Shown here one piece after another: positions 1 through 64,000 of a stretch of 64,000 nucleotides of DNA. The notes beneath the pieces are model-generated. The model was not told the DNA's origin. It saw nothing but the letters and a program-made list of their open reading frames with translations, and ran no database searches. Within the stretch, counting starts at the first letter, position 1; the number at the start of each line of letters is the position of its first letter. This stretch comes from Fimbriimonas ginsengisoli Gsoil 348 (GTDB lineage: Bacteria; Armatimonadota; Fimbriimonadia; Fimbriimonadales; Fimbriimonadaceae). Both the position numbers and the translations under genes were made by a program. Location of the stretch: NCBI GenBank assembly GCA_945881865.1, contig CAMCVK010000008.1, forward strand, positions 62,001 to 126,000, in the 5' to 3' direction.

Positions 1-208
1 GAACGCATTGAATCCAACTCGCGAGTGGACTGATCCGGACGTGATCGGCATCGACCTCGGCATGATGCTGGTGTCGGTCGAGAACGCCCGAACCGGACTG
101 ATTCATCGCTTGACGAACCAGAACCCGATCGCAAAGCGCGGGATGGACCGCGCCGGCCTGAAACCCGCCCCGGGTTCGAACAACGGCCCGATGATCAAGA
201 AAGACTGA
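1..208 (+). CDS. Glycoamylase-like protein, C-terminal end (partial)
   Basis: The frame is open from the left edge of the window and closes at TGA 206-208, leaving about 68 C-terminal residues. The motifs WTDPDVIGIDLG and VENARTGLIHRL match the end of glucoamylase-like (PF10091-type) domains, which occur in exported proteins and in large glucan-processing enzymes. The substrate and the rest of the protein lie outside the window. The gene points at ppdK on the opposite strand; the 215-base gap between them holds hairpins (229-326) and the ppdK terminator. Confidence 0.6.
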   Translation, partial: NALNPTREWTDPDVIGIDLGMMLVSVENARTGLIHRLTNQNPIAKRGMDRAGLKPAPGSNNGPMIKKD

Positions 209-228
209 CGGCTTTTCGTCTGAGAGAC

Positions 229-326
229 CGGTTCCCACTGCAAGGGGGAACTTTTGAGGCGAGGGCTCGCGCGCACCACGCGAGGAAAAACCCCCTCCCC
301 CACGGTTCCCCCTTTCAAGGGGAACC
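229..326. repeat. Cluster of three small hairpins with related outer arms
   Basis: Three stem-loops lie in tandem: GTTCCC 231-236 with GGGAAC 246-251, CTCGCG 266-271 with CGCGAG 279-284, and GGTTCCCC 304-311 with GGGGAACC 319-326. The first and third share the pattern GGTTCCCxCTxxxAAGGGG, so the element looks like a duplicated or REP/BIME-like intergenic unit. It may also end transcription of the glycoamylase-like gene. Copy number elsewhere in the genome cannot be seen here. Confidence 0.45.
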
Positions 327-379
327 ATCTCGGATTTCTTTAGGCTATGCCATCCGCTTCCATCTGCGAAGGCAGGCGC

Positions 380-413
380 AAAAAAGCCCTTCCTGCTTAA
401 AAGCAGGAAGGGC
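380..413 (-). terminator. Rho-independent terminator of ppdK
   Basis: A 12-13 bp perfect stem (386-398 with 401-413) is followed, read on the minus strand, by a run of T (380-385 as A on the plus strand). It starts 10 bases after the ppdK stop codon. Confidence 0.9.
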
Positions 414-423
414 CAGTCGAGGC

Positions 424-3114
424 TTACTTGTCGCTGACGCCCTTACCGAGAGCTGCCTGCGCTGCCGCGAGGCGAGCGATGGGCACCCGGAAGGGCGAGC
501 AGGAAACATAGTCGAGGCCGATCTTGTGGCAGTACTTGACCGATTCCGGCTCGCCGCCGTGCTCGCCGCAGATACCAAGCTTGATATCCGGTCGAACACG
601 CTTCGCCTTCTCGATCGCCATTTCCATGAGAAGGCCAACGCCTTCCTGGTCGATGCTATCGAACGGATCGCCCGGAAGGATCTTCTGGTCCACGTAGGGT
701 CGGAGGAACTTGTCCGAGTCGTCTCGGCTGAAGCCGAACGTCATCTGCGTGAGGTCGTTCGTTCCGAACGAGAAGAACGAAGCCTCTTCGGCGATCTTGT
801 CAGCGGTGAGTGCGCCGCGCGGCACTTCGATCATGGTTCCGAAGCTGTACTCGATCTGGACGCCCTGCTCGACTTCGACAGCTCGGGCGGTGTTCTCTAA
901 TCGCTCCCTGACGACCTTGAGCTCGTTGACGTGGCCAACGAGCGGGATCATGATTTCGGGAACGGCCGGCTTCCCGGACTTGATGACGGCAGCGGCACCT
1001 TCCAGAATGGCTCGCGTCTGCATCTCGACGATCTCGGGATAGACGATGGAAAGCCGTACACCGCGAAGGCCGAGCATCGGGTTGATCTCGTGCATCGATT
1101 CGGCGGCGCGCAGGATGACTTCCTTCGCCTGAAGCTCAGGGATGAGCTCATCTTTACCGAACTCGATCTTGGTTCGAAGGGCGGCAACTTCATAGTTCAG
1201 CTCGGTGAGCGAGGGAAGGAACTCGTGGAGAGGCGGATCGATGAGTCGAATCGTTGCCGGGCGACCTTCGAGAACCTCGAAGATCTCCTTGAAGTCCTGT
1301 CGCTGGAACTCGAGAAGCTTTCCAAGGGCGACCTTTCGGGTTTCGGCGTTGTCGATATCGAGGATCATGTCGACCACGATCGGGCGGCGTGCCTCGTCGA
1401 AGAACATGTGCTCGGTTCGGGTGAGACCGATGCCCTCGGCGCCCAGGCTGATGGCCTTGAGAACGTCGGCGGGAGCGTCGGCGTTGGTTCGAACCTTCAT
1501 GGTTCGGAACTCATCGGCCCACCCCATGAACGTGCCGAAATCTCCGGTGAGGCTGGCGTCTTCGACCGGAACCTGCCCGTCGATGACTTCGCCCTTCGCG
1601 CCGTTAAGCGAGATGAAGTCGCCTTCCTTAATGATGCCGCCAGCATAGGTGAACTGTCGGGCTTCGGCGTCTACACGAATTTCGCTGCAACCCGCAACGG
1701 TCGGGATTCCGAATCCACGGGCAACGAGTGCGGCGTGGCTGGTCATACCGCCGCGCTCCGTCAGAACGCCCTGTGCGGCGAGCATGCCGGCGAGATCGTC
1801 TGGCGAGGTGTCGGCGCGAACGAGGATAACGCGCTGGCCTTGGCCACCCTTGCCGAGCTCAGCGGCGCGGTTTGCGTCGAAGATGGCAATTCCGGTTGCG
1901 GCACCGGGGCCGGCCGGAAGTCCGCGGGCGATGGTGTTGTACTTCGTGTCCTGGGGAATGACCGGAAGCAGAACCTGGTTCAGAAGATCCGGCGCAACGC
2001 GGGCGATGGCCTCTTCTTTCGTGATTCGGCCTTCCTCGACCATGTCAACCGCGATCTTGATTGCGGCGGTACCGGTTCGCTTACCGGCGCGGCACTGCAG
2101 GATGTACAGCTTGTTTCGCTCGATCGTGAACTCGATGTCCTGCATGTCTCGGTAGTGGTCCTCCAGGACTTTGCAGGTCTTGTCGAACTCGGCGTAGATT
2201 TCGGGGTTTGCCTTTTCCAGTTCGCTGATCAGAAGTCCGGTTCGAACGCCGGCGACGACGTCCTCACCCTGCGCGTTCATCAGGTACTCGCCGAAAATTA
2301 CGTTCTCGCCCGTGGAGGCGTTTCGCGTGAAGGCGACGCCGGTGCCGCAATCCTCGCCCATGTTTCCAAACACCATGGCCTGCACGGTGACGGCAGTGCC
2401 GATGGAGTGGTCGATCTTCTCTTTGCGTCGGTATACGATGGCGCGCTCGTTGTTCCAGCTGCGGAAAACGGCCTCAACCGCTTCCTTGAGCTGCTCGCGG
2501 GAATCTTGCGGGAAGTGTCGTCCGGCATTTGCGAAAAGGTGCGCGTCGTAGTCTTTGCAGAGCTGCTCAAGGTCGTCGCCGCTAACCTGAAGGTCGTCGG
2601 TCACGCCGAGCTTTTCCTTCAGGGCATAGAACAACTTTTCGAAGCCGTGCTTGGAGATGGCGTGGTTTCCGTCCGAGAAAGCGACGTCGGCCAGCATCAT
2701 GATGAGGCGGCGGTAGCTGTCGTAAACGAATCGCTTGTCGGCGCCGGCGGCAACCATTGCCTGGGCAACCTCGTCGTTAAGGCCCAGGTTCAAAACGGTG
2801 TCCATCATTCCCGGCATCGAGAACTTGGCGCCGGATCGAACCGAAAGGAGGAGCGGGTTCGAAGGGTCGCCGAGCTTCTTGCCTTGCGAGGCCTCGACGT
2901 CGGCAAGCGCCGTTTCCATTTCGGCGAACAGGCCATCCGGGAGGGTCTTTCCGTTATCGTAGTATTCCGTGCAGACCTCGGTGGTGATGGTGAAGCCCGG
3001 GGGAACCGGCAGCCCGATGTTGCTCATCTCGGCAAGGTTTGCACCCTTGCCACCCAGAAGGTCGCGCTGCGTGCGGTCGCCTTCGCGGAATAAATACACT
3101 CGCTTAGTTGCCAT
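424..3114 (-). CDS. ppdK: Pyruvate, phosphate dikinase
   Basis: 896 residues, the usual length for PPDK, which interconverts pyruvate, ATP and phosphate with phosphoenolpyruvate, AMP and pyrophosphate in the cytoplasm. The N-terminal ATP-grasp region starts with LLGGKGANLAEM and GLPVPPGFTIT. The phosphohistidine swivel domain has GGMTSHAALVARG with His460. The C-terminal TIM barrel has the catalytic LGICGEHGGEP (Cys849). Start: ATG 3114 with a GGAG box about 12 bases upstream, so this gene has a normal leader, unlike many neighbours. A strong terminator follows at 380-413, and another gene's terminator lies just upstream (3141-3172), so ppdK is probably transcribed alone. Its role may be gluconeogenic or pyrophosphate-linked glycolytic; pgk lies elsewhere in the window. 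Confidence 0.97.
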   Translation of the reverse strand: MATKRVYLFREGDRTQRDLLGGKGANLAEMSNIGLPVPPGFTITTEVCTEYYDNGKTLPDGLFAEMETALADVEASQGKKLGDPSNPLLLSVRSGAKFSMPGMMDTVLNLGLNDEVAQAMVAAGADKRFVYDSYRRLIMMLADVAFSDGNHAISKHGFEKLFYALKEKLGVTDDLQVSGDDLEQLCKDYDAHLFANAGRHFPQDSREQLKEAVEAVFRSWNNERAIVYRRKEKIDHSIGTAVTVQAMVFGNMGEDCGTGVAFTRNASTGENVIFGEYLMNAQGEDVVAGVRTGLLISELEKANPEIYAEFDKTCKVLEDHYRDMQDIEFTIERNKLYILQCRAGKRTGTAAIKIAVDMVEEGRITKEEAIARVAPDLLNQVLLPVIPQDTKYNTIARGLPAGPGAATGIAIFDANRAAELGKGGQGQRVILVRADTSPDDLAGMLAAQGVLTERGGMTSHAALVARGFGIPTVAGCSEIRVDAEARQFTYAGGIIKEGDFISLNGAKGEVIDGQVPVEDASLTGDFGTFMGWADEFRTMKVRTNADAPADVLKAISLGAEGIGLTRTEHMFFDEARRPIVVDMILDIDNAETRKVALGKLLEFQRQDFKEIFEVLEGRPATIRLIDPPLHEFLPSLTELNYEVAALRTKIEFGKDELIPELQAKEVILRAAESMHEINPMLGLRGVRLSIVYPEIVEMQTRAILEGAAAVIKSGKPAVPEIMIPLVGHVNELKVVRERLENTARAVEVEQGVQIEYSFGTMIEVPRGALTADKIAEEASFFSFGTNDLTQMTFGFSRDDSDKFLRPYVDQKILPGDPFDSIDQEGVGLLMEMAIEKAKRVRPDIKLGICGEHGGEPESVKYCHKIGLDYVSCSPFRVPIARLAAAQAALGKGVSDK

Positions 3115-3140
3115 TGATTTCTATCTCCAATCTTGCGTAA

Positions 3141-3172
3141 GAAAAGGCGCCTTCATTGATTGAATGCGCCTT
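3141..3172 (-). terminator. Terminator after the 3239-3985 lipoprotein gene
   Basis: AAGGCGC 3144-3150 pairs with GCGCCTT 3166-3172, extended by four more pairs after one mismatch, loop TTGAT. On the minus strand it ends in CCTTTTCTT. It separates the lipoprotein gene from ppdK. Confidence 0.7.
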
Positions 3173-3238
3173 CGTTTCGGCAATCAGGATACCCACCGGG
3201 CGATTGTTAGGCGGTCGGAGATTCTCGGATCAATCGCT

Positions 3239-3985
3239 TCAGTAGTTCGAATCGAATCGGAAGAGCTTTGCCGTATTCGCCTGGCGACCCAGCAAGAAGA
3301 AGTACTCACGACGCGTCGTAAACGTCACCGTTTCGCGGGCGAGCACCCTGGTCGGCTGTCCGCTCATCGTCACCACAACGTCTTTTGCGCCAAGGAAGTC
3401 GCCAAAAACTTGGCGGGTTCGGTCGGTGGGGAGGGCCCCTTCTGCCGCCGAAACGGCCGAGACCGCCGGTGTGAACGCGCCGAGTCCGGTGGTCCCTACA
3501 GGAACGATGTACAGGTCTGCAAGCACCGGCATCGTGGTGCCATCCACATAGGCGGCATAGGAGAAGGACACCATGTTTGGATTCCCTTCCAGATTGCGGA
3601 ACGGCACGGCAATCAGGCCCGGCTTGCTTCCGCGGCCAAAAGCGACCAACACCTGGCGCGGATCGTTGGTTTGCACGGTCTTGAGGGTGAAAGAGGACTC
3701 GGCGATCACCGTGAAATTCGAGAACGACGTCTCTTTGTACACGATGGATCGGTTTCCAACGGAAAACGTCGGCACGGGCGGGAGTGCCGCACCGTCAATT
3801 TGCTTCGACAAGGTCGTTCCGTTCAGCTGAAAAAGTGCCGGGTTCCCGCTCTCAAGCAGATTTACTGGGAAGTAGCGTCGCGAAACCGGCGAATCGGTAA
3901 CGCCGGTGCCGCCGCCACAAGCCAAGGCCGTTACGGAGACACCCAGAATAATCAGCCGAGTTGAGAGACCATATTGCTTCCGCAT
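3239..3985 (-). CDS. Secreted lipoprotein, possible DUF4397-like domain
   Basis: 248 residues. The N-terminus MRKQYGLSTRLIILGV is a signal peptide ending at TALAC, an imperfect lipobox, so the protein is probably anchored to a membrane. The mature part is rich in beta-strand patterns; the second half (ADLYIVPVGTTGLG, then a charge-poor strand region ending FFLLGRQANTAKLFRF) resembles the DUF4397 beta-sandwich seen in surface proteins. No catalytic motif is visible. A GTATCT box lies six bases before the start ATG, consistent with a leaderless message. It is divergent from rpmE and followed by its own terminator. Function unknown; domain assignment is tentative. Confidence 0.7.
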   Translation of the reverse strand: MRKQYGLSTRLIILGVSVTALACGGGTGVTDSPVSRRYFPVNLLESGNPALFQLNGTTLSKQIDGAALPPVPTFSVGNRSIVYKETSFSNFTVIAESSFTLKTVQTNDPRQVLVAFGRGSKPGLIAVPFRNLEGNPNMVSFSYAAYVDGTTMPVLADLYIVPVGTTGLGAFTPAVSAVSAAEGALPTDRTRQVFGDFLGAKDVVVTMSGQPTRVLARETVTFTTRREYFFLLGRQANTAKLFRFDSNY

Positions 3986-4103
3986 TTCGAAAGATACTTT
4001 ATCCGATTTAGCCGCTGGTTCTCTTTTTTCCGACAGATTTTTTGTGGGTGCCAGTGAGACTTCGGAAATTGGAGCGGCGGTTATGCCAAAATAGATGGTT
4101 CAA

Positions 4104-4358
4104 ATGAAAGAAGGCATTCACCCTAAGAACTACCCCACGCTTTTCGTGGATGGTGAGCATGAATGGGTTGGTATTTCCACCCTTAAGACAAATCAGAAGC
4201 GCGTTATCGATGGCGTTGAGTACGGCGTTATTGGTGTGGAAATTTCCGCGTTCACGCACCCGTTCTATACCGGTCAGAAGCGACTCGTAGACACCGCAGG
4301 CCGAGTCGAGAAGTTCAACCGACGGTTCGCGAAGCAGATCGCCGACAAAGCCAAGTAA
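4104..4358 (+). CDS. rpmE: 50S ribosomal protein L31, zinc-free type
   Basis: 84 residues from [11 protein letters not shown], the standard L31 opening; an in-frame ATG three codons upstream (4095) is the alternative start. The C-terminal [20 protein letters not shown] is diagnostic of L31, part of the large ribosomal subunit central protuberance. The CxxC and CxxC zinc ligands of classical L31 are absent: the protein has no cysteine at all. An insertion in the middle (about residues 25-45) makes it longer than the E. coli form. In organisms with paired L31 genes, zinc-free copies replace the zinc form during zinc limitation; whether a zinc form exists here cannot be seen. A weak hairpin follows the gene. 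Confidence 0.92.
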
Positions 4359-4372
4359 CCCCGCTATACCGG

Positions 4373-4394
4373 AAAAGTGTCTACCCACTTTTTT
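4373..4394 (+). terminator. Probable terminator after rpmE
   Basis: AAAAGTG 4373-4379 pairs with CACTTTT 4386-4392, continued by TT. The stem is AT-rich but is followed by T residues; it lies 15 bases after the rpmE stop. Confidence 0.5.
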
Positions 4395-4523
4395 CGGAAA
4401 CCGAACATCCGACCGCGTGTACGGTCCAATATAGGCTGGGCAATTGCCCGGCCTTCTTTGTCTATACCTGCCGGAACCACTGTCGCCATTCCGTCGTAAA
4501 ACACCCGACCCGAGGAACGAAAA

Positions 4524-5414
4524 TTGAATCAAAACATTGAACCCAAACCCGCTGCCTTATTTGTTGATTACGAAAATGTTTACTACTTTATCAAAAACAG
4601 ATTAGAGGATCAAGGTAAAGCAACCGACGTCACCAACGAACTGATCCGCATTCTGCGCGCAAAGCTTCAAAGCGAGCTAGGTCTGCCGTGCATCTTGATG
4701 AACGCGTACGCCGACTTTGACCGGATCGAAGACAGCCCAATGGCCCCGCTCTACTTGATGGGTGTCGAGCCGCACTACGTGCTTGGCACCGATCACAAGA
4801 ACGCCGCCGATATGCACCTGGCCATCGATGCGCTAACGATTTTCTACACCCGGCCGGACATCGTCGGCTTCGTTCTGGTCGCCGGAGACCGCGACTACAT
4901 CCCGCTGCTGCAGCATCTTCAGCAGCACGCAAAGCGAGTATTGGTCGTGGGATTCGTTCAGAACGCTAGCGGTGACCTGATCCAGATCGTCGGAAAGGAG
5001 AACTTCTTAGACGCTGGAAAGCTATTGCCGGAAGGCACCGTTTTGCGCGAACCGGTTGCCGTCCAGGTTGAAAGACCGAAGGCGCCCGAGTCGTTCGAAG
5101 AGTTCATCCGAACGCCGGTGCCGGTTAACTCGCCGTTCAAGTCGTTCCGCAAGCTCGAGTCCGAACAGCAACGGAAAGCCTTGGAGATCATGCTCACGCA
5201 CTTTGGCGAGAAGCCAGAAGTTTGGTTCACCCCCTACCTAAACCGGTTGCGAAACGAAATGCCAACCCTCGAGGAGTTCGAACGAAAGGCGATTATCTCC
5301 AGCCTTGAGATGGCCGGCGCGGTTGCGGTGCAAAAGCGGCGCGGCGAACAGTATGACTATTCCGTCATTTTGGTCAACTGGGACCATCCGGATGTTCAAG
5401 ACCTTAACCCGTAA
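4524..5414 (+). CDS. NYN-domain (LabA/DUF88-like) putative RNase
   Basis: 296 residues. Residues 8-150 form a NYN/PIN-like nuclease domain: LFVDYENVYYF with the first acidic residue, then KNAADMHLAIDAL and VLVAGDRDYIPLLQHL with conserved Asp residues that would bind a divalent metal. Residues 200-290 form a separate helical/winged-helix-like domain, the layout seen in NYN proteins that pair a nuclease with an RNA-binding domain such as OST-HTH. Start is TTG 4524, supported by GAGGA at 4512-4516. The next gene begins six bases after the stop, so the two are probably cotranscribed. The RNA target is unknown. Confidence 0.85.
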   Translation: MNQNIEPKPAALFVDYENVYYFIKNRLEDQGKATDVTNELIRILRAKLQSELGLPCILMNAYADFDRIEDSPMAPLYLMGVEPHYVLGTDHKNAADMHLAIDALTIFYTRPDIVGFVLVAGDRDYIPLLQHLQQHAKRVLVVGFVQNASGDLIQIVGKENFLDAGKLLPEGTVLREPVAVQVERPKAPESFEEFIRTPVPVNSPFKSFRKLESEQQRKALEIMLTHFGEKPEVWFTPYLNRLRNEMPTLEEFERKAIISSLEMAGAVAVQKRRGEQYDYSVILVNWDHPDVQDLNP

Positions 5415-5420
5415 AGCGAA

Positions 5421-6350
5421 ATGAGCCAGCCAACGCCCGCCGGACGTTGCCCAACCTGCGGGAGAACTTACCCTGGCGCAGCGAAGTTCTGTCCGGAAGA
5501 CGGCGCCCGGCTGGTGCCGATCTCGGGCCCTGATCCATCCTTCAACAAGCTGACTGCGCCCGCCAAACCCCAGACAGTGGTTTCCGGCGGGGCACCAGCG
5601 CCCACCGCGGTCCCAAGAGAACCATCGGTCCGTATTCCGGCGTCACCCCAGCCAGGCCCATCTCCCGCGCTCGCCCGAAATTTCGCCTTGGGCCTTCTCG
5701 CGGTCGTTCTTGTGGCCGCCGGAGCTGGAATCGGTGCTCTGAACCGGCCAGCATCGATTGAGCCGAAGGCAGCCACAAAAACGATCGAACCGCCGGTGCC
5801 AGATCCAGGCTCGATTGCCAAAAGCGATCGGCCCGCCGAACCAACAATCGAAGTATCGACGCCAAAACAGTCGGATCCCGAGCGAACCGAACCGGCGAAG
5901 TCGATTCCCGAGAATCGCTGGACGTCTCCGTTCTTCGACCTCGAACTTGCTCCCGGATGGGAGTACCTGAAGCGGCAAGCCGATGCAACTTACACGGGGA
6001 TCAGCTTTGCGTCGCCAGACGGAAAAGCCGTCATCCGCATCGACCGAACGGACCCGAGGTCGGGAGAAATCCTGCCCTTCATTGAGGCCCGTCGAAAGCG
6101 CTTTGCCAAGGGTCCGGCGTTCTTCCGCGAAGTCTCCTTTGCAGAAGCCATCCGAAAAGGCATCTCTGGGTACCAGTGGAACTTTGATCGACTGGATGCG
6201 AAACGAGGCGTCCTGCGGAAAGAGATTTTCTACTTCTCCATAGAGAACCGCGCGGGAGCGGTGGAAATGAACGCGCCAACTGAGGACTTCGAGCGGCACC
6301 GGGCCGACTTCGAATCGATGTTCGACAGCCTCGATCTCTCGCGATTCTAA
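5421..6350 (+). CDS. Zinc-ribbon membrane protein with PsbP/DcrB-like C-terminal domain
   Basis: 309 residues. The N-terminus has a zinc-ribbon-like CPTCGRTY...FCPEDG (three Cys visible), followed by a Pro/Ser-rich linker, one membrane segment at about 88-108, a second Pro-rich linker, and a folded domain from about 170 to 305 opening SPFFDLELAPGWEY. Such a domain after a stem resembles the PsbP/DcrB group of extracytoplasmic proteins, so the cytoplasmic zinc ribbon and the external domain would be joined across the membrane. It follows the NYN gene by six bases. Function unknown; two other proteins in the window (9646-10734 and 49704-50504) have a similar strand-rich character. Confidence 0.75.
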   Translation: MSQPTPAGRCPTCGRTYPGAAKFCPEDGARLVPISGPDPSFNKLTAPAKPQTVVSGGAPAPTAVPREPSVRIPASPQPGPSPALARNFALGLLAVVLVAAGAGIGALNRPASIEPKAATKTIEPPVPDPGSIAKSDRPAEPTIEVSTPKQSDPERTEPAKSIPENRWTSPFFDLELAPGWEYLKRQADATYTGISFASPDGKAVIRIDRTDPRSGEILPFIEARRKRFAKGPAFFREVSFAEAIRKGISGYQWNFDRLDAKRGVLRKEIFYFSIENRAGAVEMNAPTEDFERHRADFESMFDSLDLSRF

Positions 6351-6373
6351 CCGCTTAAGCGACGAAGCGAGCG

Positions 6374-6379
6374 TACAAT
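6374..6379 (+). promoter_or_regulatory. -10 box TACAAT, leaderless start of symporter gene
   Basis: TACAAT ends six bases before the ATG at 6386, so the predicted transcript starts at the A of the start codon. No Shine-Dalgarno sequence is present. Confidence 0.6.
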
Positions 6380-6385
6380 ACGCGC

Positions 6386-7693
6386 ATGTCTGAAGCCCGT
6401 CGCGGGATGCCCCTGCACACCAAGATCCTGATTAGCCTGTTGCTAGGTGCCGTCGTCGGCGGTATTGCCCAGGTCACGTTGGGAACCAAGAACGAGGGGC
6501 TCAAGTGGTTCGTGGATAACATCGCGACGCCCGGCGGAAACATCTTCCTTTATTTGCTGTTCATGATGGTGGTTCCGCTCCTGTTTTCCGCCCTCATTTT
6601 GGGAGTTGGGGACCTGGGCGACGCGGCAAAGGTGGGAAAGATTGGCTTGCTTTCTCTCGCGATGACCATCATCCTCAGCGGAACCGCGGTCGTGATCGGC
6701 GTAGTCGGCGTCAATCTCGTCCAGCCCGGAAAGATCATCTCCGAGCAGAAGCGGAGCGAGCTCGTTGCGCAGTTCAGCGATAAAGCCGCGGCGGACAAGA
6801 ACCTAGAAGCCGCCAAGAAGGCACCCGACGATCCACCTGTTCTCGGATTCATACCGAAGAACCCGTTCAAAGAAATCAACCGGGCGCTGGAAGGCGGCCT
6901 GCTGCCATTCATGTTCTTCGCGCTGTTCTTCGGCGTTGCCCTCGCGGCCATCGAGCCCGAGAAGGCAGCGCCGGTGAGGGCGTTCTTCGAGGGCATCTTT
7001 GCGGCCAGCCAGAAGGTGATTGAATACGCCATGCGCTATGGGCCGATCGGGGTCTTCTTCCTGGTGTTCAAGACGACGGCCACGCTGGGATTCGAGCTTT
7101 TTGGGGCACTCGGGGTGTACGTGCTACTGGTCCTCGCCGCGCTCGCCCTGCACCAGTTCGGAACCTACTCGCTTGTCCTTCAATTCGTCGCGAAGCGAAA
7201 CCCGCTGCAGTTCTTCAAGCAGATGCGATCAACGATGATGTTCGCGTTCGCGACGAGCTCCAGCAACGCCACGTTGCCGACCGCACTCAAGGCCGCCGAG
7301 GACGAGGTTGGACTGCCGAAGGACATCAGCTCGTTCGTCCTAACGGTTGGCGCTACCGCTAACCAAAACGGTACGGCGCTCTTTGAAGGCATCACCATCA
7401 TCTTCTTGGCGCAGATGTTCGGCGTTGATCTCACGCTTGCCCAGCAGTTCACCGTCATGGGACTGGCGATTGTCGCCGGCATTGGCACGGCCGGAATCCC
7501 CGGAGGCGCATGGCCGATGATCGCGACGATCTTGGTGATGTTCAAAGTTCCCGCGGAAGCGATTGGTATCGTCATCGGCATAGACCGGATCCTCGACATG
7601 AGCCGTACCGTACTGAACGTGACCGGCGACATGACAATTGCCGCTTGTGTTGCGCGGCTTAGTGGGCACAACCGGCAGGTCGCCGAGGTCTAA
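6386..7693 (+). CDS. Dicarboxylate/amino acid:cation symporter (DAACS family)
   Basis: 435 residues with the hydrophobic pattern of a GltP/DctA-type transporter (eight membrane segments plus two re-entrant loops). The serine-rich motif ATSSSNATLPTAL and the VGATANQNGTALFEG segment, which form the substrate and sodium sites in this family, are intact; IGTAGIPGGAWPM follows. It should import glutamate/aspartate or C4-dicarboxylates with sodium or protons across the inner membrane; the exact substrate cannot be read from sequence. A loop of about 50 residues between the early membrane segments (QKRSELVAQFSDKAAADKN) is longer than usual. Start ATG 6386 is six bases after TACAAT. Confidence 0.93.
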   Translation: MSEARRGMPLHTKILISLLLGAVVGGIAQVTLGTKNEGLKWFVDNIATPGGNIFLYLLFMMVVPLLFSALILGVGDLGDAAKVGKIGLLSLAMTIILSGTAVVIGVVGVNLVQPGKIISEQKRSELVAQFSDKAAADKNLEAAKKAPDDPPVLGFIPKNPFKEINRALEGGLLPFMFFALFFGVALAAIEPEKAAPVRAFFEGIFAASQKVIEYAMRYGPIGVFFLVFKTTATLGFELFGALGVYVLLVLAALALHQFGTYSLVLQFVAKRNPLQFFKQMRSTMMFAFATSSSNATLPTALKAAEDEVGLPKDISSFVLTVGATANQNGTALFEGITIIFLAQMFGVDLTLAQQFTVMGLAIVAGIGTAGIPGGAWPMIATILVMFKVPAEAIGIVIGIDRILDMSRTVLNVTGDMTIAACVARLSGHNRQVAEV

Positions 7694-7697
7694 GGGA

Positions 7698-7703
7698 TAT
7701 CCT
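7698..7703 (+). promoter_or_regulatory. -10 box TATCCT, leaderless start of DinB gene
   Basis: TATCCT ends seven bases before ATG 7711. The box lies within 5-10 bases of the symporter stop codon, so the DinB gene seems to have its own promoter. Confidence 0.5.
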
Positions 7704-7710
7704 AAATTCG

Positions 7711-8163
7711 ATGAACGAATCCCTTCTCAAAATGCTCCAAGAGCACGTGGAAATGACGGTAGATCTTTACCGAAAAGATCTCCATGCCTTCGCTCCGAAT
7801 GACCTGACGCGTTCGCCCGGTGCACCGGCGCGATCTGCCGCCGACATCGTCTTTGAAGTGATCCTAAATAATCGCCGGGCGTCTCGACGGCTTCGAGGAG
7901 AAGACGCCGGACCTGGTCCTGGCTTCCCGGCGTGCCCACCAGAGCTCCAATCTGCCGAAGCCCTGGCCACCGAAGTTGCCGACTCTTGTGAAGAGCTGCT
8001 TGCGGCAGTCGGGATGGATCCTTTCCGAATGATTGAGTACCCCGGCGGAAGCGAGATCGCACTTTCCTACGGAGAGTTCGCGGTTCTTCACATGCAGTAC
8101 CACTTGGGCCAGCTGAACTACCTGCAAACAGTTTTTGGCGACGCCGAAATTCACTGGGGCTAA
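7711..8163 (+). CDS. DinB-superfamily protein
   Basis: 150 residues, the usual size for DinB/YfiT four-helix-bundle proteins. The pattern includes an early helix (LLKMLQEHVEMTVDLY), a central NNRRASRRLRGE helix and the terminal GEFAVLHMQYHLGQLNYL with the His-x3-His arrangement typical of the metal site. Members include thiol S-transferases and DNA-damage-induced proteins, most with unknown substrates. The stop codon is interlocked with that of murB on the other strand: the tetramer at 8160-8163 encodes both stops. A second DinB-like gene lies at 14586-15005. Confidence 0.75.
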   Translation: MNESLLKMLQEHVEMTVDLYRKDLHAFAPNDLTRSPGAPARSAADIVFEVILNNRRASRRLRGEDAGPGPGFPACPPELQSAEALATEVADSCEELLAAVGMDPFRMIEYPGGSEIALSYGEFAVLHMQYHLGQLNYLQTVFGDAEIHWG

Positions 8164-9095
8164 TCGGGCCGAAAGCCCGACCAGTCTCCGAGGTACAGCA
8201 CCTCTTCTTCAAGCTGCACGCCAAATCGGTCGAACACCGATTTGGCGACCTTCTCCGCCAACCGGCGAATGTCCGTCGCGCTGGCCCCGCCGACGTTGAG
8301 GATGAAGTTTGCGTGGCGGACTCCCACCCTGGCACCGCCAATTTGATGGCCCTTCAGGCCGACGGCTTCAATCAGATATCCGGCCGGGGTGACCCCCGCC
8401 GCCTTGAGAGCAACCGGCAACTGATCCAGTGACTCCGCGAATGCTTGGTCCTCGACGTTCTTAAAGAAGCTGCCCGCGCTGGGCGATGGTGGCTGTTTCG
8501 AGATTCGCTGACGCTGAAACTCCCGCGCCGCGTCGTAAATCGCGACCGGGTTCCCGGTTTCCAGCCGTAACCGAACCCTAGTTATCGCCGCATTGGGCGG
8601 GTTTGCCCGCCTTAAAACTGAGTTACGGTAGGAGAATTCCATCCAGCCCGGCCGAACCCACTTTCGTTGGCCTTCATGGACGATCTCGATTTCAACCAGA
8701 TGTTTCGAGATAGCCGAACGATAGGCACCCGCGTTGCTCACGAGGGCCCCGCCCAGCGTGCCGGGAATGCCGACCGCGAACTCAAGGCCGGCGAGCCCAG
8801 CTTGCGCTGCCTTCAGGAAAAGCTCTTGGAAGCCACAGCCGGAGTCGGCCACAACTTCCCCATCGGCAAGAATTTCGATCTTGCGCGCTTCGTTGCGAAT
8901 CGTCAGGCCGGGAACGCCGGCATCGCTCGGAAGAACATTGCTTCCCCAACCCAGGATGGTCACCGGGCCAGCAGCTTGTGCTTGCGCGAGCGCAGCGCAC
9001 AAATGCACGTGCGTCCGCACGATGGTGAATCGTTCGGCGGCCCCGCCGGCGCGCAGCGTCGTGAAGGGCCGCAGCGAGACGTTCGTCTGGATCAT
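8160..9095 (-). CDS. murB: UDP-N-acetylenolpyruvoylglucosamine reductase
   Basis: 311 residues. MurB reduces UDP-GlcNAc-enolpyruvate to UDP-MurNAc with NADPH and FAD in the cytoplasm, the second committed step of peptidoglycan synthesis; murA for the first step is at 30819-32099. The FAD-binding domain has TTLRAGGAAERF and LGWGSNVLPSDAG; the substrate domain has PSAGSFFKN, carrying the catalytic serine, and ends with LEEEVLYLG, carrying the late glutamate. The start ATG overlaps the tsaB stop by four bases, so it is translated from the tsaB-led operon. Confidence 0.95.
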   Translation of the reverse strand: MIQTNVSLRPFTTLRAGGAAERFTIVRTHVHLCAALAQAQAAGPVTILGWGSNVLPSDAGVPGLTIRNEARKIEILADGEVVADSGCGFQELFLKAAQAGLAGLEFAVGIPGTLGGALVSNAGAYRSAISKHLVEIEIVHEGQRKWVRPGWMEFSYRNSVLRRANPPNAAITRVRLRLETGNPVAIYDAAREFQRQRISKQPPSPSAGSFFKNVEDQAFAESLDQLPVALKAAGVTPAGYLIEAVGLKGHQIGGARVGVRHANFILNVGGASATDIRRLAEKVAKSVFDRFGVQLEEEVLYLGDWSGFRPD

Positions 9096-9649
9096 GCTGG
9101 AAGCCGCCGTTTTGAAACCGAGATGCTCGGCTCGATGAGATAGTTCGGCATCAACTGTTCCGGCGCTTGCCAGTCAAGCAGTGAAAAGATGGGACCAAAG
9201 CCTATGGCCGTTGGAAAGTGATCATCCCCTCCAAAGCCGAACCCGGTGAAACTTCCAGCCGGAAGCTCAACGGTTCGGGAAGGCACTTGCCCCGGCTCTC
9301 GAACGAAAAACTCACCACGTTTACTGGGGAAAACGACCTTGCCCGTATGTGAGATGAGATCAAAAGCCGTCGCGCCTGCGGCGTCAACGCCCTGGGCATA
9401 GGCGAGCGTCTTCGCCAGTACGATTGCCACCCGGGAACCGGTAAACGAGCCGGGCCCGAGGTCGGCGGCGAAACCGGCTATGTCTCCCGGCCCGATTCCC
9501 GCCTGCTCTAAACCCTTCGTTAGCAGGTTCAGAAGCACCTCGCCGGCACGGTAGCCCGCCGTATCCGACCCCGCAAAGACCAATTGGCCTGAGGCATCAA
9601 AAAGCGCGACGCTCGCAACCGGAGATGAGGAACTGAAGGCCGCAATCAC
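9092..9649 (-). CDS. tsaB: tRNA threonylcarbamoyladenosine biosynthesis protein TsaB
   Basis: 185 residues of an ASKHA-type fold. The N-terminus (MIAAFSSSSPVASVALFD) and ADLGPGSFTGSRVAIVLAKTLA match TsaB/YeaZ, the scaffold partner of TsaD and TsaE in making the t6A modification next to the anticodon of ANN-decoding tRNAs. It is shorter than many TsaB proteins because the C-terminal part is reduced. It overlaps the upstream 9646-10734 gene by four bases and murB by four bases, forming a tightly coupled three-gene unit. Confidence 0.9.
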   Translation of the reverse strand: MIAAFSSSSPVASVALFDASGQLVFAGSDTAGYRAGEVLLNLLTKGLEQAGIGPGDIAGFAADLGPGSFTGSRVAIVLAKTLAYAQGVDAAGATAFDLISHTGKVVFPSKRGEFFVREPGQVPSRTVELPAGSFTGFGFGGDDHFPTAIGFGPIFSLLDWQAPEQLMPNYLIEPSISVSKRRLPA

Positions 9650-10734
9650 GGAATCAGCTCAATCCGAATTCCGTTCAAAAGCTCAAATAGGGTGCGCTTC
9701 TGGTCGGCGAACTGGTTCTCTTGCTTGCGCATCGCACCTCGCCCCGTCGCGGCGGGCAAGCTGAGCCGATAAGCAAACGTGAGGTAAAAGTCGCCGGTTC
9801 GAACTACAGCATCCAAGCTCGCCAAGCCGCCGTCTTTCGAAGTTCCCCGCCGCCAGACGGTGCCGAGCGTCGATCCGGCCGGAGTCGTCTCGAAGTCTTT
9901 GTCCTCCCGAAGGTTCACGCTCGCGAACTCGGTTAGTGAGGTCCCAGAGGCGACGAACAACGCACGCGACGGCTCGGGCGAATCCAAAGTGTACGAAGCG
10001 GCCGCCAGCACTTCCCCCTTCAGCTCTCGCGAGGCGAACGTCAGCCGGCCGTTTTCGCCAACGCTGACGTTGAACCCTTTGGGATACAGAACCCGGATTC
10101 GGCGGGTGGAAACGGTGGTCTCGACCGAGAGCAGGTTCTTTGGAAGCTTCCCGGCCACCTTTCCGTCGTCGATGACGGAACGGGTGAACTTGGGCGAGAG
10201 GGGTGCCGCCGTGACGGCCGGCTTCGTCGGGTCCTCCGGCGGAAGGTTCTCGCCGTCGATGGTGGCAAAGGTTTCCAGGGCAGTTTGCCACTGGAACGAA
10301 ACCGCCTCGAACTGGCTCGTTGGGACCTTCAAGTTGAACAACAGCTTCGACTTCGTCTGGGTGTAGAACAGCCCGGTGAGGAGCGTGACCGGGGTTCCCC
10401 GTTCGGAAAACTCAAGCTGGGTCAGAAGCAGGGGCGCACCAAGCACGGTCTGCTCATACTGGCGGATGATGCTGCGATTGCTCAGCTGACCGCTCGTAAG
10501 CTGCAACTGCTGCCACGCGGCCGCGTCGCCGCGAAACTCCGCCCGGATCAGACCGACTTCCCCAGAGTCGGACCCCGTGCCCGGAATCGTGATCTTGGTT
10601 TCGCGCTTGCTCTTCTTCGATACCTTCCACGCCTTTGGGTACTTGAAGGTGAGATTTAGGGACTCGTCGCGGAAGTCCTGGAGGTCGCTTACCTGCGCCT
10701 GCGCGAGTAAGCAAACTAGAAAAGCGGAAACCAT
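9646..10734 (-). CDS. Secreted protein with two PsbP/DcrB-like repeats
   Basis: 362 residues. A short signal peptide (MVSAFLVCLLAQAQ) precedes two similar halves: about 20-160, opening DESLNLTFKYPKAWKV, and about 200-360, containing RVLYPKGFNVSVGENGRLTF. Each half fits the PsbP/DcrB pattern of extracytoplasmic proteins that open with a strand holding a conserved Tyr-Pro followed by a Trp or Phe. No enzyme motif is visible. The gene leads the tsaB-murB operon by a four-base overlap. A TAATCT box ends six bases before the ATG, suggesting a leaderless operon message. Function unknown. Confidence 0.7.
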   Translation of the reverse strand: MVSAFLVCLLAQAQVSDLQDFRDESLNLTFKYPKAWKVSKKSKRETKITIPGTGSDSGEVGLIRAEFRGDAAAWQQLQLTSGQLSNRSIIRQYEQTVLGAPLLLTQLEFSERGTPVTLLTGLFYTQTKSKLLFNLKVPTSQFEAVSFQWQTALETFATIDGENLPPEDPTKPAVTAAPLSPKFTRSVIDDGKVAGKLPKNLLSVETTVSTRRIRVLYPKGFNVSVGENGRLTFASRELKGEVLAAASYTLDSPEPSRALFVASGTSLTEFASVNLREDKDFETTPAGSTLGTVWRRGTSKDGGLASLDAVVRTGDFYLTFAYRLSLPAATGRGAMRKQENQFADQKRTLFELLNGIRIELIP

Positions 10735-10740
10735 AGCTTC

Positions 10741-10746
10741 AGATTA
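10741..10746 (-). promoter_or_regulatory. -10 box TAATCT, leaderless start of 9646-10734 operon
   Basis: Read on the minus strand, TAATCT ends six bases before ATG 10734. The box lies in the 20-base space between this gene and the histidine kinase stop. Confidence 0.55.
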
Positions 10747-10754
10747 TGCCGACA

Positions 10755-12428
10755 TCACAGCGGAACGTGAAGGACAAACCGGGCCCCTTCCCCAAAAACC
10801 CCGTTCTCGAATACGTCGCCGCCGTGCGCATCCACGATTCCTTTCACGATTCCGAGTCCCAAACCCATGCCTTTGACCCGGCCGCTGTAGAACGGCTGGA
10901 AGATAAGCGACTTCACATCGTCGGGCACACCAGGCCCGCTGTCCTCGACCTCAATTCGCACTCTCCGTTCGTCGGCGGAGAGCAGCGCCCGAACCACCAT
11001 CTCCCCGGACTCCGTGTGATGTAGCCCGTTTTCAATGAGTTCCGAGACTGCACGACGTAATCGACGGCCGTCCACATTCGCGACGGGCAGGTCAGCAATT
11101 TCAAGTCGCAGGCTCACGAGGGAACGCTTTGGGAAGACCTCCTCGGCGGTTTCTCGAACCAGCGCACCCACGTCGGTCGGCGCCTTTTCGATTTTGGTTG
11201 CCGTGACGAAATCCCGAAAGTCGTGGAGGATTTCTTCGATGCGCGTGAGGTTCGCTCGCAAACTCTCATGGAGTGTCCTGAGGTCCTGCAAGCTGGTCTT
11301 GTCATCGGCGATGAGAAATCCGAGCTCGTTCACGTCGCCCTTCAGGGCAAAAACGCGGTTCCCAATCATGTGCGAAGACTTTGCGCTGAGTTCGCCCCAG
11401 GCGATCATGCGTTCGCTCTGCACGATGTGATCGATCTGACGGATGTTTTGTAGACCCGAGGCCATCTGCTCGGCGATCGCCTGCAAAACCCGCTGGTCTT
11501 GAATTGTGAACCGGTTATCAGAGAACGGGTTCTCCGAACGCCGCCGCAGAACGCGGATGACCCCCAGAATTTCGTCTCGCCAAAGAATGGGCACCGCGAG
11601 AAAGCTGGCGATGTTCTCGTTGGGAATCTCGATGTATTTGCCGCGCCATCTCGGGTCGAGCTGAGGTTCGTCCAGCAGAATCGGCTGGCCGTGCTGGCAA
11701 ACCCACCCCGTAAAGCCTTCGCCCCGCTCGTAGGATAAGAGACCAATTTGGTCTTTCAAGCGCCCAATAGTTCCTCGCAGAACGGCGGAGTCCGTCTTCG
11801 GATCCATGATGAAGATGCTGCACGTGTGCAGCCGGAGCGTGTTCTGCGCGACGCCAATGACGCTCTCAACAAGCAGGTCCTCCGAGGTCACGGTGTCGAG
11901 CGCACTTCCGATTTGAATCAGGGCTTCCTCCCGCTTCGTGCTTTCATGACGCTCAAGGACTAAGTCGATGAGGCTTGCCAGACCCGTAACCGTCTCGTGA
12001 TGGGTTTCTGAATACGCGTTTGCCTGATCGGAAGACACGTTCAGCACGGCTCGAATCCGGTCAAAACGATCCTTGATCGGCACGGCAATCTCGCTCTGGG
12101 TCGACGAGAAAAGCGCGCGGTAAGCGGGATCATCGCGCACGCTTCCGCTCACGACGCTGGTTCCTGTCGCGGCTACCCAGCCGACCAGACCTTCCTTCGA
12201 CTGGATGTCGAGCGGGAGGTGCCGGAACTTCGCAACCGACTCCCAGCCGTCACCCGCTCCGTGCCGAACGACGAGATCGCTGACTTCGTCCTCGACGATG
12301 GCAATGAGCACGTGCGCGCTACCGGTCAGCCGCTTTGCGGCGAGTGCAATCGCGTCCAAGGCGTGGTCTACGGAGAGATCTCTCGAAATCTTCGTGAGAA
12401 GTTGAGTCCATTCGGAGAGGGCAACCAC
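10755..12428 (-). CDS. GAF-domain sensor histidine kinase
   Basis: 557 residues from GTG 12428. An in-frame extension to 12647 exists, but it would run into the divergent SIS gene and its sequence is not domain-like. Two GAF domains lie at about 15-150 and 170-320 (the second with YERGEGFTGWV and ASFLAVPILWRDEILGV). They precede a dimerisation region around GELSAKSSHMIGN, where the His is the likely phosphorylation site, and a HATPase domain with ELIENGLHH, DSGPGVPDD and GMGLGLGIV. There is no membrane segment, so it senses a cytoplasmic signal. The H-box is unusual: SHMIGN rather than HE(I/L)(R/K)NP. No response regulator is adjacent, so it is an orphan kinase. Confidence 0.87.
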   Translation of the reverse strand: MVALSEWTQLLTKISRDLSVDHALDAIALAAKRLTGSAHVLIAIVEDEVSDLVVRHGAGDGWESVAKFRHLPLDIQSKEGLVGWVAATGTSVVSGSVRDDPAYRALFSSTQSEIAVPIKDRFDRIRAVLNVSSDQANAYSETHHETVTGLASLIDLVLERHESTKREEALIQIGSALDTVTSEDLLVESVIGVAQNTLRLHTCSIFIMDPKTDSAVLRGTIGRLKDQIGLLSYERGEGFTGWVCQHGQPILLDEPQLDPRWRGKYIEIPNENIASFLAVPILWRDEILGVIRVLRRRSENPFSDNRFTIQDQRVLQAIAEQMASGLQNIRQIDHIVQSERMIAWGELSAKSSHMIGNRVFALKGDVNELGFLIADDKTSLQDLRTLHESLRANLTRIEEILHDFRDFVTATKIEKAPTDVGALVRETAEEVFPKRSLVSLRLEIADLPVANVDGRRLRRAVSELIENGLHHTESGEMVVRALLSADERRVRIEVEDSGPGVPDDVKSLIFQPFYSGRVKGMGLGLGIVKGIVDAHGGDVFENGVFGEGARFVLHVPL

Positions 12429-12448
12429 GGCGATTAAAGTATGGCGTT

Positions 12449-12454
12449 CATAAT
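12449..12454 (+). promoter_or_regulatory. -10-like box CATAAT before SIS gene
   Basis: CATAAT ends seven bases before the ATG at 12462. This favours the second Met codon as the start over the first ATG at 12441. Confidence 0.4.
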
Positions 12455-12461
12455 TTCGGCC

Positions 12462-13412
12462 ATGCACGGCGAAAGAATGGAGCGCGAAATTTTGGAGCAG
12501 CCAAGCCGGATTGCGGCCTCCGCCGCCAGGTTTGCGTCCGGGCTCGGCGAAGCGCTCCGCGGGCGAGACTTCGAGATGGTCGTTCTGGCCGCGCGAGGTT
12601 CTTCGGATAACGCCGCACGTTACGCACGTTACTTGATCGAAGTCCACCTCGGGATCCCGGTTTCACTGGCCGCGCCGAGCGTGATCACACGCCATCACGG
12701 ACACATTCGCTACCGAAACGCCCTTGCGATCGGGATAAGCCAAAGCGGCGCGGCCCCCGATGTCGCGGAAGTGCTGGAAGCATTGCGCACCGACGGGCAC
12801 TTCACGGTGGGTATCACGAACACGCCTGGCTCTCGCTTGGCGGCCACGGCTGAGTTCACGCTCCTTCTCGGGGTTGGCGACGAGACGTCAATCGCCGCGA
12901 CGAAGACCTACAGCGCGACGCTGCTTGCCCTGTATGAACTCACCCGCGCGCTTGGTGCCGATCTTCCCGCGAGCACTTCCCATATCTACAGCGAGGAATG
13001 GCTACGAACCTGCGCGGCCGCCGCCCGGGAGACCGCCGGGCCCGTGTGCCGATGTTCACCGGTTTTCTGTTTAGGGCGCGGCTTCGGTTTTTCTACCGCC
13101 GAGGAAGCGGCGCTAAAGTTAATGGAATGTGCGCTTATCCCGGCAAAAGCATTTTCAACCGCCGACTTTCACCACGGGCCGAAGGCACTTGCGGGGGTGA
13201 ACTCCAGCATCATCTCGTTTGACGGACCGCAGTTGGATCTCGCGGCGCAGGGCGCGGAAATCTTCGAACCGCCTTTATCCCCGGCATCGGCGGAGTTAAA
13301 GCCACTCTGGGACATTCCGTTTGGGCAGTACCTTGCCCTCTTTGCGGCACGCAATCGCGGCCTTGACCCGGACCACGCCCGTCATTTGCGAAAGGTCACC
13401 GAGACTCTTTAG
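12462..13412 (+). CDS. SIS-domain sugar-phosphate isomerase/deaminase
   Basis: About 316 residues with two SIS domains, at roughly 20-150 and 180-310. MEREILEQPSRIAAS matches the opening of the isomerase half of glucosamine-6-phosphate synthase and of NagB-II/FrlB/AgaS proteins. Substrate-loop motifs are present (AARGSSDNAARYA, GISQSGAAPDV and TKTYSATLLALYEL), and the second domain has the GRGFGFSTAEEAALKL helix. There is no glutaminase domain, so ammonia transfer from glutamine is not expected; deamination or isomerisation of an amino sugar phosphate is likely. ATG 12441 is an alternative start. Its 3' end overlaps the opposite gene by 17 bases. Confidence 0.85.
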   Translation: MHGERMEREILEQPSRIAASAARFASGLGEALRGRDFEMVVLAARGSSDNAARYARYLIEVHLGIPVSLAAPSVITRHHGHIRYRNALAIGISQSGAAPDVAEVLEALRTDGHFTVGITNTPGSRLAATAEFTLLLGVGDETSIAATKTYSATLLALYELTRALGADLPASTSHIYSEEWLRTCAAAARETAGPVCRCSPVFCLGRGFGFSTAEEAALKLMECALIPAKAFSTADFHHGPKALAGVNSSIISFDGPQLDLAAQGAEIFEPPLSPASAELKPLWDIPFGQYLALFAARNRGLDPDHARHLRKVTETL

Positions 13413-13899
13413 CGAAGAACGTTTCCACTTCCTTTGCTTGCGGTCGGCTCCGCGCCAGTTTCGACAACGTTCGCCAGTTGACCTCTTCGAGAGTGACCGT
13501 TCCGCGCGCATTGGAGGTCCAAGTCACCAGGGCATTCCAAGCGAGTTGCTCTATCTCGTCGAGCTCCACCTTTCCCGTCCGCCTGTCGTGCCGCGCCACG
13601 AAGTTGCCGTAAGTCAAAACTAGGGCCGCCAACCCGAGAACCCCGGCCGCCCAAAAAACCTGGTTCGGGTCTACGAACCAACCAGAAAAGGCGAGCAGGA
13701 GGCACACAACGCTGGCAACGCCAAAGCCAACTGCCACCCAAACGTTGCTGCCCAGCTCACCTCGAGCGATGCGTTGCTCCCGAAGCACCCGCAGGATCCC
13801 CGTCGCACCCCGGGCAGATGGGTCGGTCGCGCTTCTCTCGAACACCGCCCGACACTCTTCTACCGAAATTCGCGGGTATCGCCCGTATCCGCCCGCCAT
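13396..13899 (-). CDS. Hypothetical protein with two membrane segments
   Basis: 167 residues. The N-terminal 45 residues are soluble and include ISVEECRAVFERSATDPSA. Two hydrophobic segments lie at about 52-70 and 80-97, followed by a soluble tail ending PQAKEVETFFAKESR. No family was recognised. ATG immediately follows the aat stop codon (TAGATG), so it is probably cotranslated with aat. Its 3' end overlaps the SIS gene by 17 bases. Confidence 0.6.
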   Translation of the reverse strand: MAGGYGRYPRISVEECRAVFERSATDPSARGATGILRVLREQRIARGELGSNVWVAVGFGVASVVCLLLAFSGWFVDPNQVFWAAGVLGLAALVLTYGNFVARHDRRTGKVELDEIEQLAWNALVTWTSNARGTVTLEEVNWRTLSKLARSRPQAKEVETFFAKESR

Positions 13900-14529
13900 C
13901 TACACAACCCTCCGTTTGCTTGGGCTGCCGGGGAGGCTCCACGGCGTGTCTAGTTCCAGCGCGGCCCGGAGTTGCTTCATGTACTCCCGCTTAGGAATCT
14001 CGTACGCACCCAGCGAGAGCGTGTGATCGTTCGAAAATTGGGAGTCGAACAGCGTGAATCCCAGCGCGCGGCAACGGTTCACCAACGCCCAAATGGCGAC
14101 CTTAGACGCGTCCGTCTCGCGATGAAACATTGATTCAGCGGAAAACAGCCCGCCGATGGCCACTCCGTACGCTCCGCCAACCAGTCGGTCGTTCAGCCAG
14201 CATTCAACCGAATGGCCCCAGCCGGCCCGATGAATCTCCGTGTACACCCGAATCAGATCAAGCGTGATCCAGTTTCCCGTGGGCCGAACACACGACCGCA
14301 TGACCTCTTCGAACGCGGTGTCAAACCGAATCTGATACGGTCCTTTGCGCAACGTTCGCTCCAGGGATCGGCTCACGTGGATTCCCTCGATGGGAAGGAG
14401 ACAGCGGACCTCGGTCGAGTACATCCAGATTTCAGGATCATCGAAGGATTCGCCCATCGGGAAGTATCCGGTTTGGATCGCCTGGGCGATCATGCTCGGC
14501 GAAAGTTCAGATCCCTTTATTGCCGCCAA
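13900..14529 (-). CDS. aat: Leucyl/phenylalanyl-tRNA-protein transferase
   Basis: About 209 residues. Aat adds Leu or Phe from charged tRNA to proteins with N-terminal Lys or Arg, marking them for ClpS/ClpAP. Family landmarks are GYFPMGE, IHVSRSLERTLRKGPY, NWITLDLIRVYTEIHRAGWGHS, LVGGAYGVAIGGLFSAESMF and DSQFSNDHTLSLGAYEI. No ATG lies upstream of the conserved LSPSMIAQA. TTG 14529 is chosen because it gives the normal family length; a CATAAT box lies 10 bases before it. Longer readings run into the divergent DinB gene. Confidence 0.9.
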   Translation of the reverse strand: MAAIKGSELSPSMIAQAIQTGYFPMGESFDDPEIWMYSTEVRCLLPIEGIHVSRSLERTLRKGPYQIRFDTAFEEVMRSCVRPTGNWITLDLIRVYTEIHRAGWGHSVECWLNDRLVGGAYGVAIGGLFSAESMFHRETDASKVAIWALVNRCRALGFTLFDSQFSNDHTLSLGAYEIPKREYMKQLRAALELDTPWSLPGSPSKRRVV

Positions 14530-14585
14530 CTTGCCCCAAATTATGCCCCCGTTTCCTTCGATAGTTTTGGTAACGTAGAAGCGCC

Positions 14586-15005
14586 ATGACCGCTCCCGAA
14601 CTACTCGAACAGCAAATCGCAAAAACTGCCGCCATGCTTGACGTCGCCGTCGCCGGCGTCGACGAAGCCCACCTGGACTACCGGGCCCACGAAACCATGA
14701 TGTCGTACCGCGAGCACCTTGCCCACCTCACCGAGGTCAGCATCGCCAGCCTGGCCATGTTGCAGGGACAAGAGCATGCTTGGGGATCCTACTCGCCGGT
14801 CGCCACCGACCTTGCCGGCTTGGTCGCTGAGCTGAAGGCAAAGCGCGCCGAGGCCGTAAAGCTCATCTTTACGGTCGCCAATGACGATGCCCTCAACACC
14901 GGCGCGGACTATATTTTGCAGCACGATCATTACCATCTCGGACAGATGGCCGCAACCCGACAGGCCTTCGAGCCGGGCTGGTCCAGTTTCGCGCTTTACT
15001 CCTAA
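14586..15005 (+). CDS. DinB-like small protein
   Basis: 139 residues, nearly all helical. The last third has ADYILQHDHYHLGQMAATRQAF, with the clustered His residues seen in the metal-binding helix of DinB-superfamily proteins; EHLAHLTEVSIASL is the second helix. It starts 56 bases from aat on the opposite strand. The two DinB-like proteins in this window are clearly divergent from each other. Activity unknown. Confidence 0.65.
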   Translation: MTAPELLEQQIAKTAAMLDVAVAGVDEAHLDYRAHETMMSYREHLAHLTEVSIASLAMLQGQEHAWGSYSPVATDLAGLVAELKAKRAEAVKLIFTVANDDALNTGADYILQHDHYHLGQMAATRQAFEPGWSSFALYS

Positions 15006-15032
15006 GCCGTCCGCTCACGGCATACTTCAGGG

Positions 15033-16289
15033 GTGGATTCCGACTCGCTGTATGCCGACGTCTTTCAAAACTACACCGACCATATCAATCCGAACCTCGC
15101 ACGGCTGATGGCCTTCGCGGGGTTCGGAGTGGAAATCTCGGCCGTGGGCGCGATCATCACGGACCACGAAGGCCGCGAGTTCATCGACTGCTTGGGCGGC
15201 TACGGCACCTTCACTTTTGGTCACCGGCACCCCAAGATTGTCGCCGCCGTTCGAGACCAGCTGGATTTGATGGGGCTCTCCGGCAAGGCTTTTTTTTCCA
15301 AACCGCAGGCAGACCTGGCTGCGGCGCTCGCCGAAATTTCTCCGGCCGGCCTTGACTTTGCGTTCTTCTGCAACTCTGGAGCCGAAGCCGTTGAAGCCGC
15401 GCTAAAGTTCGCTAAAGGGGCTACCCAGCGAGCTGGAATCATTTCAACGCAAGGCAGTTACCACGGAAAAACACTCGGCGCGCTTTCAACGACCGAACGG
15501 GAGAAGTACCGGAAACCGTTTATGCCGCTGTTGCCGGGCGTCCAATTTGCGCCGTTTGGCGATGCCGAAGCGGTCGCTTATCTGGCCGACGACAACACCG
15601 CCGCGATCATCGTGGAACCGATCCAGGGAGAAGGCGGCATCATTATTCCGCCCGACGGTTACCTGGCACAGCTCCGAGAGATCGCCGATCGCTCTGGCGC
15701 GGTGCTCATCTTTGATGAAGTGCAAACCGGGCTGGGCCGCACCGGTCGGAACTTCGCATGCGAATGGGACGGCGTCGCGCCGGACATCATGTGCCTTGCC
15801 AAAGCCCTCGGCGGCGGGATAATGCCGCTGGGCGCGATCCTTTACGCTCGCGCGATCTATGACCAAATCTACGACGTCAACCCGCTGGCGCACACGTCGA
15901 CGTTCGGTGGCAACGCGCTCGCCTGCCGGGCGGGGCTCGCGGCGCTGCAGATTCTGCAAGACGAGAACATCGCGGCTCAGTCCGAGGAAAAAGGCCGCCT
16001 GATGCTAGACGGCTTTGTCGAGATTGCCCAGGCGCACCCCGATCTCATCGCCAGCGTCCGCGGGCGCGGACTGATGATCGGCCTCGAATTCTCGATGGAC
16101 GAAGTCGGCGAACTCGTTGTCGCCCAGCTTCTCAAGCGCGGAGTTTGTGTGGCGTACGCCCTGAACAACCCACGCGTTCTGCGATTCGAGCCGCCGGTCA
16201 TGATCTCAAACGACCAAATCGAAACCGTGCGCCGGGCCGTTAGCAAATCCATCGCCGAAACGGCCGAGCTTTTGGCAGAGTTGGTTTAG
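15033..16289 (+). CDS. Class-III PLP aminotransferase (ornithine/putrescine type)
   Basis: 418 residues of fold-type I PLP enzyme. Landmarks: GYGTFTFGHRHPKI, FFCNSGAEAVEAALK, GSYHGKTLGALSTT, VEPIQGEGGII, DEVQTGLGRTG, and CLAKALGGGIMPLGA holding the PLP lysine. The combination is closest to putrescine or ornithine aminotransferases and their 4-aminobutyrate relatives; the substrate cannot be fixed from sequence. Start is GTG 15033, preceded by CATACT at 15022-15027 five bases away, so a leaderless message is possible. Its stop is interlocked with that of the next, opposite gene (16286-16289). Confidence 0.88.
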   Translation: MDSDSLYADVFQNYTDHINPNLARLMAFAGFGVEISAVGAIITDHEGREFIDCLGGYGTFTFGHRHPKIVAAVRDQLDLMGLSGKAFFSKPQADLAAALAEISPAGLDFAFFCNSGAEAVEAALKFAKGATQRAGIISTQGSYHGKTLGALSTTEREKYRKPFMPLLPGVQFAPFGDAEAVAYLADDNTAAIIVEPIQGEGGIIIPPDGYLAQLREIADRSGAVLIFDEVQTGLGRTGRNFACEWDGVAPDIMCLAKALGGGIMPLGAILYARAIYDQIYDVNPLAHTSTFGGNALACRAGLAALQILQDENIAAQSEEKGRLMLDGFVEIAQAHPDLIASVRGRGLMIGLEFSMDEVGELVVAQLLKRGVCVAYALNNPRVLRFEPPVMISNDQIETVRRAVSKSIAETAELLAELV

Positions 16290-17296
16290 AGGATCTCGGA
16301 AAGCAGGACGCGCTCGCGGCGACGGCTAGATTCCTTCACCGCGAACACCATCGCGAGGCTCTTGATGTTGTCGTGGCACTCGCCGTCCGGCGTCGGACCG
16401 CCATTTAGGGCGGCAAGAAACTGCGCGAACGAACCCTTGATGAACTCAAAACCGGGGGTCGGTGTGATTTCGACCCGCTCCATCTCCGAGTGGAACTCGC
16501 CGGACTTCCGCACGACCTCCGCGTACGGCACGGTGTTGTGCTCCCAAATCGCCGTTCCGTTCTTCCCTACCGAGCGCCAGTCTCCGTCCCAACTCGTGTG
16601 AAGGCCTTCGGCCGCCCATGATCCCCGGAACGTGAACCTAAGGTCGTCCTCAAACTCGAAAAGCGCCGTTGCCGAAGAATCGGCCTTGTACCAACTCCAG
16701 TGCGGGTTGAATTCTTCGGCGTAGACGGCTACCGGGTCCTTGCCAGAAATGAACCGCGCTTCGTCGAACGTATGAATCGCCATGTCAAGGATCAGCGGGC
16801 TCTCCATTTCATCGCGGAATCCGCCAAAGTGAGCTCCGATGTAGAAATCAGCGTTGAGAATTCCGACTCCCCCAAGGCTCGCCTGAACGAAGTCACGGTA
16901 GGCCTGAAGCTGCCGGTTGTACCGCCGAGCCTGACTCACCATATACAGCTTTCCGGCCGCATCGGCCGCCGCGACCATCTCCTTCGCCTGCGCCATGGTG
17001 GCCGCCATGGGCTTCTCGCCGATGACCGGTAGCCCGTGGCCCAACGCGGTCAGTGTCACTTCGTGGTGGGCTTCGGGAATCGTCACGTCAACGACAAAAT
17101 CCGGTGCAGCGTCCTTGATCGCCTGGGTTAAGTCGGTCCCGTAGACCTCGGCGGTGACGCCAGTTTCAGCTCCGGCCTGCGCCGCCGCTTCGGGCCGAAC
17201 GTCCACCCAGCCCGCCAGGGTTACTTCCGGAAACTCTGCGATGTTTCTGGCCCAAGTCTTTCCCATTCCGCCGGCGCCAACGAGTAATGCACGCAT
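16286..17296 (-). CDS. Gfo/Idh/MocA-family oxidoreductase
   Basis: 336 residues. N-terminal Rossmann domain with [14 protein letters not shown], then [12 protein letters not shown] and the family motif [12 protein letters not shown], whose lysine takes part in catalysis. The C-terminal alpha/beta domain (about 130-330) carries [15 protein letters not shown] with the conserved His. Members oxidise or reduce sugars and inositols with NAD(P). The neighbours (aminotransferase, threonine aldolase) do not reveal the substrate. It is divergent from ltaE with 47 bases between the starts. Confidence 0.9.
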
Positions 17297-17331
17297 GGCC
17301 GCAGGTGTACCCGCTTCCGCGCAAAGACCGG

Positions 17332-17337
17332 GATACT
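17332..17337 (+). promoter_or_regulatory. -10-like box GATACT, leaderless start of ltaE
   Basis: GATACT ends six bases before ATG 17344. It supports this internal ATG over the longer open frame that starts at 17287. Confidence 0.5.
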
Positions 17338-17343
17338 GGAGCC

Positions 17344-18381
17344 ATGACTGGCTTTGTTGACCTCCGCAGCGACACCGTGACCCGCCCGGACGAAGAGATG
17401 TACCGCGCGATTATGGCGGCACCGGTTGGAGACGACGTCCTTGGCGACGACCCGACAGTTCGCGCTTTGGAGGAGTTGGGCGCAGAAGTTACCGGCCTGG
17501 AGGCAACGCTGTTCGTTCCCAGCGGAACGATGAGCAACCAAATCGCGCTGGCGGTTCACTGCAACCGGGGCGACGCCATCATCCTGGAGGAGGAGAGCCA
17601 CATTCTTTACTATGAGGTTGGCGCCTCCGCGATCATCGCCGGGGTTGTTTCGTGGACATTGCCGAGCATTCGCGGAGCAATGGATCCAAATGCCGTTGCC
17701 GCACGGTTTCTTACCGAAGACCTTCACCGGCCGGCAACGAAGCTGGTATGCGTCGAAAACACCCACAACCGAAAAGGCGGGGCGGTCATTCCGCTGGAAA
17801 CTCTCACCGAGTACCGTCAAATCGCCGACACGCATGGGATCAAGCTTCACCTCGACGGGGCGCGCGTTTGTAATGCGGCGGTCGCTCTCGGTGTGCCCGT
17901 CGCGACCGTTACCGCGGCCTTTGATTCCGTGAGCCTATGCCTCAGCAAGGGGCTCGGCTCCCCGATCGGTTCCCTGCTTTGCGGCACGGAAGCTTTCATT
18001 GACGAAGCTCGCCGGTGGCGAAAGCGTTTGGGCGGCGGGATGCGCCAATCTGGGATTCTGGCGGCCTGCGGAATCGTCAGTCTTCGCGGACGGATTGACC
18101 GCTTGGCCGAGGATCATCACCGGGCGCAGGCGCTCGCCGTGGGTCTTGAAAACGTCGCTGGCTTAAAGACTTCGCCGAAGGACACCGAGACGAATATCGT
18201 GCTGGTTCATACGGAAGCGCCCGCTGCTCAATGGCAACAGGCACTGGCTAACGAAGGAGTGGCTTGCTTCCCGGTCGCGTCACACACGCTGCGTCTAGTG
18301 ACCCACCTCAACTTGTCGGATGCCGATGTGACGAAGACGCTCGACGCGTTTCACGCGGTTGCGACTGGCTTCACGCCGTAG
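17344..18381 (+). CDS. ltaE: Low-specificity L-threonine aldolase
   Basis: 345 residues from [15 protein letters not shown], the canonical opening of this PLP enzyme, which cleaves threonine or allo-threonine to glycine and acetaldehyde. [31 protein letters not shown]-like [26 protein letters not shown] and [13 protein letters not shown] (PLP lysine) are all present. A longer in-frame start at 17287 would add residues unlike the family and is rejected. The 3' end overlaps the opposite YprB-like gene by 31 bases. Confidence 0.93.
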
Positions 18382-19118
18382 GCGTCATCCTTTAGCCGAT
18401 CATAGGCGATCTGGGCGAGGGTTTCCAAGTTGACGACGTCTTCCCGGTTGTAGGCAATGAGCGTTTCCTTGGCCCCGATGTCGCCGTAGCGCTCGTACTG
18501 ACGCCACAACCGGATGGCGTCGCGCCCGTTCAGGCCCTCGGCTTCATCCGGTCGCGCGATGCCGACCGCCTTTTCGATCTTTTTGAGGCCGCCCTTGAAG
18601 CCAACGCGCTTGAGAGTAGGACACAGATCCAGATGCAACTGGTCAAAGCGAAAGCCGGTGAATTTTTTCTGGATCATCGGCAGGTCAAAGCTCGCCCCGA
18701 AGAACGTCACGACCATGCTGTACCGCGACATGATATCGGGAAATGCGCCAAGCCCTTCGTCGCGGGTGAGGCAGTGGAAACCGGTGGAATCGTACAACCC
18801 AATCATCGTAATGGCGTCGCCCGAATTGCCACCGTCGGTTTCAATATCGAGGTAAACCGCCGTGTCTTTAAAATCGGGCCAGGCACGCCAAGATTCGGCG
18901 AGGCCGAGATGCCGCGCGAAAAATTGGTGCTCGCGCTCCGCTAGGGCGTCGCGACTGAGTTCTAGGAACGTCCCGACGTGATCAATTCTTGCCGAACCCA
19001 GTGAATAACGATCCGGCTCGGCAAGATAGGCGTCCCAGTCGGCGCAGCCTTGCTCCCACAAGGACCGCTCCGCCGCTGGACCGATACCTGGTACGTGAAT
19101 AAAGGATTGTCGAAGCAA
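18351..19118 (-). CDS. YprB-like RNase H-fold exonuclease
   Basis: 255 residues. A short HhH-like start (FIHVPGIGPAAERSLWEQG) precedes a DEDD-type exonuclease core: AVYLDIETDGG, TFFGASFDLPMI and AYNREDVVNLETLA carry the expected acidic residues. This is the PF13482 group, seen in B. subtilis YprB, thought to act in nucleic-acid repair or processing. The start TTG 19118 abuts an 18-base palindrome that spans the upstream stop, which suggests coupled translation. No helicase gene is adjacent. Confidence 0.82.
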   Translation of the reverse strand: MLRQSFIHVPGIGPAAERSLWEQGCADWDAYLAEPDRYSLGSARIDHVGTFLELSRDALAEREHQFFARHLGLAESWRAWPDFKDTAVYLDIETDGGNSGDAITMIGLYDSTGFHCLTRDEGLGAFPDIMSRYSMVVTFFGASFDLPMIQKKFTGFRFDQLHLDLCPTLKRVGFKGGLKKIEKAVGIARPDEAEGLNGRDAIRLWRQYERYGDIGAKETLIAYNREDVVNLETLAQIAYDRLKDDAYGVKPVATA

Positions 19119-19135
19119 AGCGGGCTAGCCCGCTT
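19118..19135 (-). promoter_or_regulatory. Palindrome at the stop/start junction
   Basis: AAGCGGGCTAGCCCGCTT is a perfect 18-base palindrome. On the minus-strand mRNA its centre is the TAG stop of the upstream gene and its last base is the first base of the TTG start of the exonuclease gene. There is no T-run, so it is not an obvious terminator. Confidence 0.5.
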
Positions 19136-19697
19136 CCTTAACCTTCACACTTCCGCTGCTGGGCCCGTAAACCATCTGCGGAACGGTGATCGGAGTTCCG
19201 CCTGTGCCCCAGTCTCGCCGCTCGCCACCCGCATATTGGAACCAGCCGGTCTCCAGGTTGCGGTCGAACTCGCCGTAAAGCCGAATGATTCCAATTCCTT
19301 TGAAGGAGGCATCGATGTCTCTGCCGAAGAACTGAACGCTTCGCACCTTGCCGTCAATCGTGATTTTGCCCTTGCCGGAGTAGGTCGCCTTCGAGAACTC
19401 TTTGCTGTCGTACTCTTTGATGACCTTGCCTTCGATCGTCATCTTTCCGTCGAGGCCGGTGATGAGGACCGAACCGTTGAAGCTGAACGACAACTTACCG
19501 GTCGGGACCACCTGGTCCGAACCGAGGAGCTTGAAGCTACCAACCTTCGAGGCAAATCGAACCGCGTCGGTGCCGACTGTTGGCGGAGGAAGCGGAACGG
19601 AAGGCCCGTCTTCGCCTGTCACCGGCATCTGACCGATGACGAGCGCGGCCGTACCGAGCAGAACGGCAGATCCAATCATCAAAAATCCAGGCTTCAT
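19125..19697 (-). CDS. Secreted protein of unknown function
   Basis: 190 residues from ATG 19697; TTG 19709 and GTG 19700 just upstream are alternatives. Signal peptide or anchor MKPGFLMIGSAVLLGTAALVIG, then a beta-rich domain (about 45-170) with repeated patterns such as GKLSFSFNGSVLITGLDGKM, which suggests a strand-repeat or OstA-like shape. No catalytic motif. The minus-strand region upstream has GATACAAT, eight bases before the GTG. It is followed without a gap by the exonuclease gene. Confidence 0.65.
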   Translation of the reverse strand: MKPGFLMIGSAVLLGTAALVIGQMPVTGEDGPSVPLPPPTVGTDAVRFASKVGSFKLLGSDQVVPTGKLSFSFNGSVLITGLDGKMTIEGKVIKEYDSKEFSKATYSGKGKITIDGKVRSVQFFGRDIDASFKGIGIIRLYGEFDRNLETGWFQYAGGERRDWGTGGTPITVPQMVYGPSSGSVKVKEAG

Positions 19698-19838
19698 CAC
19701 GTGCTCCAATTGTATCCCAGTCGTTCAAAGATAACCGAGGGTTCCGCCGTCTGGTTCCCGGCAAGGGCAAGAAGCTGAATTGCGTCCGACCCTTGCCCTG
19801 AGACAAGGTATCGCGACGAACCTCGTATCTAGAATGGG

Positions 19839-19844
19839 TATTTT
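19839..19844 (+). promoter_or_regulatory. -10 box TATTTT, leaderless start of ccmE
   Basis: TATTTT ends seven bases before ATG 19852, supporting this start over the in-frame ATG at 19834. Confidence 0.45.
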
Positions 19845-19851
19845 GAAAAGA

Positions 19852-20253
19852 ATGAAAACGGGTGCCATCGTTACCGCCGTAGTTGCTACGGTTGCGTTCG
19901 CCGGGGTTCTGGTCGCCTTCAGCTCAAACGCGAGTCCCTATGTGACCATTGAGCAGGCGAAGCACTCGTCAGGCGACCGCCTGCACCTGGCTGGGACCGT
20001 CGACCAGAAGTCGATTAGTCACGACGTTCGGGCCCGCACCCTACGGTTCAAACTCACCGACGACACTGGTGCCAAGGTTCAAGTCGTTCACCAGGGCGAC
20101 ATGCCGCCAAACCTGAGCGAAGTGAAATTTGTGGTCGCCGTCGGCAAGATGGAAGGCGGCGACTTCCGATCGACTCAGATGATCGTGAAGTGCCCCTCGA
20201 AGTATGAGGCGGACAAGAACTCCGGGGCCAATAAGCCAGCCGGGGGCAAGTAA
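19852..20253 (+). CDS. ccmE: Cytochrome c maturation heme chaperone CcmE, CxxxY type
   Basis: 133 residues. One N-terminal membrane anchor (MKTGAIVTAVVATVAFAGVL) precedes an OB-fold domain with LHLAGTVDQKSI and LRFKLTDDTGAKVQVVHQG. Classical CcmE holds heme covalently on the His of HxxxY; here the aligned site is Cys114-x3-Tyr118 (KCPSKY). CxxxY CcmE variants are known from archaea and some sulfate reducers. It acts on the outer face of the membrane, passing heme to CcmF, whose gene starts six bases downstream. No ccmABCD, ccmG or ccmH is in the window. Confidence 0.9.
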   Translation: MKTGAIVTAVVATVAFAGVLVAFSSNASPYVTIEQAKHSSGDRLHLAGTVDQKSISHDVRARTLRFKLTDDTGAKVQVVHQGDMPPNLSEVKFVVAVGKMEGGDFRSTQMIVKCPSKYEADKNSGANKPAGGK

Positions 20254-20258
20254 CCCCG

Positions 20259-22652
20259 ATGGATCTCCTTCAAGGGCTTCCCGTCGCCGAACCTTGGTCA
20301 CTCACCGCCGGAAGCATCGGCCGAGGAAGCATTCAGGCGTCAATCGGTCTCTTCTCGCTGGCGGCATTGGCCTGGCTTCTCCCCAAGCGATCCAAGCTCC
20401 TGGATAGGGTTGGCGGTAGCAGTTTCTTCCTAGGGTCTCTCGGACTCTTCGTCGCAATCATTACCCTGGGCACACTGTTCCTCCGGAATCAGTTCCAGTA
20501 CCAGTACATCTTCAATCATAGCGACGCCGATATCCCGGTTTATTACAAGGTGGCCGCTATCTGGACAGCCCAGCAAGGCAGCTTCTTGCTGTGGGGGGTC
20601 TCGTCGGCGATCTTTGGGCTGCTAAGTCTAAAGGGGACCGGAGATTATCGACGCTGGTACGGCTTCGCCTACGCCATTTTTCTGGCTAGCATTAGCGGCA
20701 TCCTTGCCTACGAGTCTCCCTTCAACATCATGAAGGATGTGATTCAGGACGGCAAGGTTTTCGTCCCGCCCATCGGGGATGGCATGACGCCGTCGCTGCA
20801 AAACTACTGGGTCGTCGTACACCCACCGGTCATCTTCCTTGGGTTTGGCGCCCTAACGGTTCCCTTCGCCTACGCGGTCACGGCCATGCTGTCGGGCAAC
20901 GTAAAGGACTGGGCGAAACAGGTCCGGCCGTGGAGCCTTGCAACGCTGTCGATTCTCGGACTTGGTTTGTGCATGGGCGGTCTGTGGGCCTACGAAACGC
21001 AAGGCTGGGGCGGCTTCTGGGCCTGGGATCCCGTCGAGAACGTGAGCCTAGTTCCCTGGTTGCTCATGGCCACGCTGACCCATGGCCTCATCGTTCAAGC
21101 TGCCAAGGGCAAGTGGATCGCCTCGAACCTGCTTCTCAGCGGCCTGCCCTTCATCTCGTTCGTTTACGGAACCTTCCTTACGCGCTCCGGGCTACTTGAC
21201 AAGGTCAGCGTGCACTCGTTCGCCAGCATGGATAAGAGCGCCCTTGTCATCCTGCGCACGTTCTTGGCGATTCTTGCGACGGCTTTTGCGGTTCTCTTTG
21301 TCGCACGCGGGCTGAAGCTGGCCAAAGCAGCGGAGGCAGCCACTCCAATGAAGGAGTCGGCCCCGGGCGTCGACCGAGAAAACACTTACCGGTTCGGCAT
21401 GCTGTTGCTCTCGATGCTTGCCGTCGTCGTGGCCTTGGGGATGAGCTGGCCGGTGATCACCGCCGTGCGCGGCGGACAGGGCGCCAGGGTCGAGGAGTTC
21501 CTCTACCACCTTGTCGTGGTCTGGTTCTTCGTTCCGCTCATGCTGATGATGGCCGTGGCGCCGTTTCTGGGGTGGAAGCCTTCATCTTGGAAGGAAATCT
21601 GGGCACGCGTAGGTAACCAGCTCGTGTTCAGCGTTGGCCTGACCGGTTTCGTCTTTGTCGGCTTACAGAACGATGAGTGGGGCGTGGTGGGCCTGGGGGG
21701 CAAAATGCTCAACGGCCCGCTGAATTCAAAATTGCCCCTGCTACCGGTGATGGCACTGCTCATCTTCCTGTGCCTTTTCGTCGCCCTAACCGGCACGTGG
21801 CGCGCGATTGAGCTGGGCCGGAAAGCCGGATTGTCGTTGGGAGGATTTGTTGCCCACTTTGGGCTGGCGATGCTGCTCGGCGGCCTGATTCTCTCCCGCG
21901 GTTTCGAACGGAAGCAGCAGGAGATGATCCAGGAGGGCTCACCGGTGCAAATGCTGGGTTACCAGGTTGCATTCACCGGTATCAAGGCGAAGGATCTGTT
22001 CGACCGAGACGGACAGGCGACGTTCACGATGACCGACGGCAAGGGTGGAGTCACAAAGATGACGCCCGGACTCTACTACTACGAGCAAGGTGAAGAGCTG
22101 AAAAGCCAAGTTTGGCCCTTCGTCGTGGTGAAACCGACCCACGACATCTACTTTGCCTTGCATTCCCCAATCACGGATGTCTGGGAAAAGCCAATCTCGA
22201 TTAAGCCCGGCGAAACCAAAATAACCGATGGCGTGAAGCTCACCTACGTGCGCCAAACCCGAACCGGCCAACCCGGAATGAGCGGAACGAAGTTCATTTC
22301 GGAAATGAAGATTGAGGTCCAAGAGACAGAGACCAAGTTCGGCAAGTACACGATTAGGCCGTATTTGGAGCTTGGCCCGGACGGCGTGAAGCCTAGCATC
22401 ACTCCGGTTGGGACGCAGTTCTTTGCCGTGCTTGGACGAATGGACGCCAGCGATCGGAGCGTCGAACTCCGGCTTCTGTTCCAGCGTCCGCTTTACCCGG
22501 TGGAGTTGTTCATTAAGCCGATGACCCTCCTCGTGTGGTTTGGAACCGGTATTCTCACTTTGGGTGGGCTCATGTCTGCTTTTGCGCGACGAGCTCGCCG
22601 CAAGCGGGCGCCAGCGGCAGAAGCGACAGATGTGGTTCCCCAAGGAATATAG
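20259..22652 (+). CDS. ccmF: Cytochrome c heme lyase CcmF
   Basis: 797 residues with about 15 membrane segments. The tryptophan-rich WWD motif GGFWAWDPVENVSLVPWL is intact, and conserved His residues lie in VVHPPVIFLGFG and TLTHGLI. A large outer loop lies between the last helices (about 555-750). CcmF joins heme delivered by CcmE to the CxxCH site of apocytochrome c in the periplasm. It forms one unit with ccmE (five-base gap) and panD (start directly after the CcmF stop). Confidence 0.95.
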   Translation: MDLLQGLPVAEPWSLTAGSIGRGSIQASIGLFSLAALAWLLPKRSKLLDRVGGSSFFLGSLGLFVAIITLGTLFLRNQFQYQYIFNHSDADIPVYYKVAAIWTAQQGSFLLWGVSSAIFGLLSLKGTGDYRRWYGFAYAIFLASISGILAYESPFNIMKDVIQDGKVFVPPIGDGMTPSLQNYWVVVHPPVIFLGFGALTVPFAYAVTAMLSGNVKDWAKQVRPWSLATLSILGLGLCMGGLWAYETQGWGGFWAWDPVENVSLVPWLLMATLTHGLIVQAAKGKWIASNLLLSGLPFISFVYGTFLTRSGLLDKVSVHSFASMDKSALVILRTFLAILATAFAVLFVARGLKLAKAAEAATPMKESAPGVDRENTYRFGMLLLSMLAVVVALGMSWPVITAVRGGQGARVEEFLYHLVVVWFFVPLMLMMAVAPFLGWKPSSWKEIWARVGNQLVFSVGLTGFVFVGLQNDEWGVVGLGGKMLNGPLNSKLPLLPVMALLIFLCLFVALTGTWRAIELGRKAGLSLGGFVAHFGLAMLLGGLILSRGFERKQQEMIQEGSPVQMLGYQVAFTGIKAKDLFDRDGQATFTMTDGKGGVTKMTPGLYYYEQGEELKSQVWPFVVVKPTHDIYFALHSPITDVWEKPISIKPGETKITDGVKLTYVRQTRTGQPGMSGTKFISEMKIEVQETETKFGKYTIRPYLELGPDGVKPSITPVGTQFFAVLGRMDASDRSVELRLLFQRPLYPVELFIKPMTLLVWFGTGILTLGGLMSAFARRARRKRAPAAEATDVVPQGI

Positions 22653-23015
22653 TTGCGGCTGTCTCAGTATCTAAAGGGAAAGATTCACCACGCGCGGGTG
22701 ACATACGCCGATCCGGAGTACGTAGGCAGTATTCAGATCGACGAACGGCTAATGCGTGAGGTTGGCATCGACGACGGCGAGCTAGTTCACGTTTGGGCAG
22801 TCGACCACAAAGCAAGGATTCAGACGTATGCGTTTTCCGGGCCGGTCGGCACGATTGGCCTCAACGGTGGGGCCGCACACTTCTTCTCCGCCGGAGACCG
22901 GATCATCGTCGCCGCGTTCGATCTTGCCGATGCGCCCATCATCCCGCGCGTCATTCTTGTGGACGACCACAACCAGATCGTGCGGGACATGACCCCGTTC
23001 TCGGTGATCGGGTGA
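22653..23015 (+). CDS. panD: Aspartate 1-decarboxylase (pyruvoyl enzyme)
   Basis: 120 residues. PanD makes beta-alanine from aspartate for pantothenate and CoA synthesis. The proenzyme self-cleaves at Gly25-Ser26 (YVGSIQID), giving the pyruvoyl group. Lys10 and His12 (GKIHHARVT) and INGAAAH-like LNGGAAHFFSAGD match the family. The start is TTG, immediately after the CcmF TAG, and the stop overlaps the pyrE GTG by four bases, so all are in one operon. Confidence 0.93.
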   Translation: MRLSQYLKGKIHHARVTYADPEYVGSIQIDERLMREVGIDDGELVHVWAVDHKARIQTYAFSGPVGTIGLNGGAAHFFSAGDRIIVAAFDLADAPIIPRVILVDDHNQIVRDMTPFSVIG

Positions 23016-23584
23016 GTTCGGCGGCTTCCCTAGGCGAGCTGTTGGAATCGAGCGGTGCGATTTTGCACGGCCACTTTATCCTCACTTCGGGACGCCACAG
23101 CGATGTGTACTTTGAGAAGTTTCGGGTGCTCGAGAACCCTGCCGTCCTTTCGGCCCTTTGCGCCGAAATCGCCGAGAGGCACCGGGATCTTTCGCTTGAC
23201 TTTATCGCCGGACCTACGACCGGAGGCATCATCATTGCCTTCGAAGTCGCCCGGCAGCTTGGGCTTCCGGCCGTTTACATTGAAACGGAGGACGGGAAGA
23301 AGACCCTCCGACGGAACAAGACACTTCCCGCCGGCGCCGTCGGTTTGATTGTGGATGACGTCCTCACGACCGGACGCTCACTGATCGAGAGTCGAGAGGC
23401 CATTGAGGCTGCGGGCGGAAACGTTGCCGCCTACGCCGTGCTGATTGACCGCTCTCAAAACGCCGAATGGGACCGACCGCTGTTTGGTGCCTACCGTGTG
23501 GAGGCAGTGTCCTACGCCGCGGATGATCTCCCTGATTGGCTGGCAGCCATCCCGGCGGTGAAGCCTGGGACCCGCGCGGCGTAG
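23012..23584 (+). CDS. pyrE: Orotate phosphoribosyltransferase
   Basis: 190 residues from GTG 23012; a longer frame upstream reads through panD and is rejected. PyrE joins orotate with PRPP to give OMP in pyrimidine synthesis. LTSGRHSDVYFEKF is the orotate-binding loop and LIVDDVLTTGRSLIE is the PRPP-binding motif. GPTTGGIIIAFEVARQLG and the flexible-loop region YIETEDGKKTLRRN are present. The GTGA overlap with the panD stop indicates coupled translation. Confidence 0.94.
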   Translation: MSSAASLGELLESSGAILHGHFILTSGRHSDVYFEKFRVLENPAVLSALCAEIAERHRDLSLDFIAGPTTGGIIIAFEVARQLGLPAVYIETEDGKKTLRRNKTLPAGAVGLIVDDVLTTGRSLIESREAIEAAGGNVAAYAVLIDRSQNAEWDRPLFGAYRVEAVSYAADDLPDWLAAIPAVKPGTRAA

Positions 23585-23589
23585 TCTGG

Positions 23590-23595
23590 TATTAT
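23590..23595 (+). promoter_or_regulatory. Possible -10 box TATTAT before tRNA-Leu
   Basis: TATTAT ends nine bases before the mature tRNA 5' end. It allows tRNA transcription independent of pyrE; no good -35 was seen. Confidence 0.35.
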
Positions 23596-23604
23596 TGATC
23601 TCCT

Positions 23605-23690
23605 GCCGTCGTGGCGAAATTGGTAGACGCACCGTCTTCAGGTGGCGGCGCCCAAAAGGCATCTCGGTTCGAGTCCGAGCGACGGCACCA
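23605..23690 (+). tRNA. tRNA-Leu (anticodon CAG)
   Basis: 86 bases including an encoded CCA. The acceptor stem GCCGTCG/CGACGGC is perfect. The anticodon stem CCGTC/GGCGG has one G-T pair and the loop TTCAGGT, giving anticodon CAG (reads CUG). The T arm is CTCGG/CCGAG with loop TTCGAGT. A long variable arm and the D-loop sequence GAAATTGGTAGAC fit a class II leucine tRNA. No repeat of the 3' end was found downstream, so there is no sign of an inserted island. Confidence 0.96.
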
Positions 23691-23789
23691 GGTCCCTTAT
23701 TTGCAAACCTTGCTCATCCCGAGAGTATCGGTAAATCGGACGAAGTTTTTCATCGCGGTTTTTGTTAAGACCTGCCGTCGTATCGGTCG

Positions 23790-24656
23790 ATGTCGATTAC
23801 ACTAGCTTCTCCGGCGGCCTCCGAGATGATTCTCCCCGATCTTCGCTATCGATCTGTTTTCATTTCCGACTCGCACCTCGGCTCGGCCGCTTGTCAAACC
23901 GGCGAGCTTGCCGCATTTCTGCAGCGTTTGGAATGCGAGCATTTGTATCTTGTAGGCGATATGGTCGACGCGTGGGTCGGCGGACGAACCACACGTTGGA
24001 AACCTGGCCAAGAGCGTGCTCTCGTTGCTCTTCTGCAAAAAGCATCACCAAGTTGTCGTGTTTATTACACGCCGGGGAACCACGATGCGGTGATGCGAAG
24101 ATTTATTGGCATCCAGGTCTTCAGCACCTCGGTGGAGCACAGTTTCCAGCACCGAACCGCCGACGGCCGCACTTTCCTGGTGATCCACGGCGACACATTC
24201 GACAAGTTCGTAACCAAGTTGAAGCCCATCGCCGTTACGCTGGCGATTATTCACGAGGCAATCAGCCGCCTGAACTGGACGTACAACGCCATCGCCGAGC
24301 GGACCAACCTTCCGCAAAGCGATTTTGCCCGGATGCTGAAGCGCCGAATTAAGGCGATGACGGAGAAAGCCACCGGGTTCGAAGGACTGCTTACCGAAGA
24401 AGCGAGGCGCACGGGATCTGACGGCGTGATTTGCGGGCACATTCACCGCCCAGAGATGCGGCAGGCCACGGACGGAATTTGGTACGTCAACACCGGCGAC
24501 TGGGTGGAAAACTGCACGTTTGTCGCCGAACGATTCGACGGCACGCTGGAGCTCGTTTACTGGCGTGATCTTCTGCTGCAACGGCCCGGTCCAGAGCCGA
24601 TCGCCGAACCAGAGTCGAATCGAACCCGCGTAGGCATTTTCTCCGCATTCCGGTGA
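23790..24656 (+). CDS. UDP-2,3-diacylglucosamine diphosphatase-like metallophosphoesterase
   Basis: 288 residues of calcineurin-like fold. The five metal motifs are intact: VFISDSHLGS, YLVGDMVDAW, TPGNHDAV, LVIHGDTFD and CGHIHRPE. This order and the GDMVDAW form match LpxH-type enzymes, which release UMP from UDP-2,3-diacylglucosamine in lipid A synthesis at the inner membrane; some relatives of this group act on other UDP lipids. Its presence fits a diderm envelope. Start could also be Met13 (23826), since no ribosome site or leaderless box is clear. Confidence 0.85.
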   Translation: MSITLASPAASEMILPDLRYRSVFISDSHLGSAACQTGELAAFLQRLECEHLYLVGDMVDAWVGGRTTRWKPGQERALVALLQKASPSCRVYYTPGNHDAVMRRFIGIQVFSTSVEHSFQHRTADGRTFLVIHGDTFDKFVTKLKPIAVTLAIIHEAISRLNWTYNAIAERTNLPQSDFARMLKRRIKAMTEKATGFEGLLTEEARRTGSDGVICGHIHRPEMRQATDGIWYVNTGDWVENCTFVAERFDGTLELVYWRDLLLQRPGPEPIAEPESNRTRVGIFSAFR

Positions 24657-24711
24657 AGCAAAATTGGTAGGTGCTATCCTATAGTTTCCGGGTAGTGCCG
24701 GGGACGACTTG

Positions 24712-25395
24712 ATGAACCAACCTTCGCCCCATCTGCCGAATGCAGACGCCCCGTCCCCAAAATTGTCCGCGTTGGCAACCGTACAAGCGTTTTTATCCCG
24801 GTGGGCAAACCCGGTTTATCACTTCCGGAAAATTCGCGAAGACCTCGTTGCGGCGGTCCATGGCATTAAGGTTTGGCACCTTGGAAAGCTCAAGCACGAC
24901 GAAGCCGCTTTCAACACTGCCGCGCGCGGAAAGATGTTCGCCACCTTCGTCATGGCCGGTGCCTTTAGCACGGTTGCCTTTCCGGTTGGTGTCGCTGCCC
25001 AAGCAGCCAGCGGAAGCGCCCAAGTTGGCTTGATCGCCACCTTTGCGGTGGGGCACGGAGTGGCACTCATCGCGTACCACATCATTTGGATGATGACCAA
25101 TCGCGACCTCTACAAGGAGTCCGCTAAGCCGTTCATCGAAGCTGAGAAGGACCTGCTTCCGCTTCAATGGGGAATGCTGAAAATTGGCGCAATTTTCACC
25201 GCCATCGCCGGCCCGCTAAACTGGGCAATTGCGGAGCTCATCCACCGTTACCTTAACGCGTTCGAGCGTTATCTCCCGATGTCGGCGATTATGCTGGTCT
25301 TCGACGTGCTGTTGTTCAACGCTCAGTTCGTGCGCGTGATCGGCAACTTGTTCGAAAAGTCCGCAAAACAGCTAGCTGCCCGCCATTGCGCTTAG
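24712..25395 (+). CDS. Multi-pass membrane protein of unknown function
   Basis: 227 residues. A soluble N-terminal 75 residues with WANPVYHFRKIREDL is followed by about four hydrophobic segments (near 80-102, 108-130, 155-178, 188-208). No known transporter or enzyme motif was seen. TATCCT and TATAGT boxes lie about 30-45 bases upstream, so this gene may have a leader. ATG 24712 follows an in-frame TTG. Its stop is interlocked with that of the glycosyltransferase on the other strand. Confidence 0.6.
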   Translation: MNQPSPHLPNADAPSPKLSALATVQAFLSRWANPVYHFRKIREDLVAAVHGIKVWHLGKLKHDEAAFNTAARGKMFATFVMAGAFSTVAFPVGVAAQAASGSAQVGLIATFAVGHGVALIAYHIIWMMTNRDLYKESAKPFIEAEKDLLPLQWGMLKIGAIFTAIAGPLNWAIAELIHRYLNAFERYLPMSAIMLVFDVLLFNAQFVRVIGNLFEKSAKQLAARHCA

Positions 25396-26534
25396 CTTGC
25401 CGCCACGGTATCTAACGTCGCCAGTTCCAGCACCTTGGTCGCAATCTGCATCGCCGAGCCTGGCATGCCGGCATACAAGGCGTTCGCCCGCATCTTGACG
25501 ATCTCATCGCGTGACTCGAACAGATGACGCACCGTTTCCCCGAGCTCGGCATTGTCGTGCGTTACCAATCCGATCTTTCGCTCCACCAAGAACCGGGCGT
25601 TGTCTTCCTCTTGCCCAGGAATTAGGAACGGCTCGTGAACGACAAACGCGCAGCCGGCGGCGAGAGCCTCGGAAACGGTAAGCCCGCCCGGCTTGCCGAC
25701 CACGAGGTGGGCGGCATGCATGATCTTGGCCATCTCTTCGACCGGCAACCGCTTCAGAATCCGCAGGCACTTCGTCTTTCCGGGCTGCAGGTGCTTTGTC
25801 AGCTTCTCGTATAGCCGGTCGTTTCTTCCGCAGACAACAAAGAGCTGCAAGTCGGGGACGGTCGTCAGAGCCTCGGCGGCACCCAAAAAGTCACCTGCCC
25901 CGATTCCTCCCGCCGTCAGTAGCACGGTTGGGGCGGTCGGGCAAAGGCCCATCGCTTCCGCGGCTTGGGCGCGCGGCAGAGCGTGAGAAAAGGCCCGGTT
26001 GACCGGGATGCCGGTGATCATGCACTTCCCTTCCGCCGCCGGATAACGCTTCAGAAGCTCGGTGTAGGACCAGTCTTGCGGCAAGAAGAAAAAATCCGGT
26101 TCGCCGCGATGCCACATCAAGTGCGGGTAGAGATCGGTGACGACAACCGCCATCTTCAGCGGGAGCTTCTCGCGAAGCTCGGCCACCTTGGGTTGCGGCA
26201 AAGAGTGGGTGCATACCACTACGTCTGGCCGGAACGAAAGAATCTCCTTCTCCAGCTTGTTCAAAAACGCCGAGTCGGCGAGGGTTTGCACGTGATAAGC
26301 GAAGCCAGGGTCGTCCGAAATCTTATACAGCCAGCCCCAAAGCTCGGGCTTCATACGCACGGTGGCCTCGTAGCCGCCGCCGTACCAGGTTCTAAACGCG
26401 CGAGGGGCGAAATCTAGCCCGTCAATCACGCGGGTCTCAACGCCAAGCTCCTGCAACGCCAAGTCAACCGCATTGGCCGCGCTCAGATGGCCGTTCCCGG
26501 TGCTCGCGTGGATGATGAGCACACGCGGTTTCAA
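25392..26534 (-). CDS. MGDG-synthase/UgtP-family glycosyltransferase
   Basis: 380 residues of GT-B fold. N-terminal HASTGNGHLSAANAV is the MGDG-synthase-type acceptor motif; the C-terminal half has LLTAGGIGAGDF and HLVVGKPGGLTVSEALA followed by VHEPFLIPGQEEDNA, which bind the UDP-sugar. Members move galactose or glucose to diacylglycerol, or GlcNAc to other lipids, at the inner membrane face. It overlaps the upstream membrane-protein gene by four bases, suggesting a shared role in making a membrane glycolipid. Confidence 0.88.
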   Translation of the reverse strand: MKPRVLIIHASTGNGHLSAANAVDLALQELGVETRVIDGLDFAPRAFRTWYGGGYEATVRMKPELWGWLYKISDDPGFAYHVQTLADSAFLNKLEKEILSFRPDVVVCTHSLPQPKVAELREKLPLKMAVVVTDLYPHLMWHRGEPDFFFLPQDWSYTELLKRYPAAEGKCMITGIPVNRAFSHALPRAQAAEAMGLCPTAPTVLLTAGGIGAGDFLGAAEALTTVPDLQLFVVCGRNDRLYEKLTKHLQPGKTKCLRILKRLPVEEMAKIMHAAHLVVGKPGGLTVSEALAAGCAFVVHEPFLIPGQEEDNARFLVERKIGLVTHDNAELGETVRHLFESRDEIVKMRANALYAGMPGSAMQIATKVLELATLDTVAAS

Positions 26535-27199
26535 TTTCCACGCTCCAGCCGGAGGGCCGCCCAGACGCGGGTGCGGTGGTAACGCTGAAGGAGCGCGAGA
26601 TACATATCAAGTCCAATAACAAACAAACCGTAAACTCCGATCCAGTGTGGGCCGTCCGTAAAGAAAGGGAGGACAAAAAGGGCACCAAGAACCGCCCCAA
26701 CGAGGTGCACTTTCTCGGCGGCAATCGTGTCGTCCACGAAGTTGTAGAGTCCCTTCCGCGACGATCGCTCCGTCGCCGGACCGCCGCTCAGCGAGTCAAC
26801 AAACAGCACCACGCGTTTTCGGAACCACTCCATCCCAATTCTCACGTAACCCTCTTTCGACTCAAACCTATACGGCGCCCAGAAGCCGCGGGTTTTGGGC
26901 GGCTGAGGATCGGGCATCTTTATCTGGTTCTCGTCTTCGCCGATCTGGTTTCGCTCCCAGGCGGTCCAGAGCACGAGGCCCTTGTAAAACTCGGTGAACA
27001 TGCTCATGAAGTGGAAAAACGTGAGCGTCCCCATCATGATCAGCGACAGAACGTAGGGCTTTTGCCACAGGCCGTAGTAGATCGGGCCATAGGTTGCTAG
27101 GCGGCAAAGATTCGCACCAACGTAATACCGAACGTCGCGAACGGCCTTCGTATATTTGTGCTCTTCAATCTTGGCTCCCGCCAAAATCTCATTAATCAT
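26531..27199 (-). CDS. Membrane protein, possibly CrtO-like acyltransferase
   Basis: 222 residues from ATG 27199; the frame stays open to a TTG at 27310, which would touch the divergent GH127 start. Hydrophobic segments lie near 45-70 and 165-205 of the shorter form. The C-terminal YLALLQRYHRTRVWAAL ending resembles the tail of small integral acyltransferases of the glycosyl-diaponeurosporenoate (CrtO) kind, but this is weak. A four-base overlap with the glycosyltransferase argues for a common pathway, for example acylating its glycolipid product. Confidence 0.55.
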   Translation of the reverse strand: MINEILAGAKIEEHKYTKAVRDVRYYVGANLCRLATYGPIYYGLWQKPYVLSLIMMGTLTFFHFMSMFTEFYKGLVLWTAWERNQIGEDENQIKMPDPQPPKTRGFWAPYRFESKEGYVRIGMEWFRKRVVLFVDSLSGGPATERSSRKGLYNFVDDTIAAEKVHLVGAVLGALFVLPFFTDGPHWIGVYGLFVIGLDMYLALLQRYHRTRVWAALRLERGN

Positions 27200-27297
27200 C
27201 GGAATTCGCTGCCACTCTGGGGCAAGCAACGTGTAGAAGGCGCGCGAACCGCAGGGTTCGAGAACGCGGGCTAACCAAATTCGTATCGTTCGTTGGT

Positions 27298-27303
27298 TAA
27301 ACT
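27298..27303 (+). promoter_or_regulatory. -10 box TAAACT, leaderless start of GH127 gene
   Basis: TAAACT ends six bases before ATG 27310. Confidence 0.55.
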
Positions 27304-27309
27304 CCCCCA

Positions 27310-29196
27310 ATGTCTTCTGCTCGGCGTTTCCGCCGGATTCCCCTTCGTCGCGTTCGACTTACCGATTCATTTTGGACTACTTGGCAGGCGAAGGTGTGCC
27401 GGACCACCCTTCCTACCCAGTTTCGGCAATTGGAAGATACCGGAAGGCTGGAAAATTTCCGAAGGGCAGTGGCTAAGGATGCCAGCAAATATACGGGCTT
27501 CATCTTCAACGACAGCGATGTCTACAAGTGGCTCGAAGCGGTTGCCTATGCGCGGGTCGTCGAGGATTCGGCCGAGCTTCGCACGATGTCGGATGAGGTG
27601 ATTGATCTCGTTGCCGCCGCGCAGATGGAAGACGGCTACCTGAATACCTACTTCCAGCTCACCGGAATCGAGAACCGCTGGCGGAACCTGCACACGATGC
27701 ACGAGATGTACTGCGCCGGGCACCTCATTGAGGCGGCCGTTGCGTTCGCAGAGAACCATCAGGACGAGCGACTCCTGCGGGTTGCGATTCGCTTTGCCGA
27801 CCACATCCTTTCAATCTTCGGCCCGGACGGCCGACTCGGCTTTTGCGGGCACGAGGAGATCGAGCTGGCTTTTGCCCGCCTCTCAGCGCTGACCGGCGAC
27901 GAACGCTATGCCGACCGGGCGCGTTGGATGATTGAGCGACGTGGCCAGCGGCCCAGCATCTTTGCCCAAGAACGGACGGATCGAGACGTACTGGCGCTAT
28001 CACCTTGGGACAACGGCCAGACGCACGCTGTCGAGAGCTACGAGGGCGACTACTGGCAAGACCACGCGCCGATTCGCGAGCACAACCAGGTGGTCGGCCA
28101 TGCCGTTCGGTCGATGTACCTTTACACAGGTGCCTTAGCGCTTTTTTCCGATGACGAGGATCTCGAGGTCGCGATGCTTCGCTGCTGGCAGAACCTCACG
28201 CAACGGCGGATGTACATTACCGGCGGAATTGGTCCGAGCCCGAAGAACGAAGGCTTTACGACCGACTTCGATTTGCCGAATCTCACCGCCTATGCCGAGA
28301 CTTGCGCCGCTGTCGGTCTTGTTTATTGGGGCCAACAGTTCCTGGAGCGCACCGGCAACGCCGAGTTTGCCGATGTCACCGAGCGGGCTCTGTTTAACGG
28401 AGCAATCAGCGGCTTGTCGCTATCCGGCGATCACTATTTCTACGACAACCCGCTCGAGAGCACCGGCTCGCATTCCCGCAAACCGTGGTTCGACTGCGCT
28501 TGCTGTCCGCCCAACATCGCCCGTGTGCTGGCATCGCTGACCGACTACCTACTCTCTGAGTCGGAGACGGGCGTGTACATTCACATCCCATCGGCCTTGC
28601 GGGCCGACACAACGTTTGGCGAAATCGAGGTCGTGGGCAACTACCCCTGGGAAGGAAAATTTGAGATTCGGTACAAGGGCACGACCCGACGCACCTTTAC
28701 CATCGGGTTCCGCATCCCCGATTGGGCGACCGAAACCAACGCGGAGATTGAGGGAGCCGAGGAGCTCGCGGAGTTTGAAGATGGCTACGCCGTGTTTGAT
28801 CGGGAGTGGCATCCGGGAGACACGGTGAAGGTGGACTTCGAGATGGAACCGCGCTGGGTCGAGTGTGACCCTCGGGTTCGGGAGAACCTTGGTCGGTCCG
28901 CCCTTTGCAATGGACCGTTGGTGTATTGTGCCGAGGAGAAAGACCTTGGCTTCGCGCCGCAATTGGTGACCGCGCTGACCGAGGCCCCGCCGGTCGTTGC
29001 CTGGAACCCGGCCCTCCTAGGGGGGGTGAATACAATCTCCGTGGACTCCATTGTGGAAGTCGAGCGGTTCCCGGACGGACTCTACGCCGAAGCGGGCTCA
29101 ACCGAAACCCGGGAGCAGACGGTGTCGATGATTCCCTACTTCGCCTGGAACAATCGCGGTCCGAATGGGATGCAGGTCTGGCTCCGCCGCGCCTGA
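27310..29196 (+). CDS. GH127 beta-L-arabinofuranosidase-like glycoside hydrolase
   Basis: 628 residues, the usual GH127 length. The zinc-binding nucleophile site is intact: Glu330-x-Cys332 (YAETCAAVG) and Cys398-Cys399 in DCACCPPNIARVL; in the family the first of the paired cysteines is the nucleophile. An (alpha/alpha)6 barrel covers about 15-420 and beta-sandwich domains the rest. Characterised members release beta-L-arabinofuranose from plant cell-wall proteins, so the organism may use plant glycans. No signal peptide is visible, so the enzyme probably works on imported oligosaccharides. Confidence 0.92.
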   Translation: MSSARRFRRIPLRRVRLTDSFWTTWQAKVCRTTLPTQFRQLEDTGRLENFRRAVAKDASKYTGFIFNDSDVYKWLEAVAYARVVEDSAELRTMSDEVIDLVAAAQMEDGYLNTYFQLTGIENRWRNLHTMHEMYCAGHLIEAAVAFAENHQDERLLRVAIRFADHILSIFGPDGRLGFCGHEEIELAFARLSALTGDERYADRARWMIERRGQRPSIFAQERTDRDVLALSPWDNGQTHAVESYEGDYWQDHAPIREHNQVVGHAVRSMYLYTGALALFSDDEDLEVAMLRCWQNLTQRRMYITGGIGPSPKNEGFTTDFDLPNLTAYAETCAAVGLVYWGQQFLERTGNAEFADVTERALFNGAISGLSLSGDHYFYDNPLESTGSHSRKPWFDCACCPPNIARVLASLTDYLLSESETGVYIHIPSALRADTTFGEIEVVGNYPWEGKFEIRYKGTTRRTFTIGFRIPDWATETNAEIEGAEELAEFEDGYAVFDREWHPGDTVKVDFEMEPRWVECDPRVRENLGRSALCNGPLVYCAEEKDLGFAPQLVTALTEAPPVVAWNPALLGGVNTISVDSIVEVERFPDGLYAEAGSTETREQTVSMIPYFAWNNRGPNGMQVWLRRA

Positions 29197-29257
29197 CGGC
29201 GGCCTTGCCCTTGGCTGGTATTCCTGCAAGGGAGCAGGATGCCAACCGTCGTGCGGG

Positions 29258-29785
29258 TTATCTCTCGTCCGCGAGGTACGGCGTCCAGCGGCTAGACGGC
29301 AGGTGCGAGACCTCGGCGATGCGGGCGACAAAGAAGCCGATCGCATCGCCGAGCTCCGTTGGCGAAACCCCGGGTCGCTTCCCCGCCGCCAGCGGGCCTA
29401 CTTTGGCCACGAAGCCGCCCTTCACCAGCGAGGTCAACGCAGGTGACTGAACCGTAAACCGTTTCGGATCAAAACTGACCGGCTGCGGCGAAAGCTTGAA
29501 GCTGGCGGCGGCCGCGCGGTGAATCGTTGCGAACTCCTCCAGAATCTCCTTTCGTGAAACGACCGCTTTCCCGGCCGCGATCGTCGGCTTCGGGCTCACC
29601 GAAACGCCGAGAACCTCTCGGCAAGCGCGGCGCAGTTTTGCCATCACTTGCGCGGCTTCGGCACGGGTCACGTCGCCGGAGGCCGCCGGTGCCGCCTTTT
29701 TATTTACGACTTTAAACGATTCTTTCTGCGCACTCGCCAATCCGACCATGCCCAACAAAACCAAAACTACGGTTCCAAGTTTCAT
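29258..29785 (-). CDS. Small secreted protein of unknown function
   Basis: 175 residues. Signal peptide MKLGTVVLVLLGMVGLASAQ, then a basic linker and a mostly helical part; TRAEAAQVMAKLRRA looks faintly like an SLH-type helix, but no full SLH domain is present. The start ATG overlaps the mreB stop by four bases, so it is translated from the mreB operon and may act at the cell envelope. No terminator-like hairpin was seen in the 61 bases before the opposite GH127 gene. Confidence 0.65.
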   Translation of the reverse strand: MKLGTVVLVLLGMVGLASAQKESFKVVNKKAAPAASGDVTRAEAAQVMAKLRRACREVLGVSVSPKPTIAAGKAVVSRKEILEEFATIHRAAAASFKLSPQPVSFDPKRFTVQSPALTSLVKGGFVAKVGPLAAGKRPGVSPTELGDAIGFFVARIAEVSHLPSSRWTPYLADER

Positions 29786-30801
29786 ATCGTGCTCACCGCC
29801 CCGCTCGAACGAATGGCGTCAAGATCTTCTAACGCCCGGCCGGTACCAATTGCCACACAGTTTAGGGCATTTTCCGCGACGTGCACCGGAATATCGGTGA
29901 TCGTGCTCAGTAATCGATCGAGTCCCTTGATGAGCGCGCCGCCACCGGTTAGGGTGATTCCGCGCTCGATGACGTCGCTTGCGAGTTCAGGAGGCGTCCC
30001 TTCCAACACGAGGCACATCTTTTCGGCGATTTGCCGCACCGGCTCGGCAAGTGCATCCCGAATTTCTTCGCTCGTGATCTCGACCGTTTTGGGGAGCCCA
30101 GCGATCATGTCTCGTCCGCGGATCTCCATCCGAAGTTCGGTGGCCAAGGGATAGGCGCTGCCAATCTTGATCTTGATCTCTTCGGCGGTTGGATCACCGA
30201 TCATCAGGTTGTAGGTGTTTCGGATGTGGCGAATAATCGCTTCGTCCATCTTGTTCCCGCCGACTCGCAGGCTGTGTGAAAGCACGATTCCGCCGAGCGA
30301 AATCACCGCAATGTCAGTGGTCCCACCGCCGATGTCAACAACCATGTTTCCACCCGGAACCGAGATCGGCAAACCCGCGCCAATCGCCGCGGCCATCGGT
30401 TCTTCGATGGTCATCGCCTGGCCCGCGCCGGCCTCGCGTGCGGCCTGCACCACGGCCCGTCGCTCGACGTTGGTGACACCGCTGGGAACGCAGATCAACG
30501 TCGTCGGTTTCAGCCGCATGAACATGCTGCGACCGCACGTCTTCTGGATGATGTACTCCAGCATCTTCAGCGTGGTCGTGTAGTCCGCGATGACGCCGTC
30601 TTTTAGCGGACGGATTGCGGCGATATTGCCGGGAGTCCGGCCGAGCATCTCACGGGCCTCGATGCCGACGGCAAGGACCTTGCCCGTCGAGACATTTATG
30701 GCAACAACGGTCGGCTCCGTGAGGACGATGCCCTTACCGCGCCGATAAACAATGATGTTCGCGGTTCCAAGGTCGATGCCGATTTCAGGAACGAGTTTCA
30801 A
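29782..30801 (-). CDS. mreB: Rod shape-determining actin homologue MreB
   Basis: 339 residues of actin fold. MreB filaments at the inner membrane guide elongation of the peptidoglycan wall. EIGIDLGTANIIVYRRGKG is the first phosphate loop and VVDIGGGTTDIAVISLGG the second; ITLTGGGALIKGLDRLL is the adenosine motif. Start is TTG 30801, 18 bases after murA, with which it shares an operon. mreC and mreD are not next to it, unlike in most bacteria. Confidence 0.95.
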   Translation of the reverse strand: MKLVPEIGIDLGTANIIVYRRGKGIVLTEPTVVAINVSTGKVLAVGIEAREMLGRTPGNIAAIRPLKDGVIADYTTTLKMLEYIIQKTCGRSMFMRLKPTTLICVPSGVTNVERRAVVQAAREAGAGQAMTIEEPMAAAIGAGLPISVPGGNMVVDIGGGTTDIAVISLGGIVLSHSLRVGGNKMDEAIIRHIRNTYNLMIGDPTAEEIKIKIGSAYPLATELRMEIRGRDMIAGLPKTVEITSEEIRDALAEPVRQIAEKMCLVLEGTPPELASDVIERGITLTGGGALIKGLDRLLSTITDIPVHVAENALNCVAIGTGRALEDLDAIRSSGAVSTI

Positions 30802-30818
30802 GTGGACTTGTAGAGTAC

Positions 30819-32099
30819 TCAGTGGACCAGCGTCGGCGATGGGTCTTCGACCTTCACGCGCTTGATGCTGCCGCCGAGAGCGGTGATGGTCGCCTCGATC
30901 TTCTCGTAGCCTCGGTCGATGTAGTGAACGTTCCGGATCACGGTTTCACCTTCAGCAACGAGACCCGCTAGCACCAGGGCCGCTCCGGCCCTCAGGTCCG
31001 ACGCCTCGACGTTCGCGCCTTGCAAGCGCGCAACGCCGCTGATGATGCTCGTGCGATCGCGTAGGGCGATCTGGGCTCCCATTCGGTTGAGCTCCTGGAT
31101 GTGACCGATACGGCCTTCGTAGATGGTTTCCTCAACCAAGCTCGTGCCTTCGCTCACGCTAAGCAGCGCGCATGCGGGCTGCTGCATGTCGGTCGGGAAT
31201 CCCGGGTACGGCATGGTTCGGATGTTTACGGCTTTCAGTCGTCCGTCGGCCTGAACGCGAACCGAGTCGTGGCCCACCTCAACGTTTGCGCCGGCTTCAC
31301 GAAGCTTGCCAACGATTGGGGTTTGGGTTTCCGGGAGGATCCCCTCCACGGTGACGTCACCGCCGGTGATCGCTCCGCCAACAAGATAAGTTCCGGCCTG
31401 GATGCGATCGGAAGGAATTCGGAATCGGGTGCCACCCAGCGCTTCGACGCCTATGATGGTGATCGTTGCTCCGCCAGCACCTTCGACGCGCCCACCCATC
31501 TGATTGATGAAGTCGGCCATCGAAAGAACCTCGGGCTCCATCGCGGCGTTGTGGATCGTTGTGACGCCGGATGCCAAGGCCGCCGTCGCCATCAGGTGTT
31601 GCGTCGCGCCCGGGCTGGGATTATCCAAGTAGATGTCGGCCCCGACCAATCGATCCGCACAAGCGTGATAGAAGCCGTTCGCGTACTCAATCTGCGCACC
31701 CAGAGCGGTCAGGCCCTTGATGTGGAAATCAACCGGGCGCGCGCCAATCTTGCAGCCGCCGGGGGCAGGAAGCGAAATCTTGCCGAGCCGGGCCAGAAGC
31801 GGGCCAAGAAGGAAGAACGAGGTGCGAATGCTTCGGGCAACCTCCTCTTCAATCCGGTTCGCAACCACTTCCGACGTATCGACCGTGAGGGTGGCGTTTT
31901 GCCAGGAAGTCTTTGCGCCGAAGCTTTCCAGCAGGCGAGCCTTGAGGCGGACGTCAACGATGTCCGGGGCGTTCTCGAAGACGGTGACACCGCGGGCGAG
32001 AACAACCGCAGAAAGTAATCCTAGGGCTGCGTTCTTGCTGCCCGGAACATGAACCGTGCCGGTGAGCCGGCTTCCTCCGTGAATCGACAATATGTGCAT
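30819..32099 (-). CDS. murA: UDP-N-acetylglucosamine 1-carboxyvinyltransferase
   Basis: 426 residues. MurA transfers enolpyruvate from PEP to UDP-GlcNAc, the first committed step of peptidoglycan synthesis. GSKNAALGLLSA is the opening substrate motif and PGGCKIGARPVD carries the active-site Cys116, the target of fosfomycin, so sensitivity is expected. The leader is conventional: GGAGG 10 bases before ATG, with a 14-base palindrome upstream. mreB follows after 17 bases, linking precursor supply to cell shape. Confidence 0.96.
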   Translation of the reverse strand: MHILSIHGGSRLTGTVHVPGSKNAALGLLSAVVLARGVTVFENAPDIVDVRLKARLLESFGAKTSWQNATLTVDTSEVVANRIEEEVARSIRTSFFLLGPLLARLGKISLPAPGGCKIGARPVDFHIKGLTALGAQIEYANGFYHACADRLVGADIYLDNPSPGATQHLMATAALASGVTTIHNAAMEPEVLSMADFINQMGGRVEGAGGATITIIGVEALGGTRFRIPSDRIQAGTYLVGGAITGGDVTVEGILPETQTPIVGKLREAGANVEVGHDSVRVQADGRLKAVNIRTMPYPGFPTDMQQPACALLSVSEGTSLVEETIYEGRIGHIQELNRMGAQIALRDRTSIISGVARLQGANVEASDLRAGAALVLAGLVAEGETVIRNVHYIDRGYEKIEATITALGGSIKRVKVEDPSPTLVH

Positions 32100-32116
32100 G
32101 TGTGAAACCTCCGTCC

Positions 32117-32130
32117 GTGGTGGCCACCAC
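32117..32130. promoter_or_regulatory. Perfect 14-base palindrome in murA leader
   Basis: GTGGTGGCCACCAC at 32117-32130 lies between the GGAGG box of murA and a TATCAT-like -10 (minus strand, about 32131-32137). This is the position expected for an operator at the transcription start. No protein can be named. Confidence 0.4.
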
Positions 32131-32239
32131 TATGATAGCGGAAAGACTCCAGAAACGCAAGTTTACTGGACGTCTTGGCGGCCAACGTTCTCTCACCCGT
32201 CACTCTAAACCACCACACACAGACGGCGGGTGATGTACG

Positions 32240-32794
32240 TCACGCCCGCTTCTCGAGATACTCCAAGCTGTGGGAGAACTCTTCAAAGAACGGCAGAAAC
32301 ATGCGCCAGTCTTCCCGTCCCTGGGCTTTTAGGTACAGCGGTAAGGAAAGGTAGGGCACAAAGTGCGGACGCTTCGGCTTTCGGGCGAGCTTCATGCCCG
32401 CCTGTTGCGGCGTCTTATCGCCCTTCTTCAGGTTGCAGCGTCGGCAACACGCAACGAGGTTGTCCCACGTGTGCGGTCCGCCGCACCACTTGGGCACAAC
32501 ATGGTCGATAGTTAGTTCCCGACCCTTCGCGGCGCAGTACTGGCACGTGTAGTTGTCACGCGCGAGAATGCTGTGGCGGGAAAGCCGAAGTTGCGGCATC
32601 GGCCGACGAACCTGGTAGCGCATTTTGACCACGCTTGGCGCACGGAAGGTACCACCCGCCGTGTGGATCGGCTCTAGGCGATGCTCCAGAACCTCCACCT
32701 TTCCCAAGAACATGAGGCTCATTGCCCTTCGCAACGAACAGACGTTTAGCGGCTCATAGTTACTATTCAGGACCAAGACTTCATGCGATGCCAT
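32240..32794 (-). CDS. HNH endonuclease family protein
   Basis: 184 residues. The McrA-like HNH core at about 80-125 has NYTCQYCAAKG, LTIDHVVPKWCGG and NLVACCRRCNLKKGD, with two CxxC zinc pairs and the catalytic His. An N-terminal domain opens VLVLNSNYEPLNVCSLRRA, a form common in stand-alone HNH proteins of Actinobacteria, Deinococcus and others. No methylase or restriction partner is near. GGAG lies eight bases before the ATG, so it has a normal leader. Substrate unknown. Confidence 0.88.
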   Translation of the reverse strand: MASHEVLVLNSNYEPLNVCSLRRAMSLMFLGKVEVLEHRLEPIHTAGGTFRAPSVVKMRYQVRRPMPQLRLSRHSILARDNYTCQYCAAKGRELTIDHVVPKWCGGPHTWDNLVACCRRCNLKKGDKTPQQAGMKLARKPKRPHFVPYLSLPLYLKAQGREDWRMFLPFFEEFSHSLEYLEKRA

Positions 32795-32855
32795 TCTGAA
32801 TTCTCCTCTTCGATGGGATAGGTAGATTCATCGCCTGCTCTATGCCACCGGGCAC

Positions 32856-32887
32856 AAAAATGGCCCGTGCACAAACGCGCACGAGCC
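32856..32887 (-). terminator. Terminator of the sigma/anti-sigma/PAP2 operon
   Basis: A nine-pair stem (62-70 with 79-87 of 32800s) has one G-U pair that is valid only on the minus-strand RNA, loop of eight, followed by five T (32860-32856). It lies about 170 bases after the PAP2 stop and before the HNH leader. Confidence 0.65.
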
Positions 32888-33055
32888 TCTTTGGCACAGC
32901 ATATCGGAAGGCACGTATTATGGTGTCCCCCAATTTTGGAGTCCACCGAACGCGTATGCGGTGCACCGATTCGAATGCGATCATCTACGTAGGAGTTTAT
33001 ACGGAGATCGGCCCATTGTTGCACCTTAATTCTCCGATGGAAGATTATCGGAATG

Positions 33056-33595
33056 TTAAGAAGACGCTGTCTTTGGCGAGCGACCAAGCATGAAATAGTA
33101 GACGATCGCGCCAGCAAGCAGTCCGCAGAAGACTCCACCGATCACATCCGACGGCCAGTGAACGCCACGATAGATTCGACTTACTCCGACGCACGCGGCC
33201 GCGACGGCGAGCAGCCACCCCCACTTTACGTTTTTGGTCCCCCACGTCATCAAAATCACGATGGTCGCAACGCCAAAGGACGTCGCCGTATGCCCGCTCG
33301 GGAAGCTGGAAAACATGAACGCCTCCTCGCGGATCGTGAATTGCATGTGGCTCGGCCGCTCGCGTGGAACCGTGGCCTTGAGACCCTGCGCCAGCGGCAA
33401 ACCGGCAATCGCCACCGAGGCGATGATCGGCCACGTGAAGCTCTTTGTTTTTAAAACGAAGTGCGAGAGCACCGTCAGCGCCACCTGCACGTAACCCAAG
33501 CCGACCGAACTCCAAAACAAAAAGAAGAGATCGCCGAAGGCAGAGCGGCTGCCGACGTTGATCAGGCGAAAGACCTCTAGGTCGAACGGATACAC
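33056..33595 (-). CDS. PAP2-family membrane phosphatase
   Basis: 179 residues and about five or six membrane segments. The three-part active site is intact: KATVPRERPS, PSGHT and SRIYRGVHWPSDVIGG. Members remove phosphate from lipids such as undecaprenyl diphosphate or phosphatidate on the outer face of the inner membrane. It starts with GTG 33595, five bases after the anti-sigma stop, so its expression is tied to the ECF sigma unit; envelope-stress control of lipid carrier recycling is a reasonable guess. Confidence 0.88.
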   Translation of the reverse strand: MYPFDLEVFRLINVGSRSAFGDLFFLFWSSVGLGYVQVALTVLSHFVLKTKSFTWPIIASVAIAGLPLAQGLKATVPRERPSHMQFTIREEAFMFSSFPSGHTATSFGVATIVILMTWGTKNVKWGWLLAVAAACVGVSRIYRGVHWPSDVIGGVFCGLLAGAIVYYFMLGRSPKTASS

Positions 33596-33600
33596 CGGGG

Positions 33601-34890
33601 TTACTGGCCCCCGCCGTTGTTGGCTCTGTTACCCGGCGCTGGGCTACTTTGCGCGGGGGCTGCGCCCTGAAGAATCACGGTGATCAGCCGTTTTGAGTTA
33701 GCTGCCGAGCGACGCTGGGCGGCTTCGAGCGCCTTCTGAACCGATTCGATCTCCGCATCGACTTCCTTCACCGGTTTCGCATCCGCGTAAAACTGCTCCA
33801 GAAGGATGCCCCGCTGCTTCTGGAGTGCATCCAGTCTGGCGGAGAGGCTCCGAGCGTCGTTCCCGACGGTGGACGATGCGTCGGCAGCAATGTTCTGGTT
33901 GCCGGCCGCTTTTCTTGCAGCGCTTTCTTGTGCGGTTGCGGGGGCTGAGCCCGCCCCGCCAAATCCTCCGGCGCCTCCGCCGAGTGCGGTACCTGCCTGG
34001 GTGGGAGGTGTACTCGACCTAAGGGCCACTTTCGCGGCCGGATCGTCCGTCACTGGCTTCACCGTTCCGGAAGGTCCAACAAGATTCCGCAGACGCTGCA
34101 GGAGGGCTTCGGACATCTCCGGGTCGGCAGAGATCGTGAGCGTCTTGGTTTTCACTCCCCCGTTCGATAGTTCGGCGGACGCCATCACGGTCGCGCCCGC
34201 TTCCTTCACCGCCACACGCACGGCTTTCTCCTGAGCGGCAACGTCCCCGGTGACGGCTGGGCCAACGGGCCCGGCCATCGGCTCAAGGTCGAAGTTCATC
34301 GGCGGAACCGTGCCGGCGGAAGCCGTACCCGGGAGCGGTGAAACCGTTACCGGCGGAACTGATATCGGCCCGCCCGGACCGGCGCCGGCTCTCGAATCTG
34401 CTGTCACAGGGGGCGACGTCGTTGGCGCTTCCGGCGGCCCGCTGTATGTTTGTGCGGCGGTTGATTTCGACTTCACTATCGGCAGAGGCTCAGCGGCAGA
34501 CTCCACTGCCATTTTTGCGGCGTCGCTCACAGCGGCAACAGCGCTCTTTGAGCCTTCCATGGCAACGAAGTCATTTTTATTGAAGTAGGCCGGCACGAAT
34601 ACGACCGCCGTGATGGCCGCCGCAAGGCAAACCCGCACCGTCCAAACCCGAAAATTGTTCCAAAAACTCACCTTCGGCGAGTCGGTCGCCAACGCAATGA
34701 GCGTCTGCTCCATTCCCAAAACTTGGGCTCGCTTTACCTCGGTGTTCAGCACGGAGGACAGACTTCGAAGCTGGGACACTTCGGTGCGCAACTCCTCGCT
34801 TTTGGCGAGAGCGTCGTCGATCTCATGCATTCTCGCCGGCGATAACTCGCCGTCTAGGTACGCCTTTAGGTCCTCGCGCAGATCGTTTAT
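33601..34890 (-). CDS. Transmembrane anti-sigma factor with DUF4349-like outer part
   Basis: Reading from ATA 34890 gives 429 residues; the first ATG in frame is 34830. The 20 residues in between (NDLREDLKAYLDGELSP and on) are the typical start of cytoplasmic anti-sigma domains, so translation probably begins at this ATA or at CTG 34881. ATA overlaps the sigma stop as ATAA, and GGAAGGAG lies at 34901-34908, ten bases upstream. One membrane segment (about 82-103) separates the sigma-binding part from a Pro/Gly-rich outer region. A beta domain (VRVAVKEAGATVMAS) and a coiled coil (SLSARLDALQKQRGIL) follow, as in DUF4349 proteins. Confidence 0.8.
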   Translation of the reverse strand: MNDLREDLKAYLDGELSPARMHEIDDALAKSEELRTEVSQLRSLSSVLNTEVKRAQVLGMEQTLIALATDSPKVSFWNNFRVWTVRVCLAAAITAVVFVPAYFNKNDFVAMEGSKSAVAAVSDAAKMAVESAAEPLPIVKSKSTAAQTYSGPPEAPTTSPPVTADSRAGAGPGGPISVPPVTVSPLPGTASAGTVPPMNFDLEPMAGPVGPAVTGDVAAQEKAVRVAVKEAGATVMASAELSNGGVKTKTLTISADPEMSEALLQRLRNLVGPSGTVKPVTDDPAAKVALRSSTPPTQAGTALGGGAGGFGGAGSAPATAQESAARKAAGNQNIAADASSTVGNDARSLSARLDALQKQRGILLEQFYADAKPVKEVDAEIESVQKALEAAQRRSAANSKRLITVILQGAAPAQSSPAPGNRANNGGGQ

Positions 34891-35402
34891 AGGGCCACTT
34901 CTCCTTCCAGGAGGCTTTCGGCTCCGAGTTCGCGCCGAAGATGCAGAAAAGCATGGTGCAAACGAGACTTCACCGTTCCAGAAGGAATGCCCAAAATCAC
35001 GGCCGCTTCATCGTAGGTTAAGCCCTCGATTTCTCGTAGCATAACGACTTCACGGTGCTCAGCGCTCAGCTTCCCAATCGCCGTTTGGAGAAGCTGCCGG
35101 TCGATCCATCCCGAGTCGGGCGCTGGCACGGCCGGTTCCTCAGAGATTTCCAGCGACACCGCCCCAATCCGGCGCTGTCGCACCGTGCGTCGGCACTCGT
35201 TAAAGGCAATTCCAAATAGCCAAGTCTGCAATTTTGATTCTCTTCGATACTTCGGAAGGGCTTTCTGCGCGGTGAGAAACGTATCTTGCGCCACGTCGGC
35301 CGCCCACTCGACGCCAACTCGCCGAACACAAAATCGGTAAACCGACTCGTAGTGGGTTCGGGCGATGTGGGCCATGGTGAGTTCCTCGGCTTCCCCGTCC
35401 AT
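34887..35402 (-). CDS. ECF RNA polymerase sigma factor
   Basis: 171 residues from ATG 35402; the frame continues to 35567, but the extra residues do not look like a sigma factor. Region 2 runs from HIARTHYESVYRFC to LPKYRRESKLQTWLFGIAFNECRR, and region 4 has LSAEHREVVMLREIEGLTYDEAAVILGIPSGTVKSRLHHA in separate helices of the helix-turn-helix. The downstream gene is its membrane-bound anti-sigma factor, overlapping by four bases, and PAP2 follows; the set should respond to an envelope signal. Confidence 0.92.
   Translation of the reverse strand: MDGEAEELTMAHIARTHYESVYRFCVRRVGVEWAADVAQDTFLTAQKALPKYRRESKLQTWLFGIAFNECRRTVRQRRIGAVSLEISEEPAVPAPDSGWIDRQLLQTAIGKLSAEHREVVMLREIEGLTYDEAAVILGIPSGTVKSRLHHAFLHLRRELGAESLLEGEVAL
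34901..34908 (-). promoter_or_regulatory. Shine-Dalgarno GGAAGGAG inside sigma gene end
   Basis: Lies ten bases before ATA 34890 and well away from the first ATG (34830), so it supports initiation in the ATAA overlap rather than at the ATG. Confidence 0.55.
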
Positions 35403-35479
35403 CCGATTGTCAGAAGATAAGTGCACGGCGGTGACGTAAACGTTCAACGGCTGAACGAAGTTACGAAGACAATTATGAG

Positions 35480-36355
35480 TTAGCGAAGCCCCAGCGCAAC
35501 CAGCAGATCGGAATCTGGGCTCCAATCCTTGATGAATCGGCCTTTCGTCCCAACATCCACCGTCCACGGAATGCTAAAGCCAACCATGGCCTCCCGCACC
35601 GCCCGGACGTAGGCGAGCCGCGCCGTACGGTTCGCGCCGAGGTCGCCGGAGAACCCAAGGCAGACCACCGGTACCCGGTTCCGCTTCCGCCAAGCATCCA
35701 CTTGCGCCACCTGAAGACGAATTTTCTCCGCGTCCCAACGTTCCCGCCCGTACTGAACGATCTCCAGTTTTTCGGCATCCGTCGCGTCCGGGAGGAGGCC
35801 GGCGACGAGCTTTGGTGAGGAAGGAAACGGCAGCTTGCTGAATACCGATTTTTCTTCTACCGGCGCGGTGAGGCGTTCCGGCGAGGCGAACCGAAAACCG
35901 TGCACCAAGTTGGCTTCTCCTCTCGGTCGGCTGTCTTGGGTCGGCAAAGACCCGTCTGCGAGGCCAACGATGAATGTGTGGGTCGGCAGTTCCATCCGGG
36001 CATCGGCGAGGAGCCGCCAGAACTCAGCCATCTTTTCTGGATCCGTGGGGCAATTGAATTCTGGAAAAACCCAATCCGGGTTGCTGCCTCGCAGCACGCT
36101 CGCCTCTTCCGGCTCGAGCCGAAAACGAACGGAAAGTTGCCGCTGGCGAAATCTCTCAAGCAGTTTGGTGAGCTCGCCGGCCTCGCCAGACAAACCCACG
36201 CTCTTGAATCCGCTCTTTTGAATCGAATCCAGCAAGGCATCTTCCGAGTTCAGCGTGACGGCCGGGGACGAAAGGGCCAAATTCATCCGATCAAGGCGGG
36301 CGGGCGGGACGCGGGACTGCGCTAGGACCCAACCGATTGCGACCAATGCCAGCAC
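35480..36355 (-). CDS. Exported protein, possibly GH5/cellulase-like
   Basis: 291 residues from GTG 36355. A short signal peptide or anchor (MLALVAIGWVLAQ) precedes an alpha/beta pattern. The last 70 residues (VPVVCLGFSGDL, then a Tyr-rich helix and FSIPWTVDV, ending SPDSDLLVALGL) resemble the end of GH5 cellulase barrels, where an enzyme would have a catalytic Glu in the 'GEFG' strand. Here that strand reads LGFSGD, so the nucleophile seems to be missing and activity is doubtful. TAACCT lies six bases before the start. Confidence 0.55.
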   Translation of the reverse strand: MLALVAIGWVLAQSRVPPARLDRMNLALSSPAVTLNSEDALLDSIQKSGFKSVGLSGEAGELTKLLERFRQRQLSVRFRLEPEEASVLRGSNPDWVFPEFNCPTDPEKMAEFWRLLADARMELPTHTFIVGLADGSLPTQDSRPRGEANLVHGFRFASPERLTAPVEEKSVFSKLPFPSSPKLVAGLLPDATDAEKLEIVQYGRERWDAEKIRLQVAQVDAWRKRNRVPVVCLGFSGDLGANRTARLAYVRAVREAMVGFSIPWTVDVGTKGRFIKDWSPDSDLLVALGLR

Positions 36356-36361
36356 CCCGCA

Positions 36362-36367
36362 AGGTTA
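36362..36367 (-). promoter_or_regulatory. -10 box TAACCT, leaderless GTG start
   Basis: Read on the minus strand, TAACCT ends six bases before GTG 36355. Confidence 0.5.
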
Positions 36368-36386
36368 CCGTGGGCAGATTCGGTGA

Positions 36387-36392
36387 GATAAT
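36387..36392 (+). promoter_or_regulatory. -10-like box GATAAT, leaderless start
   Basis: GATAAT ends six bases before ATG 36399. Confidence 0.5.
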
Positions 36393-36398
36393 AAGGTC

Positions 36399-36701
36399 AT
36401 GGATGCAGCACCCACCGATTGGCTTGCGGCCGGTGGGGCATTCACGATGATCTTCATCCAGACTATCGTGTGCGCAGCGGTCGGCGCGTTTGCCGCGTTC
36501 CGAGTGGGTGCTGCCACAAACGCCGAAGCCGATGGCTGCCTGCTCGCGATTACCAATATCATCTTAGCAATTGTCGGAGCCGGGATCGGCTACTTCGTCG
36601 CGCCGTATCCGATGTTCGTTTTTACCGCGATGCTTGGCTCGGCGGCCCTTCCGAGCATCGCCACCGCCATCTTGGCGAAGCGTATGCGAAAGGGCCGTTA
36701 G
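36399..36701 (+). CDS. Small membrane protein of unknown function
   Basis: 100 residues with three hydrophobic stretches (about 12-35, 45-65, 68-90) and a basic tail AKRMRKGR. No family recognised. The gene is divergent from the GH5-like gene (43 bases between starts) and ends seven bases before the metY stop on the other strand. Confidence 0.6.
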   Translation: MDAAPTDWLAAGGAFTMIFIQTIVCAAVGAFAAFRVGAATNAEADGCLLAITNIILAIVGAGIGYFVAPYPMFVFTAMLGSAALPSIATAILAKRMRKGR

Positions 36702-36708
36702 GAGAGTC

Positions 36709-38016
36709 TTACTGGCTCGCGCGCAGCGCCTGGTCGAGGTCGGCCAGGATGTCGTTGCCGTTTTCGATACCAATCGAAAGCCGCACGAAGTCGGGCGAAA
36801 CCCCCGCCGAAAGCTGCTCGGCCTCGGTGAGCTGCTGATGCGTAGTGCTTGCCGGATGAATTACCAGCGACTTCGCATCGCCGATGTTGGCAACGTGCGA
36901 GAAGATCTGAAGCGAATCAATGAACTTGATCGCCGCCGGCTTGCCGCCCTTAATGCCAAACCCGAGAAGCGCGCCGTACAGGCCGCGGTGGAAGTACTTC
37001 TTCGCCTCGTCGTGGTTCGCGGTGCCTGGCAGACCCGGGTAGTTCACCCAGGAAACGAGCGGGTGCGAGCTCAAGAACTCCGCAACGCGCAGGGCGTTCT
37101 CCGAGTGTCGCTCCATGCGAAGGTGTAGCGTTTCGAGCCCTTGCGTCAGCAGGAAGCTGTTGAATGGGCTGAGCGCGGCACCGGTGTCGCGAAGTCCCTG
37201 AACTCGCGCTTTCAAGCCGAACGCCACGTTCCCCAGACCCGGAAAATTGCCGAAGACTTCCCAGAATTTCAGGCCGTGGTAACTCGGGTCCGGCCCGGTG
37301 AAGTTCGCAAAGCGGCCGGAGCCGTAATCGAAGTTCCCACCGTCGACCAAAACACCGCCAATGGTGGTTCCGTGGCCGCCAATGAATTTCGTCGCGGAGT
37401 GCACGATCACGTTTGCGCCGTGCTCGAACGGCTTCATCAAGAACGGGGTGGCCGAGGTGTTGTCGATGACGAGTGGGACGTGGTGGGCCTGCGCGATCTT
37501 GCTAACCTGCTCGAACGGGAAGACATCCCACTTAGGGTTGCCGATGGTCTCACCAAAAATAAGGCGGGTCTTCTCGTTGATGTGCCGCTCGAAGTTGCTC
37601 GGGTCTGAAGGATCGACGAAGTGGACCTTGATGCCGTATTTCGGCAGCGTGTAGTGGAACAGGTTGTAGGTGCCGCCGTAGAGCGATGTGGACGAGATGA
37701 TTTCGTCGCCGACTTCGGCAAGGTTTGTGATCGCGAGAACTTCCGCCGCTTGGCCGCTTGCGGTCGCGACCGCGTGCGAGCCGCCTTCCAACTGGGCGAT
37801 TCGCGTCTCGAAGACCGCCGTCGTCGGGTTCATGATTCGGGTGTAGATGTTCCCGAACTCCTGAAGCGCAAACAGACGCGCCGCGTGCGCCGCGTCATCA
37901 AACACATAACTTGTCGTCTGATAGATGGGAACGGCGCGGGATTTCGTCGTCGGATCAACCGATTGCCCGCCGTGAAGGGCAAGGGTTTCAAAACTTTGGC
38001 GGATAGCGTCGCTCAT
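36709..38016 (-). CDS. metY: O-acetylhomoserine aminocarboxypropyltransferase
   Basis: 435 residues, the length typical of MetY, which makes homocysteine directly from O-acetylhomoserine and sulfide. PLP motifs: [54 protein letters not shown] and [16 protein letters not shown] with the PLP lysine. The long loop with GPDPSYHGL distinguishes it from cystathionine gamma-synthase. The 266-base upstream region contains no SAM riboswitch that I could recognise. Confidence 0.94.
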
Positions 38017-38282
38017 AGCACTCTAGCTAACCACCTAACGCCGGCACTCTGCGGAAAACGGAAGGGCCTGAGGCAAACTGACTCTAAATCAGAAGATGCA
38101 TCTGGTGATCAGAGGGGAAAGCTTTCGATTTGGCGCGTCGAAGTCGCAAGATTCCTTGCATTTCGCGAAAATCGCCACAAATATCACAACATTCGGCAAT
38201 ATGACCATACAGATATCCAAAGTGTTTGATATGGTGTAGTGATCCGGCCATTTCCTCGTGAACTGATGCCGGTGGAGAAACT
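38017..38282. other. Intergenic region between metY and pilin-like gene
   Basis: The longest gene-free stretch in the window. It has an AT-richer centre (about 38160-38235) that may hold the pilin promoter, and a strong ribosome site GGTGGAG at 38271-38277, five bases before ATG 38283. A small hairpin on the metY side (CTGA/TCAG) is the only structure noticed; no riboswitch signature was found on either strand. Confidence 0.5.
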
Positions 38283-39290
38283 ATGCCTGTTCGAAATCAT
38301 TCAAAAAGCGGTTTTACGCTGATCGAACTTCTCGTCGTCATCGCGATCATCGCGATCCTTGCCGCCATCCTCTTCCCCGTTTTCGCCCAGGCGAAAGCTG
38401 CGGCTAAGAAGTCGGTCGCCCTTAGCAACACGAAGCAGAGCGGAACCGGCGTGCTTCTTTACGCGGGAGACAACGACGATACGTTCCCGCTGATGCACGC
38501 GATTGACTCGGTCACCGGCACCTACCTTCACACCGCAGGTACTTCGCCGTCCTACCGACTCCACTCGGTTCCGGCCGGCTGGGGCCCGAACGCCGCATTC
38601 CGAGACACCGACGCCGTCGCTTGGCACAACAGCGTGTTCCCGTACACCAAGAACTACGGCATCTTCACCGCTTCTGGGCTGAACACCTACACCGCAGGCT
38701 TCACCTATCCGGCAGGTTCAGAAGGGCTTCCGACCACCGGACTTAGCGCCAACGGCCTTCTCAACGGTTATCCGGCAACCGCTGTCGCGCGAAGCAGCCA
38801 GCTTCCGCTTCTGACGTGGGCTAACGGAAAAGAGGCTTACCGAGGCTACGGATACACGGCGGTTTACCTCCGCTGCAACATCGTAGGCACTCCTGGCAAT
38901 CCGGCACCGGCTTGCGTCTTCAACCCAGGCGGCGCCCCGCAGGCTGGCCTTCCGGAGCGAACCCGACAGGACACCTACGAGTTCACCTTCGTTCCTTCGA
39001 ACGACACCAGTTGGGTGTTCGGTGACGGTTGGATCGTAGTCCATGCCGACTCATCCGCTAAGTTCTTCAAGCAGCCGAAGTCCGGTCTAAACACGTCGTC
39101 GCGCACCATGCCTGGCTATGAGTACTCGACGATCGCGCAGGGCGCAACGATCGAGGGCGGCAACGTCTCGCTTCCGGCTCGCTGCGTCTCTGGCAGCTCG
39201 GCTCCGGCCTACCTCAGCTATTTCCGACCCGACTCCGAGTTCAACTATGCGCTCGGTGGCACTGCGGACCGACGCGCATGCAACCCGTAA
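38283..39290 (+). CDS. Type-IV-pilin-like (DUF1559-type) secreted protein
   Basis: 335 residues. The prepilin leader SGFTLIELLVVIAIIAIL has the Gly-Phe cleavage site and Glu5, followed by FPVFAQAKAAAKKS. The C-terminal part is a strand-rich globular domain with the D-G-near-end pattern (FGDGWIVVHADSSAKFF) related to the H-X9-DG signature. Such proteins are expanded in Planctomycetes and Armatimonadota; they are processed by prepilin peptidase and displayed on or outside the membrane. A paralogue lies at 44545-45333. The start has a good Shine-Dalgarno site. The stop overlaps the next small lipoprotein gene. Confidence 0.9.
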   Translation: MPVRNHSKSGFTLIELLVVIAIIAILAAILFPVFAQAKAAAKKSVALSNTKQSGTGVLLYAGDNDDTFPLMHAIDSVTGTYLHTAGTSPSYRLHSVPAGWGPNAAFRDTDAVAWHNSVFPYTKNYGIFTASGLNTYTAGFTYPAGSEGLPTTGLSANGLLNGYPATAVARSSQLPLLTWANGKEAYRGYGYTAVYLRCNIVGTPGNPAPACVFNPGGAPQAGLPERTRQDTYEFTFVPSNDTSWVFGDGWIVVHADSSAKFFKQPKSGLNTSSRTMPGYEYSTIAQGATIEGGNVSLPARCVSGSSAPAYLSYFRPDSEFNYALGGTADRRACNP

Positions 39291-39454
39291 GCAAGTGGTT
39301 CCTCGGCGCCCTGCTCTTGGGTCTCCTCCTCGCGGGTTGCGAGGGGGGAACTCCCGAGAATAAGGGCGACAAGGCTCCGGCGCCTGACGCCGCCGCCACG
39401 AAAGAAGCCGGTGCCGCCGCACAACCTGTGCGAGGCGGATCGGACTCGAACTAA
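39278..39454 (+). CDS. Small lipoprotein (58 residues)
   Basis: ATG 39278 lies inside the last codons of the pilin-like gene (13-base overlap, different frame) and the frame closes at TAA 39452-39454. The product opens MQPVSKWFLGALLLGLLLAG and then Cys21, a perfect lipobox LLAGC. The rest is Ala/Pro/Lys-rich and probably unfolded (GGTPENKGDKAPAP). Very short, Ala-rich lipoproteins next to pilin-like genes may be accessory or pure surface tethers. Two hairpins follow directly. Confidence 0.7.
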   Translation: MQPVSKWFLGALLLGLLLAGCEGGTPENKGDKAPAPDAAATKEAGAAAQPVRGGSDSN

Positions 39455-39480
39455 CTGTAGGCGTAACTCACGCCTACAGT
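39454..39480 (+). terminator. First of two tandem hairpins after the lipoprotein gene
   Basis: ACTGTAGGCGT 39454-39464 pairs perfectly with ACGCCTACAGT 39470-39480, loop AACTC. The first base belongs to the stop codon. No T-run follows. Confidence 0.55.
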
Positions 39481-39485
39481 CGATT

Positions 39486-39510
39486 GGGGAGGCAGCATTG
39501 CTGCCTCCCC
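39486..39510 (+). terminator. Second tandem hairpin, before pgk
   Basis: GGGGAGGCAGC 39486-39496 pairs perfectly with GCTGCCTCCCC 39500-39510, loop ATT, followed by ATCTATCGTTTTCG. With the first hairpin it likely ends the pilin-lipoprotein transcript. Confidence 0.7.
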
Positions 39511-39552
39511 ATCTATCGTTTTCGCCCGCCGGAGTAGCGACAAGGCGAAAGG

Positions 39553-39558
39553 TAATCT
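39553..39558 (+). promoter_or_regulatory. -10 box TAATCT, leaderless start of pgk
   Basis: TAATCT ends seven bases before ATG 39566. Confidence 0.5.
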
Positions 39559-39565
39559 TGGCGCG

Positions 39566-40741
39566 ATGTCGCTCAACAAGAAAACGATTGACCAACTCGA
39601 CGCTTCCGGCAAGCGCGTTCTCGTTCGATGCGATTTCAACGTTCCGCTAGAGAACGGCGTCATCACCGATGACCGCCGAATCGAAGGCGCTCTGCCCACC
39701 ATCAAGCGGTTGATTGAGCAAGGGGCCGTTGTCATCCTGGCGAGCCACTTGGGTCGGCCGAAAGGCATCACCCCCGAATTCTCCTTGGCCCCGGTTGCGG
39801 CCCGATTGACCGAACTGCTGGGCAAAGATGTCCCGCTCCTCCCAGATTGCGTCGGCCCCGAAGTGGAGGCCGCTATCTCCGCCGCAAAGCCCGGCGATGT
39901 GCTTCTTCTTGAGAACGTCCGGTTCCACCCCGAAGAAGAAAAGAATGACCCGGCGTTCGCGGCTCAGCTTGCTGCGCTTGCCGACGTGTTTGTGAACGAC
40001 GCCTTTGGCACCGCCCACCGGGCCCACGCCAGTACTGAAGGCGTGGCCCGTCTACTTCCCGCCTACGCCGGATATCTCATCCAGAAGGAGATTGAGCATC
40101 TCGGAGTCGTCGTCGAAAACCCAGCTCGGCCGTTCGTCGCGATTATGGGCGGAAGCAAGGTCAAGGACAAGATCGCCCTCATCGACAACCTCCTGCCGAA
40201 GGTCGACAAGCTCTTAGTCGGTGGAGGCATGACCTACACCTTTTTGAAAGCCCAAGGACTCGAGATCGGCAAATCCATCCTGGATGCGACCAGCATCGAC
40301 TACGCCGCTCAGCTTTTGCGAGACCACGCCGACAAGATCGTGCTTCCGACCGACGTCGTGATTTCGGATAAGTTCGCCGAAGACGCGGTAACGAACGTTG
40401 TCTCGGTATACGAGATTCCGGCAGATCAGGAAGGGCTTGACATCGGCCCGGAGACCAGCGCGCATTTTGCGGCGATCATCAAGACCGCCGGAACCGTTCT
40501 GTGGAACGGCCCGGTCGGCGTTTTTGAACTTACGCCGTTCATGGCCGGCACGCGCGCCGTTGCCGAAGCGATGGCGGAAAGCAACGGCGTTACGATCGTG
40601 GGCGGCGGGGATTCGGCGGCGGCAGTCGAGAAGTTCGGCCTCGCCGATAAAATGACCCACGTGAGCACCGGCGGCGGCGCTAGCCTAGAGTTTTTGGAAG
40701 GAAAGACGCTGCCGGGAATCGCGGCGTTGCTCGATGCCTGA
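39566..40741 (+). CDS. pgk: Phosphoglycerate kinase
   Basis: 391 residues. Pgk moves phosphate from 1,3-bisphosphoglycerate to ADP. RVLVRCDFNVPLENG, SHLGRPKG and the basic-patch ENVRFHPEEE lie in the N-domain; the hinge has IMGGSKVKDKI; the C-domain has VGGGMTYTFLKAQG, WNGPVGVFE and VGGGDSAAAVEKFG. gapA and tpiA are not adjacent. A TGATG overlap couples it to the deacetylase-like gene downstream. Confidence 0.97.
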   Translation: MSLNKKTIDQLDASGKRVLVRCDFNVPLENGVITDDRRIEGALPTIKRLIEQGAVVILASHLGRPKGITPEFSLAPVAARLTELLGKDVPLLPDCVGPEVEAAISAAKPGDVLLLENVRFHPEEEKNDPAFAAQLAALADVFVNDAFGTAHRAHASTEGVARLLPAYAGYLIQKEIEHLGVVVENPARPFVAIMGGSKVKDKIALIDNLLPKVDKLLVGGGMTYTFLKAQGLEIGKSILDATSIDYAAQLLRDHADKIVLPTDVVISDKFAEDAVTNVVSVYEIPADQEGLDIGPETSAHFAAIIKTAGTVLWNGPVGVFELTPFMAGTRAVAEAMAESNGVTIVGGGDSAAAVEKFGLADKMTHVSTGGGASLEFLEGKTLPGIAALLDA

Positions 40742-41397
40742 TGTACCTGTGCATCCGGGTTGATTTGGACTACGTTCCGTGGGACACGCCGGACGCCGTC
40801 GAGTACGGTCATGGCGAGCCCGCTATGCTACTGCGCACTCTTGAGCTCGCGAAGACGATGGGGCTAAAGCTGCATTTCTTCGCGTCAAATCGCGTCCTTC
40901 GCGCCTTTCCCGCAACCGCCGAGGTCGTACTCGGCGAGGGTCACGACCTGGACTGGCTGTGCAAGCACCCCGAAAACGCCTCGGAGCGATTCGCCGAAGC
41001 AACCCGACTCTTTGCCGAGCAGAAGAACGAAATCCAGGGCCTCGCCCTGAAGGCCGGATGGCCGGAAGACTCGCCGGGTTTTCCCGGACTTGAGAGCCTT
41101 CGGTTTATTAGCGGCACGGGTTCCTGCGCCCCCGGCATCCCGTTCTTCCCCGTTGAGTTCAAATCGATTCGACAGGCCAGCCAAACCGGCCTCACGGCAA
41201 GGGCTTGGACGGATTCGATGAAGAAGAACATCCGCGACTGCGCGACGCGCGATCGGGGCATGACGCTCTCGGTGCGACCTCAGGTAATGGCGAAGTACGA
41301 CCCGAAGCTCATTCACCTCAAGGAGATCGCCGTCATGGCGAAAGCGGTCGAAATTCCGGTCGTAACGCTTCGCCAGCTGGTTAACGCAGCGAAATGA
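40741..41397 (+). CDS. Polysaccharide deacetylase-like protein
   Basis: 218 residues with a NodB-homology outline: an early Asp pair (IRVDLDYVPWDTP), a His motif in GHDLDWLCKHPENASE, and a late strand-His region (GMTLSVRPQVMA). The His pair is spaced wider than in active enzymes (H-x7-H), and several canonical residues are not obvious, so it may be a degenerate or differently specialised member. It starts inside the pgk stop codon (TGATG). It overlaps the opposite DUF4380 gene by 17 bases at the 3' end. Confidence 0.6.
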   Translation: MYLCIRVDLDYVPWDTPDAVEYGHGEPAMLLRTLELAKTMGLKLHFFASNRVLRAFPATAEVVLGEGHDLDWLCKHPENASERFAEATRLFAEQKNEIQGLALKAGWPEDSPGFPGLESLRFISGTGSCAPGIPFFPVEFKSIRQASQTGLTARAWTDSMKKNIRDCATRDRGMTLSVRPQVMAKYDPKLIHLKEIAVMAKAVEIPVVTLRQLVNAAK

Positions 41398-42244
41398 CTT
41401 CCCACTCAACGCGCTGGGACATGCTCTTGCCCGGGGCAATCCGGCGAAGCGGCGTGCAAAGTTCTAACTCGGCGTAGCGTGTGCTGTCGCGAGTCGAGCT
41501 GACTTGCTGGGCACGACCACGATCTGGGTAGACGCCACTTGCCTCGAACCGGGACCGCATGACGAACCGCATGTTTGCCCGCTCGGCCGCAACGTATCCG
41601 GCAAGCGCTCCACCGGTATAGCTCACGGTTTGCCGGGGATTGCTTCGAACGCGAAGCTCCGCTCCCGTGCTTGTTTCATAGGCCGAGTTGTCGATGTCCT
41701 GCAAGATTGCGTAACCCTTGGGATAAAGGGGCGACTTTTCGATCGGCAGAATCACCGCGTCGGGCTCTGCAACCTGGGCGACCTGCCAAATCGACATTTC
41801 GATGATCTTGTTGCCGACGTTGGTCAGTTTGTTTTCGAACCGAGCCAAGCTCGTTTTGGGGTCGAGAGTTACTCGGCGCTCCAGCCGCACGTTGTACTTC
41901 TTGCTCACCGGGCTACGGGCAACAAAGCCGTTCGCGAGAAGGGTGACGTCGTACCCAGAGCCGTCGAGATCTGGGTCGGGCGGCCAGCCCCAAAGGCTTT
42001 CCGGTGCCAGCCAAAGTTTGTCTCCGCCAAAGTTAGCCCATTCACCGGGTTTTCGCGGAGCGTTTAGATTTCGCCAAAGCAGATTCGGGCCTTCAAGCGG
42101 TCCGTAGTAGATAACGCGGCCGGTTGTCCGCCAATAGGAAAGTTTATAGCTCTTGTTCTTAAGAGTTACGACTTCGGTCAACAGTTTTGTTTCCCGCCTT
42201 ATCGCTTGCTCGGTAAGGAGCATAGCCATTGTCGCAACCAGCAC
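41381..42244 (-). CDS. DUF4380-like, galactose-mutarotase-fold protein
   Basis: 287 residues from GTG 42244 (ATG 42229 possible). The motifs GEWANFGGDKLWLAPE and WGWPPDPDLDGSGYDV are typical of DUF4380, a beta-sandwich related to aldose epimerases; VTLDPKTSLARFENKLTN follows. The first residues (MLVATMAMLLTEQA) may be a weak signal peptide. Family members lie near sugar-degradation genes, with no confirmed activity. No clear ribosome site. Confidence 0.75.
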   Translation of the reverse strand: MLVATMAMLLTEQAIRRETKLLTEVVTLKNKSYKLSYWRTTGRVIYYGPLEGPNLLWRNLNAPRKPGEWANFGGDKLWLAPESLWGWPPDPDLDGSGYDVTLLANGFVARSPVSKKYNVRLERRVTLDPKTSLARFENKLTNVGNKIIEMSIWQVAQVAEPDAVILPIEKSPLYPKGYAILQDIDNSAYETSTGAELRVRSNPRQTVSYTGGALAGYVAAERANMRFVMRSRFEASGVYPDRGRAQQVSSTRDSTRYAELELCTPLRRIAPGKSMSQRVEWEVISLR

Positions 42245-42390
42245 ACACGAAGGTTAACCGACGATTAAGTGCCCCGGCTATCACCTTTTTGGGTGTCTCT
42301 CTTTCCCGTACAACTATCTGGAGCAAACCGTGGGTGCGCCAAAAGTCTCTTTCTACCGGTGCATTCCTCGCAAAAACGGAATCCCTCCGA

Positions 42391-42415
42391 TACACTTGAT
42401 CGTCATAGGCTCAGG
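42391..42415 (+). promoter_or_regulatory. dnaJ promoter with HAIR-like HspR operator
   Basis: CTTGATC 42395-42401 and GCTCAGG 42409-42415, with a seven-base spacer, resemble the HspR HAIR operator CTTGAGT-N7-ACTCAAG (five of seven in each half). It overlaps a -10-like TACACT at 42391-42396. The gene for HspR is the second gene of this operon, fitting autoregulation. Confidence 0.4.
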
Positions 42416-42435
42416 AAGTTGAGCTTGAGGCAATT

Positions 42436-43377
42436 ATGGCAAAGAGTTTGTACGACGTGCTCGGAGTTCCCAAATCGGCCGACGAAAAGACGATCAAGTC
42501 GGCTTATCGCAAACTTGCCCGAAAGTATCACCCAGACGTAAACCCGAACGACCGTTCGGCCGAGGAAAAATTCAAGGAAGTCAGCGCGGCCTACGAGGTC
42601 GTGGGTGATCCAGAAAAGCGCAAGCTCTATGATCAGTACGGTGACAACTGGAGTGCCGTGCAGGCCAACGGTCCCCGCGCCGCCTCCGGGGCCCAGGGCG
42701 AGGATGACATGGGCGGTTTCACCGGGTTTGGCGGAGGGTTTGGCACCATCTTCGAGCAGTTTTTCACCGGACCGCGTGGCAACCGTGTCGTCTACGAGGA
42801 CTTAGAGTACGGCCAGCCAAAGGATGTCGAACAGACAATTTCGATTCCGCTCACCGAGATCGATAGCGGGACCAAGCGGACCCTGACCTACCAGACATTG
42901 GACCAACAGCGCATTCAAGGAAACGTGACGACGGTGCCCGTGACGAAGAAGGCCGAGGTAACGATTCCAGCGGGCACCCCCGACGGAACGCGCTACCGGA
43001 TCTCTGGCAAAGGGCAGGCCTCCGCGGGTGGCAAAGCCGGCGACCTGCTTGTAACCGTCAAGTGGGCCGAGAACCGGGTGTTTCGAACGGTCGGCGACGG
43101 CCTAGAAGTCGATGTGGAAGTGAGCTACTTGACCGCCGCGCTTGGCGGAGAAATTGACGTACCAACCCTCCGCAGCACGCTACAACTGAAGATTCCGGCG
43201 GGCACCCAAAGCGGCCAAAGCTTCCGCCTGAACGGCCAGGGCCTTTCGTTGAAGAACGGCGGACGCTCGAACCTGATGGCAAAAATCAAGATCACCGTGC
43301 CAAAGACCCTTAGCCCGCGCGAGCGCGAACTGCTGGAGCAAATCGCCGCGATGTACCGGCTAGGAGCCACCGCTTGA
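42436..43377 (+). CDS. DnaJ-family co-chaperone (CbpA type)
   Basis: 313 residues. A J domain (about 3-68: [28 protein letters not shown] with HPD) is followed by a Gly-rich stretch ([15 protein letters not shown]) and the two C-terminal substrate-binding barrels. The Cys-rich zinc domain of DnaJ is absent, so it is the CbpA/DnaJ2 kind, which stimulates DnaK. GAGG at 42427-42430 gives a normal ribosome site. It overlaps hspR by four bases (TTGA). dnaK and grpE are not in the window. Confidence 0.93.
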
Positions 43378-43778
43378 AGGCCGACAATCAACCGGTCTAC
43401 ATGATCGGCGTTGCCGCCCAACTTTGCGGAATTCACCCTCAGACGCTGCGCCAATACGAGCGTCTGGGGCTGGTCACGCCCCAGCGCGCCGGGGCTAAAA
43501 ACCGTCTTTATAGCGAAAACGACATCAAGCGGGTGAAGCGCATCCAACGCCTCACCCAGGAAATGGGTGTCAATCTGGCCGGCGTCGAACTCATCCTACG
43601 CCTACTGGAGGATATGGACGAGATGCGCCGCGACCTTGAGCATCAGTTCGAAGAATACGCAAAGGATGTGGAGGCGAGGCTCCAGCAGATCCTAGAGAAG
43701 CCCCACATGCCTCTCCGCAAGGACGAGACTTTACTTCCCGTCCCCAACATCCGACCCACCCGTCAGATCGACATCTGA
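43374..43778 (+). CDS. hspR: MerR-family heat-shock repressor HspR
   Basis: 134 residues. MerR-type helix-turn-helix: [25 protein letters not shown], then [18 protein letters not shown] and a long helix with [21 protein letters not shown] and a coiled tail. HspR represses dnaK/dnaJ operons through HAIR sites in Actinobacteria, Deinococcus and others, with DnaK as co-repressor. TTG 43374 overlaps the DnaJ stop. It ends two bases before the msrA stop on the other strand. Confidence 0.9.
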
Positions 43779-43780
43779 AC

Positions 43781-44416
43781 TCAGTCGCCGATGGGGTAAT
43801 TCCGGGGCGGTGCGCAACGGTGCCCCGTCTTCGCGTCGTACTGCTGGTGATACTCTTCCGCCACCCAGAACGGCTCTGCCTTTCGAAGGGTTGTCGAGAT
43901 CGGCTTTTTCCAGTTCTTCTGCTCCTCGTCTCGGCTGGCCTGCGCTACCTTTAGCTGATCTGGAGCGTACAGCCAAATCGCGCTTCGGTACGAGTCGCCG
44001 ATGTCGGGCCCTTGGCGGTTCACCGCCGTCGGGTTGTGCCAAGCCCAAAACGTGTCGAGCAGCTTCTTGTATGACACCTTCTTCGGGTCGAACTCGACCA
44101 GGACGGTCTCCACATGACCCGTGGTATGGGTGAGAACCTGCTCGTAATTTGGGTTTTTGGTTGTGCCGCCGGTGTAGCCCACCGTCGTCGCCGTCACCCC
44201 GGGGGTCTCACGAAACGCGGTCTCTACTCCCCAAAAGCATCCGGCCGAAAAACCGGCTAATGCGAGGCCCGCTTTCGGCTTCGGATTCGAAGTGTTAAGT
44301 GCGTTGCCCGGATTGATCCCGACTTTGCCCCCGCCGGGCTTTGCCTGGACAACCGCGCAACCCATGAGAGCGGCGCAAAAAGTAAACGCGATGGAAAGCT
44401 TAGCGAGCGGTTTCAT
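43781..44416 (-). CDS. msrA: Secreted lipoprotein methionine sulfoxide reductase A
   Basis: 211 residues. A lipoprotein signal (MKPLAKLSIAFTFCAALMG then Cys20) precedes a linker and an MsrA domain with catalytic Cys60 in SAGCFWGVE, VGYTGGTTKNPNYE, GHVETVLVEFDP and RSAIWLYAP. MsrA reduces the S form of methionine sulfoxide in proteins. Export places this one outside the inner membrane, where it would need a thiol donor; a TlpA-like thioredoxin gene lies at 54912. Most MsrA proteins are cytoplasmic. Confidence 0.92.
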   Translation of the reverse strand: MKPLAKLSIAFTFCAALMGCAVVQAKPGGGKVGINPGNALNTSNPKPKAGLALAGFSAGCFWGVETAFRETPGVTATTVGYTGGTTKNPNYEQVLTHTTGHVETVLVEFDPKKVSYKKLLDTFWAWHNPTAVNRQGPDIGDSYRSAIWLYAPDQLKVAQASRDEEQKNWKKPISTTLRKAEPFWVAEEYHQQYDAKTGHRCAPPRNYPIGD

Positions 44417-44544
44417 TTACTACTAGATACGTTCTGACGCTCGAGAATTCCACAATTTTTCCTCGACCCGCACATTGCAGCCGAAAAGCTCGTCGTACAC
44501 TTTGCCGGTCTGCCGGAATTCATCCTTCCTCTTCGAAATCTGAC

Positions 44545-45333
44545 ATGAAACGAGCTTTCACCCTGATCGAACTTTTGGTGGTCATCGCGATCATCGCCAT
44601 TCTGGCGGCAATCCTCTTCCCCGTTTTTGCGCAGGCAAAATTGGCCGCAAAGAAGACGCAAGGTCTCGCGCAGATGCGGCAGCTTGCGACCGGCCTCTTG
44701 ATCTACGCCGGAGACTCGGACGACTACTTCCTCCCGGCTTCGATGCGACCGCTCATCCCGGTCGGTGATCCGGAAGTCTGGCCGCCGAAGCTATTCCCAT
44801 ACATCAAGACGGAGGGAATCTTTATCGTTCCGGGCAGCGATGCCACGTTCGCCAAAGATTGGGCTTCCCGCCGCAACCAGAACATCGGCTACAGCGACGC
44901 TACCGGGGTTGACCTTGCCTCTACGGCCGTAGAGGGTGCGGCTGGCCCGGGGACGGAAGGCTTCACATCGGCCGCCAACTTCTCGGCCGCAGACGAGCCA
45001 GCTTCCATCGGACTCTTCGCCACCACGCCGAACTCCAAGACCGGCAAAGAGCGCGGCTACGTGTTCAACCCGTACAACGGACCCAATTCGCCAACCGGCA
45101 TCTACCGCGAGGGCCTGCCGCTGATCGCCGACGTGAATGTCTGCACGACGCCTTACAAGGGCATGGACTACTCGAGCCGAACACCTGGCACCTTGAAGCC
45201 AACTTTCGCTCTCTACGGCGCAGATGGCAAGGGCAACGGTTCGACGCCGGTGATCTTCGCCGACGGCCACGCAAAGTCCTTCAACGCCAACAGCCTGGCG
45301 AGCTTCGGAAAGGTCATCTGGCGCTTCCGCTAA
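44545..45333 (+). CDS. Type-IV-pilin-like protein with H-X9-DG signature
   Basis: 262 residues. Very short prepilin leader MKRAFTLIELLVVIAI with Glu5 after cleavage, then FPVFAQAKLAAKKTQGLAQ. The C-terminal domain ends in IFADGHAKSFNANSLA, the DG-H version of the H-X9-DG motif of DUF1559 proteins. It is a paralogue of the 38283 protein, sharing the leader nearly residue for residue. The promoter probably lies near TACACT about 45 bases upstream. Its stop is interlocked with that of the esterase. Confidence 0.88.
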   Translation: MKRAFTLIELLVVIAIIAILAAILFPVFAQAKLAAKKTQGLAQMRQLATGLLIYAGDSDDYFLPASMRPLIPVGDPEVWPPKLFPYIKTEGIFIVPGSDATFAKDWASRRNQNIGYSDATGVDLASTAVEGAAGPGTEGFTSAANFSAADEPASIGLFATTPNSKTGKERGYVFNPYNGPNSPTGIYREGLPLIADVNVCTTPYKGMDYSSRTPGTLKPTFALYGADGKGNGSTPVIFADGHAKSFNANSLASFGKVIWRFR

Positions 45334-45938
45334 GCTGGCGTCTCGGCGAGCCAACGGCGCAGCTCGCTAAAGCTTTCCGCCGAGATCGTGTGGCCCATCG
45401 GATACTTCTGATGGGTCACCTTTTTGTTGCCGTTTCGCAGAGCTTGCGCCATTTCCTGTGAGAAGTGGGGCGCGACCACGCGGTCTTCCTCGCCATGCTG
45501 GAGCAGGATGGCCGGGCAGTTAGGCGTGTTTAGCAACGCCTCGAAGTTAGGCGGGGGAAACCCGCTGAGCGCAGCCACCGCGACAAACTGATCCGGATGC
45601 TGTGCCGCCGCCGCGAGGGCGACCGCCGCACCTTGACTGAACCCGATCATTACTTTCCGCGGCTCTGCGCTGCTTGCCGCGTACTTGGCCACCATCGCCC
45701 CCGCCGCCAGGATTCCATCGGCATCGACGCTTCGAACGCCGTCCGGGCCGAACTGCACGTCAAACCAAGCAAAGCCTGGTCCGTATGGAACGGGGGCTCG
45801 TAGTGAGGTCACGCTTCCGAATGAATTCAGCCCGAGCGCGAGATCGGCAAGGTCGTTCTCATCCGCCCCCAGTCCGTGCAAAAGGAACACGCGCGTGTCA
45901 GAGAACGGAGCTTCCCACTGGCGAACGATTAAGGACAT
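45330..45938 (-). CDS. Alpha/beta-hydrolase, phospholipase/carboxylesterase family
   Basis: 202 residues. LLHGLGADENDL is the oxyanion strand, MIGFSQGAAVAL the nucleophile elbow (Ser101), LQHGEEDRVVAP the Asp and PMGHTISAE the His. This is the Abhydrolase_2 group, whose members cut short acyl esters, lysophospholipids or protein thioesters. There is no signal peptide, so it is cytoplasmic. It diverges from the serine hydrolase gene with only 24 bases between starts. Confidence 0.87.
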   Translation of the reverse strand: MSLIVRQWEAPFSDTRVFLLHGLGADENDLADLALGLNSFGSVTSLRAPVPYGPGFAWFDVQFGPDGVRSVDADGILAAGAMVAKYAASSAEPRKVMIGFSQGAAVALAAAAQHPDQFVAVAALSGFPPPNFEALLNTPNCPAILLQHGEEDRVVAPHFSQEMAQALRNGNKKVTHQKYPMGHTISAESFSELRRWLAETPA

Positions 45939-45950
45939 GGCTAAAGCTTG

Positions 45951-45956
45951 TACCCT
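45951..45956 (+). promoter_or_regulatory. -10 box TACCCT, leaderless start of serine hydrolase
   Basis: TACCCT ends six bases before ATG 45963. On the other strand a TACAAG box (45952-45947) faces the esterase start eight bases away, so the two boxes share two base pairs. Confidence 0.5.
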
Positions 45957-45962
45957 TGAGCG

Positions 45963-46829
45963 ATGGATTCACAACGGCTTGAGTTCTTTGCCCGAACCGC
46001 AGAGGAACGCTTTGCAATCGCGCCCGAGGACCTTGCAATTGCGCTCAGCGTGCCCGGGCAGTTGTGTATTCACCACCGGGGCGATGAGCCGTTTTACCCG
46101 GCCAGTCTGGTGAAGCTGTTTTATCTCGCCTTCCTGGAGCATCAATGGGGCGGGATGCTCTCTGACGAAGTGCAGGGCGCGGCCACCGACATGATTCGCG
46201 ACTCTTCCAATGATGCCACCGGGCTCATCCTTGATGTGCTCACGGGCACCACCGGCGGGCCGGAGCTTGAAGCCGTCGAACTTACCGTTTGGATGGAAAA
46301 GCGACAGGCGATCAACCGCTGGTTTGCGTCGAAGGGTTACACCGGCGTGATGGCCTGCCAGAAAACCTGGAACGAGGGTCCGTACGGTCGGGAACGCCAA
46401 GGCTACGGCCCGGATCGTCATCTGCGGAACTCCCTCACGGCAAACGCTTGCACCCGGCTCATGACGGAGATTTCCACGGTTGCAATTCTCAACCTCGAAG
46501 CCTGTAACAGGATGCTAGACCTGCTTGCCCGCCCAAATCCGCTGGGCGACGAGACGGCCGACTTCCAGGCGAGGGGGTTCATCGGTCGCGCCATCGGACC
46601 AGGAGTTCGGCTGTGGTCGAAGGCAGGCTTCGTGGAGACCGAGCGCCACGACATCGCCCGTGTCGTCGCCCCGAACGGCCGCGAGGCAATTCTGACGATC
46701 TTCACCAGGAACGCCACCCGGAAGCCGGACGTCATCCCCTTCCTTGCGCAGCAAATTTTTCAGGAACTCGGGATACCCGTGCGCGCATCCGTCGAGGGCA
46801 CCGAGGTCGAAGAGTATCGCGGAATCTGA
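45963..46829 (+). CDS. Class-A beta-lactamase-like serine hydrolase
   Basis: 288 residues. The catalytic order is right for a penicillin-binding fold: Ser48-x-x-Lys51 in YPASLVKLFY, an SDN-like RDSSNDATGLI, and a KTG-like SKAG near residue 220. There is no signal peptide, which is unusual for a beta-lactamase or a cell-wall peptidase. It may be a cytoplasmic esterase or amidase of this fold. A start at ATG 45963 is supported by the box at 45951. Resistance should not be inferred. Confidence 0.8.
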   Translation: MDSQRLEFFARTAEERFAIAPEDLAIALSVPGQLCIHHRGDEPFYPASLVKLFYLAFLEHQWGGMLSDEVQGAATDMIRDSSNDATGLILDVLTGTTGGPELEAVELTVWMEKRQAINRWFASKGYTGVMACQKTWNEGPYGRERQGYGPDRHLRNSLTANACTRLMTEISTVAILNLEACNRMLDLLARPNPLGDETADFQARGFIGRAIGPGVRLWSKAGFVETERHDIARVVAPNGREAILTIFTRNATRKPDVIPFLAQQIFQELGIPVRASVEGTEVEEYRGI

Positions 46830-46909
46830 AGATTTGATGGAAAACAGTGGGAAAAAGGCCCGCTTCGAAACGTGAATTGACTTTTTTCGCGTCAGACTAA
46901 ACGAATCTC

Positions 46910-47305
46910 ATGAAGAAGCTTCTCCTTATCCTCGTCGCCGCTGCGCTTGCCGTAGTTCCGGCTCTCTCCATCGCCCAGGGCACCCCGCCGCAGTTCACTC
47001 CGGAGCAGAAGAAGAAGATGGAAGAAATGCGCGATAAGCAGTACGAGATGCTGAAGAAGACTCTCAACCTGAAGCCGGACCAGGTCAAGAAGATGAAGGC
47101 TCTCGACGCCAAGATGCAGCCGAAGATGATGAAGATCATGCAGGAGCCGGGCGACATGAGCGCAAAGCAGCAGAAGATGATGAAGTTTCAGAGCGAAGCA
47201 ATGGCCGAGCTGAAGAAGATCCTCTCGCCCGAGCAGTTCAAGAAGTTCATGGCCAGCATGTCCCAGGCGCGAAAGGGCATGGGCGGCGGAGCGGGCGGAA
47301 ACTAA
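46910..47305 (+). CDS. Spy/CpxP-like small periplasmic helical protein
   Basis: 131 residues. Signal peptide MKKLLLILVAAALAVVPAL, then a Lys/Met-rich helical protein: FTPEQKKKMEEMRDKQYEM, LNLKPDQVKKMKALDAKM and ILSPEQFKKFMASM follow the LTxxQ-type spacing of Spy/CpxP/ZraP chaperones and sensors. About one residue in seven is methionine, which suggests metal binding or a soft hydrophobic surface. A strong terminator follows. Confidence 0.75.
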   Translation: MKKLLLILVAAALAVVPALSIAQGTPPQFTPEQKKKMEEMRDKQYEMLKKTLNLKPDQVKKMKALDAKMQPKMMKIMQEPGDMSAKQQKMMKFQSEAMAELKKILSPEQFKKFMASMSQARKGMGGGAGGN

Positions 47306-47323
47306 ACCCTAGCACCGAACGAC

Positions 47324-47359
47324 AAGGACGGCTCAACGAAAGTTGAGCCGTCCTTTTTT
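47324..47359 (+). terminator. Strong terminator after the Spy-like gene
   Basis: GGACGGCTCAAC pairs perfectly with GTTGAGCCGTCC around a GAAA loop, followed by six T. The last T residues lie within the glyQ stop codon region on the other strand, so the structure could also help end glyQ transcripts. Confidence 0.95.
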
Positions 47360-48299
47360 ACGCCGGAGTTGCGAACTGTTCGACGTGCTTAAGGCAGCAA
47401 GCGCGAACGCGGCCACGTATGCGGTTAATGTAGGCGGCGCGCTCCGTGACGCCAACCGCACCGCGCGCATCCAGGAGGTTAAACACGTGGGAGCACTTGA
47501 GAGCCAAGTCGAGGGCCGGGTAAACGAGGGCCCGCGGTCCTTCGCCCGCCGGGAAATCGCTGCCGCCCGCTAACGGATTCGAGGTCAAAATCGACTGCGA
47601 GGCGTCCCAAAACACCGGCGTCTCAATCACTCGTTTCGACTCGGCCTCGTACATGTCGAACAGCTCGAACAGCATCTTCGTCGAGGCGATTTCGAAGTTG
47701 TAAACGTTGTTCTGCATCTCCTGGTGGTAGTCCACGTCGCGATAGCTGACGCGGTCGTTCCACTGAAGGTCTTCCCAGAACCCCTTCCCTTCGTCCAGCA
47801 TGAGGCAGAGGCGCTCGGGACCGTAAGTGATTTCCGCGCAGACCGGATTGCATTCGATGCCGCCCATCTGCTGGAAGAAGGTGAACTGCGTGATCTCCGC
47901 CCCGTTCACCCAGACCTCCCAGCCAACTCCACTTGCGCCCGCAGCTTGGCTCTCCCAGTCGTCTTCCACCAGACGAACGTCGTTCTTTGCGGTGTCGAAT
48001 CCCAGCGCGTCCAGCGAACCCAAGTAAAGGTCGACGATATTGTCCGGCGACGGCTTCATAATTACCTGATACTGGTAATATCGCTGGCTTCGCTGCGGGT
48101 TCAACGTGTAGCGGCCGTCGGCCGGTCGTCGAGAGGGCTGCACGTAGGCAACATTCCAAGCATTCGGTCCGAGCACGCCTAGCGTCGTAGCCGGGTGCAT
48201 CGTTCCGGCACCAACTTCCGTGTCGTAGGGCTGGAGAATGGCGCAACCCTGCTTGCTCCAGTAGTCGTTGAGCCGGAAGACCATCTCCTGAACCGTCAT
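47358..48299 (-). CDS. glyQ: Glycyl-tRNA synthetase alpha subunit
   Basis: 313 residues. The catalytic subunit of the alpha2-beta2 form: MTVQEMVFRLNDYWSKQGC, MHPATTLGVLGP, YVQPSRRPADGRYT, QFTFFQQMGG and the class II motif 3-like VYPALDLALKCSH. The glyS beta-subunit gene is not next to it, as it is in most genomes with this form; the downstream strand is empty up to the Spy terminator. TATCCT lies eight bases before the ATG, consistent with a very short leader. Confidence 0.95.
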   Translation of the reverse strand: MTVQEMVFRLNDYWSKQGCAILQPYDTEVGAGTMHPATTLGVLGPNAWNVAYVQPSRRPADGRYTLNPQRSQRYYQYQVIMKPSPDNIVDLYLGSLDALGFDTAKNDVRLVEDDWESQAAGASGVGWEVWVNGAEITQFTFFQQMGGIECNPVCAEITYGPERLCLMLDEGKGFWEDLQWNDRVSYRDVDYHQEMQNNVYNFEIASTKMLFELFDMYEAESKRVIETPVFWDASQSILTSNPLAGGSDFPAGEGPRALVYPALDLALKCSHVFNLLDARGAVGVTERAAYINRIRGRVRACCLKHVEQFATPA

Positions 48300-48307
48300 G
48301 TGCAGGG

Positions 48308-48313
48308 AGGATA
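48308..48313 (-). promoter_or_regulatory. -10-like box TATCCT before glyQ
   Basis: Read on the minus strand, TATCCT ends eight bases before ATG 48299, predicting a leader of one or two bases. Confidence 0.4.
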
Positions 48314-48314
48314 C

Positions 48315-48620
48315 CTATGCCGTGCCGACGGGCTGCCAAACGAGTTGAACCCGCCGGAATGCCGCCCGCATCTCTTCACAAGGAAACTCTGCTGCAATCT
48401 GGTCATCCGTCCAGCGCTCGCTCAGAGGCTCTTGGCACCGTCGGAGGCATGCGTTGAGCAGGTCGACCGCCGGCTGCGGCGAGATTAACGGAACGCTGCC
48501 CACCAGCCGAACCGCATTCAGCGCGAGATCATCCAGTGCCTCGGAATCCCAGCCCAGATCCACCGCGACGGATACGGCCAGGAGGGTGACATCGTCTGCG
48601 AGGGCAATCTGCTCGGGCAT
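48315..48620 (-). CDS. Small protein of unknown function
   Basis: 101 residues from ATG 48620, chosen because GGAGG lies eight bases upstream; the frame stays open to 48722, which would add 34 residues. The protein is acidic and helical (MPEQIALADDVTLLAVSVA, then LNACLRRCQEPLSERW). No family recognised. It precedes glyQ by 15 bases on the same strand. Confidence 0.55.
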   Translation of the reverse strand: MPEQIALADDVTLLAVSVAVDLGWDSEALDDLALNAVRLVGSVPLISPQPAVDLLNACLRRCQEPLSERWTDDQIAAEFPCEEMRAAFRRVQLVWQPVGTA

Positions 48621-48775
48621 AGGAGACACCTCCTGGACGACAAGACGCCGTCGAAGAATAAATTCGGAGTCCCCGTTCGGCGATTCCCGACCAATTCCAT
48701 CGGTTTGCTCCATCTTTAGCAACGGAGCTTACGAGATTCCGTAGTTCATTTGTCCCTTCGCCATCAAACCGCTTG

Positions 48776-48781
48776 TAGAAT
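48776..48781 (+). promoter_or_regulatory. -10 box TAGAAT
   Basis: TAGAAT ends eight bases before ATG 48790. Confidence 0.4.
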
Positions 48782-48789
48782 ATTGCCCA

Positions 48790-49446
48790 ATGGAAACGCC
48801 TCCGCCTTACATTCCTTCGAAGCCAAAAAGCAAAACCGGGCTCGTCATCGGGCTCGTCATCGCGGCGGTCGTTGTCTGCTGCGTCGCGCCTATCGCGCTT
48901 CTTGGCGGTGGAGCGGCGTGGTTGATGAACAACGGTCAGAGCTTCATGACCTGCACGATGTCGTACACCCTCGTTCCAAAGGCAGTAACGGCATACGTGA
49001 AGAAGAACGCTGGCACCTTGCCGAAGGCGGCAAAGTGGCAGGATGACGTGCGGCCGTTTTACAAGAAGATCAACACAAGGATTGCCGAGCAGGGCGGGCT
49101 GGGGCCGTTCAAACTAGCGCCGGTTGACGGCGACTGGGGTTGCGCCGAAGCCGGCGAGACCTCCGGCATGGCCTTCAACACCGAAGTCGCCGGCAAGAAG
49201 CTAGCGGACATCAAGGACCCGGCAAACACCATCATGCTGTTTGAAACCAGCAAGACCGGCAAGAACCTTGCGTTCAAGTACAAGGCGGAGCCGTACGAGA
49301 AAAGCCCGAAGATGATGGGCACCGCGGAACATCGCGGCTGGTTCGTCGTCATGGCAAGTGGCGAGCTCTATGTCTTTGGAAAGGACGGCAAGCGGGCAAA
49401 AGCTTCGAGCAATACGGGCATGGACCTCAACGTTGACGACCTCTGA
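48790..49446 (+). CDS. Membrane-anchored protein of unknown function
   Basis: 218 residues. Short Pro-rich cytoplasmic tail ([17 protein letters not shown]), one membrane segment at about 17-48 with two cysteines, then an outer domain. In that domain [15 protein letters not shown] and [18 protein letters not shown] resemble the last part of DUF1559/pilin-like proteins of this genome, but without a prepilin leader. It lies upstream of tatA on the same strand. Confidence 0.6.
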
Positions 49447-49472
49447 TCGCGTCGTTCTCACCAAGTCAAGCG

Positions 49473-49489
49473 TATACTCGACGTAGGAG
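49473..49489 (+). promoter_or_regulatory. tatA promoter -10 and ribosome site
   Basis: TATACT at 49473-49478 is followed by AGGAG at 49485-49489, seven bases before ATG 49497. This is a short conventional leader, in contrast to the leaderless genes. Confidence 0.5.
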
Positions 49490-49496
49490 TCAAAAA

Positions 49497-49697
49497 ATGT
49501 TCGGATTAGGCGGCCAAGAGCTACTCATTATTCTCGTCATCGTGTTGTTGCTTTTCGGCGGAAAGAAGATCCCCGAACTGCTCCGGGGTGTCGGCAAGGG
49601 CGTCGGCGAACTCCAAAAGGGTCTCGACGAAGGCAAGCGAACGATCGTTGAAGCCGCCCAGACCGAAGAAGAACCGAAGAAAGTTCTTAAGAGCTAA
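49497..49697 (+). CDS. tatA: Sec-independent protein translocase subunit TatA/TatE
   Basis: 66 residues. One N-terminal membrane helix ([20 protein letters not shown]), the hinge [18 protein letters not shown], and an amphipathic helix with an acidic tail; this is the pore-forming subunit of the twin-arginine translocase. tatC is not adjacent. The next gene starts six bases after the stop, so tatA may lead the five-gene unit up to 52229. Confidence 0.93.
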
Positions 49698-49703
49698 CCC
49701 AGT

Positions 49704-50504
49704 TTGAAACTGGGTTGGTACGGATTTGAGCTCGATCTCGATGGAGATTGGGCTCCTGCCGCCGTGAATGGCAACCGAGCCTCAGGCTACCTACGTCTCG
49801 CTTCCGGCGGCAAAGTCGGCCTGCAGCTCCGCTGGGAAGCCGCGAAGTCGCAACCCAACTTGCAGCGCGCCCTAGAGCAATACTCGGCGAAACTTCAAAA
49901 GGACGCGAAGCGGTCGAAACAGAAGTTCACGTTTGAGTCCGAGTCGGACGTTCGCGGATTTGCCTACCGCTACTCGGGCACCGGTTTTGGGCGCGGCCGC
50001 CTGTGGTGGGATGAAAATACTTCCCGCACCGTTTTCCTTGAGGCGATTTCTAAAGAGAATGAGTCGTTGCTCGCGCCTTTAAGGAAGTCGTTCTCCGCCT
50101 TTCGGACCACCGAGCAGGACACCGAGTGTTGGGCCGTGCTTGGGCTGTGCGTGTGGTTGCCGCGTGGGGCCGAGGTCACCAAGCGGGTTTTTGTCGCCGG
50201 GAGAACGCATCTGGCGTTTAAGTCCGGGCGCTCCGAGTTTTGGGCGGAACGATGGGGGCTGGCCGATCAGCTGCTGAAAAAGCATCCATTAGAAACTTGG
50301 GCCAAATCGGTCACCCGTCTCCCCAAAGCAAAGACGGTCGTGGTCAGCGAAAACTTGGTCGAGGTTCTGCGTCCCAAAACCTGGTTTCGGCCTGCCGTAA
50401 AGGCACTTGTTTCGGTGGACGAGGCCCAGAACCAAATTAGCGTCGTCTACTCAGAGTTTCGTGAGTCAAAATGGGAGCCACAGTGGGACTGGCTGAAAAA
50501 GTAA
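49704..50504 (+). CDS. Hypothetical two-domain beta-rich protein
   Basis: 266 residues from TTG 49704. Two halves with similar strand patterns (about 1-130 and 140-266): each opens with a hydrophobic strand holding Trp (WYGFELDLDGDW; CWAVLGLCVWLP). There is no signal peptide or membrane segment, so it is cytoplasmic. The fold may be related to the PsbP/DcrB-like proteins of the window but is clearly diverged. Always-adjacent placement between tatA and the PqqD-like gene suggests a role in the same small system. Function unknown. Confidence 0.65.
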   Translation: MKLGWYGFELDLDGDWAPAAVNGNRASGYLRLASGGKVGLQLRWEAAKSQPNLQRALEQYSAKLQKDAKRSKQKFTFESESDVRGFAYRYSGTGFGRGRLWWDENTSRTVFLEAISKENESLLAPLRKSFSAFRTTEQDTECWAVLGLCVWLPRGAEVTKRVFVAGRTHLAFKSGRSEFWAERWGLADQLLKKHPLETWAKSVTRLPKAKTVVVSENLVEVLRPKTWFRPAVKALVSVDEAQNQISVVYSEFRESKWEPQWDWLKK

Positions 50505-50512
50505 AGTCGAGC

Positions 50513-50890
50513 ATGAACCGGGGACGAGCCAAGCTCACCCCCGAGCAGTTCCGCAAGGCGAAACCGGTCCGGAACAACCTCGTTCGCTGGGAAGAGAACG
50601 AAGACGGCAGCGTTCTCATCATCGCGCCCATCGATGTGGACCGCCGCGCCTGGCTAAAGTGGATGGCGAAATACATGAAAATGCCGGTCGAGAAACAATT
50701 TGAACTCGAACCCATTGGCGGCTTCGTCTGGATTCATTGCGACGGCGAACAAACGAGCGAGACAATCGCCCGAAAACTTCGGGAACGGTTTAAAATGAAC
50801 CGTCTCGAAGCGGAGGCATCTCTCAGCGCGTTTCTCAGCTCGCTCACGGAACGCCGCCTCGTCACGCTTCTGATCGGAAAATCGAAATGA
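50513..50890 (+). CDS. PqqD-like (RRE-fold) protein
   Basis: 125 residues from ATG 50513; an earlier in-frame ATG (50471) lies inside the previous gene. A PqqD-type winged-helix domain fills about 20-120: KPVRNNLVRWEENEDGSVLI, FELEPIGGFVWIHCDGEQT and SETIARKLRERFKMNR, with the usual ending LTERRLV. PqqD domains bind leader peptides for RiPP enzymes. Here no radical-SAM enzyme or precursor gene is nearby; instead an ABC pair follows, with an ATGA overlap, so the partner may be the permease or an unseen peptide. Confidence 0.82.
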   Translation: MNRGRAKLTPEQFRKAKPVRNNLVRWEENEDGSVLIIAPIDVDRRAWLKWMAKYMKMPVEKQFELEPIGGFVWIHCDGEQTSETIARKLRERFKMNRLEAEASLSAFLSSLTERRLVTLLIGKSK

Positions 50891-51471
50891 GTGAACCTTC
50901 GGCGCGAGCACAGTTTAAAAACGTTGACCCGCCGTTTTGGGTGGCATGGAACCAGGCCCTCGCCAGCATCCGCGTTCGGTTTTTCCGGCAGCTGATCACC
51001 AGCGTTGGCATCGCGCTTGGCATCGCGTTCTACGCCTCGATGCAGACCCTTCGCATTGCCGAGAGCTCACTGACCAAAGACGACACGAAGATGCAGTGGC
51101 TCGTCGCGACTTCCCTACTGATGTGCCTCGTCGGCGTCACGAACTCGATGCTGATGTCGGTCTCGGAGCGTTTCCGCGAGATCGGCACGATCAAATGCCT
51201 TGGCGCTTCGGATAGCTTCATCGTGCGCGTCTTCTTTCTGGAGGCCACGATTCTCGGTGCGACCGGCTCCTTCGCTGGCGCCACGCTCGGTGTTGGGCTT
51301 AGCTGGATTGCGGCACGCGCCAGCGGGGCGGACGTCGCCTTCGCCGATTGTCTCGGCATCACCCTGGGCGCCACCGTAATCGGAATGGTGATGACGGTCC
51401 TCGCGGCAGTTGCCCCCGCCATTCAGGCCGCCAAGATGCCCGCCGCCGCCGCGCTCCGCGTGGAAGTGTAG
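50887..51471 (+). CDS. Short FtsX-like ABC permease
   Basis: 194 residues with four membrane segments (about 33-53, 71-92, 112-137, 158-182). MLMSVSERFREIGTIKCLGASDSFIV is the hallmark coupling region of MacB/FtsX/LolCE permeases, and the protein ends PAIQAAKMPAAAALRVEV like those families. The large periplasmic domain between helices 1 and 2 is missing: only about 18 residues connect them. That makes it one of the smallest permeases of this kind. The ATP-binding gene follows. Confidence 0.85.
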   Translation: MSEPSARAQFKNVDPPFWVAWNQALASIRVRFFRQLITSVGIALGIAFYASMQTLRIAESSLTKDDTKMQWLVATSLLMCLVGVTNSMLMSVSERFREIGTIKCLGASDSFIVRVFFLEATILGATGSFAGATLGVGLSWIAARASGADVAFADCLGITLGATVIGMVMTVLAAVAPAIQAAKMPAAAALRVEV

Positions 51472-51482
51472 AAAATTTCGTT

Positions 51483-52229
51483 ATGGAAAATAGCAGAGAA
51501 GCAAACACCCAGGACGTTGTTGTCCGAACCGTCGACGTAGCCAAGCAGTACGGCGAGGGCGAGGCGGCCGTGCGCGCGCTCAACGGCGTTACATGCGAGA
51601 TTTACGGCGGCGAGTACCTGTCAATCATGGGCCCCTCTGGCTCGGGCAAGTCGACGCTGTTCAACATGATCGGCGGCCTGGACAAACCCTCCGAAGGTTC
51701 GGTTTTCGTGAACTCGGTCGACATCGCCGAGCTCACCGCCCGGGAGTTGGCGTTTCTTCGCTGCCACACCATCGGTTACATTTTCCAAACGTTTAACCTC
51801 ATCACGGTTCGCACCGCGCTAGAGAACGTCACGCTTCCGATGCTATTTGCCGGCACACCTCCCGACGAGGCCGAAGAGCGCGGAATGGAGCTTCTCGATT
51901 TGGTTGGGCTCGGGCACCGGTATCATCACCGCCCCACGGAGCTGTCCGGTGGTCAGCAACAGCGTGTAGCAATCGCGCGGTCATTGGCGAATCACCCGCG
52001 CATCATCCTCGCGGACGAGCCGACCGGAAACCTCGACTTGAAGACCGGCCAAGAGATCATCGACCTGCTTCGGTTGCTCAACCGCGACCAGAACGTGACG
52101 ATTATCTCGGCCACCCACGACCACAAGATGCTGGACGTGAGCGACCGGATTTTCCACATTAGGGACGGCAAGCTAGCGAAGATCGAGACGAAAGAAGAAG
52201 CGATCGCCTCCGGTCACGCGGCGGCCTAA
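51483..52229 (+). CDS. ABC transporter ATP-binding protein (MacB/LolD type)
   Basis: 248 residues from ATG 51483; an upstream reading overlaps the permease and is rejected. Walker A GPSGSGKST at 50-58, Q-loop FQTFNLI, signature LSGGQQQRVAIA, Walker B IILADEPTGNLDL and H-loop SATHDHKM are complete. This is the LolD/MacB subfamily, whose partners are FtsX-like permeases that move lipoproteins or peptides, or transmit force, rather than import substrate. Stop interlocked with the opposite gene. Confidence 0.93.
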   Translation: MENSREANTQDVVVRTVDVAKQYGEGEAAVRALNGVTCEIYGGEYLSIMGPSGSGKSTLFNMIGGLDKPSEGSVFVNSVDIAELTARELAFLRCHTIGYIFQTFNLITVRTALENVTLPMLFAGTPPDEAEERGMELLDLVGLGHRYHHRPTELSGGQQQRVAIARSLANHPRIILADEPTGNLDLKTGQEIIDLLRLLNRDQNVTIISATHDHKMLDVSDRIFHIRDGKLAKIETKEEAIASGHAAA

Positions 52230-53059
52230 AGCTTGGAGATGTAAACGGTCTTTTGCTCACCGGTCGAGTCGATCGACATCGTTCGGCCCATCGATACTTT
52301 GGTCTTCGACGTACCGCCGATCTCGGCCCGTAGCGTCCTGCCGGTTACCGGGTCGATCCAAATCTTCCCCGAAAGGTTGATCGTCGTCGACAGCCCGACC
52401 TCTTCCGCACCCCCGGGCAAGCCGGAGTTCTCGGGGACTTTCTGCGTCATTGACATGTTGGCCTCGCAATTGGCTAGCAGTAGCAGCGCCGGAACTCCGT
52501 TGAGCGATTCACGGGCCGAAAGCGTGTAGTGCATGAAGGATGCAGACTTACTCGGTAGAGTCGACGTCGGTAGTTTGACCTTCCAACTGCTGCCGATACC
52601 AACCAGCTCTGCCGGAAACTCCGGAAACACAAACCCGTTCGTGGCCGCAACCAAAGCACTGGCGTCGACCGTTTGACCGGGCATCGTGACCGGCGCATTC
52701 GCGAATCTCAGCCGATTAAGAACGTCGAGCGTTCCCAGTGTCTTCACGACGGTTGGCTTGTCCGACTTAGGCATCATCGCGGCCATCGGTCCGGTAACTT
52801 TCATCGGTTCCATTTGCGCCGTGGCCTCGATTTTCATTCCCTGGATGTCGGCGCCAACGCATCGGTACGACTGGGTCCCGGTTAGCGAGACCGAATAGCT
52901 CTGCTCGCCGGCCCCGCCAGGAAGTTCGACGGAGTTCTTCGTCTCGCTTGTGTACGTGTACCGCTCGCCTTCTGCCATCGCAAACTTCCGCCGAAGGAGG
53001 AAAGGCTGGTCGGCAGGAACCGGCAAGGTTCCCAGAACAAACAGGGTGGCAATCCACAT
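52226..53059 (-). CDS. Secreted protein of unknown function
   Basis: 277 residues. Signal peptide MWIATLFVLGTLPVPA, then a beta-rich domain with YTYTSETKNSVELPG near the start and IWIDPVTGRTLRAEIGG near the end, a pattern of proteins that compare or carry a ligand inside a beta barrel. No enzyme motif. The ATG has TAAACT exactly six bases upstream, predicting a leaderless mRNA. It is divergent from capA with 23 bases between starts. Confidence 0.65.
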   Translation of the reverse strand: MWIATLFVLGTLPVPADQPFLLRRKFAMAEGERYTYTSETKNSVELPGGAGEQSYSVSLTGTQSYRCVGADIQGMKIEATAQMEPMKVTGPMAAMMPKSDKPTVVKTLGTLDVLNRLRFANAPVTMPGQTVDASALVAATNGFVFPEFPAELVGIGSSWKVKLPTSTLPSKSASFMHYTLSARESLNGVPALLLLANCEANMSMTQKVPENSGLPGGAEEVGLSTTINLSGKIWIDPVTGRTLRAEIGGTSKTKVSMGRTMSIDSTGEQKTVYISKL

Positions 53060-53065
53060 GCCGCA

Positions 53066-53071
53066 AGTTTA
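53066..53071 (-). promoter_or_regulatory. -10 box TAAACT, leaderless start of 52226-53059
   Basis: Read on the minus strand, TAAACT ends six bases before ATG 53059. Confidence 0.55.
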
Positions 53072-53082
53072 CGGCACAATCC

Positions 53083-54084
53083 ATGCGTCCGCGTCGTCTT
53101 TTCATGGTGCTTTCTGCATTCAGCTTCATTCTCTTCGCCGGTCCGCCGGATGTCTCGCTCCTTTTCGGTGGAGATCTCATGCTCAACGCCGTGCCGGTTA
53201 AAGCCGCTCCTTTGCGCGCCCTCGCCCCGCAAGCGGCAAAGCACGATGCGTTCTTCGCCAACCTGGAGATTCCGCTCACGGACGTGCGCACGGCCACCGC
53301 CCGGAAGACACCGAAAGAACTTCGGGAGCGCGACCAGTACATTCTCAAAGCCGATCCGAAGCACATTGCATCGCTGAAGCAAGCCGGAATCACGGCGGTT
53401 AGCCTCGCGAACAACCACGCGATGGACTATGGCTGGCGAGGTCTGGCCCAGCAAAATGACGCGCTGGACGCCGCCGGAATTCCGCACGCCGGTGCCGGCA
53501 AGAACGCCGCCGCCGCCGCCCGCCCAACCACCGTAATCGCCGGAAAGCATCGCATCGCGCTCATTTCTTCCCTTGCATTTATGTCGCGAACCGCGCTTTG
53601 GAAGTGCACCCCGGCAACCACGAAGCAGCCCGGAATCATGGTGCTGCCTTTCAACGGGACCATCAACGACGACGCCCGCACAAAACTGAAAAGCTGGATC
53701 GGCACGGCTAGAAAAAACCACGACCTGGTGGTCGTCGCGTTGCACTGGGGCATTGAGCGTAAGGCGGTGCCGTCGCCGTACCAGGTCGCGCTCGGCCGGG
53801 CATGCATCGACGCGGGGGCTGACATCGTTTGGGGGCACCATCCGCACGTCCTGCAAGCCGCCGAAATCTACGAAGGTAAGCCGATCATGTACTCCCTCGG
53901 CAATCTGGTCTCGCCGACGCCTGCCCAGTCGGCTCTCATTTCAGCGAAATTGCAAGACGGCAAGTGGAGTTTGAACGTGCTTCCAACGGCTATCTCAGGT
54001 GCCAGGGTGAAGTTCTCCGCCTCGCGGGCAGATTACGACCGTCGAGTGCGGCTCTTCGAAAGAGCATATATAAGTAAACAATAA
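53083..54084 (+). CDS. CapA-family poly-gamma-glutamate/capsule metallophosphatase-like protein
   Basis: 333 residues from ATG 53083. A signal peptide or anchor (RRLFMVLSAFSFILFAG) precedes a calcineurin-like CapA domain with FGGDLMLN, NLEIPLTD, SLANNHAMDYGW, VVALHWGIE and VWGHHPHVLQ, carrying the usual metal ligands. CapA proteins act in capsule or poly-gamma-glutamate assembly, though many are orphan phosphatases. No capB or capC is near. The tail ends AYISKQ in a stretch of AT-rich codons. Confidence 0.88.
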   Translation: MRPRRLFMVLSAFSFILFAGPPDVSLLFGGDLMLNAVPVKAAPLRALAPQAAKHDAFFANLEIPLTDVRTATARKTPKELRERDQYILKADPKHIASLKQAGITAVSLANNHAMDYGWRGLAQQNDALDAAGIPHAGAGKNAAAAARPTTVIAGKHRIALISSLAFMSRTALWKCTPATTKQPGIMVLPFNGTINDDARTKLKSWIGTARKNHDLVVVALHWGIERKAVPSPYQVALGRACIDAGADIVWGHHPHVLQAAEIYEGKPIMYSLGNLVSPTPAQSALISAKLQDGKWSLNVLPTAISGARVKFSASRADYDRRVRLFERAYISKQ

Positions 54085-54165
54085 GATTTTCGTGCTTACC
54101 GAAGCAGTGTTCCGCACATCCCCGTTTAAAGGACCGTAGGCCGCCCTTGCACTACGGAACCCACC

Positions 54166-54783
54166 ATGACCCTCATCACCTTAGTTTCAGCTCTCGCGGC
54201 AACCATGATGTCGCCGACCACTTCCGGCCAAGCCGCCCCCGTCATGACGAACACAGTCGTGGTGGATCAGGAGATGATCAGCAAGGGGATGCGCATGCAG
54301 AACCCGATGGTCGGCGGCATGATGATGTCGGCGCAGAAGGACATCATCGACAACGCGGTCAACTCGGCCGATCACACGACGCTAGTCGCCGCCGTGAAAG
54401 CCGCGGGCCTCGTGGACACGCTCAAGTCCATGGGACCCTTCACTGTCTTCGCGCCGACCAACGCCGCATTTGGCATGCTTCCGGCCGGAACCGTGGATAG
54501 CCTCCTGATGGCGGAAAACAAGGACAAGCTCTCGAAGATCCTGACCTACCACGTCGTTGCAGGCAAGTTTGACTTCAACGCTCTCGCCCGGCTCATCAAG
54601 ACCGGCAGAGGCTCCACCACTCTCATGACGGCAAGCGGCGGAAAGCTGGTCGCCATGATGAACGGCGCCCATAACATCGTCATCAAGGACGAGTACGACA
54701 ACGTCGCGAGCATCTCGACCTACGACGTGCGACAGAGCAACGGAATCATCCACGTCATCACGAAGGTCTTGCTTCCTCGCTGA
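54166..54783 (+). CDS. Secreted fasciclin-domain protein
   Basis: 205 residues. A signal peptide (MTLITLVSALAATMMSPTTSG) is followed by a Met-rich linker (MRMQNPMVGGMMMSAQ) and one FAS1 domain at about 60-203: DHTTLVAAVKAAGLVDTL, FTVFAPTNAAFGMLPAG, LTYHVVAGKFD and the closing NGIIHVITKVLLPR. FAS1 domains mediate adhesion or bind hydrophobic ligands outside the cell. The Met-rich linker may bind metal. A hairpin follows at 54798. Confidence 0.92.
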   Translation: MTLITLVSALAATMMSPTTSGQAAPVMTNTVVVDQEMISKGMRMQNPMVGGMMMSAQKDIIDNAVNSADHTTLVAAVKAAGLVDTLKSMGPFTVFAPTNAAFGMLPAGTVDSLLMAENKDKLSKILTYHVVAGKFDFNALARLIKTGRGSTTLMTASGGKLVAMMNGAHNIVIKDEYDNVASISTYDVRQSNGIIHVITKVLLPR

Positions 54784-54797
54784 CTTTGACGGCACTG

Positions 54798-54833
54798 AAA
54801 CGGCCCAAAATCCTTGCGATTCCGGGGCCGTTT
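54798..54833 (+). terminator. Possible terminator after the fasciclin gene
   Basis: AAACGGCCC 54798-54806 pairs with GGGCCGTTT 54825-54833 around an 18-base loop. Only three T are at the end, so it is moderate. Confidence 0.45.
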
Positions 54834-54898
54834 GGGCGCGGTTGCAAACTTTTCATCTGAAACATCACGGCGCCGAAACAATTGCTTGCCAGGGGCCG

Positions 54899-54904
54899 TA
54901 CAAT
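54899..54904 (+). promoter_or_regulatory. -10 box TACAAT, leaderless start of TlpA gene
   Basis: TACAAT ends seven bases before ATG 54912; it supports this start over the longer frame from 54882. Confidence 0.55.
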
Positions 54905-54911
54905 CCAACGC

Positions 54912-55991
54912 ATGAAGCGAGTTTTTTGGTCTCTTTTGGCGTTGGCATCCACCTTCTCCGTCTCGTCGGTCGCCTCCGCCGGGATTGACGTTGGTGATAT
55001 GGCCCCCAGCATGACCCCGGCAAAGTGGGTGAAGGGTAAACCGGTCGCCAAATTCGAAAAGGGCAAGGTGTACGTCGTTGAGTTTTGGGCGACTTGGTGC
55101 GGCCCGTGCCTGCAGAGCATTCCTCACCTCACCGAGCTCGCCAAGAAGTTCAAGGGCAAGGTCAATTTCACCGGCGTAAGCGTGTGGGAGAACCAAACGA
55201 GCCCCGAGGACGACGCCTACTTCAAGAAGGTCGATGCCTTTGTGAAGGAAATGGGGCCGAAGATGGACTACAACGTCGCCGTGGATGGCCTCGATAAGTC
55301 GATGGCCAAAAACTGGATGGAAGCCGCGGGCGAGCGCGGAATCCCGAGTGCCTTCGTGATCGACCAGAAGGGACGCGTTGCCTGGATCGGCCACCCGCTT
55401 GCCGATCTTGAGAAAACGCTAAGCCAGGTCCTTGCTGGCACGTATGACATGGCGCCGGTGAAGCGAGCACGCGCGGAAGAGAAAGCGGCAGAGGCGAAAG
55501 AGCGGGCCGTTTACGCACCGATCCAAGCGGCCCTTGCCAATAAGGACTACAAGCTGGCTCTCAGCGAGATCGATAAGGCCGTTGCAGCGAACCCCGACCT
55601 TAAGCCTCGGTTCGCCATGACGAGAGTCGATTTGACGCTGCGAACGGACGAAGCCGCCGGTCTTCTGGCCGCCAAGGCGCTCGCAAACGATCCAGTTATT
55701 AAAAAGGACCCGAACGCACTGAACGCGCTCGCATGGAACCTCGCGACGTTTAAGTACGTCGGACCAACGGATTACAAGGTCGCCGTCGCCATCGCCAAAC
55801 AAGCGGTGGACGCCGGAGCCGGAAACGACCCGGCTGTCCTTGACACCTATGCCTATGCCCTCTTCAAATCTGGAGACAAAGCTACGGCCATCAAGACTCA
55901 AGAAAAGGCCATCGAATTGGCGAAGAAGTCCAACCCCGCGCTCGTCAAAGAGCTAGAAGGTCGGCTCGCCGAATTCAAAAAGACCAGCTGA
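54912..55991 (+). CDS. Exported TlpA-like thioredoxin with C-terminal TPR region
   Basis: 359 residues. Signal peptide MKRVFWSLLALASTFSVSSVASA; thioredoxin domain about 25-175 with FWATWCGPC (Cys63, Cys66), PHLTELAKKFKG and the cis-Pro in RGIPSAFVIDQKG; then an Ala-rich helical region (about 190-355) with TPR-like repeats such as ALNALAWNLATFKYVG. TlpA/ResA relatives reduce disulfides outside the cytoplasmic membrane, including in cytochrome c maturation, so it could serve CcmE/CcmF or the exported MsrA. Confidence 0.88.
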   Translation: MKRVFWSLLALASTFSVSSVASAGIDVGDMAPSMTPAKWVKGKPVAKFEKGKVYVVEFWATWCGPCLQSIPHLTELAKKFKGKVNFTGVSVWENQTSPEDDAYFKKVDAFVKEMGPKMDYNVAVDGLDKSMAKNWMEAAGERGIPSAFVIDQKGRVAWIGHPLADLEKTLSQVLAGTYDMAPVKRARAEEKAAEAKERAVYAPIQAALANKDYKLALSEIDKAVAANPDLKPRFAMTRVDLTLRTDEAAGLLAAKALANDPVIKKDPNALNALAWNLATFKYVGPTDYKVAVAIAKQAVDAGAGNDPAVLDTYAYALFKSGDKATAIKTQEKAIELAKKSNPALVKELEGRLAEFKKTS

Positions 55992-56053
55992 ACCCGCACT
56001 CTTGGCCCCGGCACCACGCTGGGGCCACCCCGAACCCCGCTACAAGAGCCTCC

Positions 56054-56404
56054 ATGACCAGCAGCCAGACGTCCATCATCGAAACGCGAACCCCCGGGCT
56101 GACCATTCGGCGCCCCTTCATCGAAGTGACCTTCCAGCAAGGGTTGCCCCAAGACGCGGGCGTTAACGGTTGCCGCGTGGAGCACGTCATTGACCTCGCG
56201 GTTGAACGCTTGCGAATGTATCAGGCGGGACCTTTGGCCTGTCCCGAAAATGCCGAGGCCATCGAGTCTCTGGGGCACGCTCAAGCCGCGCTGCAAGCTA
56301 GAATGCGCCGCCGGGTGGAGCAAGGCGTTATCAATACGATGGCGCCTCACCTCGTCGTTCGCACCGAAGACATGCATGAAGATTTTTCTGCTACCGGCGC
56401 CTAG
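56054..56404 (+). CDS. Small helical protein resembling the phage Acb2/Tad1 sponge family
   Basis: 116 residues, no signal peptide. The core is VTFQQGLPQDAGVNGCRVEH, then VIDLAVERLRMYQAGPLACP and ENAEAIESLGHAQAALQARM, ending RRRVEQGV. I recognise the order F-x-x-G, GVNG, two helices joined by a GP-x-x-C-x-ENA turn, and R-x3-R-x3-GV from small phage proteins that I link to the Acb2/Tad1 nucleotide-binding hairpin fold. That link is from memory and is moderate. TACAAG lies seven bases before the ATG. No phage gene is near. Confidence 0.6.
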   Translation: MTSSQTSIIETRTPGLTIRRPFIEVTFQQGLPQDAGVNGCRVEHVIDLAVERLRMYQAGPLACPENAEAIESLGHAQAALQARMRRRVEQGVINTMAPHLVVRTEDMHEDFSATGA

Positions 56405-56450
56405 CTCCCTATGATATAAATAAGGGGTCAAACGGCTTGGTGTACACGTC

Positions 56451-57098
56451 ATGAACCCCGGAATCTTCAAACTACCCCTCGTCACGGCATTGGTTGCGGT
56501 TGCCGCTTCAGGTGCATGGGGTGGACAATACGCCGGGTTTGATCTCCAAACTGTGGTGCCATCGATCACGATGGCAGAACACAGCTCCCCAACGTTTGAC
56601 AGCAATGCAGACAAGCGGGCATCGCTGTACGACCCACAGCTCACCCGGAGCAGTTTTTCTGACTTCCTGATGCAGCAAGGAATTGACTATGTGATGCCAG
56701 CGGGCGTCATAGCGCAGGACAAAAGCGTTTCCATCGGCCTGAGCGAGCGGCCCGTCTCCGAGGTGATCGCGATCGTAGCCGAAGCGTTTGGTGCCGCCGC
56801 TGAACTGCGCTCGAACGTTTGGTATTTCAAGAACCGCCACGTGGTTCTGACCTACTCTGAGACGGTGGCTCCCATCTCTTCGCAGTTGGCGGCTCCCCGG
56901 GACCGACGGCTGGATCCACTCATCGACTCTCTCACCGAGGCTCAGGTAACCCGCGCGGGTCGCTTGGGCTACCTGACCTTTAAGGAACTCTCGATCAAGC
57001 AACGCGCCCTCCTGCCGAAACACTTGATTCCCGCTTCTAAGGCTGCGACCGACGCAAAGATTCGGCTGCCAAAAGACAGTTTGCCGGTGTTTAAATAG
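56451..57098 (+). CDS. Exported STN-domain-like protein
   Basis: 215 residues. A signal peptide (GIFKLPLVTALVAVAASGAWG) precedes a long linker and a short domain around 85-135: VSIGLSERPVSEVIAIVAEA and AAELRSNVWYFKNRHVVL follow the beta-alpha-beta pattern of STN (secretin and TonB N-terminal) domains. There is no secretin or TonB part, so it is a stand-alone STN protein. A TATGAT/TATAAAT-rich stretch about 40 bases upstream may be its promoter. The last base of a Lys codon and the TAG stop form ATAG, used below. Confidence 0.65.
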   Translation: MNPGIFKLPLVTALVAVAASGAWGGQYAGFDLQTVVPSITMAEHSSPTFDSNADKRASLYDPQLTRSSFSDFLMQQGIDYVMPAGVIAQDKSVSIGLSERPVSEVIAIVAEAFGAAAELRSNVWYFKNRHVVLTYSETVAPISSQLAAPRDRRLDPLIDSLTEAQVTRAGRLGYLTFKELSIKQRALLPKHLIPASKAATDAKIRLPKDSLPVFK

Positions 57099-57487
57099 TC
57101 GAGCCGTCTTCAAATCCGAAATGGATTGGAGTCGGTGGCCTCTTTGCCCTCATTGCGGTCGGGCTTGGAGCGTTTGGAACGCACTCCCTACGCGCGTCCG
57201 TTACTCCAGACCGACTCGTCACATGGCAAACCGGCGTTCAGTACCAGCTGGTTCACGCCTTGGCCATCCTGCTTGTCTTCTGCATGTCGGCCACGCTTGG
57301 CCAGAAGGCGGCCAACGTCGCCATGGCCCTATTCGCGGTCGGAATTCTCATTTTCTCGGGGAGTCTCTACGCGCTCGTGTTGCTGAACCTGCCGATCCTG
57401 GGAGCGATCACCCCGCTGGGCGGACTCTGTTTCCTGGTTGGTTGGGGCAGCATCGTAGTTCACGCGTTCCGCGCAAAGCCATCGTAA
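57095..57487 (+). CDS. DUF423-family membrane protein (start not canonical)
   Basis: 130 residues if read from ATA 57095. WIGVGGLFALIAVGLGAFG, then the Thr-His-Ser-Leu-rich loop, YQLVHALAILLVFCMS, FSGSLYALVLLNLPIL and AITPLGGLCFLVGWG cover the whole DUF423 (YgdD) family length with four membrane segments. No ATG, GTG or TTG occurs in frame between a TAA at 57092 and the TTG at 57260, which would remove half the domain. ATA 57095 forms an ATAG overlap with the preceding stop; ATT 57125 is the other near-cognate codon. Confidence 0.8.
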   Translation: MVEPSSNPKWIGVGGLFALIAVGLGAFGTHSLRASVTPDRLVTWQTGVQYQLVHALAILLVFCMSATLGQKAANVAMALFAVGILIFSGSLYALVLLNLPILGAITPLGGLCFLVGWGSIVVHAFRAKPS

Positions 57488-57490
57488 ACT
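57485..57490 (+). promoter_or_regulatory. -10 box TAAACT, leaderless start of M14 peptidase
   Basis: TAAACT ends six bases before ATG 57497. Its first three bases are the DUF423 stop codon. Confidence 0.55.
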
Positions 57491-57496
57491 AGCGCC

Positions 57497-59239
57497 ATGC
57501 CCGTTTGGCCGTTCCTCGCCGTCGCTTTCCAAGACTGGACCATCACCGCCGAGCGAACGAAATTCGCCGAGACTGGTCGGTACGAGGAAGCGGTGGGATT
57601 CTGCAAGCGACTCGCCCGCTTCAGCCCGGCCGCAAAGGTGATCACCTACGACAAGTCTCCCGAAGGGCGACCGATGGTGGCGCTGTTGATATCCAGCGAC
57701 CGCTCATTCTCCGAGAAGGCTTTCGCGACGTCCAAGAAGCCGCTCATTTTTGTCCAGAATGGCATTCACAGCGGCGAGATCGAAGGCAAAGATGCCTCGC
57801 TGATGCTCGCCCGCGACATGCTGGTTCATCGAAAGCATCCGGAGCTCCTTGCCGGAGCGAACTGGGTGATCGTGCCGGTCTTCAGCTTGGATGCCCACGA
57901 GCGGTTCGGGCCCTTCAACCGAATCAACCAGAACGGGCCCACAGAGATGGGCTGGCGAGCCACCGCGCAAAACTTGAACCTGAACCGCGACTGGATGAAG
58001 GCGGACGCACCCGAGATGCGCGCCGAAATCAGCCTCGTGCAGCGCTACAAGCCCGACATCTTCTTTGATAACCACACCACCGACGGAGCCGACTTTCAGT
58101 ACGTCCTCACGCTGGGAATCCCCTGGGGAAGCTCAATTCCGTCGGAAACCGCCGCGTGGTCGAAGAAGCTCTACAACATGCTGGAGCGACGCTGCTCCAG
58201 CGAGGGCTTCCCGACCGCACCCTACTTCAGTCTCAATAATCGAACCGATCCATCGAAAGGAATCACCGTCAGCGACTACAGCCCCCGGTTTTCGCATGGC
58301 TACGTGTCGGCCCTGAATCGCCCCGCGATCCTGGTGGAAACGCACGTTCTTAAGCCGTATGAGCCTCGCGTGAGGGCGACGTACTCGGTGATGGTGGAAA
58401 CCGCGCTTGAGTGCGTCCGGCAGGCCAAAGACCTGAAGGCGATGAACGCCCGCGCCGATGCGGCGGCGGCCAGCGTCAAGGAAGGCGACTCGGTTGTTCT
58501 GACAAGCGAGCTGACGAACGAAACCGAGCCGTTCACGTTCTTGGCCTATCCCTACGCTCCTCGGCCCAGCAGCATCACCGGGCGGCCTGTCGCCGCGTGG
58601 GATCGAACCAAGCCGCAAACGGTTGCTACGACCGTGCGGTGGAAGTTTAAGCCCGGTCTGAGCGTGGCCGCTCCGGCGGCCTACGCCGTCCCGCCGGCGT
58701 GGCATGGCGTCATCGACCGGCTCAAGCTTCACGGAGTTAAGTCCTTCACCCTGAACAAGCCAATGACGGACCTGTTCTGGACGGAACGCTTCGAGGACGT
58801 CAAATTCGCTCCGAGCCCGTTCGAGTCGCGGCAGCAGCCTTCCTTCAAATCGGTTGCCATAAACGGAACGCGGACGCTGCCTGCTGGCACGGTAATCGTG
58901 CCGGTGGCCCAACCGCACTCGCGCCTGCTGATTCACCTGATGGAGCCGAACGCGCCGGACTCTTTTGTTCAGTGGGGCTTCTTCAACACGATTTTCGAAT
59001 CAAAGGAATACGCGGAAGATTACGCGATGGAACCCTACGCCAACAAAATGTTGGCCGGTAACCAAGCCCTTGCTAAGGAGTTTGCCGAAGCCCTGAAAGA
59101 CGAAAAGTTCGCTGCCAGTGCATCCGCACGGCTCGACTTCTTCTACCGCCGATCGCCCTACTTCGACGATCGGCTCAACAAATACCCAGTTGTACGGCTC
59201 AGCACCGCACAACTTTTGAAAGCACGCGGGCGAAACTAG
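57497..59239 (+). CDS. M14-family zinc carboxypeptidase-like protein
   Basis: 580 residues. The zinc site is present: His91 and Glu94 in NGIHSGEIEG, and a third His in FFDNHTTDGADF. A Glu in ILVETHV is the likely general base position. NLNRDWMKADAPEMRA carries the Arg/Asn substrate residues. The C-terminal 250 residues are an extra beta-rich domain. The N-terminus (MPVWPFLAVAFQ) is a weak signal, so export is uncertain. It should cut C-terminal residues from peptides or cell-wall fragments. Stop interlocked with the acetyltransferase. Confidence 0.88.
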   Translation: MPVWPFLAVAFQDWTITAERTKFAETGRYEEAVGFCKRLARFSPAAKVITYDKSPEGRPMVALLISSDRSFSEKAFATSKKPLIFVQNGIHSGEIEGKDASLMLARDMLVHRKHPELLAGANWVIVPVFSLDAHERFGPFNRINQNGPTEMGWRATAQNLNLNRDWMKADAPEMRAEISLVQRYKPDIFFDNHTTDGADFQYVLTLGIPWGSSIPSETAAWSKKLYNMLERRCSSEGFPTAPYFSLNNRTDPSKGITVSDYSPRFSHGYVSALNRPAILVETHVLKPYEPRVRATYSVMVETALECVRQAKDLKAMNARADAAAASVKEGDSVVLTSELTNETEPFTFLAYPYAPRPSSITGRPVAAWDRTKPQTVATTVRWKFKPGLSVAAPAAYAVPPAWHGVIDRLKLHGVKSFTLNKPMTDLFWTERFEDVKFAPSPFESRQQPSFKSVAINGTRTLPAGTVIVPVAQPHSRLLIHLMEPNAPDSFVQWGFFNTIFESKEYAEDYAMEPYANKMLAGNQALAKEFAEALKDEKFAASASARLDFFYRRSPYFDDRLNKYPVVRLSTAQLLKARGRN

Positions 59240-60378
59240 AAGAAGTCTGCGCAGATGACCGGGCGAGCCGGGAAAAGCGGAAGGATCGCTGCCGCCGAGC
59301 CATCTACGCCGCCATTACGTAGGAGGTCGGCGAGACTGGGCTCACCGAGGAAGACCTGGGTGAACTGCTGGATCGTAAGATCGAACTCCGGCAGGCCGCC
59401 CTCACGTACTTCAAGATTTCCTTCAGACCAGCTGACGCGCCAGATCCGGTCGTTTTCCGGCACCTGGGCATCACGAACTGAGAACGAGACGTCCCCGGTT
59501 CCGACCGGCTCGAGTCCTTCCAAGCACGTTTGAACGTTTACCACGCGGAACATAATCGGCCGTTCGACGGCGATCTGGATTCCCTGGTCCATCGATGAGG
59601 CGTAGAACGGCGAGTCCGACGGCTCGAACCAGCTGAGCGCGGTCTTATTGATCGCCAACTGGCGCAGGAAATCGATCACCGAGTCGTAGCCACGCTTCGT
59701 GCTCCAAATGATTTCAGAGATATGGTCCGTCGACCAAAACGCGACGTTGTGGCTCACGACGACGTACGCCTCCACCGGGTCTCCGGCGGCATACACCGTC
59801 AGCTCGCGGTTCTCGGCCAGAACCCGCATCCACCCTTCCTCGGAGCGCAACACCATACCGGAGCGCGTACGAGCAAAGCCCTCGTAGGCCTGACCCAGCG
59901 ACGGGAAGTCGGCGGGAGCAAGCCGGTGGATCGTCAGTGGCCGCTCAACCCGGGGGAATCGATCCGTCGGACAGGTGACCTTAAGCCGCTTTCCGCACAC
60001 TTCATATCCGGCCCGACGGTAGAACGGCTCGCGAAAGGCGTACAGGCTGGAAAGTGCGTAACCCGCGGCACGAAGCTCGCCGGGCAGCCAAGCCAGCATT
60101 TCGGACCCTACGCCTCCACGCCGCCGATGCGGAGCGACCGCAACCCCGGCAACTCCGCCGCACAGGAGGGTTCTCGCTCCGACGGCCGTCGGCATCTCAA
60201 ATACCGACATGCAGCCGATGACCTTGCCTTCGGCTTCGGCGGCGTACATGTGGCGCCCACTGCTCACGCGTCGCTCCTCCGGAACGGGGTTGCCGTTGTT
60301 GTAGGTTAGGGCGCGTACGTCCCAGAAGCCTTCGACATCGGACACCTCAGAGAACGGCTTCATGGAAACGATTGACAT
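59236..60378 (-). CDS. Eis-like GNAT N-acetyltransferase
   Basis: 380 residues. A GNAT domain with the acetyl-CoA loop AVAPHRRRGGVGSEML, a second degenerate GNAT domain (about 155-280) and an SCP2-like C-terminal domain (about 285-380) give the three-part Eis architecture. Eis proteins acetylate aminoglycosides or lysines; drug resistance cannot be concluded. TAGCCT lies six bases before the ATG. Confidence 0.87.
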   Translation of the reverse strand: MSIVSMKPFSEVSDVEGFWDVRALTYNNGNPVPEERRVSSGRHMYAAEAEGKVIGCMSVFEMPTAVGARTLLCGGVAGVAVAPHRRRGGVGSEMLAWLPGELRAAGYALSSLYAFREPFYRRAGYEVCGKRLKVTCPTDRFPRVERPLTIHRLAPADFPSLGQAYEGFARTRSGMVLRSEEGWMRVLAENRELTVYAAGDPVEAYVVVSHNVAFWSTDHISEIIWSTKRGYDSVIDFLRQLAINKTALSWFEPSDSPFYASSMDQGIQIAVERPIMFRVVNVQTCLEGLEPVGTGDVSFSVRDAQVPENDRIWRVSWSEGNLEVREGGLPEFDLTIQQFTQVFLGEPSLADLLRNGGVDGSAAAILPLFPARPVICADFF

Positions 60379-60384
60379 GCCCCG

Positions 60385-60390
60385 AGGCTA
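60385..60390 (-). promoter_or_regulatory. -10 box TAGCCT, leaderless start of acetyltransferase
   Basis: Read on the minus strand, TAGCCT ends six bases before ATG 60378. Confidence 0.55.
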
Positions 60391-60428
60391 CCGCGACGGC
60401 GGCGCGTCAATCTAGGGAAAATGAGGGG

Positions 60429-61469
60429 ATGGACTTATCCCTCCTACAACGTTTAACCGAAGCCCACGGAACCTCGGGCCAAGAACAGGCACTTCGAGAG
60501 ATCGTGCGGGAGGAGCTGGGGGCCTACGGAGAGCTTTCGACGGACGCCCTTGGCAACGTCATCTGCAAAAAGAGCGGCGCTGGCGACGTGCGGGTCTTGA
60601 TTGCTGCCCATATCGATGAAATCGGCTTCATCGTCCGGCACATCGATTCGAACGGATTTTTGAAATTTGCCCCGCTTGGTGGCTGGGACCCGCGGCAGAT
60701 GAACAGCCAGCGTGTTCAGGTTCGAACCCGCGAAGGTCTCGTACCCGGGCTGCTCATGCACGGCACAAAACCGGCGCATCTTCTATCGGACTCAGAGAAA
60801 GCAGCCGGCCAGAAGTTGGAAGACTTTTTCGTGGACCTCGGCTTGTCCGCCGACGAAGTGAAAGCAAAGGTCCGCATCGGCGACACCATCACAATGGAGG
60901 GCCGATTCCTCTCTACCGGCAACCACCTGACCTGCAAGGCAATGGACGACCGGGTCGGCGTTTTCGTGATGATCGAAGCGCTTAAGAAGGTCGGCGGACA
61001 CTCGGCCGACATTTATGCGGTGGCGACCACCCAGGAAGAGATTGGCCTGCGCGGAGCAAGCGCCGTTGGTAGCTCGGTGCTTCCGCACGTCGTCATTGCC
61101 TTGGACGTCACTTTGGCGAACGATATTCCGGGAGTGCCGGATTCTGAGTCCATCACCAAACTTGGCGCGGGAGCGGCCATCAAGATCATGGACAGCTCTC
61201 TCATTTGCCACCCGAAGGTCGTCGAGCATTTCCGCGCGATTGCGGAGAAGCACGAGATTCCGCACCAGATGGAGATTTTGACTCGCGGCGGAACCGACGC
61301 CGGCGGCATCCAGCGACTGAATGGCGGGGTTCCGGCGTTCACCCTTTCCATTCCCTGTCGGTACGTTCACACCGTGAACGAAACGGTGGACGCCCGCGAC
61401 GTGCAGGCTTGCATCGACCTGCTGGCGAAATTCCTGGAAGAAGTCGGCGAAGCCGACTACTCGCTCTGA
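60429..61469 (+). CDS. M42-family aminopeptidase
   Basis: 346 residues from MDLSLLQRLTEAHGTSG, the normal opening; the longer frame from 60372 overlaps the divergent promoter. Two-metal ligands: AAHIDEIGF, CKAMDDRVG, TTQEEIGLRGA, ALDVTLANDIP and the final RYVHTVNETVD. M42 enzymes (PepA/FrvX/TET-like) form large cytoplasmic complexes that remove N-terminal residues from peptides. A GAGGGG run sits directly before the ATG, too close to serve as a normal ribosome site. Confidence 0.92.
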   Translation: MDLSLLQRLTEAHGTSGQEQALREIVREELGAYGELSTDALGNVICKKSGAGDVRVLIAAHIDEIGFIVRHIDSNGFLKFAPLGGWDPRQMNSQRVQVRTREGLVPGLLMHGTKPAHLLSDSEKAAGQKLEDFFVDLGLSADEVKAKVRIGDTITMEGRFLSTGNHLTCKAMDDRVGVFVMIEALKKVGGHSADIYAVATTQEEIGLRGASAVGSSVLPHVVIALDVTLANDIPGVPDSESITKLGAGAAIKIMDSSLICHPKVVEHFRAIAEKHEIPHQMEILTRGGTDAGGIQRLNGGVPAFTLSIPCRYVHTVNETVDARDVQACIDLLAKFLEEVGEADYSL

Positions 61470-62365
61470 GCTAGCCGCTGGTAAGCCGCCGAGAAGTGTG
61501 TCTGCGCTCCTGCACCGGTCACGTGCAAGAGCGCAGACTCCGTTGCAGAAATGAGGCCAAGACTCTCGCCGAGGTTGGCACGCAGGTGCGCCGTCAGAAT
61601 CTCGGTGATCTTTTCCGCGCCAAACAAACCTGCGATGTGCCGGACAACCGCGCCCGCTTGCTGGTAGCCGACGTAGACCGAATCGAATTCCTCGTCATCA
61701 ATTTCATTAAACGCGCCTCCGCCTTCAAGAAGCTGCTCCAGCGACTCTACGGAGTGCCATCCCATCGTTTTGTCCCGAAACATCTGCAGGACCTCTTCAT
61801 TCGGTTCCCCTTCCAGCCAAACGCTGATTCCTTCCTCCAGCCAGCGGTCCGCGCGGCCATCGGCAATTTCCGTTGAGATCACGTGGGCATATTCGTGCGC
61901 AACCGCTGACGCAAATTCTTCCGGATCCTCGCAGACGTACATCGGCAGGCAAATCTTGTAGTACGGGTCTTTCTCGGCCATGTACCCTTCCGGGTGGGTG
62001 GCAAAGTCCGTGTAGGACGCCTCCAGCAGGATCGTGAACCTAGTCGCGGCCTTGTGGTGCCAGTTCAGCGTGCGAGCCGTTGCGTCGCAGACCTGAAGCA
62101 AAAGCCGCACTCGCTCTTCCCGCAAACTCCCGAACTCATCTTCCACGAATTCTAGAGAGGCCCAGTCGGCGATGGGCAAAACAACGACCGCTTTTCGGGT
62201 TTGGGCCTCGGCCTCGATCGTCCGCCACCAGGCGATGTACTCGCCCCACGCACCGACCGAAAGCTGACGCGCCAGGGCCGATGCTTCCAAGACTTTGTCC
62301 TGATCGTAGAGCGCAATTGCCCGGTCCCAGGCGATCGACTCGTCCGGAAAGACCTCGCCCGTCAT
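61457..62365 (-). CDS. Gluzincin metallopeptidase-like protein
   Basis: 302 residues. The zinc motif is HEYAH at 157-161 and the third ligand lies in WLEEGISVWLEG (Glu177 or Glu178), as in the peptidase MA clan. No signal peptide, so it is probably cytoplasmic. The N-terminal 60 residues are helical. It overlaps dapA by four bases and ends 13 bases inside the M42 gene on the other strand. Substrate unknown; clustering with dapA-cmk is probably housekeeping order. Confidence 0.82.
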   Translation of the reverse strand: MTGEVFPDESIAWDRAIALYDQDKVLEASALARQLSVGAWGEYIAWWRTIEAEAQTRKAVVVLPIADWASLEFVEDEFGSLREERVRLLLQVCDATARTLNWHHKAATRFTILLEASYTDFATHPEGYMAEKDPYYKICLPMYVCEDPEEFASAVAHEYAHVISTEIADGRADRWLEEGISVWLEGEPNEEVLQMFRDKTMGWHSVESLEQLLEGGGAFNEIDDEEFDSVYVGYQQAGAVVRHIAGLFGAEKITEILTAHLRANLGESLGLISATESALLHVTGAGAQTHFSAAYQRLAQSE

Positions 62366-63267
62366 CCTTGCGTGAGCGATTTGAAGTCGGCGAAGATTTT
62401 CTCAACCTCGGTTGCATGTCCGGGCGTCATCTGGACCAGCGGGAGTCGAACCTCGGCACAGTCGAAGCCGAGCTTCGAGAGGAGCCACTTCACCGGCACC
62501 GGATTTGGTGCAGAGAAAACGGCCCCGTAGACCGGCAGCAAGGCGAGGTGTAGCTTTCGGGCGGCCTCAACATTCGATAGGAAATGATCCAGAAGTGCCT
62601 TGATCTCTGCGCCAACGACGTGCCCGGCAACGCTGACGACTCCATGTCCGCCAACGGCAAGAATCGGCAACGTGAGGGCATCGTCTCCGCTGTAAATCCG
62701 GAACGCATCTGGCTTGCGCCGGGCGACTTCCTGAATCTGCGCCATGTTTCCGCTGGCCTCCTTGACGCCGACAATATTCGGAATCTGCCAGAGTCGGGCG
62801 AGGGTCTCTGTGTCCAAGTTGATCGCCGAGCGCGGCTGAATGTTGTACAGCAAAACCGGTAGCCCGGTGGCACCCGCGACCGTCGAGAAGTGAGCGTAAA
62901 GCCCCTCTTGGCCCGGGCGGCTGTAGTACGGATTGACGAGCATGATGCCATCCGCGCCGAGCCGCTCGCCCGCTTTCGCCAGATGGACGCTCTCAGCAGT
63001 GTTGTAGGTCCCGGCGCCGAAGACGACGGCCGCCCGGTCTCCAACCGCTTCAATCGTGATTTCCAGCAGCCGAAGCTTTTCCTCAACCGAGAGAGTAGGC
63101 GACTCGCCGGTCGTCCCGGCGACCACGATGCCGTCGTTCTTCTGAACGTCGACCAGATAGGTGGCGATTCGGGCGGCTTCGGCCTCGTTTAGGTTGCCGC
63201 TGGCATCAAAGGGCGTCACCATCGCCGTCAACAGTCGTCCCCAATCCTTCGGTGTGCGGGTGCTCAT
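62362..63267 (-). CDS. dapA: 4-hydroxy-tetrahydrodipicolinate synthase
   Basis: 301 residues of TIM barrel. DapA condenses pyruvate with aspartate semialdehyde for lysine and diaminopimelate synthesis. GTTGESPTLS is the family signature, Tyr141 (VLLYNIQPR) and Lys169 (IVGVKEASG, Schiff base) are present, and GDDALTLPILAVGGHGVVS follows. Its start overlaps the cmk stop by four bases. With murA, murB and mreB it serves wall synthesis. Confidence 0.95.
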   Translation of the reverse strand: MSTRTPKDWGRLLTAMVTPFDASGNLNEAEAARIATYLVDVQKNDGIVVAGTTGESPTLSVEEKLRLLEITIEAVGDRAAVVFGAGTYNTAESVHLAKAGERLGADGIMLVNPYYSRPGQEGLYAHFSTVAGATGLPVLLYNIQPRSAINLDTETLARLWQIPNIVGVKEASGNMAQIQEVARRKPDAFRIYSGDDALTLPILAVGGHGVVSVAGHVVGAEIKALLDHFLSNVEAARKLHLALLPVYGAVFSAPNPVPVKWLLSKLGFDCAEVRLPLVQMTPGHATEVEKIFADFKSLTQG

Positions 63268-63947
63268 ACGTCCGTTCTACCATGGCCACCCGCGCGCTGG
63301 TGAAGTAGCTCGACAATCTCGTTAATGACCGCGTCGATGGATTTCCCACCGGTTTCGATGATCTCTGCATCGGGCGCGACCGTCAGCGGGCTATCCTGCC
63401 GATTGATGTCTCGGTGGTCGCGTTGCTCGATTTGGCTTCGCACATCGCGAAAGTCTTCTTCGAGTCCTTTTGCGGAGAACTCGCGGGAACGCCGTCGCGC
63501 CCTCTCTTCGAGACTTGCCGTCATGTAGATCTTTAGGTTCGCGTTGGGCGCGATGACCGTGGTGGCGTCGCGCCCTTCCAGCACGACGCCGCCGTCTGCC
63601 ACGATCTCTTGCTGTTGCCGTAGAAGCAGCACGCGAACTTCGCGGATCGCGCTTAGACGGCTGGCCAGTTCACCAATCTCCGGCATCCGAATCGCTTCGC
63701 TCACGTCTTCGACATCCAGGAATACCGGCGGTGGCGTCCCCGTCCCAAAGCTGATCCTCGCCTCGCCGAACGCCGCGACCAGGTCTTCGGCTTCAAGCTG
63801 CTCCAACCGGTGCAGCCGTAGAGCGAACGCGCGGTACATCGCGCCGGTGTCAAGGTAGCGCAGGTTTAGGTAGTTGGCAAGCGCACGAGCGACAGTGCTC
63901 TTCCCTGCTCCCGCCGGGCCGTCTATGGCGATCACTGGCTTTTCCAT
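63264..63947 (-). CDS. cmk: Cytidylate kinase
   Basis: 227 residues. Cmk phosphorylates CMP and dCMP. P-loop GPAGAGKST at 10-18, LRYLDTGAMYRAFALR for the nucleoside, VLEGRDATTVIAPNA and the lid SLEERARRRSREF. The leader has a strong GGGAGGA site, within the end of the upstream gene. It overlaps the preceding gene's stop as TAATG, so cmk is translated after the probable aroA. Confidence 0.95.
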   Translation of the reverse strand: MEKPVIAIDGPAGAGKSTVARALANYLNLRYLDTGAMYRAFALRLHRLEQLEAEDLVAAFGEARISFGTGTPPPVFLDVEDVSEAIRMPEIGELASRLSAIREVRVLLLRQQQEIVADGGVVLEGRDATTVIAPNANLKIYMTASLEERARRRSREFSAKGLEEDFRDVRSQIEQRDHRDINRQDSPLTVAPDAEIIETGGKSIDAVINEIVELLHQRAGGHGRTDV

Positions 63948-64000
63948 TAGTTTGATCCTCCCTGCAACGTCCTGCGGTGCTTGTCGAAGTCGGGATAGCT
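63947..64000 (-). CDS. C-terminal end of upstream gene, probably aroA (partial)
   Basis: The minus-strand frame entering from the right edge encodes 17 residues, SYPDFDKHRRTLQGGSN, and stops at TAA 63949-63947. The 'SYPDF' strand is like the end of EPSP synthase (AroA), whose gene often precedes cmk in bacteria. Too short for certainty. Confidence 0.45.
   Translation of the reverse strand, partial: SYPDFDKHRRTLQGGSN

Follow-up and report, generated by a model that had tools for sequence, protein, structure and literature searches.

The question raised by this locus is how a bacterium matures its c-type cytochromes with a CcmE that carries cysteine in place of the classical heme-binding histidine. 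The window, by which we mean the whole analyzed stretch of 64,000 nucleotides, holds ccmE at 19834–20253 on the + strand. The gene encodes a Cys-type heme chaperone of 139 residues, which matched the Pfam family CcmE (PF03100) with 64 bits, above the cut-off of 24.6. Its C-terminal end reads KCPSKY, with Cys120 (codon 20191–20193, + strand) at the position of the classical heme-binding His; the classical HxxxY motif is absent, and the CxxxY motif of System I* is present. The earlier note had rightly pointed to this replacement, calling the residue Cys114, which is the number counted from the alternative in-frame ATG at 19852; ours is counted from the in-frame ATG at 19834. No PDB sequence matched CcmE at an E value of 0.01, and its two nearest relatives with named records, from Fimbriimonadaceae and Fimbriimonas, showed 63% and 52% identity, respectively. 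The full NCBIfam models for CcmE, CcmA, CcmB, CcmC, and CcmF gave scores below their curated cut-offs.

Five bases separate the ccmE stop from the start of ccmF (20259–22652, + strand), which encodes a cytochrome c synthase of 797 residues with matches to Cytochrom_C_asm (86.7 bits) and CcmF_C (76.7 bits), both above the cut-off. An AlphaFold model of the protein (pLDDT 92.6) matched Thermus CcmF (6zmq) with Z 34.8 over 567 residues, showing the CcmF fold. The heme-site residues His188, His275, His319, and His533 are retained together with the WWD loop (residues 250–261, WGGFWAWDPVEN; 21006–21041, + strand). The labeling of these histidines follows in part the accessible text of PMC8975832.

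The earlier note had read ccmE and ccmF as a two-gene maturation unit. This did not stand, since the genome also has ccmA, ccmB, ccmC, and a small ccmD, grouped on contig C13 and thus apart from ccmEF. The order there is ccmA-ccmB-ccmC on one strand, downstream of a speE-like gene (locus L005), and the one further Cytochrom_C_asm protein of the genome is CcmC, beside the single CcmB. A profile search recovered CcmD as a 44-residue membrane protein overlapping the 3' end of ccmC, with a profile built from 11 small membrane proteins encoded after ccmC at other loci of the phylum; the protein matched no Pfam or NCBIfam model and is recognized by the phylum-made profile alone. The Pfam CcmD model matched only one of 201 phylum genomes, below the cut-off, and it misses the Thermus and Deinobacterium controls too, and is therefore too insensitive here. 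An ORF scan behind ccmC, which allowed too little overlap with ccmC, found no ccmD in L005 or in four loci with ccmC from the family and sister family; a small membrane ORF was seen in 11 of 19 loci. A loss of ccmD in the lineage was considered and rejected, because the phylum profile recovers the gene.

CcmH (PF03918) was not found in this genome, a draft of 26 contigs, whereas the E. coli, Caulobacter, Thermus, and Deinobacterium controls were positive. ResB, the marker of System II, was likewise not found in the genome, with five control genomes positive, and a DsbD/CcdA-type protein is present. CcmA, CcmB, CcmC, CcmD, and CcmF, the further components of System I*, are all present, CcmD being known by the phylum-made profile only. 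The search for ccmA, ccmB, ccmC, and ccmH elsewhere in the genome, which had been proposed at the outset, therefore gave the first three on C13 and no ccmH, and this result supports the suggestion that the cytochrome c system is a reduced one. A profile search of the genome (98.2% complete, 3.23 Mb, 26 contigs) gave a single CcmE, so that there is no second copy of the His type, and no complete classical ccm operon was found in it, as ccmABCD lies apart from ccmEF and CcmH was not detected.

The genome also encodes substrates for such a pathway, with five PF13442 cytochrome matches. One gene cluster encodes a protein with five CXXCH motifs, a monoheme cytochrome, and CoxB with a cytochrome c domain; going by gene order, the same cluster presumably also encodes the rest of an alternative complex III and an SCO-like protein. 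A separate locus encodes a glucose/sorbosone dehydrogenase-like protein that carries a cytochrome domain. Since both the ccm genes and their substrates are present, the c-type maturation pathway looks complete and needed. Very probably, the pathway is System I*, complete but with its genes scattered, and ccmE codes for its heme carrier and ccmF for its synthase.

The surroundings of the pair were compared across the family of the window. Directly after ccmF lies panD (22653–23015, + strand; PF02261, 105.6 bits), its frame starting with TTG at the first base past the ccmF stop. The next frame (23012–23584, + strand) overlaps the end of panD, opening with GTG 4 bases inside it, and its homologues keep this order in the window's family; we take it to be pyrE-like, the name pyrE coming from the earlier note. 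The gene order over 19834–23584 agrees with the claim made there that the pair is linked to panD-pyrE instead of to ccmABCD/GH. Adjoining ccmE on the other side is a divergent gene (19125–19709, – strand), kept here across much of the family, whose product of 194 residues matched no Pfam or NCBIfam family.

Among 35 CcmE loci from 32 genomes of the family other than the window's own, 29 have ccmE next to ccmF, and in 25 panD comes after ccmF. The gene ccmC lies within the CcmE locus in 3 of these 35 loci, as opposed to 15 of 20 loci from other families; panD follows ccmF in two of the 20 (L082, L099) and additionally in L075, from the sister family. CcmE and CcmB were encoded within 10 kb of each other in 3 of the 32 family genomes having both, the window's own included (G070, G153, G161; positions judged by eye). 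The separation of ccmABCD from ccmEF is typical of the window's family. Because the loci of other families mostly keep ccmC by ccmE, with panD sometimes after ccmF, the panD linkage looks inherited. Most simply, the ancestor had a joined ccmABCDEF cluster, in some cases with panD behind it, and ccmABCD left this cluster in the window's family. The panD gene is not thought to be part of cytochrome maturation, and we saw no sign of such a role. Three genomes of the family (G153, G196, and G198, with loci L062, L072, and L073) have two full CcmE copies each, the second sitting with another ccmF, away from panD.

The spread of Cys-type CcmE was examined in 201 genomes of Armatimonadota. CcmE was found in 127 of them, CcmB in 136 (123 above the cut-off), and CcmH in 3, leaving 198 with none; the phylum-made CcmD profile matched 110, and 27 of 34 in the window's family. 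The distinct CcmE sequences from phylum loci keep Cys in 67 of 67 and Tyr in 66 of 67, the exception (L089) reading CPSKE, and with this degree of conservation chance is not an issue for the Cys motif. In the GTDB species collection, the pattern [LMI][LIV]xKCPSKY[EQD] occurred in at least 592 stretches, at least 534 of them confirmed; the pattern cannot detect His-type CcmE and is thus silent on the ratio of Cys to His. Its best 80 matches include Acidobacteria, Calditrichota, Zixibacteria, Selenomonas, Desulfovibrio, Eisenbacteria, and Chloroflexi. The CxxxY form had been attributed to archaea and some sulfate reducers; it is indeed a known variant, but it is not confined there, being found in chloroflexi, firmicutes, and many more bacterial groups. 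The accessible text of PMC3601427 likewise places variant CcmE in chloroflexi and firmicutes, describes it as mostly CPSKY, and gives CcmH to about one third of the bacteria that have it.

Several other observations were made in these searches. Ten genomes of the window's family gave extra weak PF03100 matches, which we rejected as second CcmE copies, as the alignment ends before the motif; the four inspected (L076–L079) are without the heme motif, and two that were scanned also weakly match OB-fold nucleic acid families. The gene in L076 (4806–5216, similar in L077–L079) encodes an OB-fold protein, seemingly secreted, which is scored as CcmE but has no heme motif, and it adjoins a phosphoribosyltransferase frame. 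Genome G200, 98% complete and of the same genus as the window, encodes CcmB along with many cytochromes and gave no CcmE match in the profile search; G177 has CcmE and CcmF and gave no CcmB match. A Halobacterium noricense plasmid (L196, 4144–13320) carries an archaeal ccm set with CcmB, a CcmE having neither CxxxY nor HxxxY, a CcmF of 800 residues, and an annotated CcmD family protein of 39 residues. This annotation sits ill with the accessible text of PMC9084895, according to which ccmD is absent from archaeal genomes.

In loci without CcmH, the last periplasmic loop of CcmF is longer by about 100 residues, as measured from an Asp (D629) to the KP (P754) that precedes the last membrane helix. 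The best CcmF frame of more than 500 residues from each locus was aligned (123 rows), and 9 duplicates were dropped. The results showed that the D-to-KP distance was 20–26 residues in all 10 distinct loci with CcmH, which come from E. coli, four proteobacterial plasmids, Pseudonocardia, Metabacillus, and three phylum genomes. It was 116–237 residues in 100 of 102 CcmH-less loci, left from 104 after two truncated rows (L151, L178) were dropped, where absence of CcmH is genome-wide for phylum genomes and within approximately 6 kb or less on either side for L100–L179; the distance in the window is 124. The exceptions, with a short loop and no CcmH, are L157 (Chloroflexi), whose contig ends 365 bases past ccmF, and L091 from G019, a genome in which a genome-wide search found no CcmH; both have, by eye, a small CcmI-like frame after ccmF. 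Since four loci (L083, L098, L186, L195) join Cys-type CcmE with a short CcmF and CcmH, the insert tracks CcmH and not the type of CcmE. The ccm set of L195, with these three features, lies at 5382–12358 of the Metabacillus plasmid pB218.

In a tree of the CcmF core (112 taxa), the 12 short CcmF fell on one side of a single branch (support 0.964). A single split means one historical event, and the locus counts therefore overstate the evidence; the association of the insert with CcmH is suggestive only. A rank test on the alignment (p 1e-7) was set aside, as it treats relatives as independent. The accessible text of PMC9084895 reports that in Methanosarcina, where CcmF is split, ccmF1 represents the C-terminal segment and that its loss still leaves a little holocytochrome; since some remains, the C-terminal part of CcmF may by analogy help without being essential. 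A literature search that took in few subscription papers found no published tie of the insert to the loss of CcmH; such a report may be in print, and the point may be new.

The insert is predicted to form an extra beta domain at about residues 639–744 of CcmF (22173–22490, + strand), as delimited by the structural match. CcmF residues 550–754, folded alone with 44 relatives, gave an all-beta model (pLDDT 97.0), and a structural search of 999 chains returned only two with Z of at least 8. These were 6zmq (Z 9.7, 96 residues aligned) and, as the best match outside CcmF, CcsBA 7s9y (Z 9.4, 89 residues aligned, 3.1 Å, 9% identity). The latter match places residues 90–195 of the domain model, which correspond to the insert, on chain residues 101–305, a range that according to the accessible text of PMC10663686 takes in the beta cap loop (Tyr245, Phe240) over the heme site; the same text gives ordinary CcmF a beta-stranded periplasmic part of its own. 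Another entry, 7s9z, reached Z 7.8, as did the best unrelated row, and Foldseek ranked 7s9y first, weakly (E 0.025, TMq 0.24). No ResB sequence match to the insert was found among 45 members at E 1, nor in a PDB profile search at E 10, and a CcmH-like fold is absent from the structural matches listed. As a lead from the model, CcmH-independent synthases may share a cap domain.

These results bear on other readings of the locus. The pathway could be a classical System I with a CcmH that escaped the search through a gap in the draft, which is 98.2% complete in 26 contigs, or through strong divergence, and one third of the bacteria with Cys-type CcmE are said in the accessible text of PMC3601427 to keep CcmH. 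We consider this improbable, however, given that PF03918 was negative both in this genome and in 198 of the 201 phylum genomes and that the window CcmF is of the long form, tied to CcmH absence in 100 of 102 loci. It is very improbable that we are dealing with a streamlined CcmABCEF pathway of the archaeal style, devoid of CcmD: the phylum profile finds the 44-residue membrane protein at the end of ccmC, and CcmD in 110 of 201 genomes, even if the Pfam model gave nothing above the cut-off in the 201 genomes and the ORF scan past ccmC found none in this one. The distribution of the ccm genes over two contigs could also suggest the remnants of a disused pathway, but the heme-site residues are retained, 29 of 35 family loci keep ccmE beside ccmF, and the genome has CXXCH proteins while System II was not found in it, all of which makes this reading barely credible.

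In a working System I* pathway, CcmABCD, encoded on C13, would load Cys120 of CcmE with heme, whose iron would lie near Tyr124. From CcmE the heme would pass to the WWD/His site in CcmF, and CcmF would attach it without CcmH to the CXXCH motifs of exported apocytochromes. We infer both the attachment to the Cys and the sequence of these steps by analogy with related systems. In the accessible parts of these papers, Methanosarcina CcmE needs its Cys for heme attachment (PMC9084895), and a Desulfovibrio set of the same kind, lacking CcmH and CcmG, yielded holocytochrome when placed in E. coli, the Cys-type CcmE binding heme covalently (PMC3601427). D. vulgaris CcmE is reported, in the accessible text of PMC3884852, to bind heme non-covalently through Cys, and covalent binding by the window CcmE is therefore not certain.

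The extra beta domain of CcmF would cover the heme site or hold the substrate, a task that CcmH aids elsewhere, and it may thereby stand in for the missing CcmH; this role is newly proposed here. Tentatively, and with rather more doubt than confidence, we suggest that CcmF is anciently divided into a short kind, which depends on CcmH as a partner, and a long kind, which needs no partner because a beta domain with a CcsB beta cap-like fold would hold the apocytochrome and guard the heme site; the length of the loop, and not His or Cys in CcmE, would tell the kind. The loop length is thus a possible sequence mark for predicting CcmH dependence, and the question of how CcmF works without CcmH, raised in the accessible text of PMC9084895, becomes testable through the insert.

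The present analysis extends the known System I* variant to a little-studied phylum, Armatimonadota, with a complete-looking set. The System I* of Desulfovibrio was reportedly studied by Allen 2006 and Goddard 2010. Like it, the window's genome has a Cys-type CcmE with CPSKY, CcmABCD and CcmF, and no CcmH was found; Desulfovibrio CcmF (L128) has the same kind of insert, with 129 residues between the landmarks as against 124 in the window. Unlike in Desulfovibrio, ccmABCD lies on another contig and ccmEF is joined to panD-pyrE. The streamlined CcmABCEF of Methanosarcina, as described in the accessible text of PMC9084895, resembles the present set in its Cys-type CcmE, the lack of CcmH, and the use of several loci, and differs from it in that CcmF is split there and one protein here, where CcmD is also present. 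The likeness to System II CcsBA (7s9y) is confined to the insert, and the remainder of the protein is CcmF. With the classical System I of E. coli K-12 (L184), the window's genome shares homologues of CcmA, CcmB, CcmC, CcmE, and CcmF, and the four His and the WWD loop of CcmF, whereas E. coli K-12 has a His-type CcmE, CcmH, CcmG, and a short CcmF.

Follow-up and report, generated by a model that had tools for sequence, protein, structure and literature searches.

A candidate AUA start codon at a sigma/anti-sigma gene overlap in a member of the Fimbriimonadaceae

The window, by which we mean the whole 64,000-nucleotide stretch of DNA that was analysed, carries a gene for an ECF sigma factor on the minus strand and, overlapping its 3′ end, a second gene whose start codon is the subject of this report. 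The features of the locus are as follows.

36399-36701, plus strand: divergent gene for a small membrane protein of roughly 100 residues, judged hydrophobic by eye; a syntenic neighbour.
34887-35402, minus strand: gene for the ECF sigma factor, starting at ATG 35402 (or ATG 35375), with a weak Shine-Dalgarno (SD) sequence of its own.
34901-34913, minus strand: predicted hairpin CUCCU-GGA-AGGAG, which could mask the SD of the second gene unless translation of sigma opens it up.
34901-34906, minus strand: SD sequence AAGGAG, 10 nt before ATA (aligned spacing 9).
34888-34890, minus strand: ATA, the proposed anti-sigma start, at the site of ATG or GTG in orthologs and the only start-site codon at a usable SD distance.
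34887-34889, minus strand: TAA stop of the sigma gene, overlapping ATA as ATAA where orthologs have ATGA or GTGA.
34879-34881, minus strand: CTG, an alternative non-canonical start at codon 4, without an SD at usable spacing; some homologs have their sole NTG here.
34828-34830, minus strand: ATG, the first canonical start, at codon 21 and without an SD; starting here would delete helix 1 and the beginning of helix 2.
33601-34890, minus strand: putative anti-sigma gene, 429 codons from ATA, with an N-terminal anti-sigma helical domain, a predicted transmembrane (TM) helix and a long C-terminal part.
33056-33595, minus strand: PAP2-like phosphatase gene, named by eye from sequence motifs; a syntenic downstream neighbour.

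The best explanation for the gene at 33601-34890 is that it encodes the anti-sigma partner of the ECF sigma factor directly upstream, with which it is co-operonic through a four-nucleotide overlap. Gene order in the genus is sigma, anti-sigma and PAP2-like phosphatase, plus the divergent gene for the small membrane protein. The phosphatase gene adjoins the sigma/anti-sigma pair in nine of 10 same-genus loci and the membrane protein gene does so in seven of 10, and because this order is kept, these loci are considered true orthologs. Scores against known families are low, with 20.2 bits for zf-HC2 (cut-off 22.2) and 21.7 for PRK13920 (cut-off 225). The ten best fold matches of the anti-sigma structure model comprise RsiW, RslA and a chain of a SigK complex, all of them weak (E >= 0.3), and the N-terminal profile had no convincing sequence match in the PDB. 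The pair resembles those of RsiW and RslA in its operon order and in an N-terminal anti-sigma helical fold (at weak E values) followed by a TM-like helix, whereas the sequences have diverged too far to be matched with confidence in the PDB.

The region from 33500 to 35700 yielded no sigma-70-type promoter. The sigma SD is weak both in the window (34887-35402) and in most relatives (L169-L178), and the anti-sigma SD is strong. This combination suggests that the anti-sigma factor is made in excess over sigma in the family.

Read on the minus strand, the sigma gene ends with GAG GTG GCC CTA TAA, and the anti-sigma frame lies at -1 relative to it. The anti-sigma frame is open from a TGA at 35010 to its own stop at 33601. 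The initial annotation had claimed that a canonical start is missing ahead of ATG 34830, that ATA 34890 overlaps the sigma stop in ATAA, and that a short motif lies ten bases upstream of it. A codon-by-codon reading from 35010 to 34830 bears out each of these observations. ATG, GTG and TTG are absent from all codons from 35007 to 34833, the first canonical NTG of the frame is codon 21 counted from ATA, the sigma stop occupies 34889-34887, and AAGGAG spans 34906-34901 with 10 nt between it and ATA.

Judging from its pattern of substitution, the stretch before ATG 34830 is coding. Across 62 homologs, codons 6-16 have a pN/pS of 0.09 in frame versus 0.89 and 3.59 in the shifted frames, a signal that stems mostly from family history rather than from the window itself. 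Codons 21-40, which lie past ATG 34830, are far less conserved (pN/pS 0.73), and the upstream stretch is the most conserved protein-coding part. The window retains the family consensus residues at codons 6-16, and its N-terminus therefore shows no visible decay. The structure model has a mean pLDDT of 70 and places helix 1 at residues 4-13 and helix 2 at residues 18-30, such that a protein beginning at Met 21 would be predicted to lack the former and the start of the latter.

To place the ATA in context, genomes of the genus, family and order as well as GTDB contigs were scanned with a profile built from the N-terminal domain. Once duplicates had been removed, 79 distinct homologous starts were left (Fimbriimonadaceae and other Armatimonadota, window included). 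The initial annotation had proposed looking for ATG in relatives, and 78 of the 79 indeed have a canonical start between codons -3 and +5 relative to the ATA site (66 ATG and 12 GTG), many of them exactly there. The window is the sole member without ATG or GTG near the site. A four-nucleotide overlap with a long upstream sigma frame is present in 68 cases, as ATGA in 56, GTGA in 11 and ATAA in one, the window. ATA occupies the start site in none of the 78 other homologs, and so this codon is not conserved in relatives. Elsewhere in the same genome, six clear overlaps between a sigma gene and its downstream gene have the form ATGA (four), TTGA (one) or GTGA (one). The missing NTG start at the anti-sigma ATA site is an outlier among the homologs, to a degree that exceeds chance.

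Some same-genus loci (L155, L156, L160, L161, L163 and L165) have a sigma/anti-sigma pair without the four-nucleotide overlap. In these six loci, the anti-sigma ATG is located four codons later and follows a GGAGGT-type SD.

A single wrong base in the consensus or assembly, or a mixed population merged into one base, would leave the true genome with ATGA like its orthologs. The sequence departs from the family consensus by exactly one base, at the critical place, and shares this departure with no relative. Moreover, the base is known from one assembly of 3.23 Mb in 26 contigs, which shows the same letter but is the window's own source and hence no independent check, no further sequence of the species turned up, and a scan for close relatives found none, the homologs having at most about 45% identity over the domain. 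However, substitution errors in assemblies are rare, neither the neighbouring genes nor the 429-codon frame is broken, and the change preserves the sigma stop. We consider an error of this kind unlikely, while still according it appreciable weight.

If the base is taken as given, AUA initiation is the best-supported reading of the anti-sigma start. ATA has an SD score of 15 at an aligned spacing of 9, and no SD is found within 3-14 nt of CTG 34881 or in range of ATG 34830. The canonical starts of the homologs mostly have an SD spacing of 6-7, with a few at 9. The ATA is also predicted to be unpaired (0.98) and is unusually open, ranking 77 of 79 among the homologs. The hairpin that includes the SD was considered as a special feature and rejected, as it is no stronger than in shuffled sequences (z 0.12) and its masking is about the median of the homologs.

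Initiation at either AUA or CUG had originally been suggested. The AUA half of this proposal is strengthened by the ATGA slot in orthologs, the SD, the conserved N-terminus and the apparent AUA start of infC described below, and the CUG half is poorly supported for lack of an SD at usable spacing. Some homologs (L125 and others) have their sole NTG at codon 4, which indicates that a protein made from there can function. However, AUA suits both the SD and the overlap slot, and we judge initiation at CUG 34881 to be very unlikely. Slippage by -1 near the sigma stop, producing a sigma-anti-sigma fusion, would match the -1 offset and the overlap of the two frames. This is extremely improbable, however, given that no slippery heptamer is apparent by eye in GTG GCC CTA TAA and that the homologs are separate genes, each with its own NTG start.

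A survey of this genome for AUA starts covered infC and the sigma-linked genes. The infC gene codes for IF3 and is positioned as follows.

G000:C1, around 224447-224650, minus strand: infC of this genome (L168 / L227; relatives L179-L228).

No NTG precedes the conserved NERVLRFRDIRV region of this gene, whose start region reads GAGGTGA ACAAAC ATA GCA GGC TTT AGA AGA, with ATA at a spacing of 9. Across 50 family infC genes, from this genome and 49 relatives, the codon at the start site is ATA in 40, ATC in seven and ATT in three (AUH in 50/50), and NTG is wholly absent before the IF3 domain in 35. An aligned SD spacing of 9, equal to that of the anti-sigma ATA, is the commonest among these AUH starts (37/50), and the anti-sigma SD differs from the extended type seen at infC. 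The family infC gene appears to start at AUA, AUC or AUU after a GAGGTGA-type SD. Because infC has no usable NTG and mostly carries ATA in the family, the lineage appears to initiate at AUA. The infC survey is a more solid result than the anti-sigma AUA start.

These data bear on a further explanation, in which the start codon was truly and recently lost, the anti-sigma factor is negligible or truncated from ATG 34830, and sigma is unrestrained in this strain. Such a loss would be in keeping with an ATA common to no relative, and the excess of anti-sigma seen for SigR/RsrA (PMC5472188) would be disturbed by a weak start. However, neither the first 20 codons nor the 429-codon frame shows decay, and some initiation is to be expected where infC of the same genome apparently uses AUA. 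We therefore regard loss of the start as decidedly unlikely. Jointly, a one-base error and a strain-specific mutation account for about one third of the probability as we assess it.

Non-canonical starts of infC include AUU in E. coli, AUC in Streptomyces and AUA in S. aureus (PMC5472188, PMC13009471). Like these genes, including the S. aureus example with AUA, the anti-sigma gene would have a non-canonical AUH start behind an SD, and infC of its own genome also has AUA. The infC starts are conserved throughout the family and have their role in IF3 autoregulation, whereas the anti-sigma ATA occurs in one species only. Non-canonical starts in S. aureus give about 10% of AUG expression, and the AUA of ccpN gives up to 30% in rich medium (PMC13009471). 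The anti-sigma gene would resemble ccpN as a regulator gene with an AUA start, whose output in that case is about 10-30% of AUG. However, the ccpN AUA is conserved to B. subtilis, has an extended SD and was ribosome-profiled (PMC13009471), whereas the anti-sigma AUA is predicted from sequence.

Streptomyces sigR has a GTC start that is repressed by IF3, and its anti-sigma factor must exceed sigma because the regulon otherwise becomes constitutive (PMC5472188). Both systems place a non-canonical start inside a sigma/anti-sigma operon with a four-nucleotide gene overlap. However, sigma has the weak start in Streptomyces and its anti-sigma factor has ATG and is in excess, whereas the weak start here belongs to the anti-sigma gene. 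In a narrow literature search, no account of an ECF anti-sigma gene with a non-canonical start came up. The anti-sigma gene is a probable further gene with a near-cognate start codon, which is a known class.

On balance, we lean towards a history in which a recent change from ATGA to ATAA left a working but weak, and probably IF3-sensitive, AUA start. The ancestral anti-sigma gene would have carried ATG within the usual four-nucleotide ATGA overlap, and a single G to A change would have exchanged one sigma stop for another (TGA to TAA) while turning the start into AUA. Ribosomes finishing sigma would reach or unfold the AAGGAG site, initiator tRNA would then begin anti-sigma at AUA with reduced efficiency, and IF3 would set the level of this initiation by lowering it. 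Gene overlaps of the ATGA type are commonly translation-coupled (PMC6728339), and the AUA start is most likely aided by the SD together with coupling to sigma translation. We infer that initiator tRNA decodes AUA at reduced efficiency, that IF3 represses this event and that the base is correct. Counting against the AUA start are the reliance on a single assembly and the lack of ATA in every homolog, in contrast to infC and ccpN, whose AUA starts are conserved.

The initial annotation had also proposed that a weak start would keep the anti-sigma level below that of sigma. This idea is unsupported, since the sigR precedent needs an excess of anti-sigma factor (PMC5472188), and by this analogy a weaker anti-sigma start would run counter to the usual excess. 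Because such an excess is expected, both from sigR and from the SD strengths, the AUA may be tolerated rather than selected. It is conceivable, if doubtful, that AUA places the anti-sigma gene under IF3 in the manner of infC, so that a fall in the IF3/ribosome ratio would yield more anti-sigma factor and turn the sigma regulon off. If true, IF3 control of the anti-sigma factor would mirror the arrangement at Streptomyces sigR, in which sigma is what IF3 holds down.

Gene callers restricted to ATG, GTG and TTG would set the anti-sigma start at 34830 and lose helix 1, leaving databases with a wrong version of the protein. For infC, which a whole Armatimonadota family appears to start at AUA, AUC or AUU, NTG-limited gene callers would miss the N-terminus. 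If AUA is used by the anti-sigma gene, this locus would represent a further sigma/anti-sigma switch with a near-cognate start, after Streptomyces sigR, and its own dependence on IF3 is directly testable.
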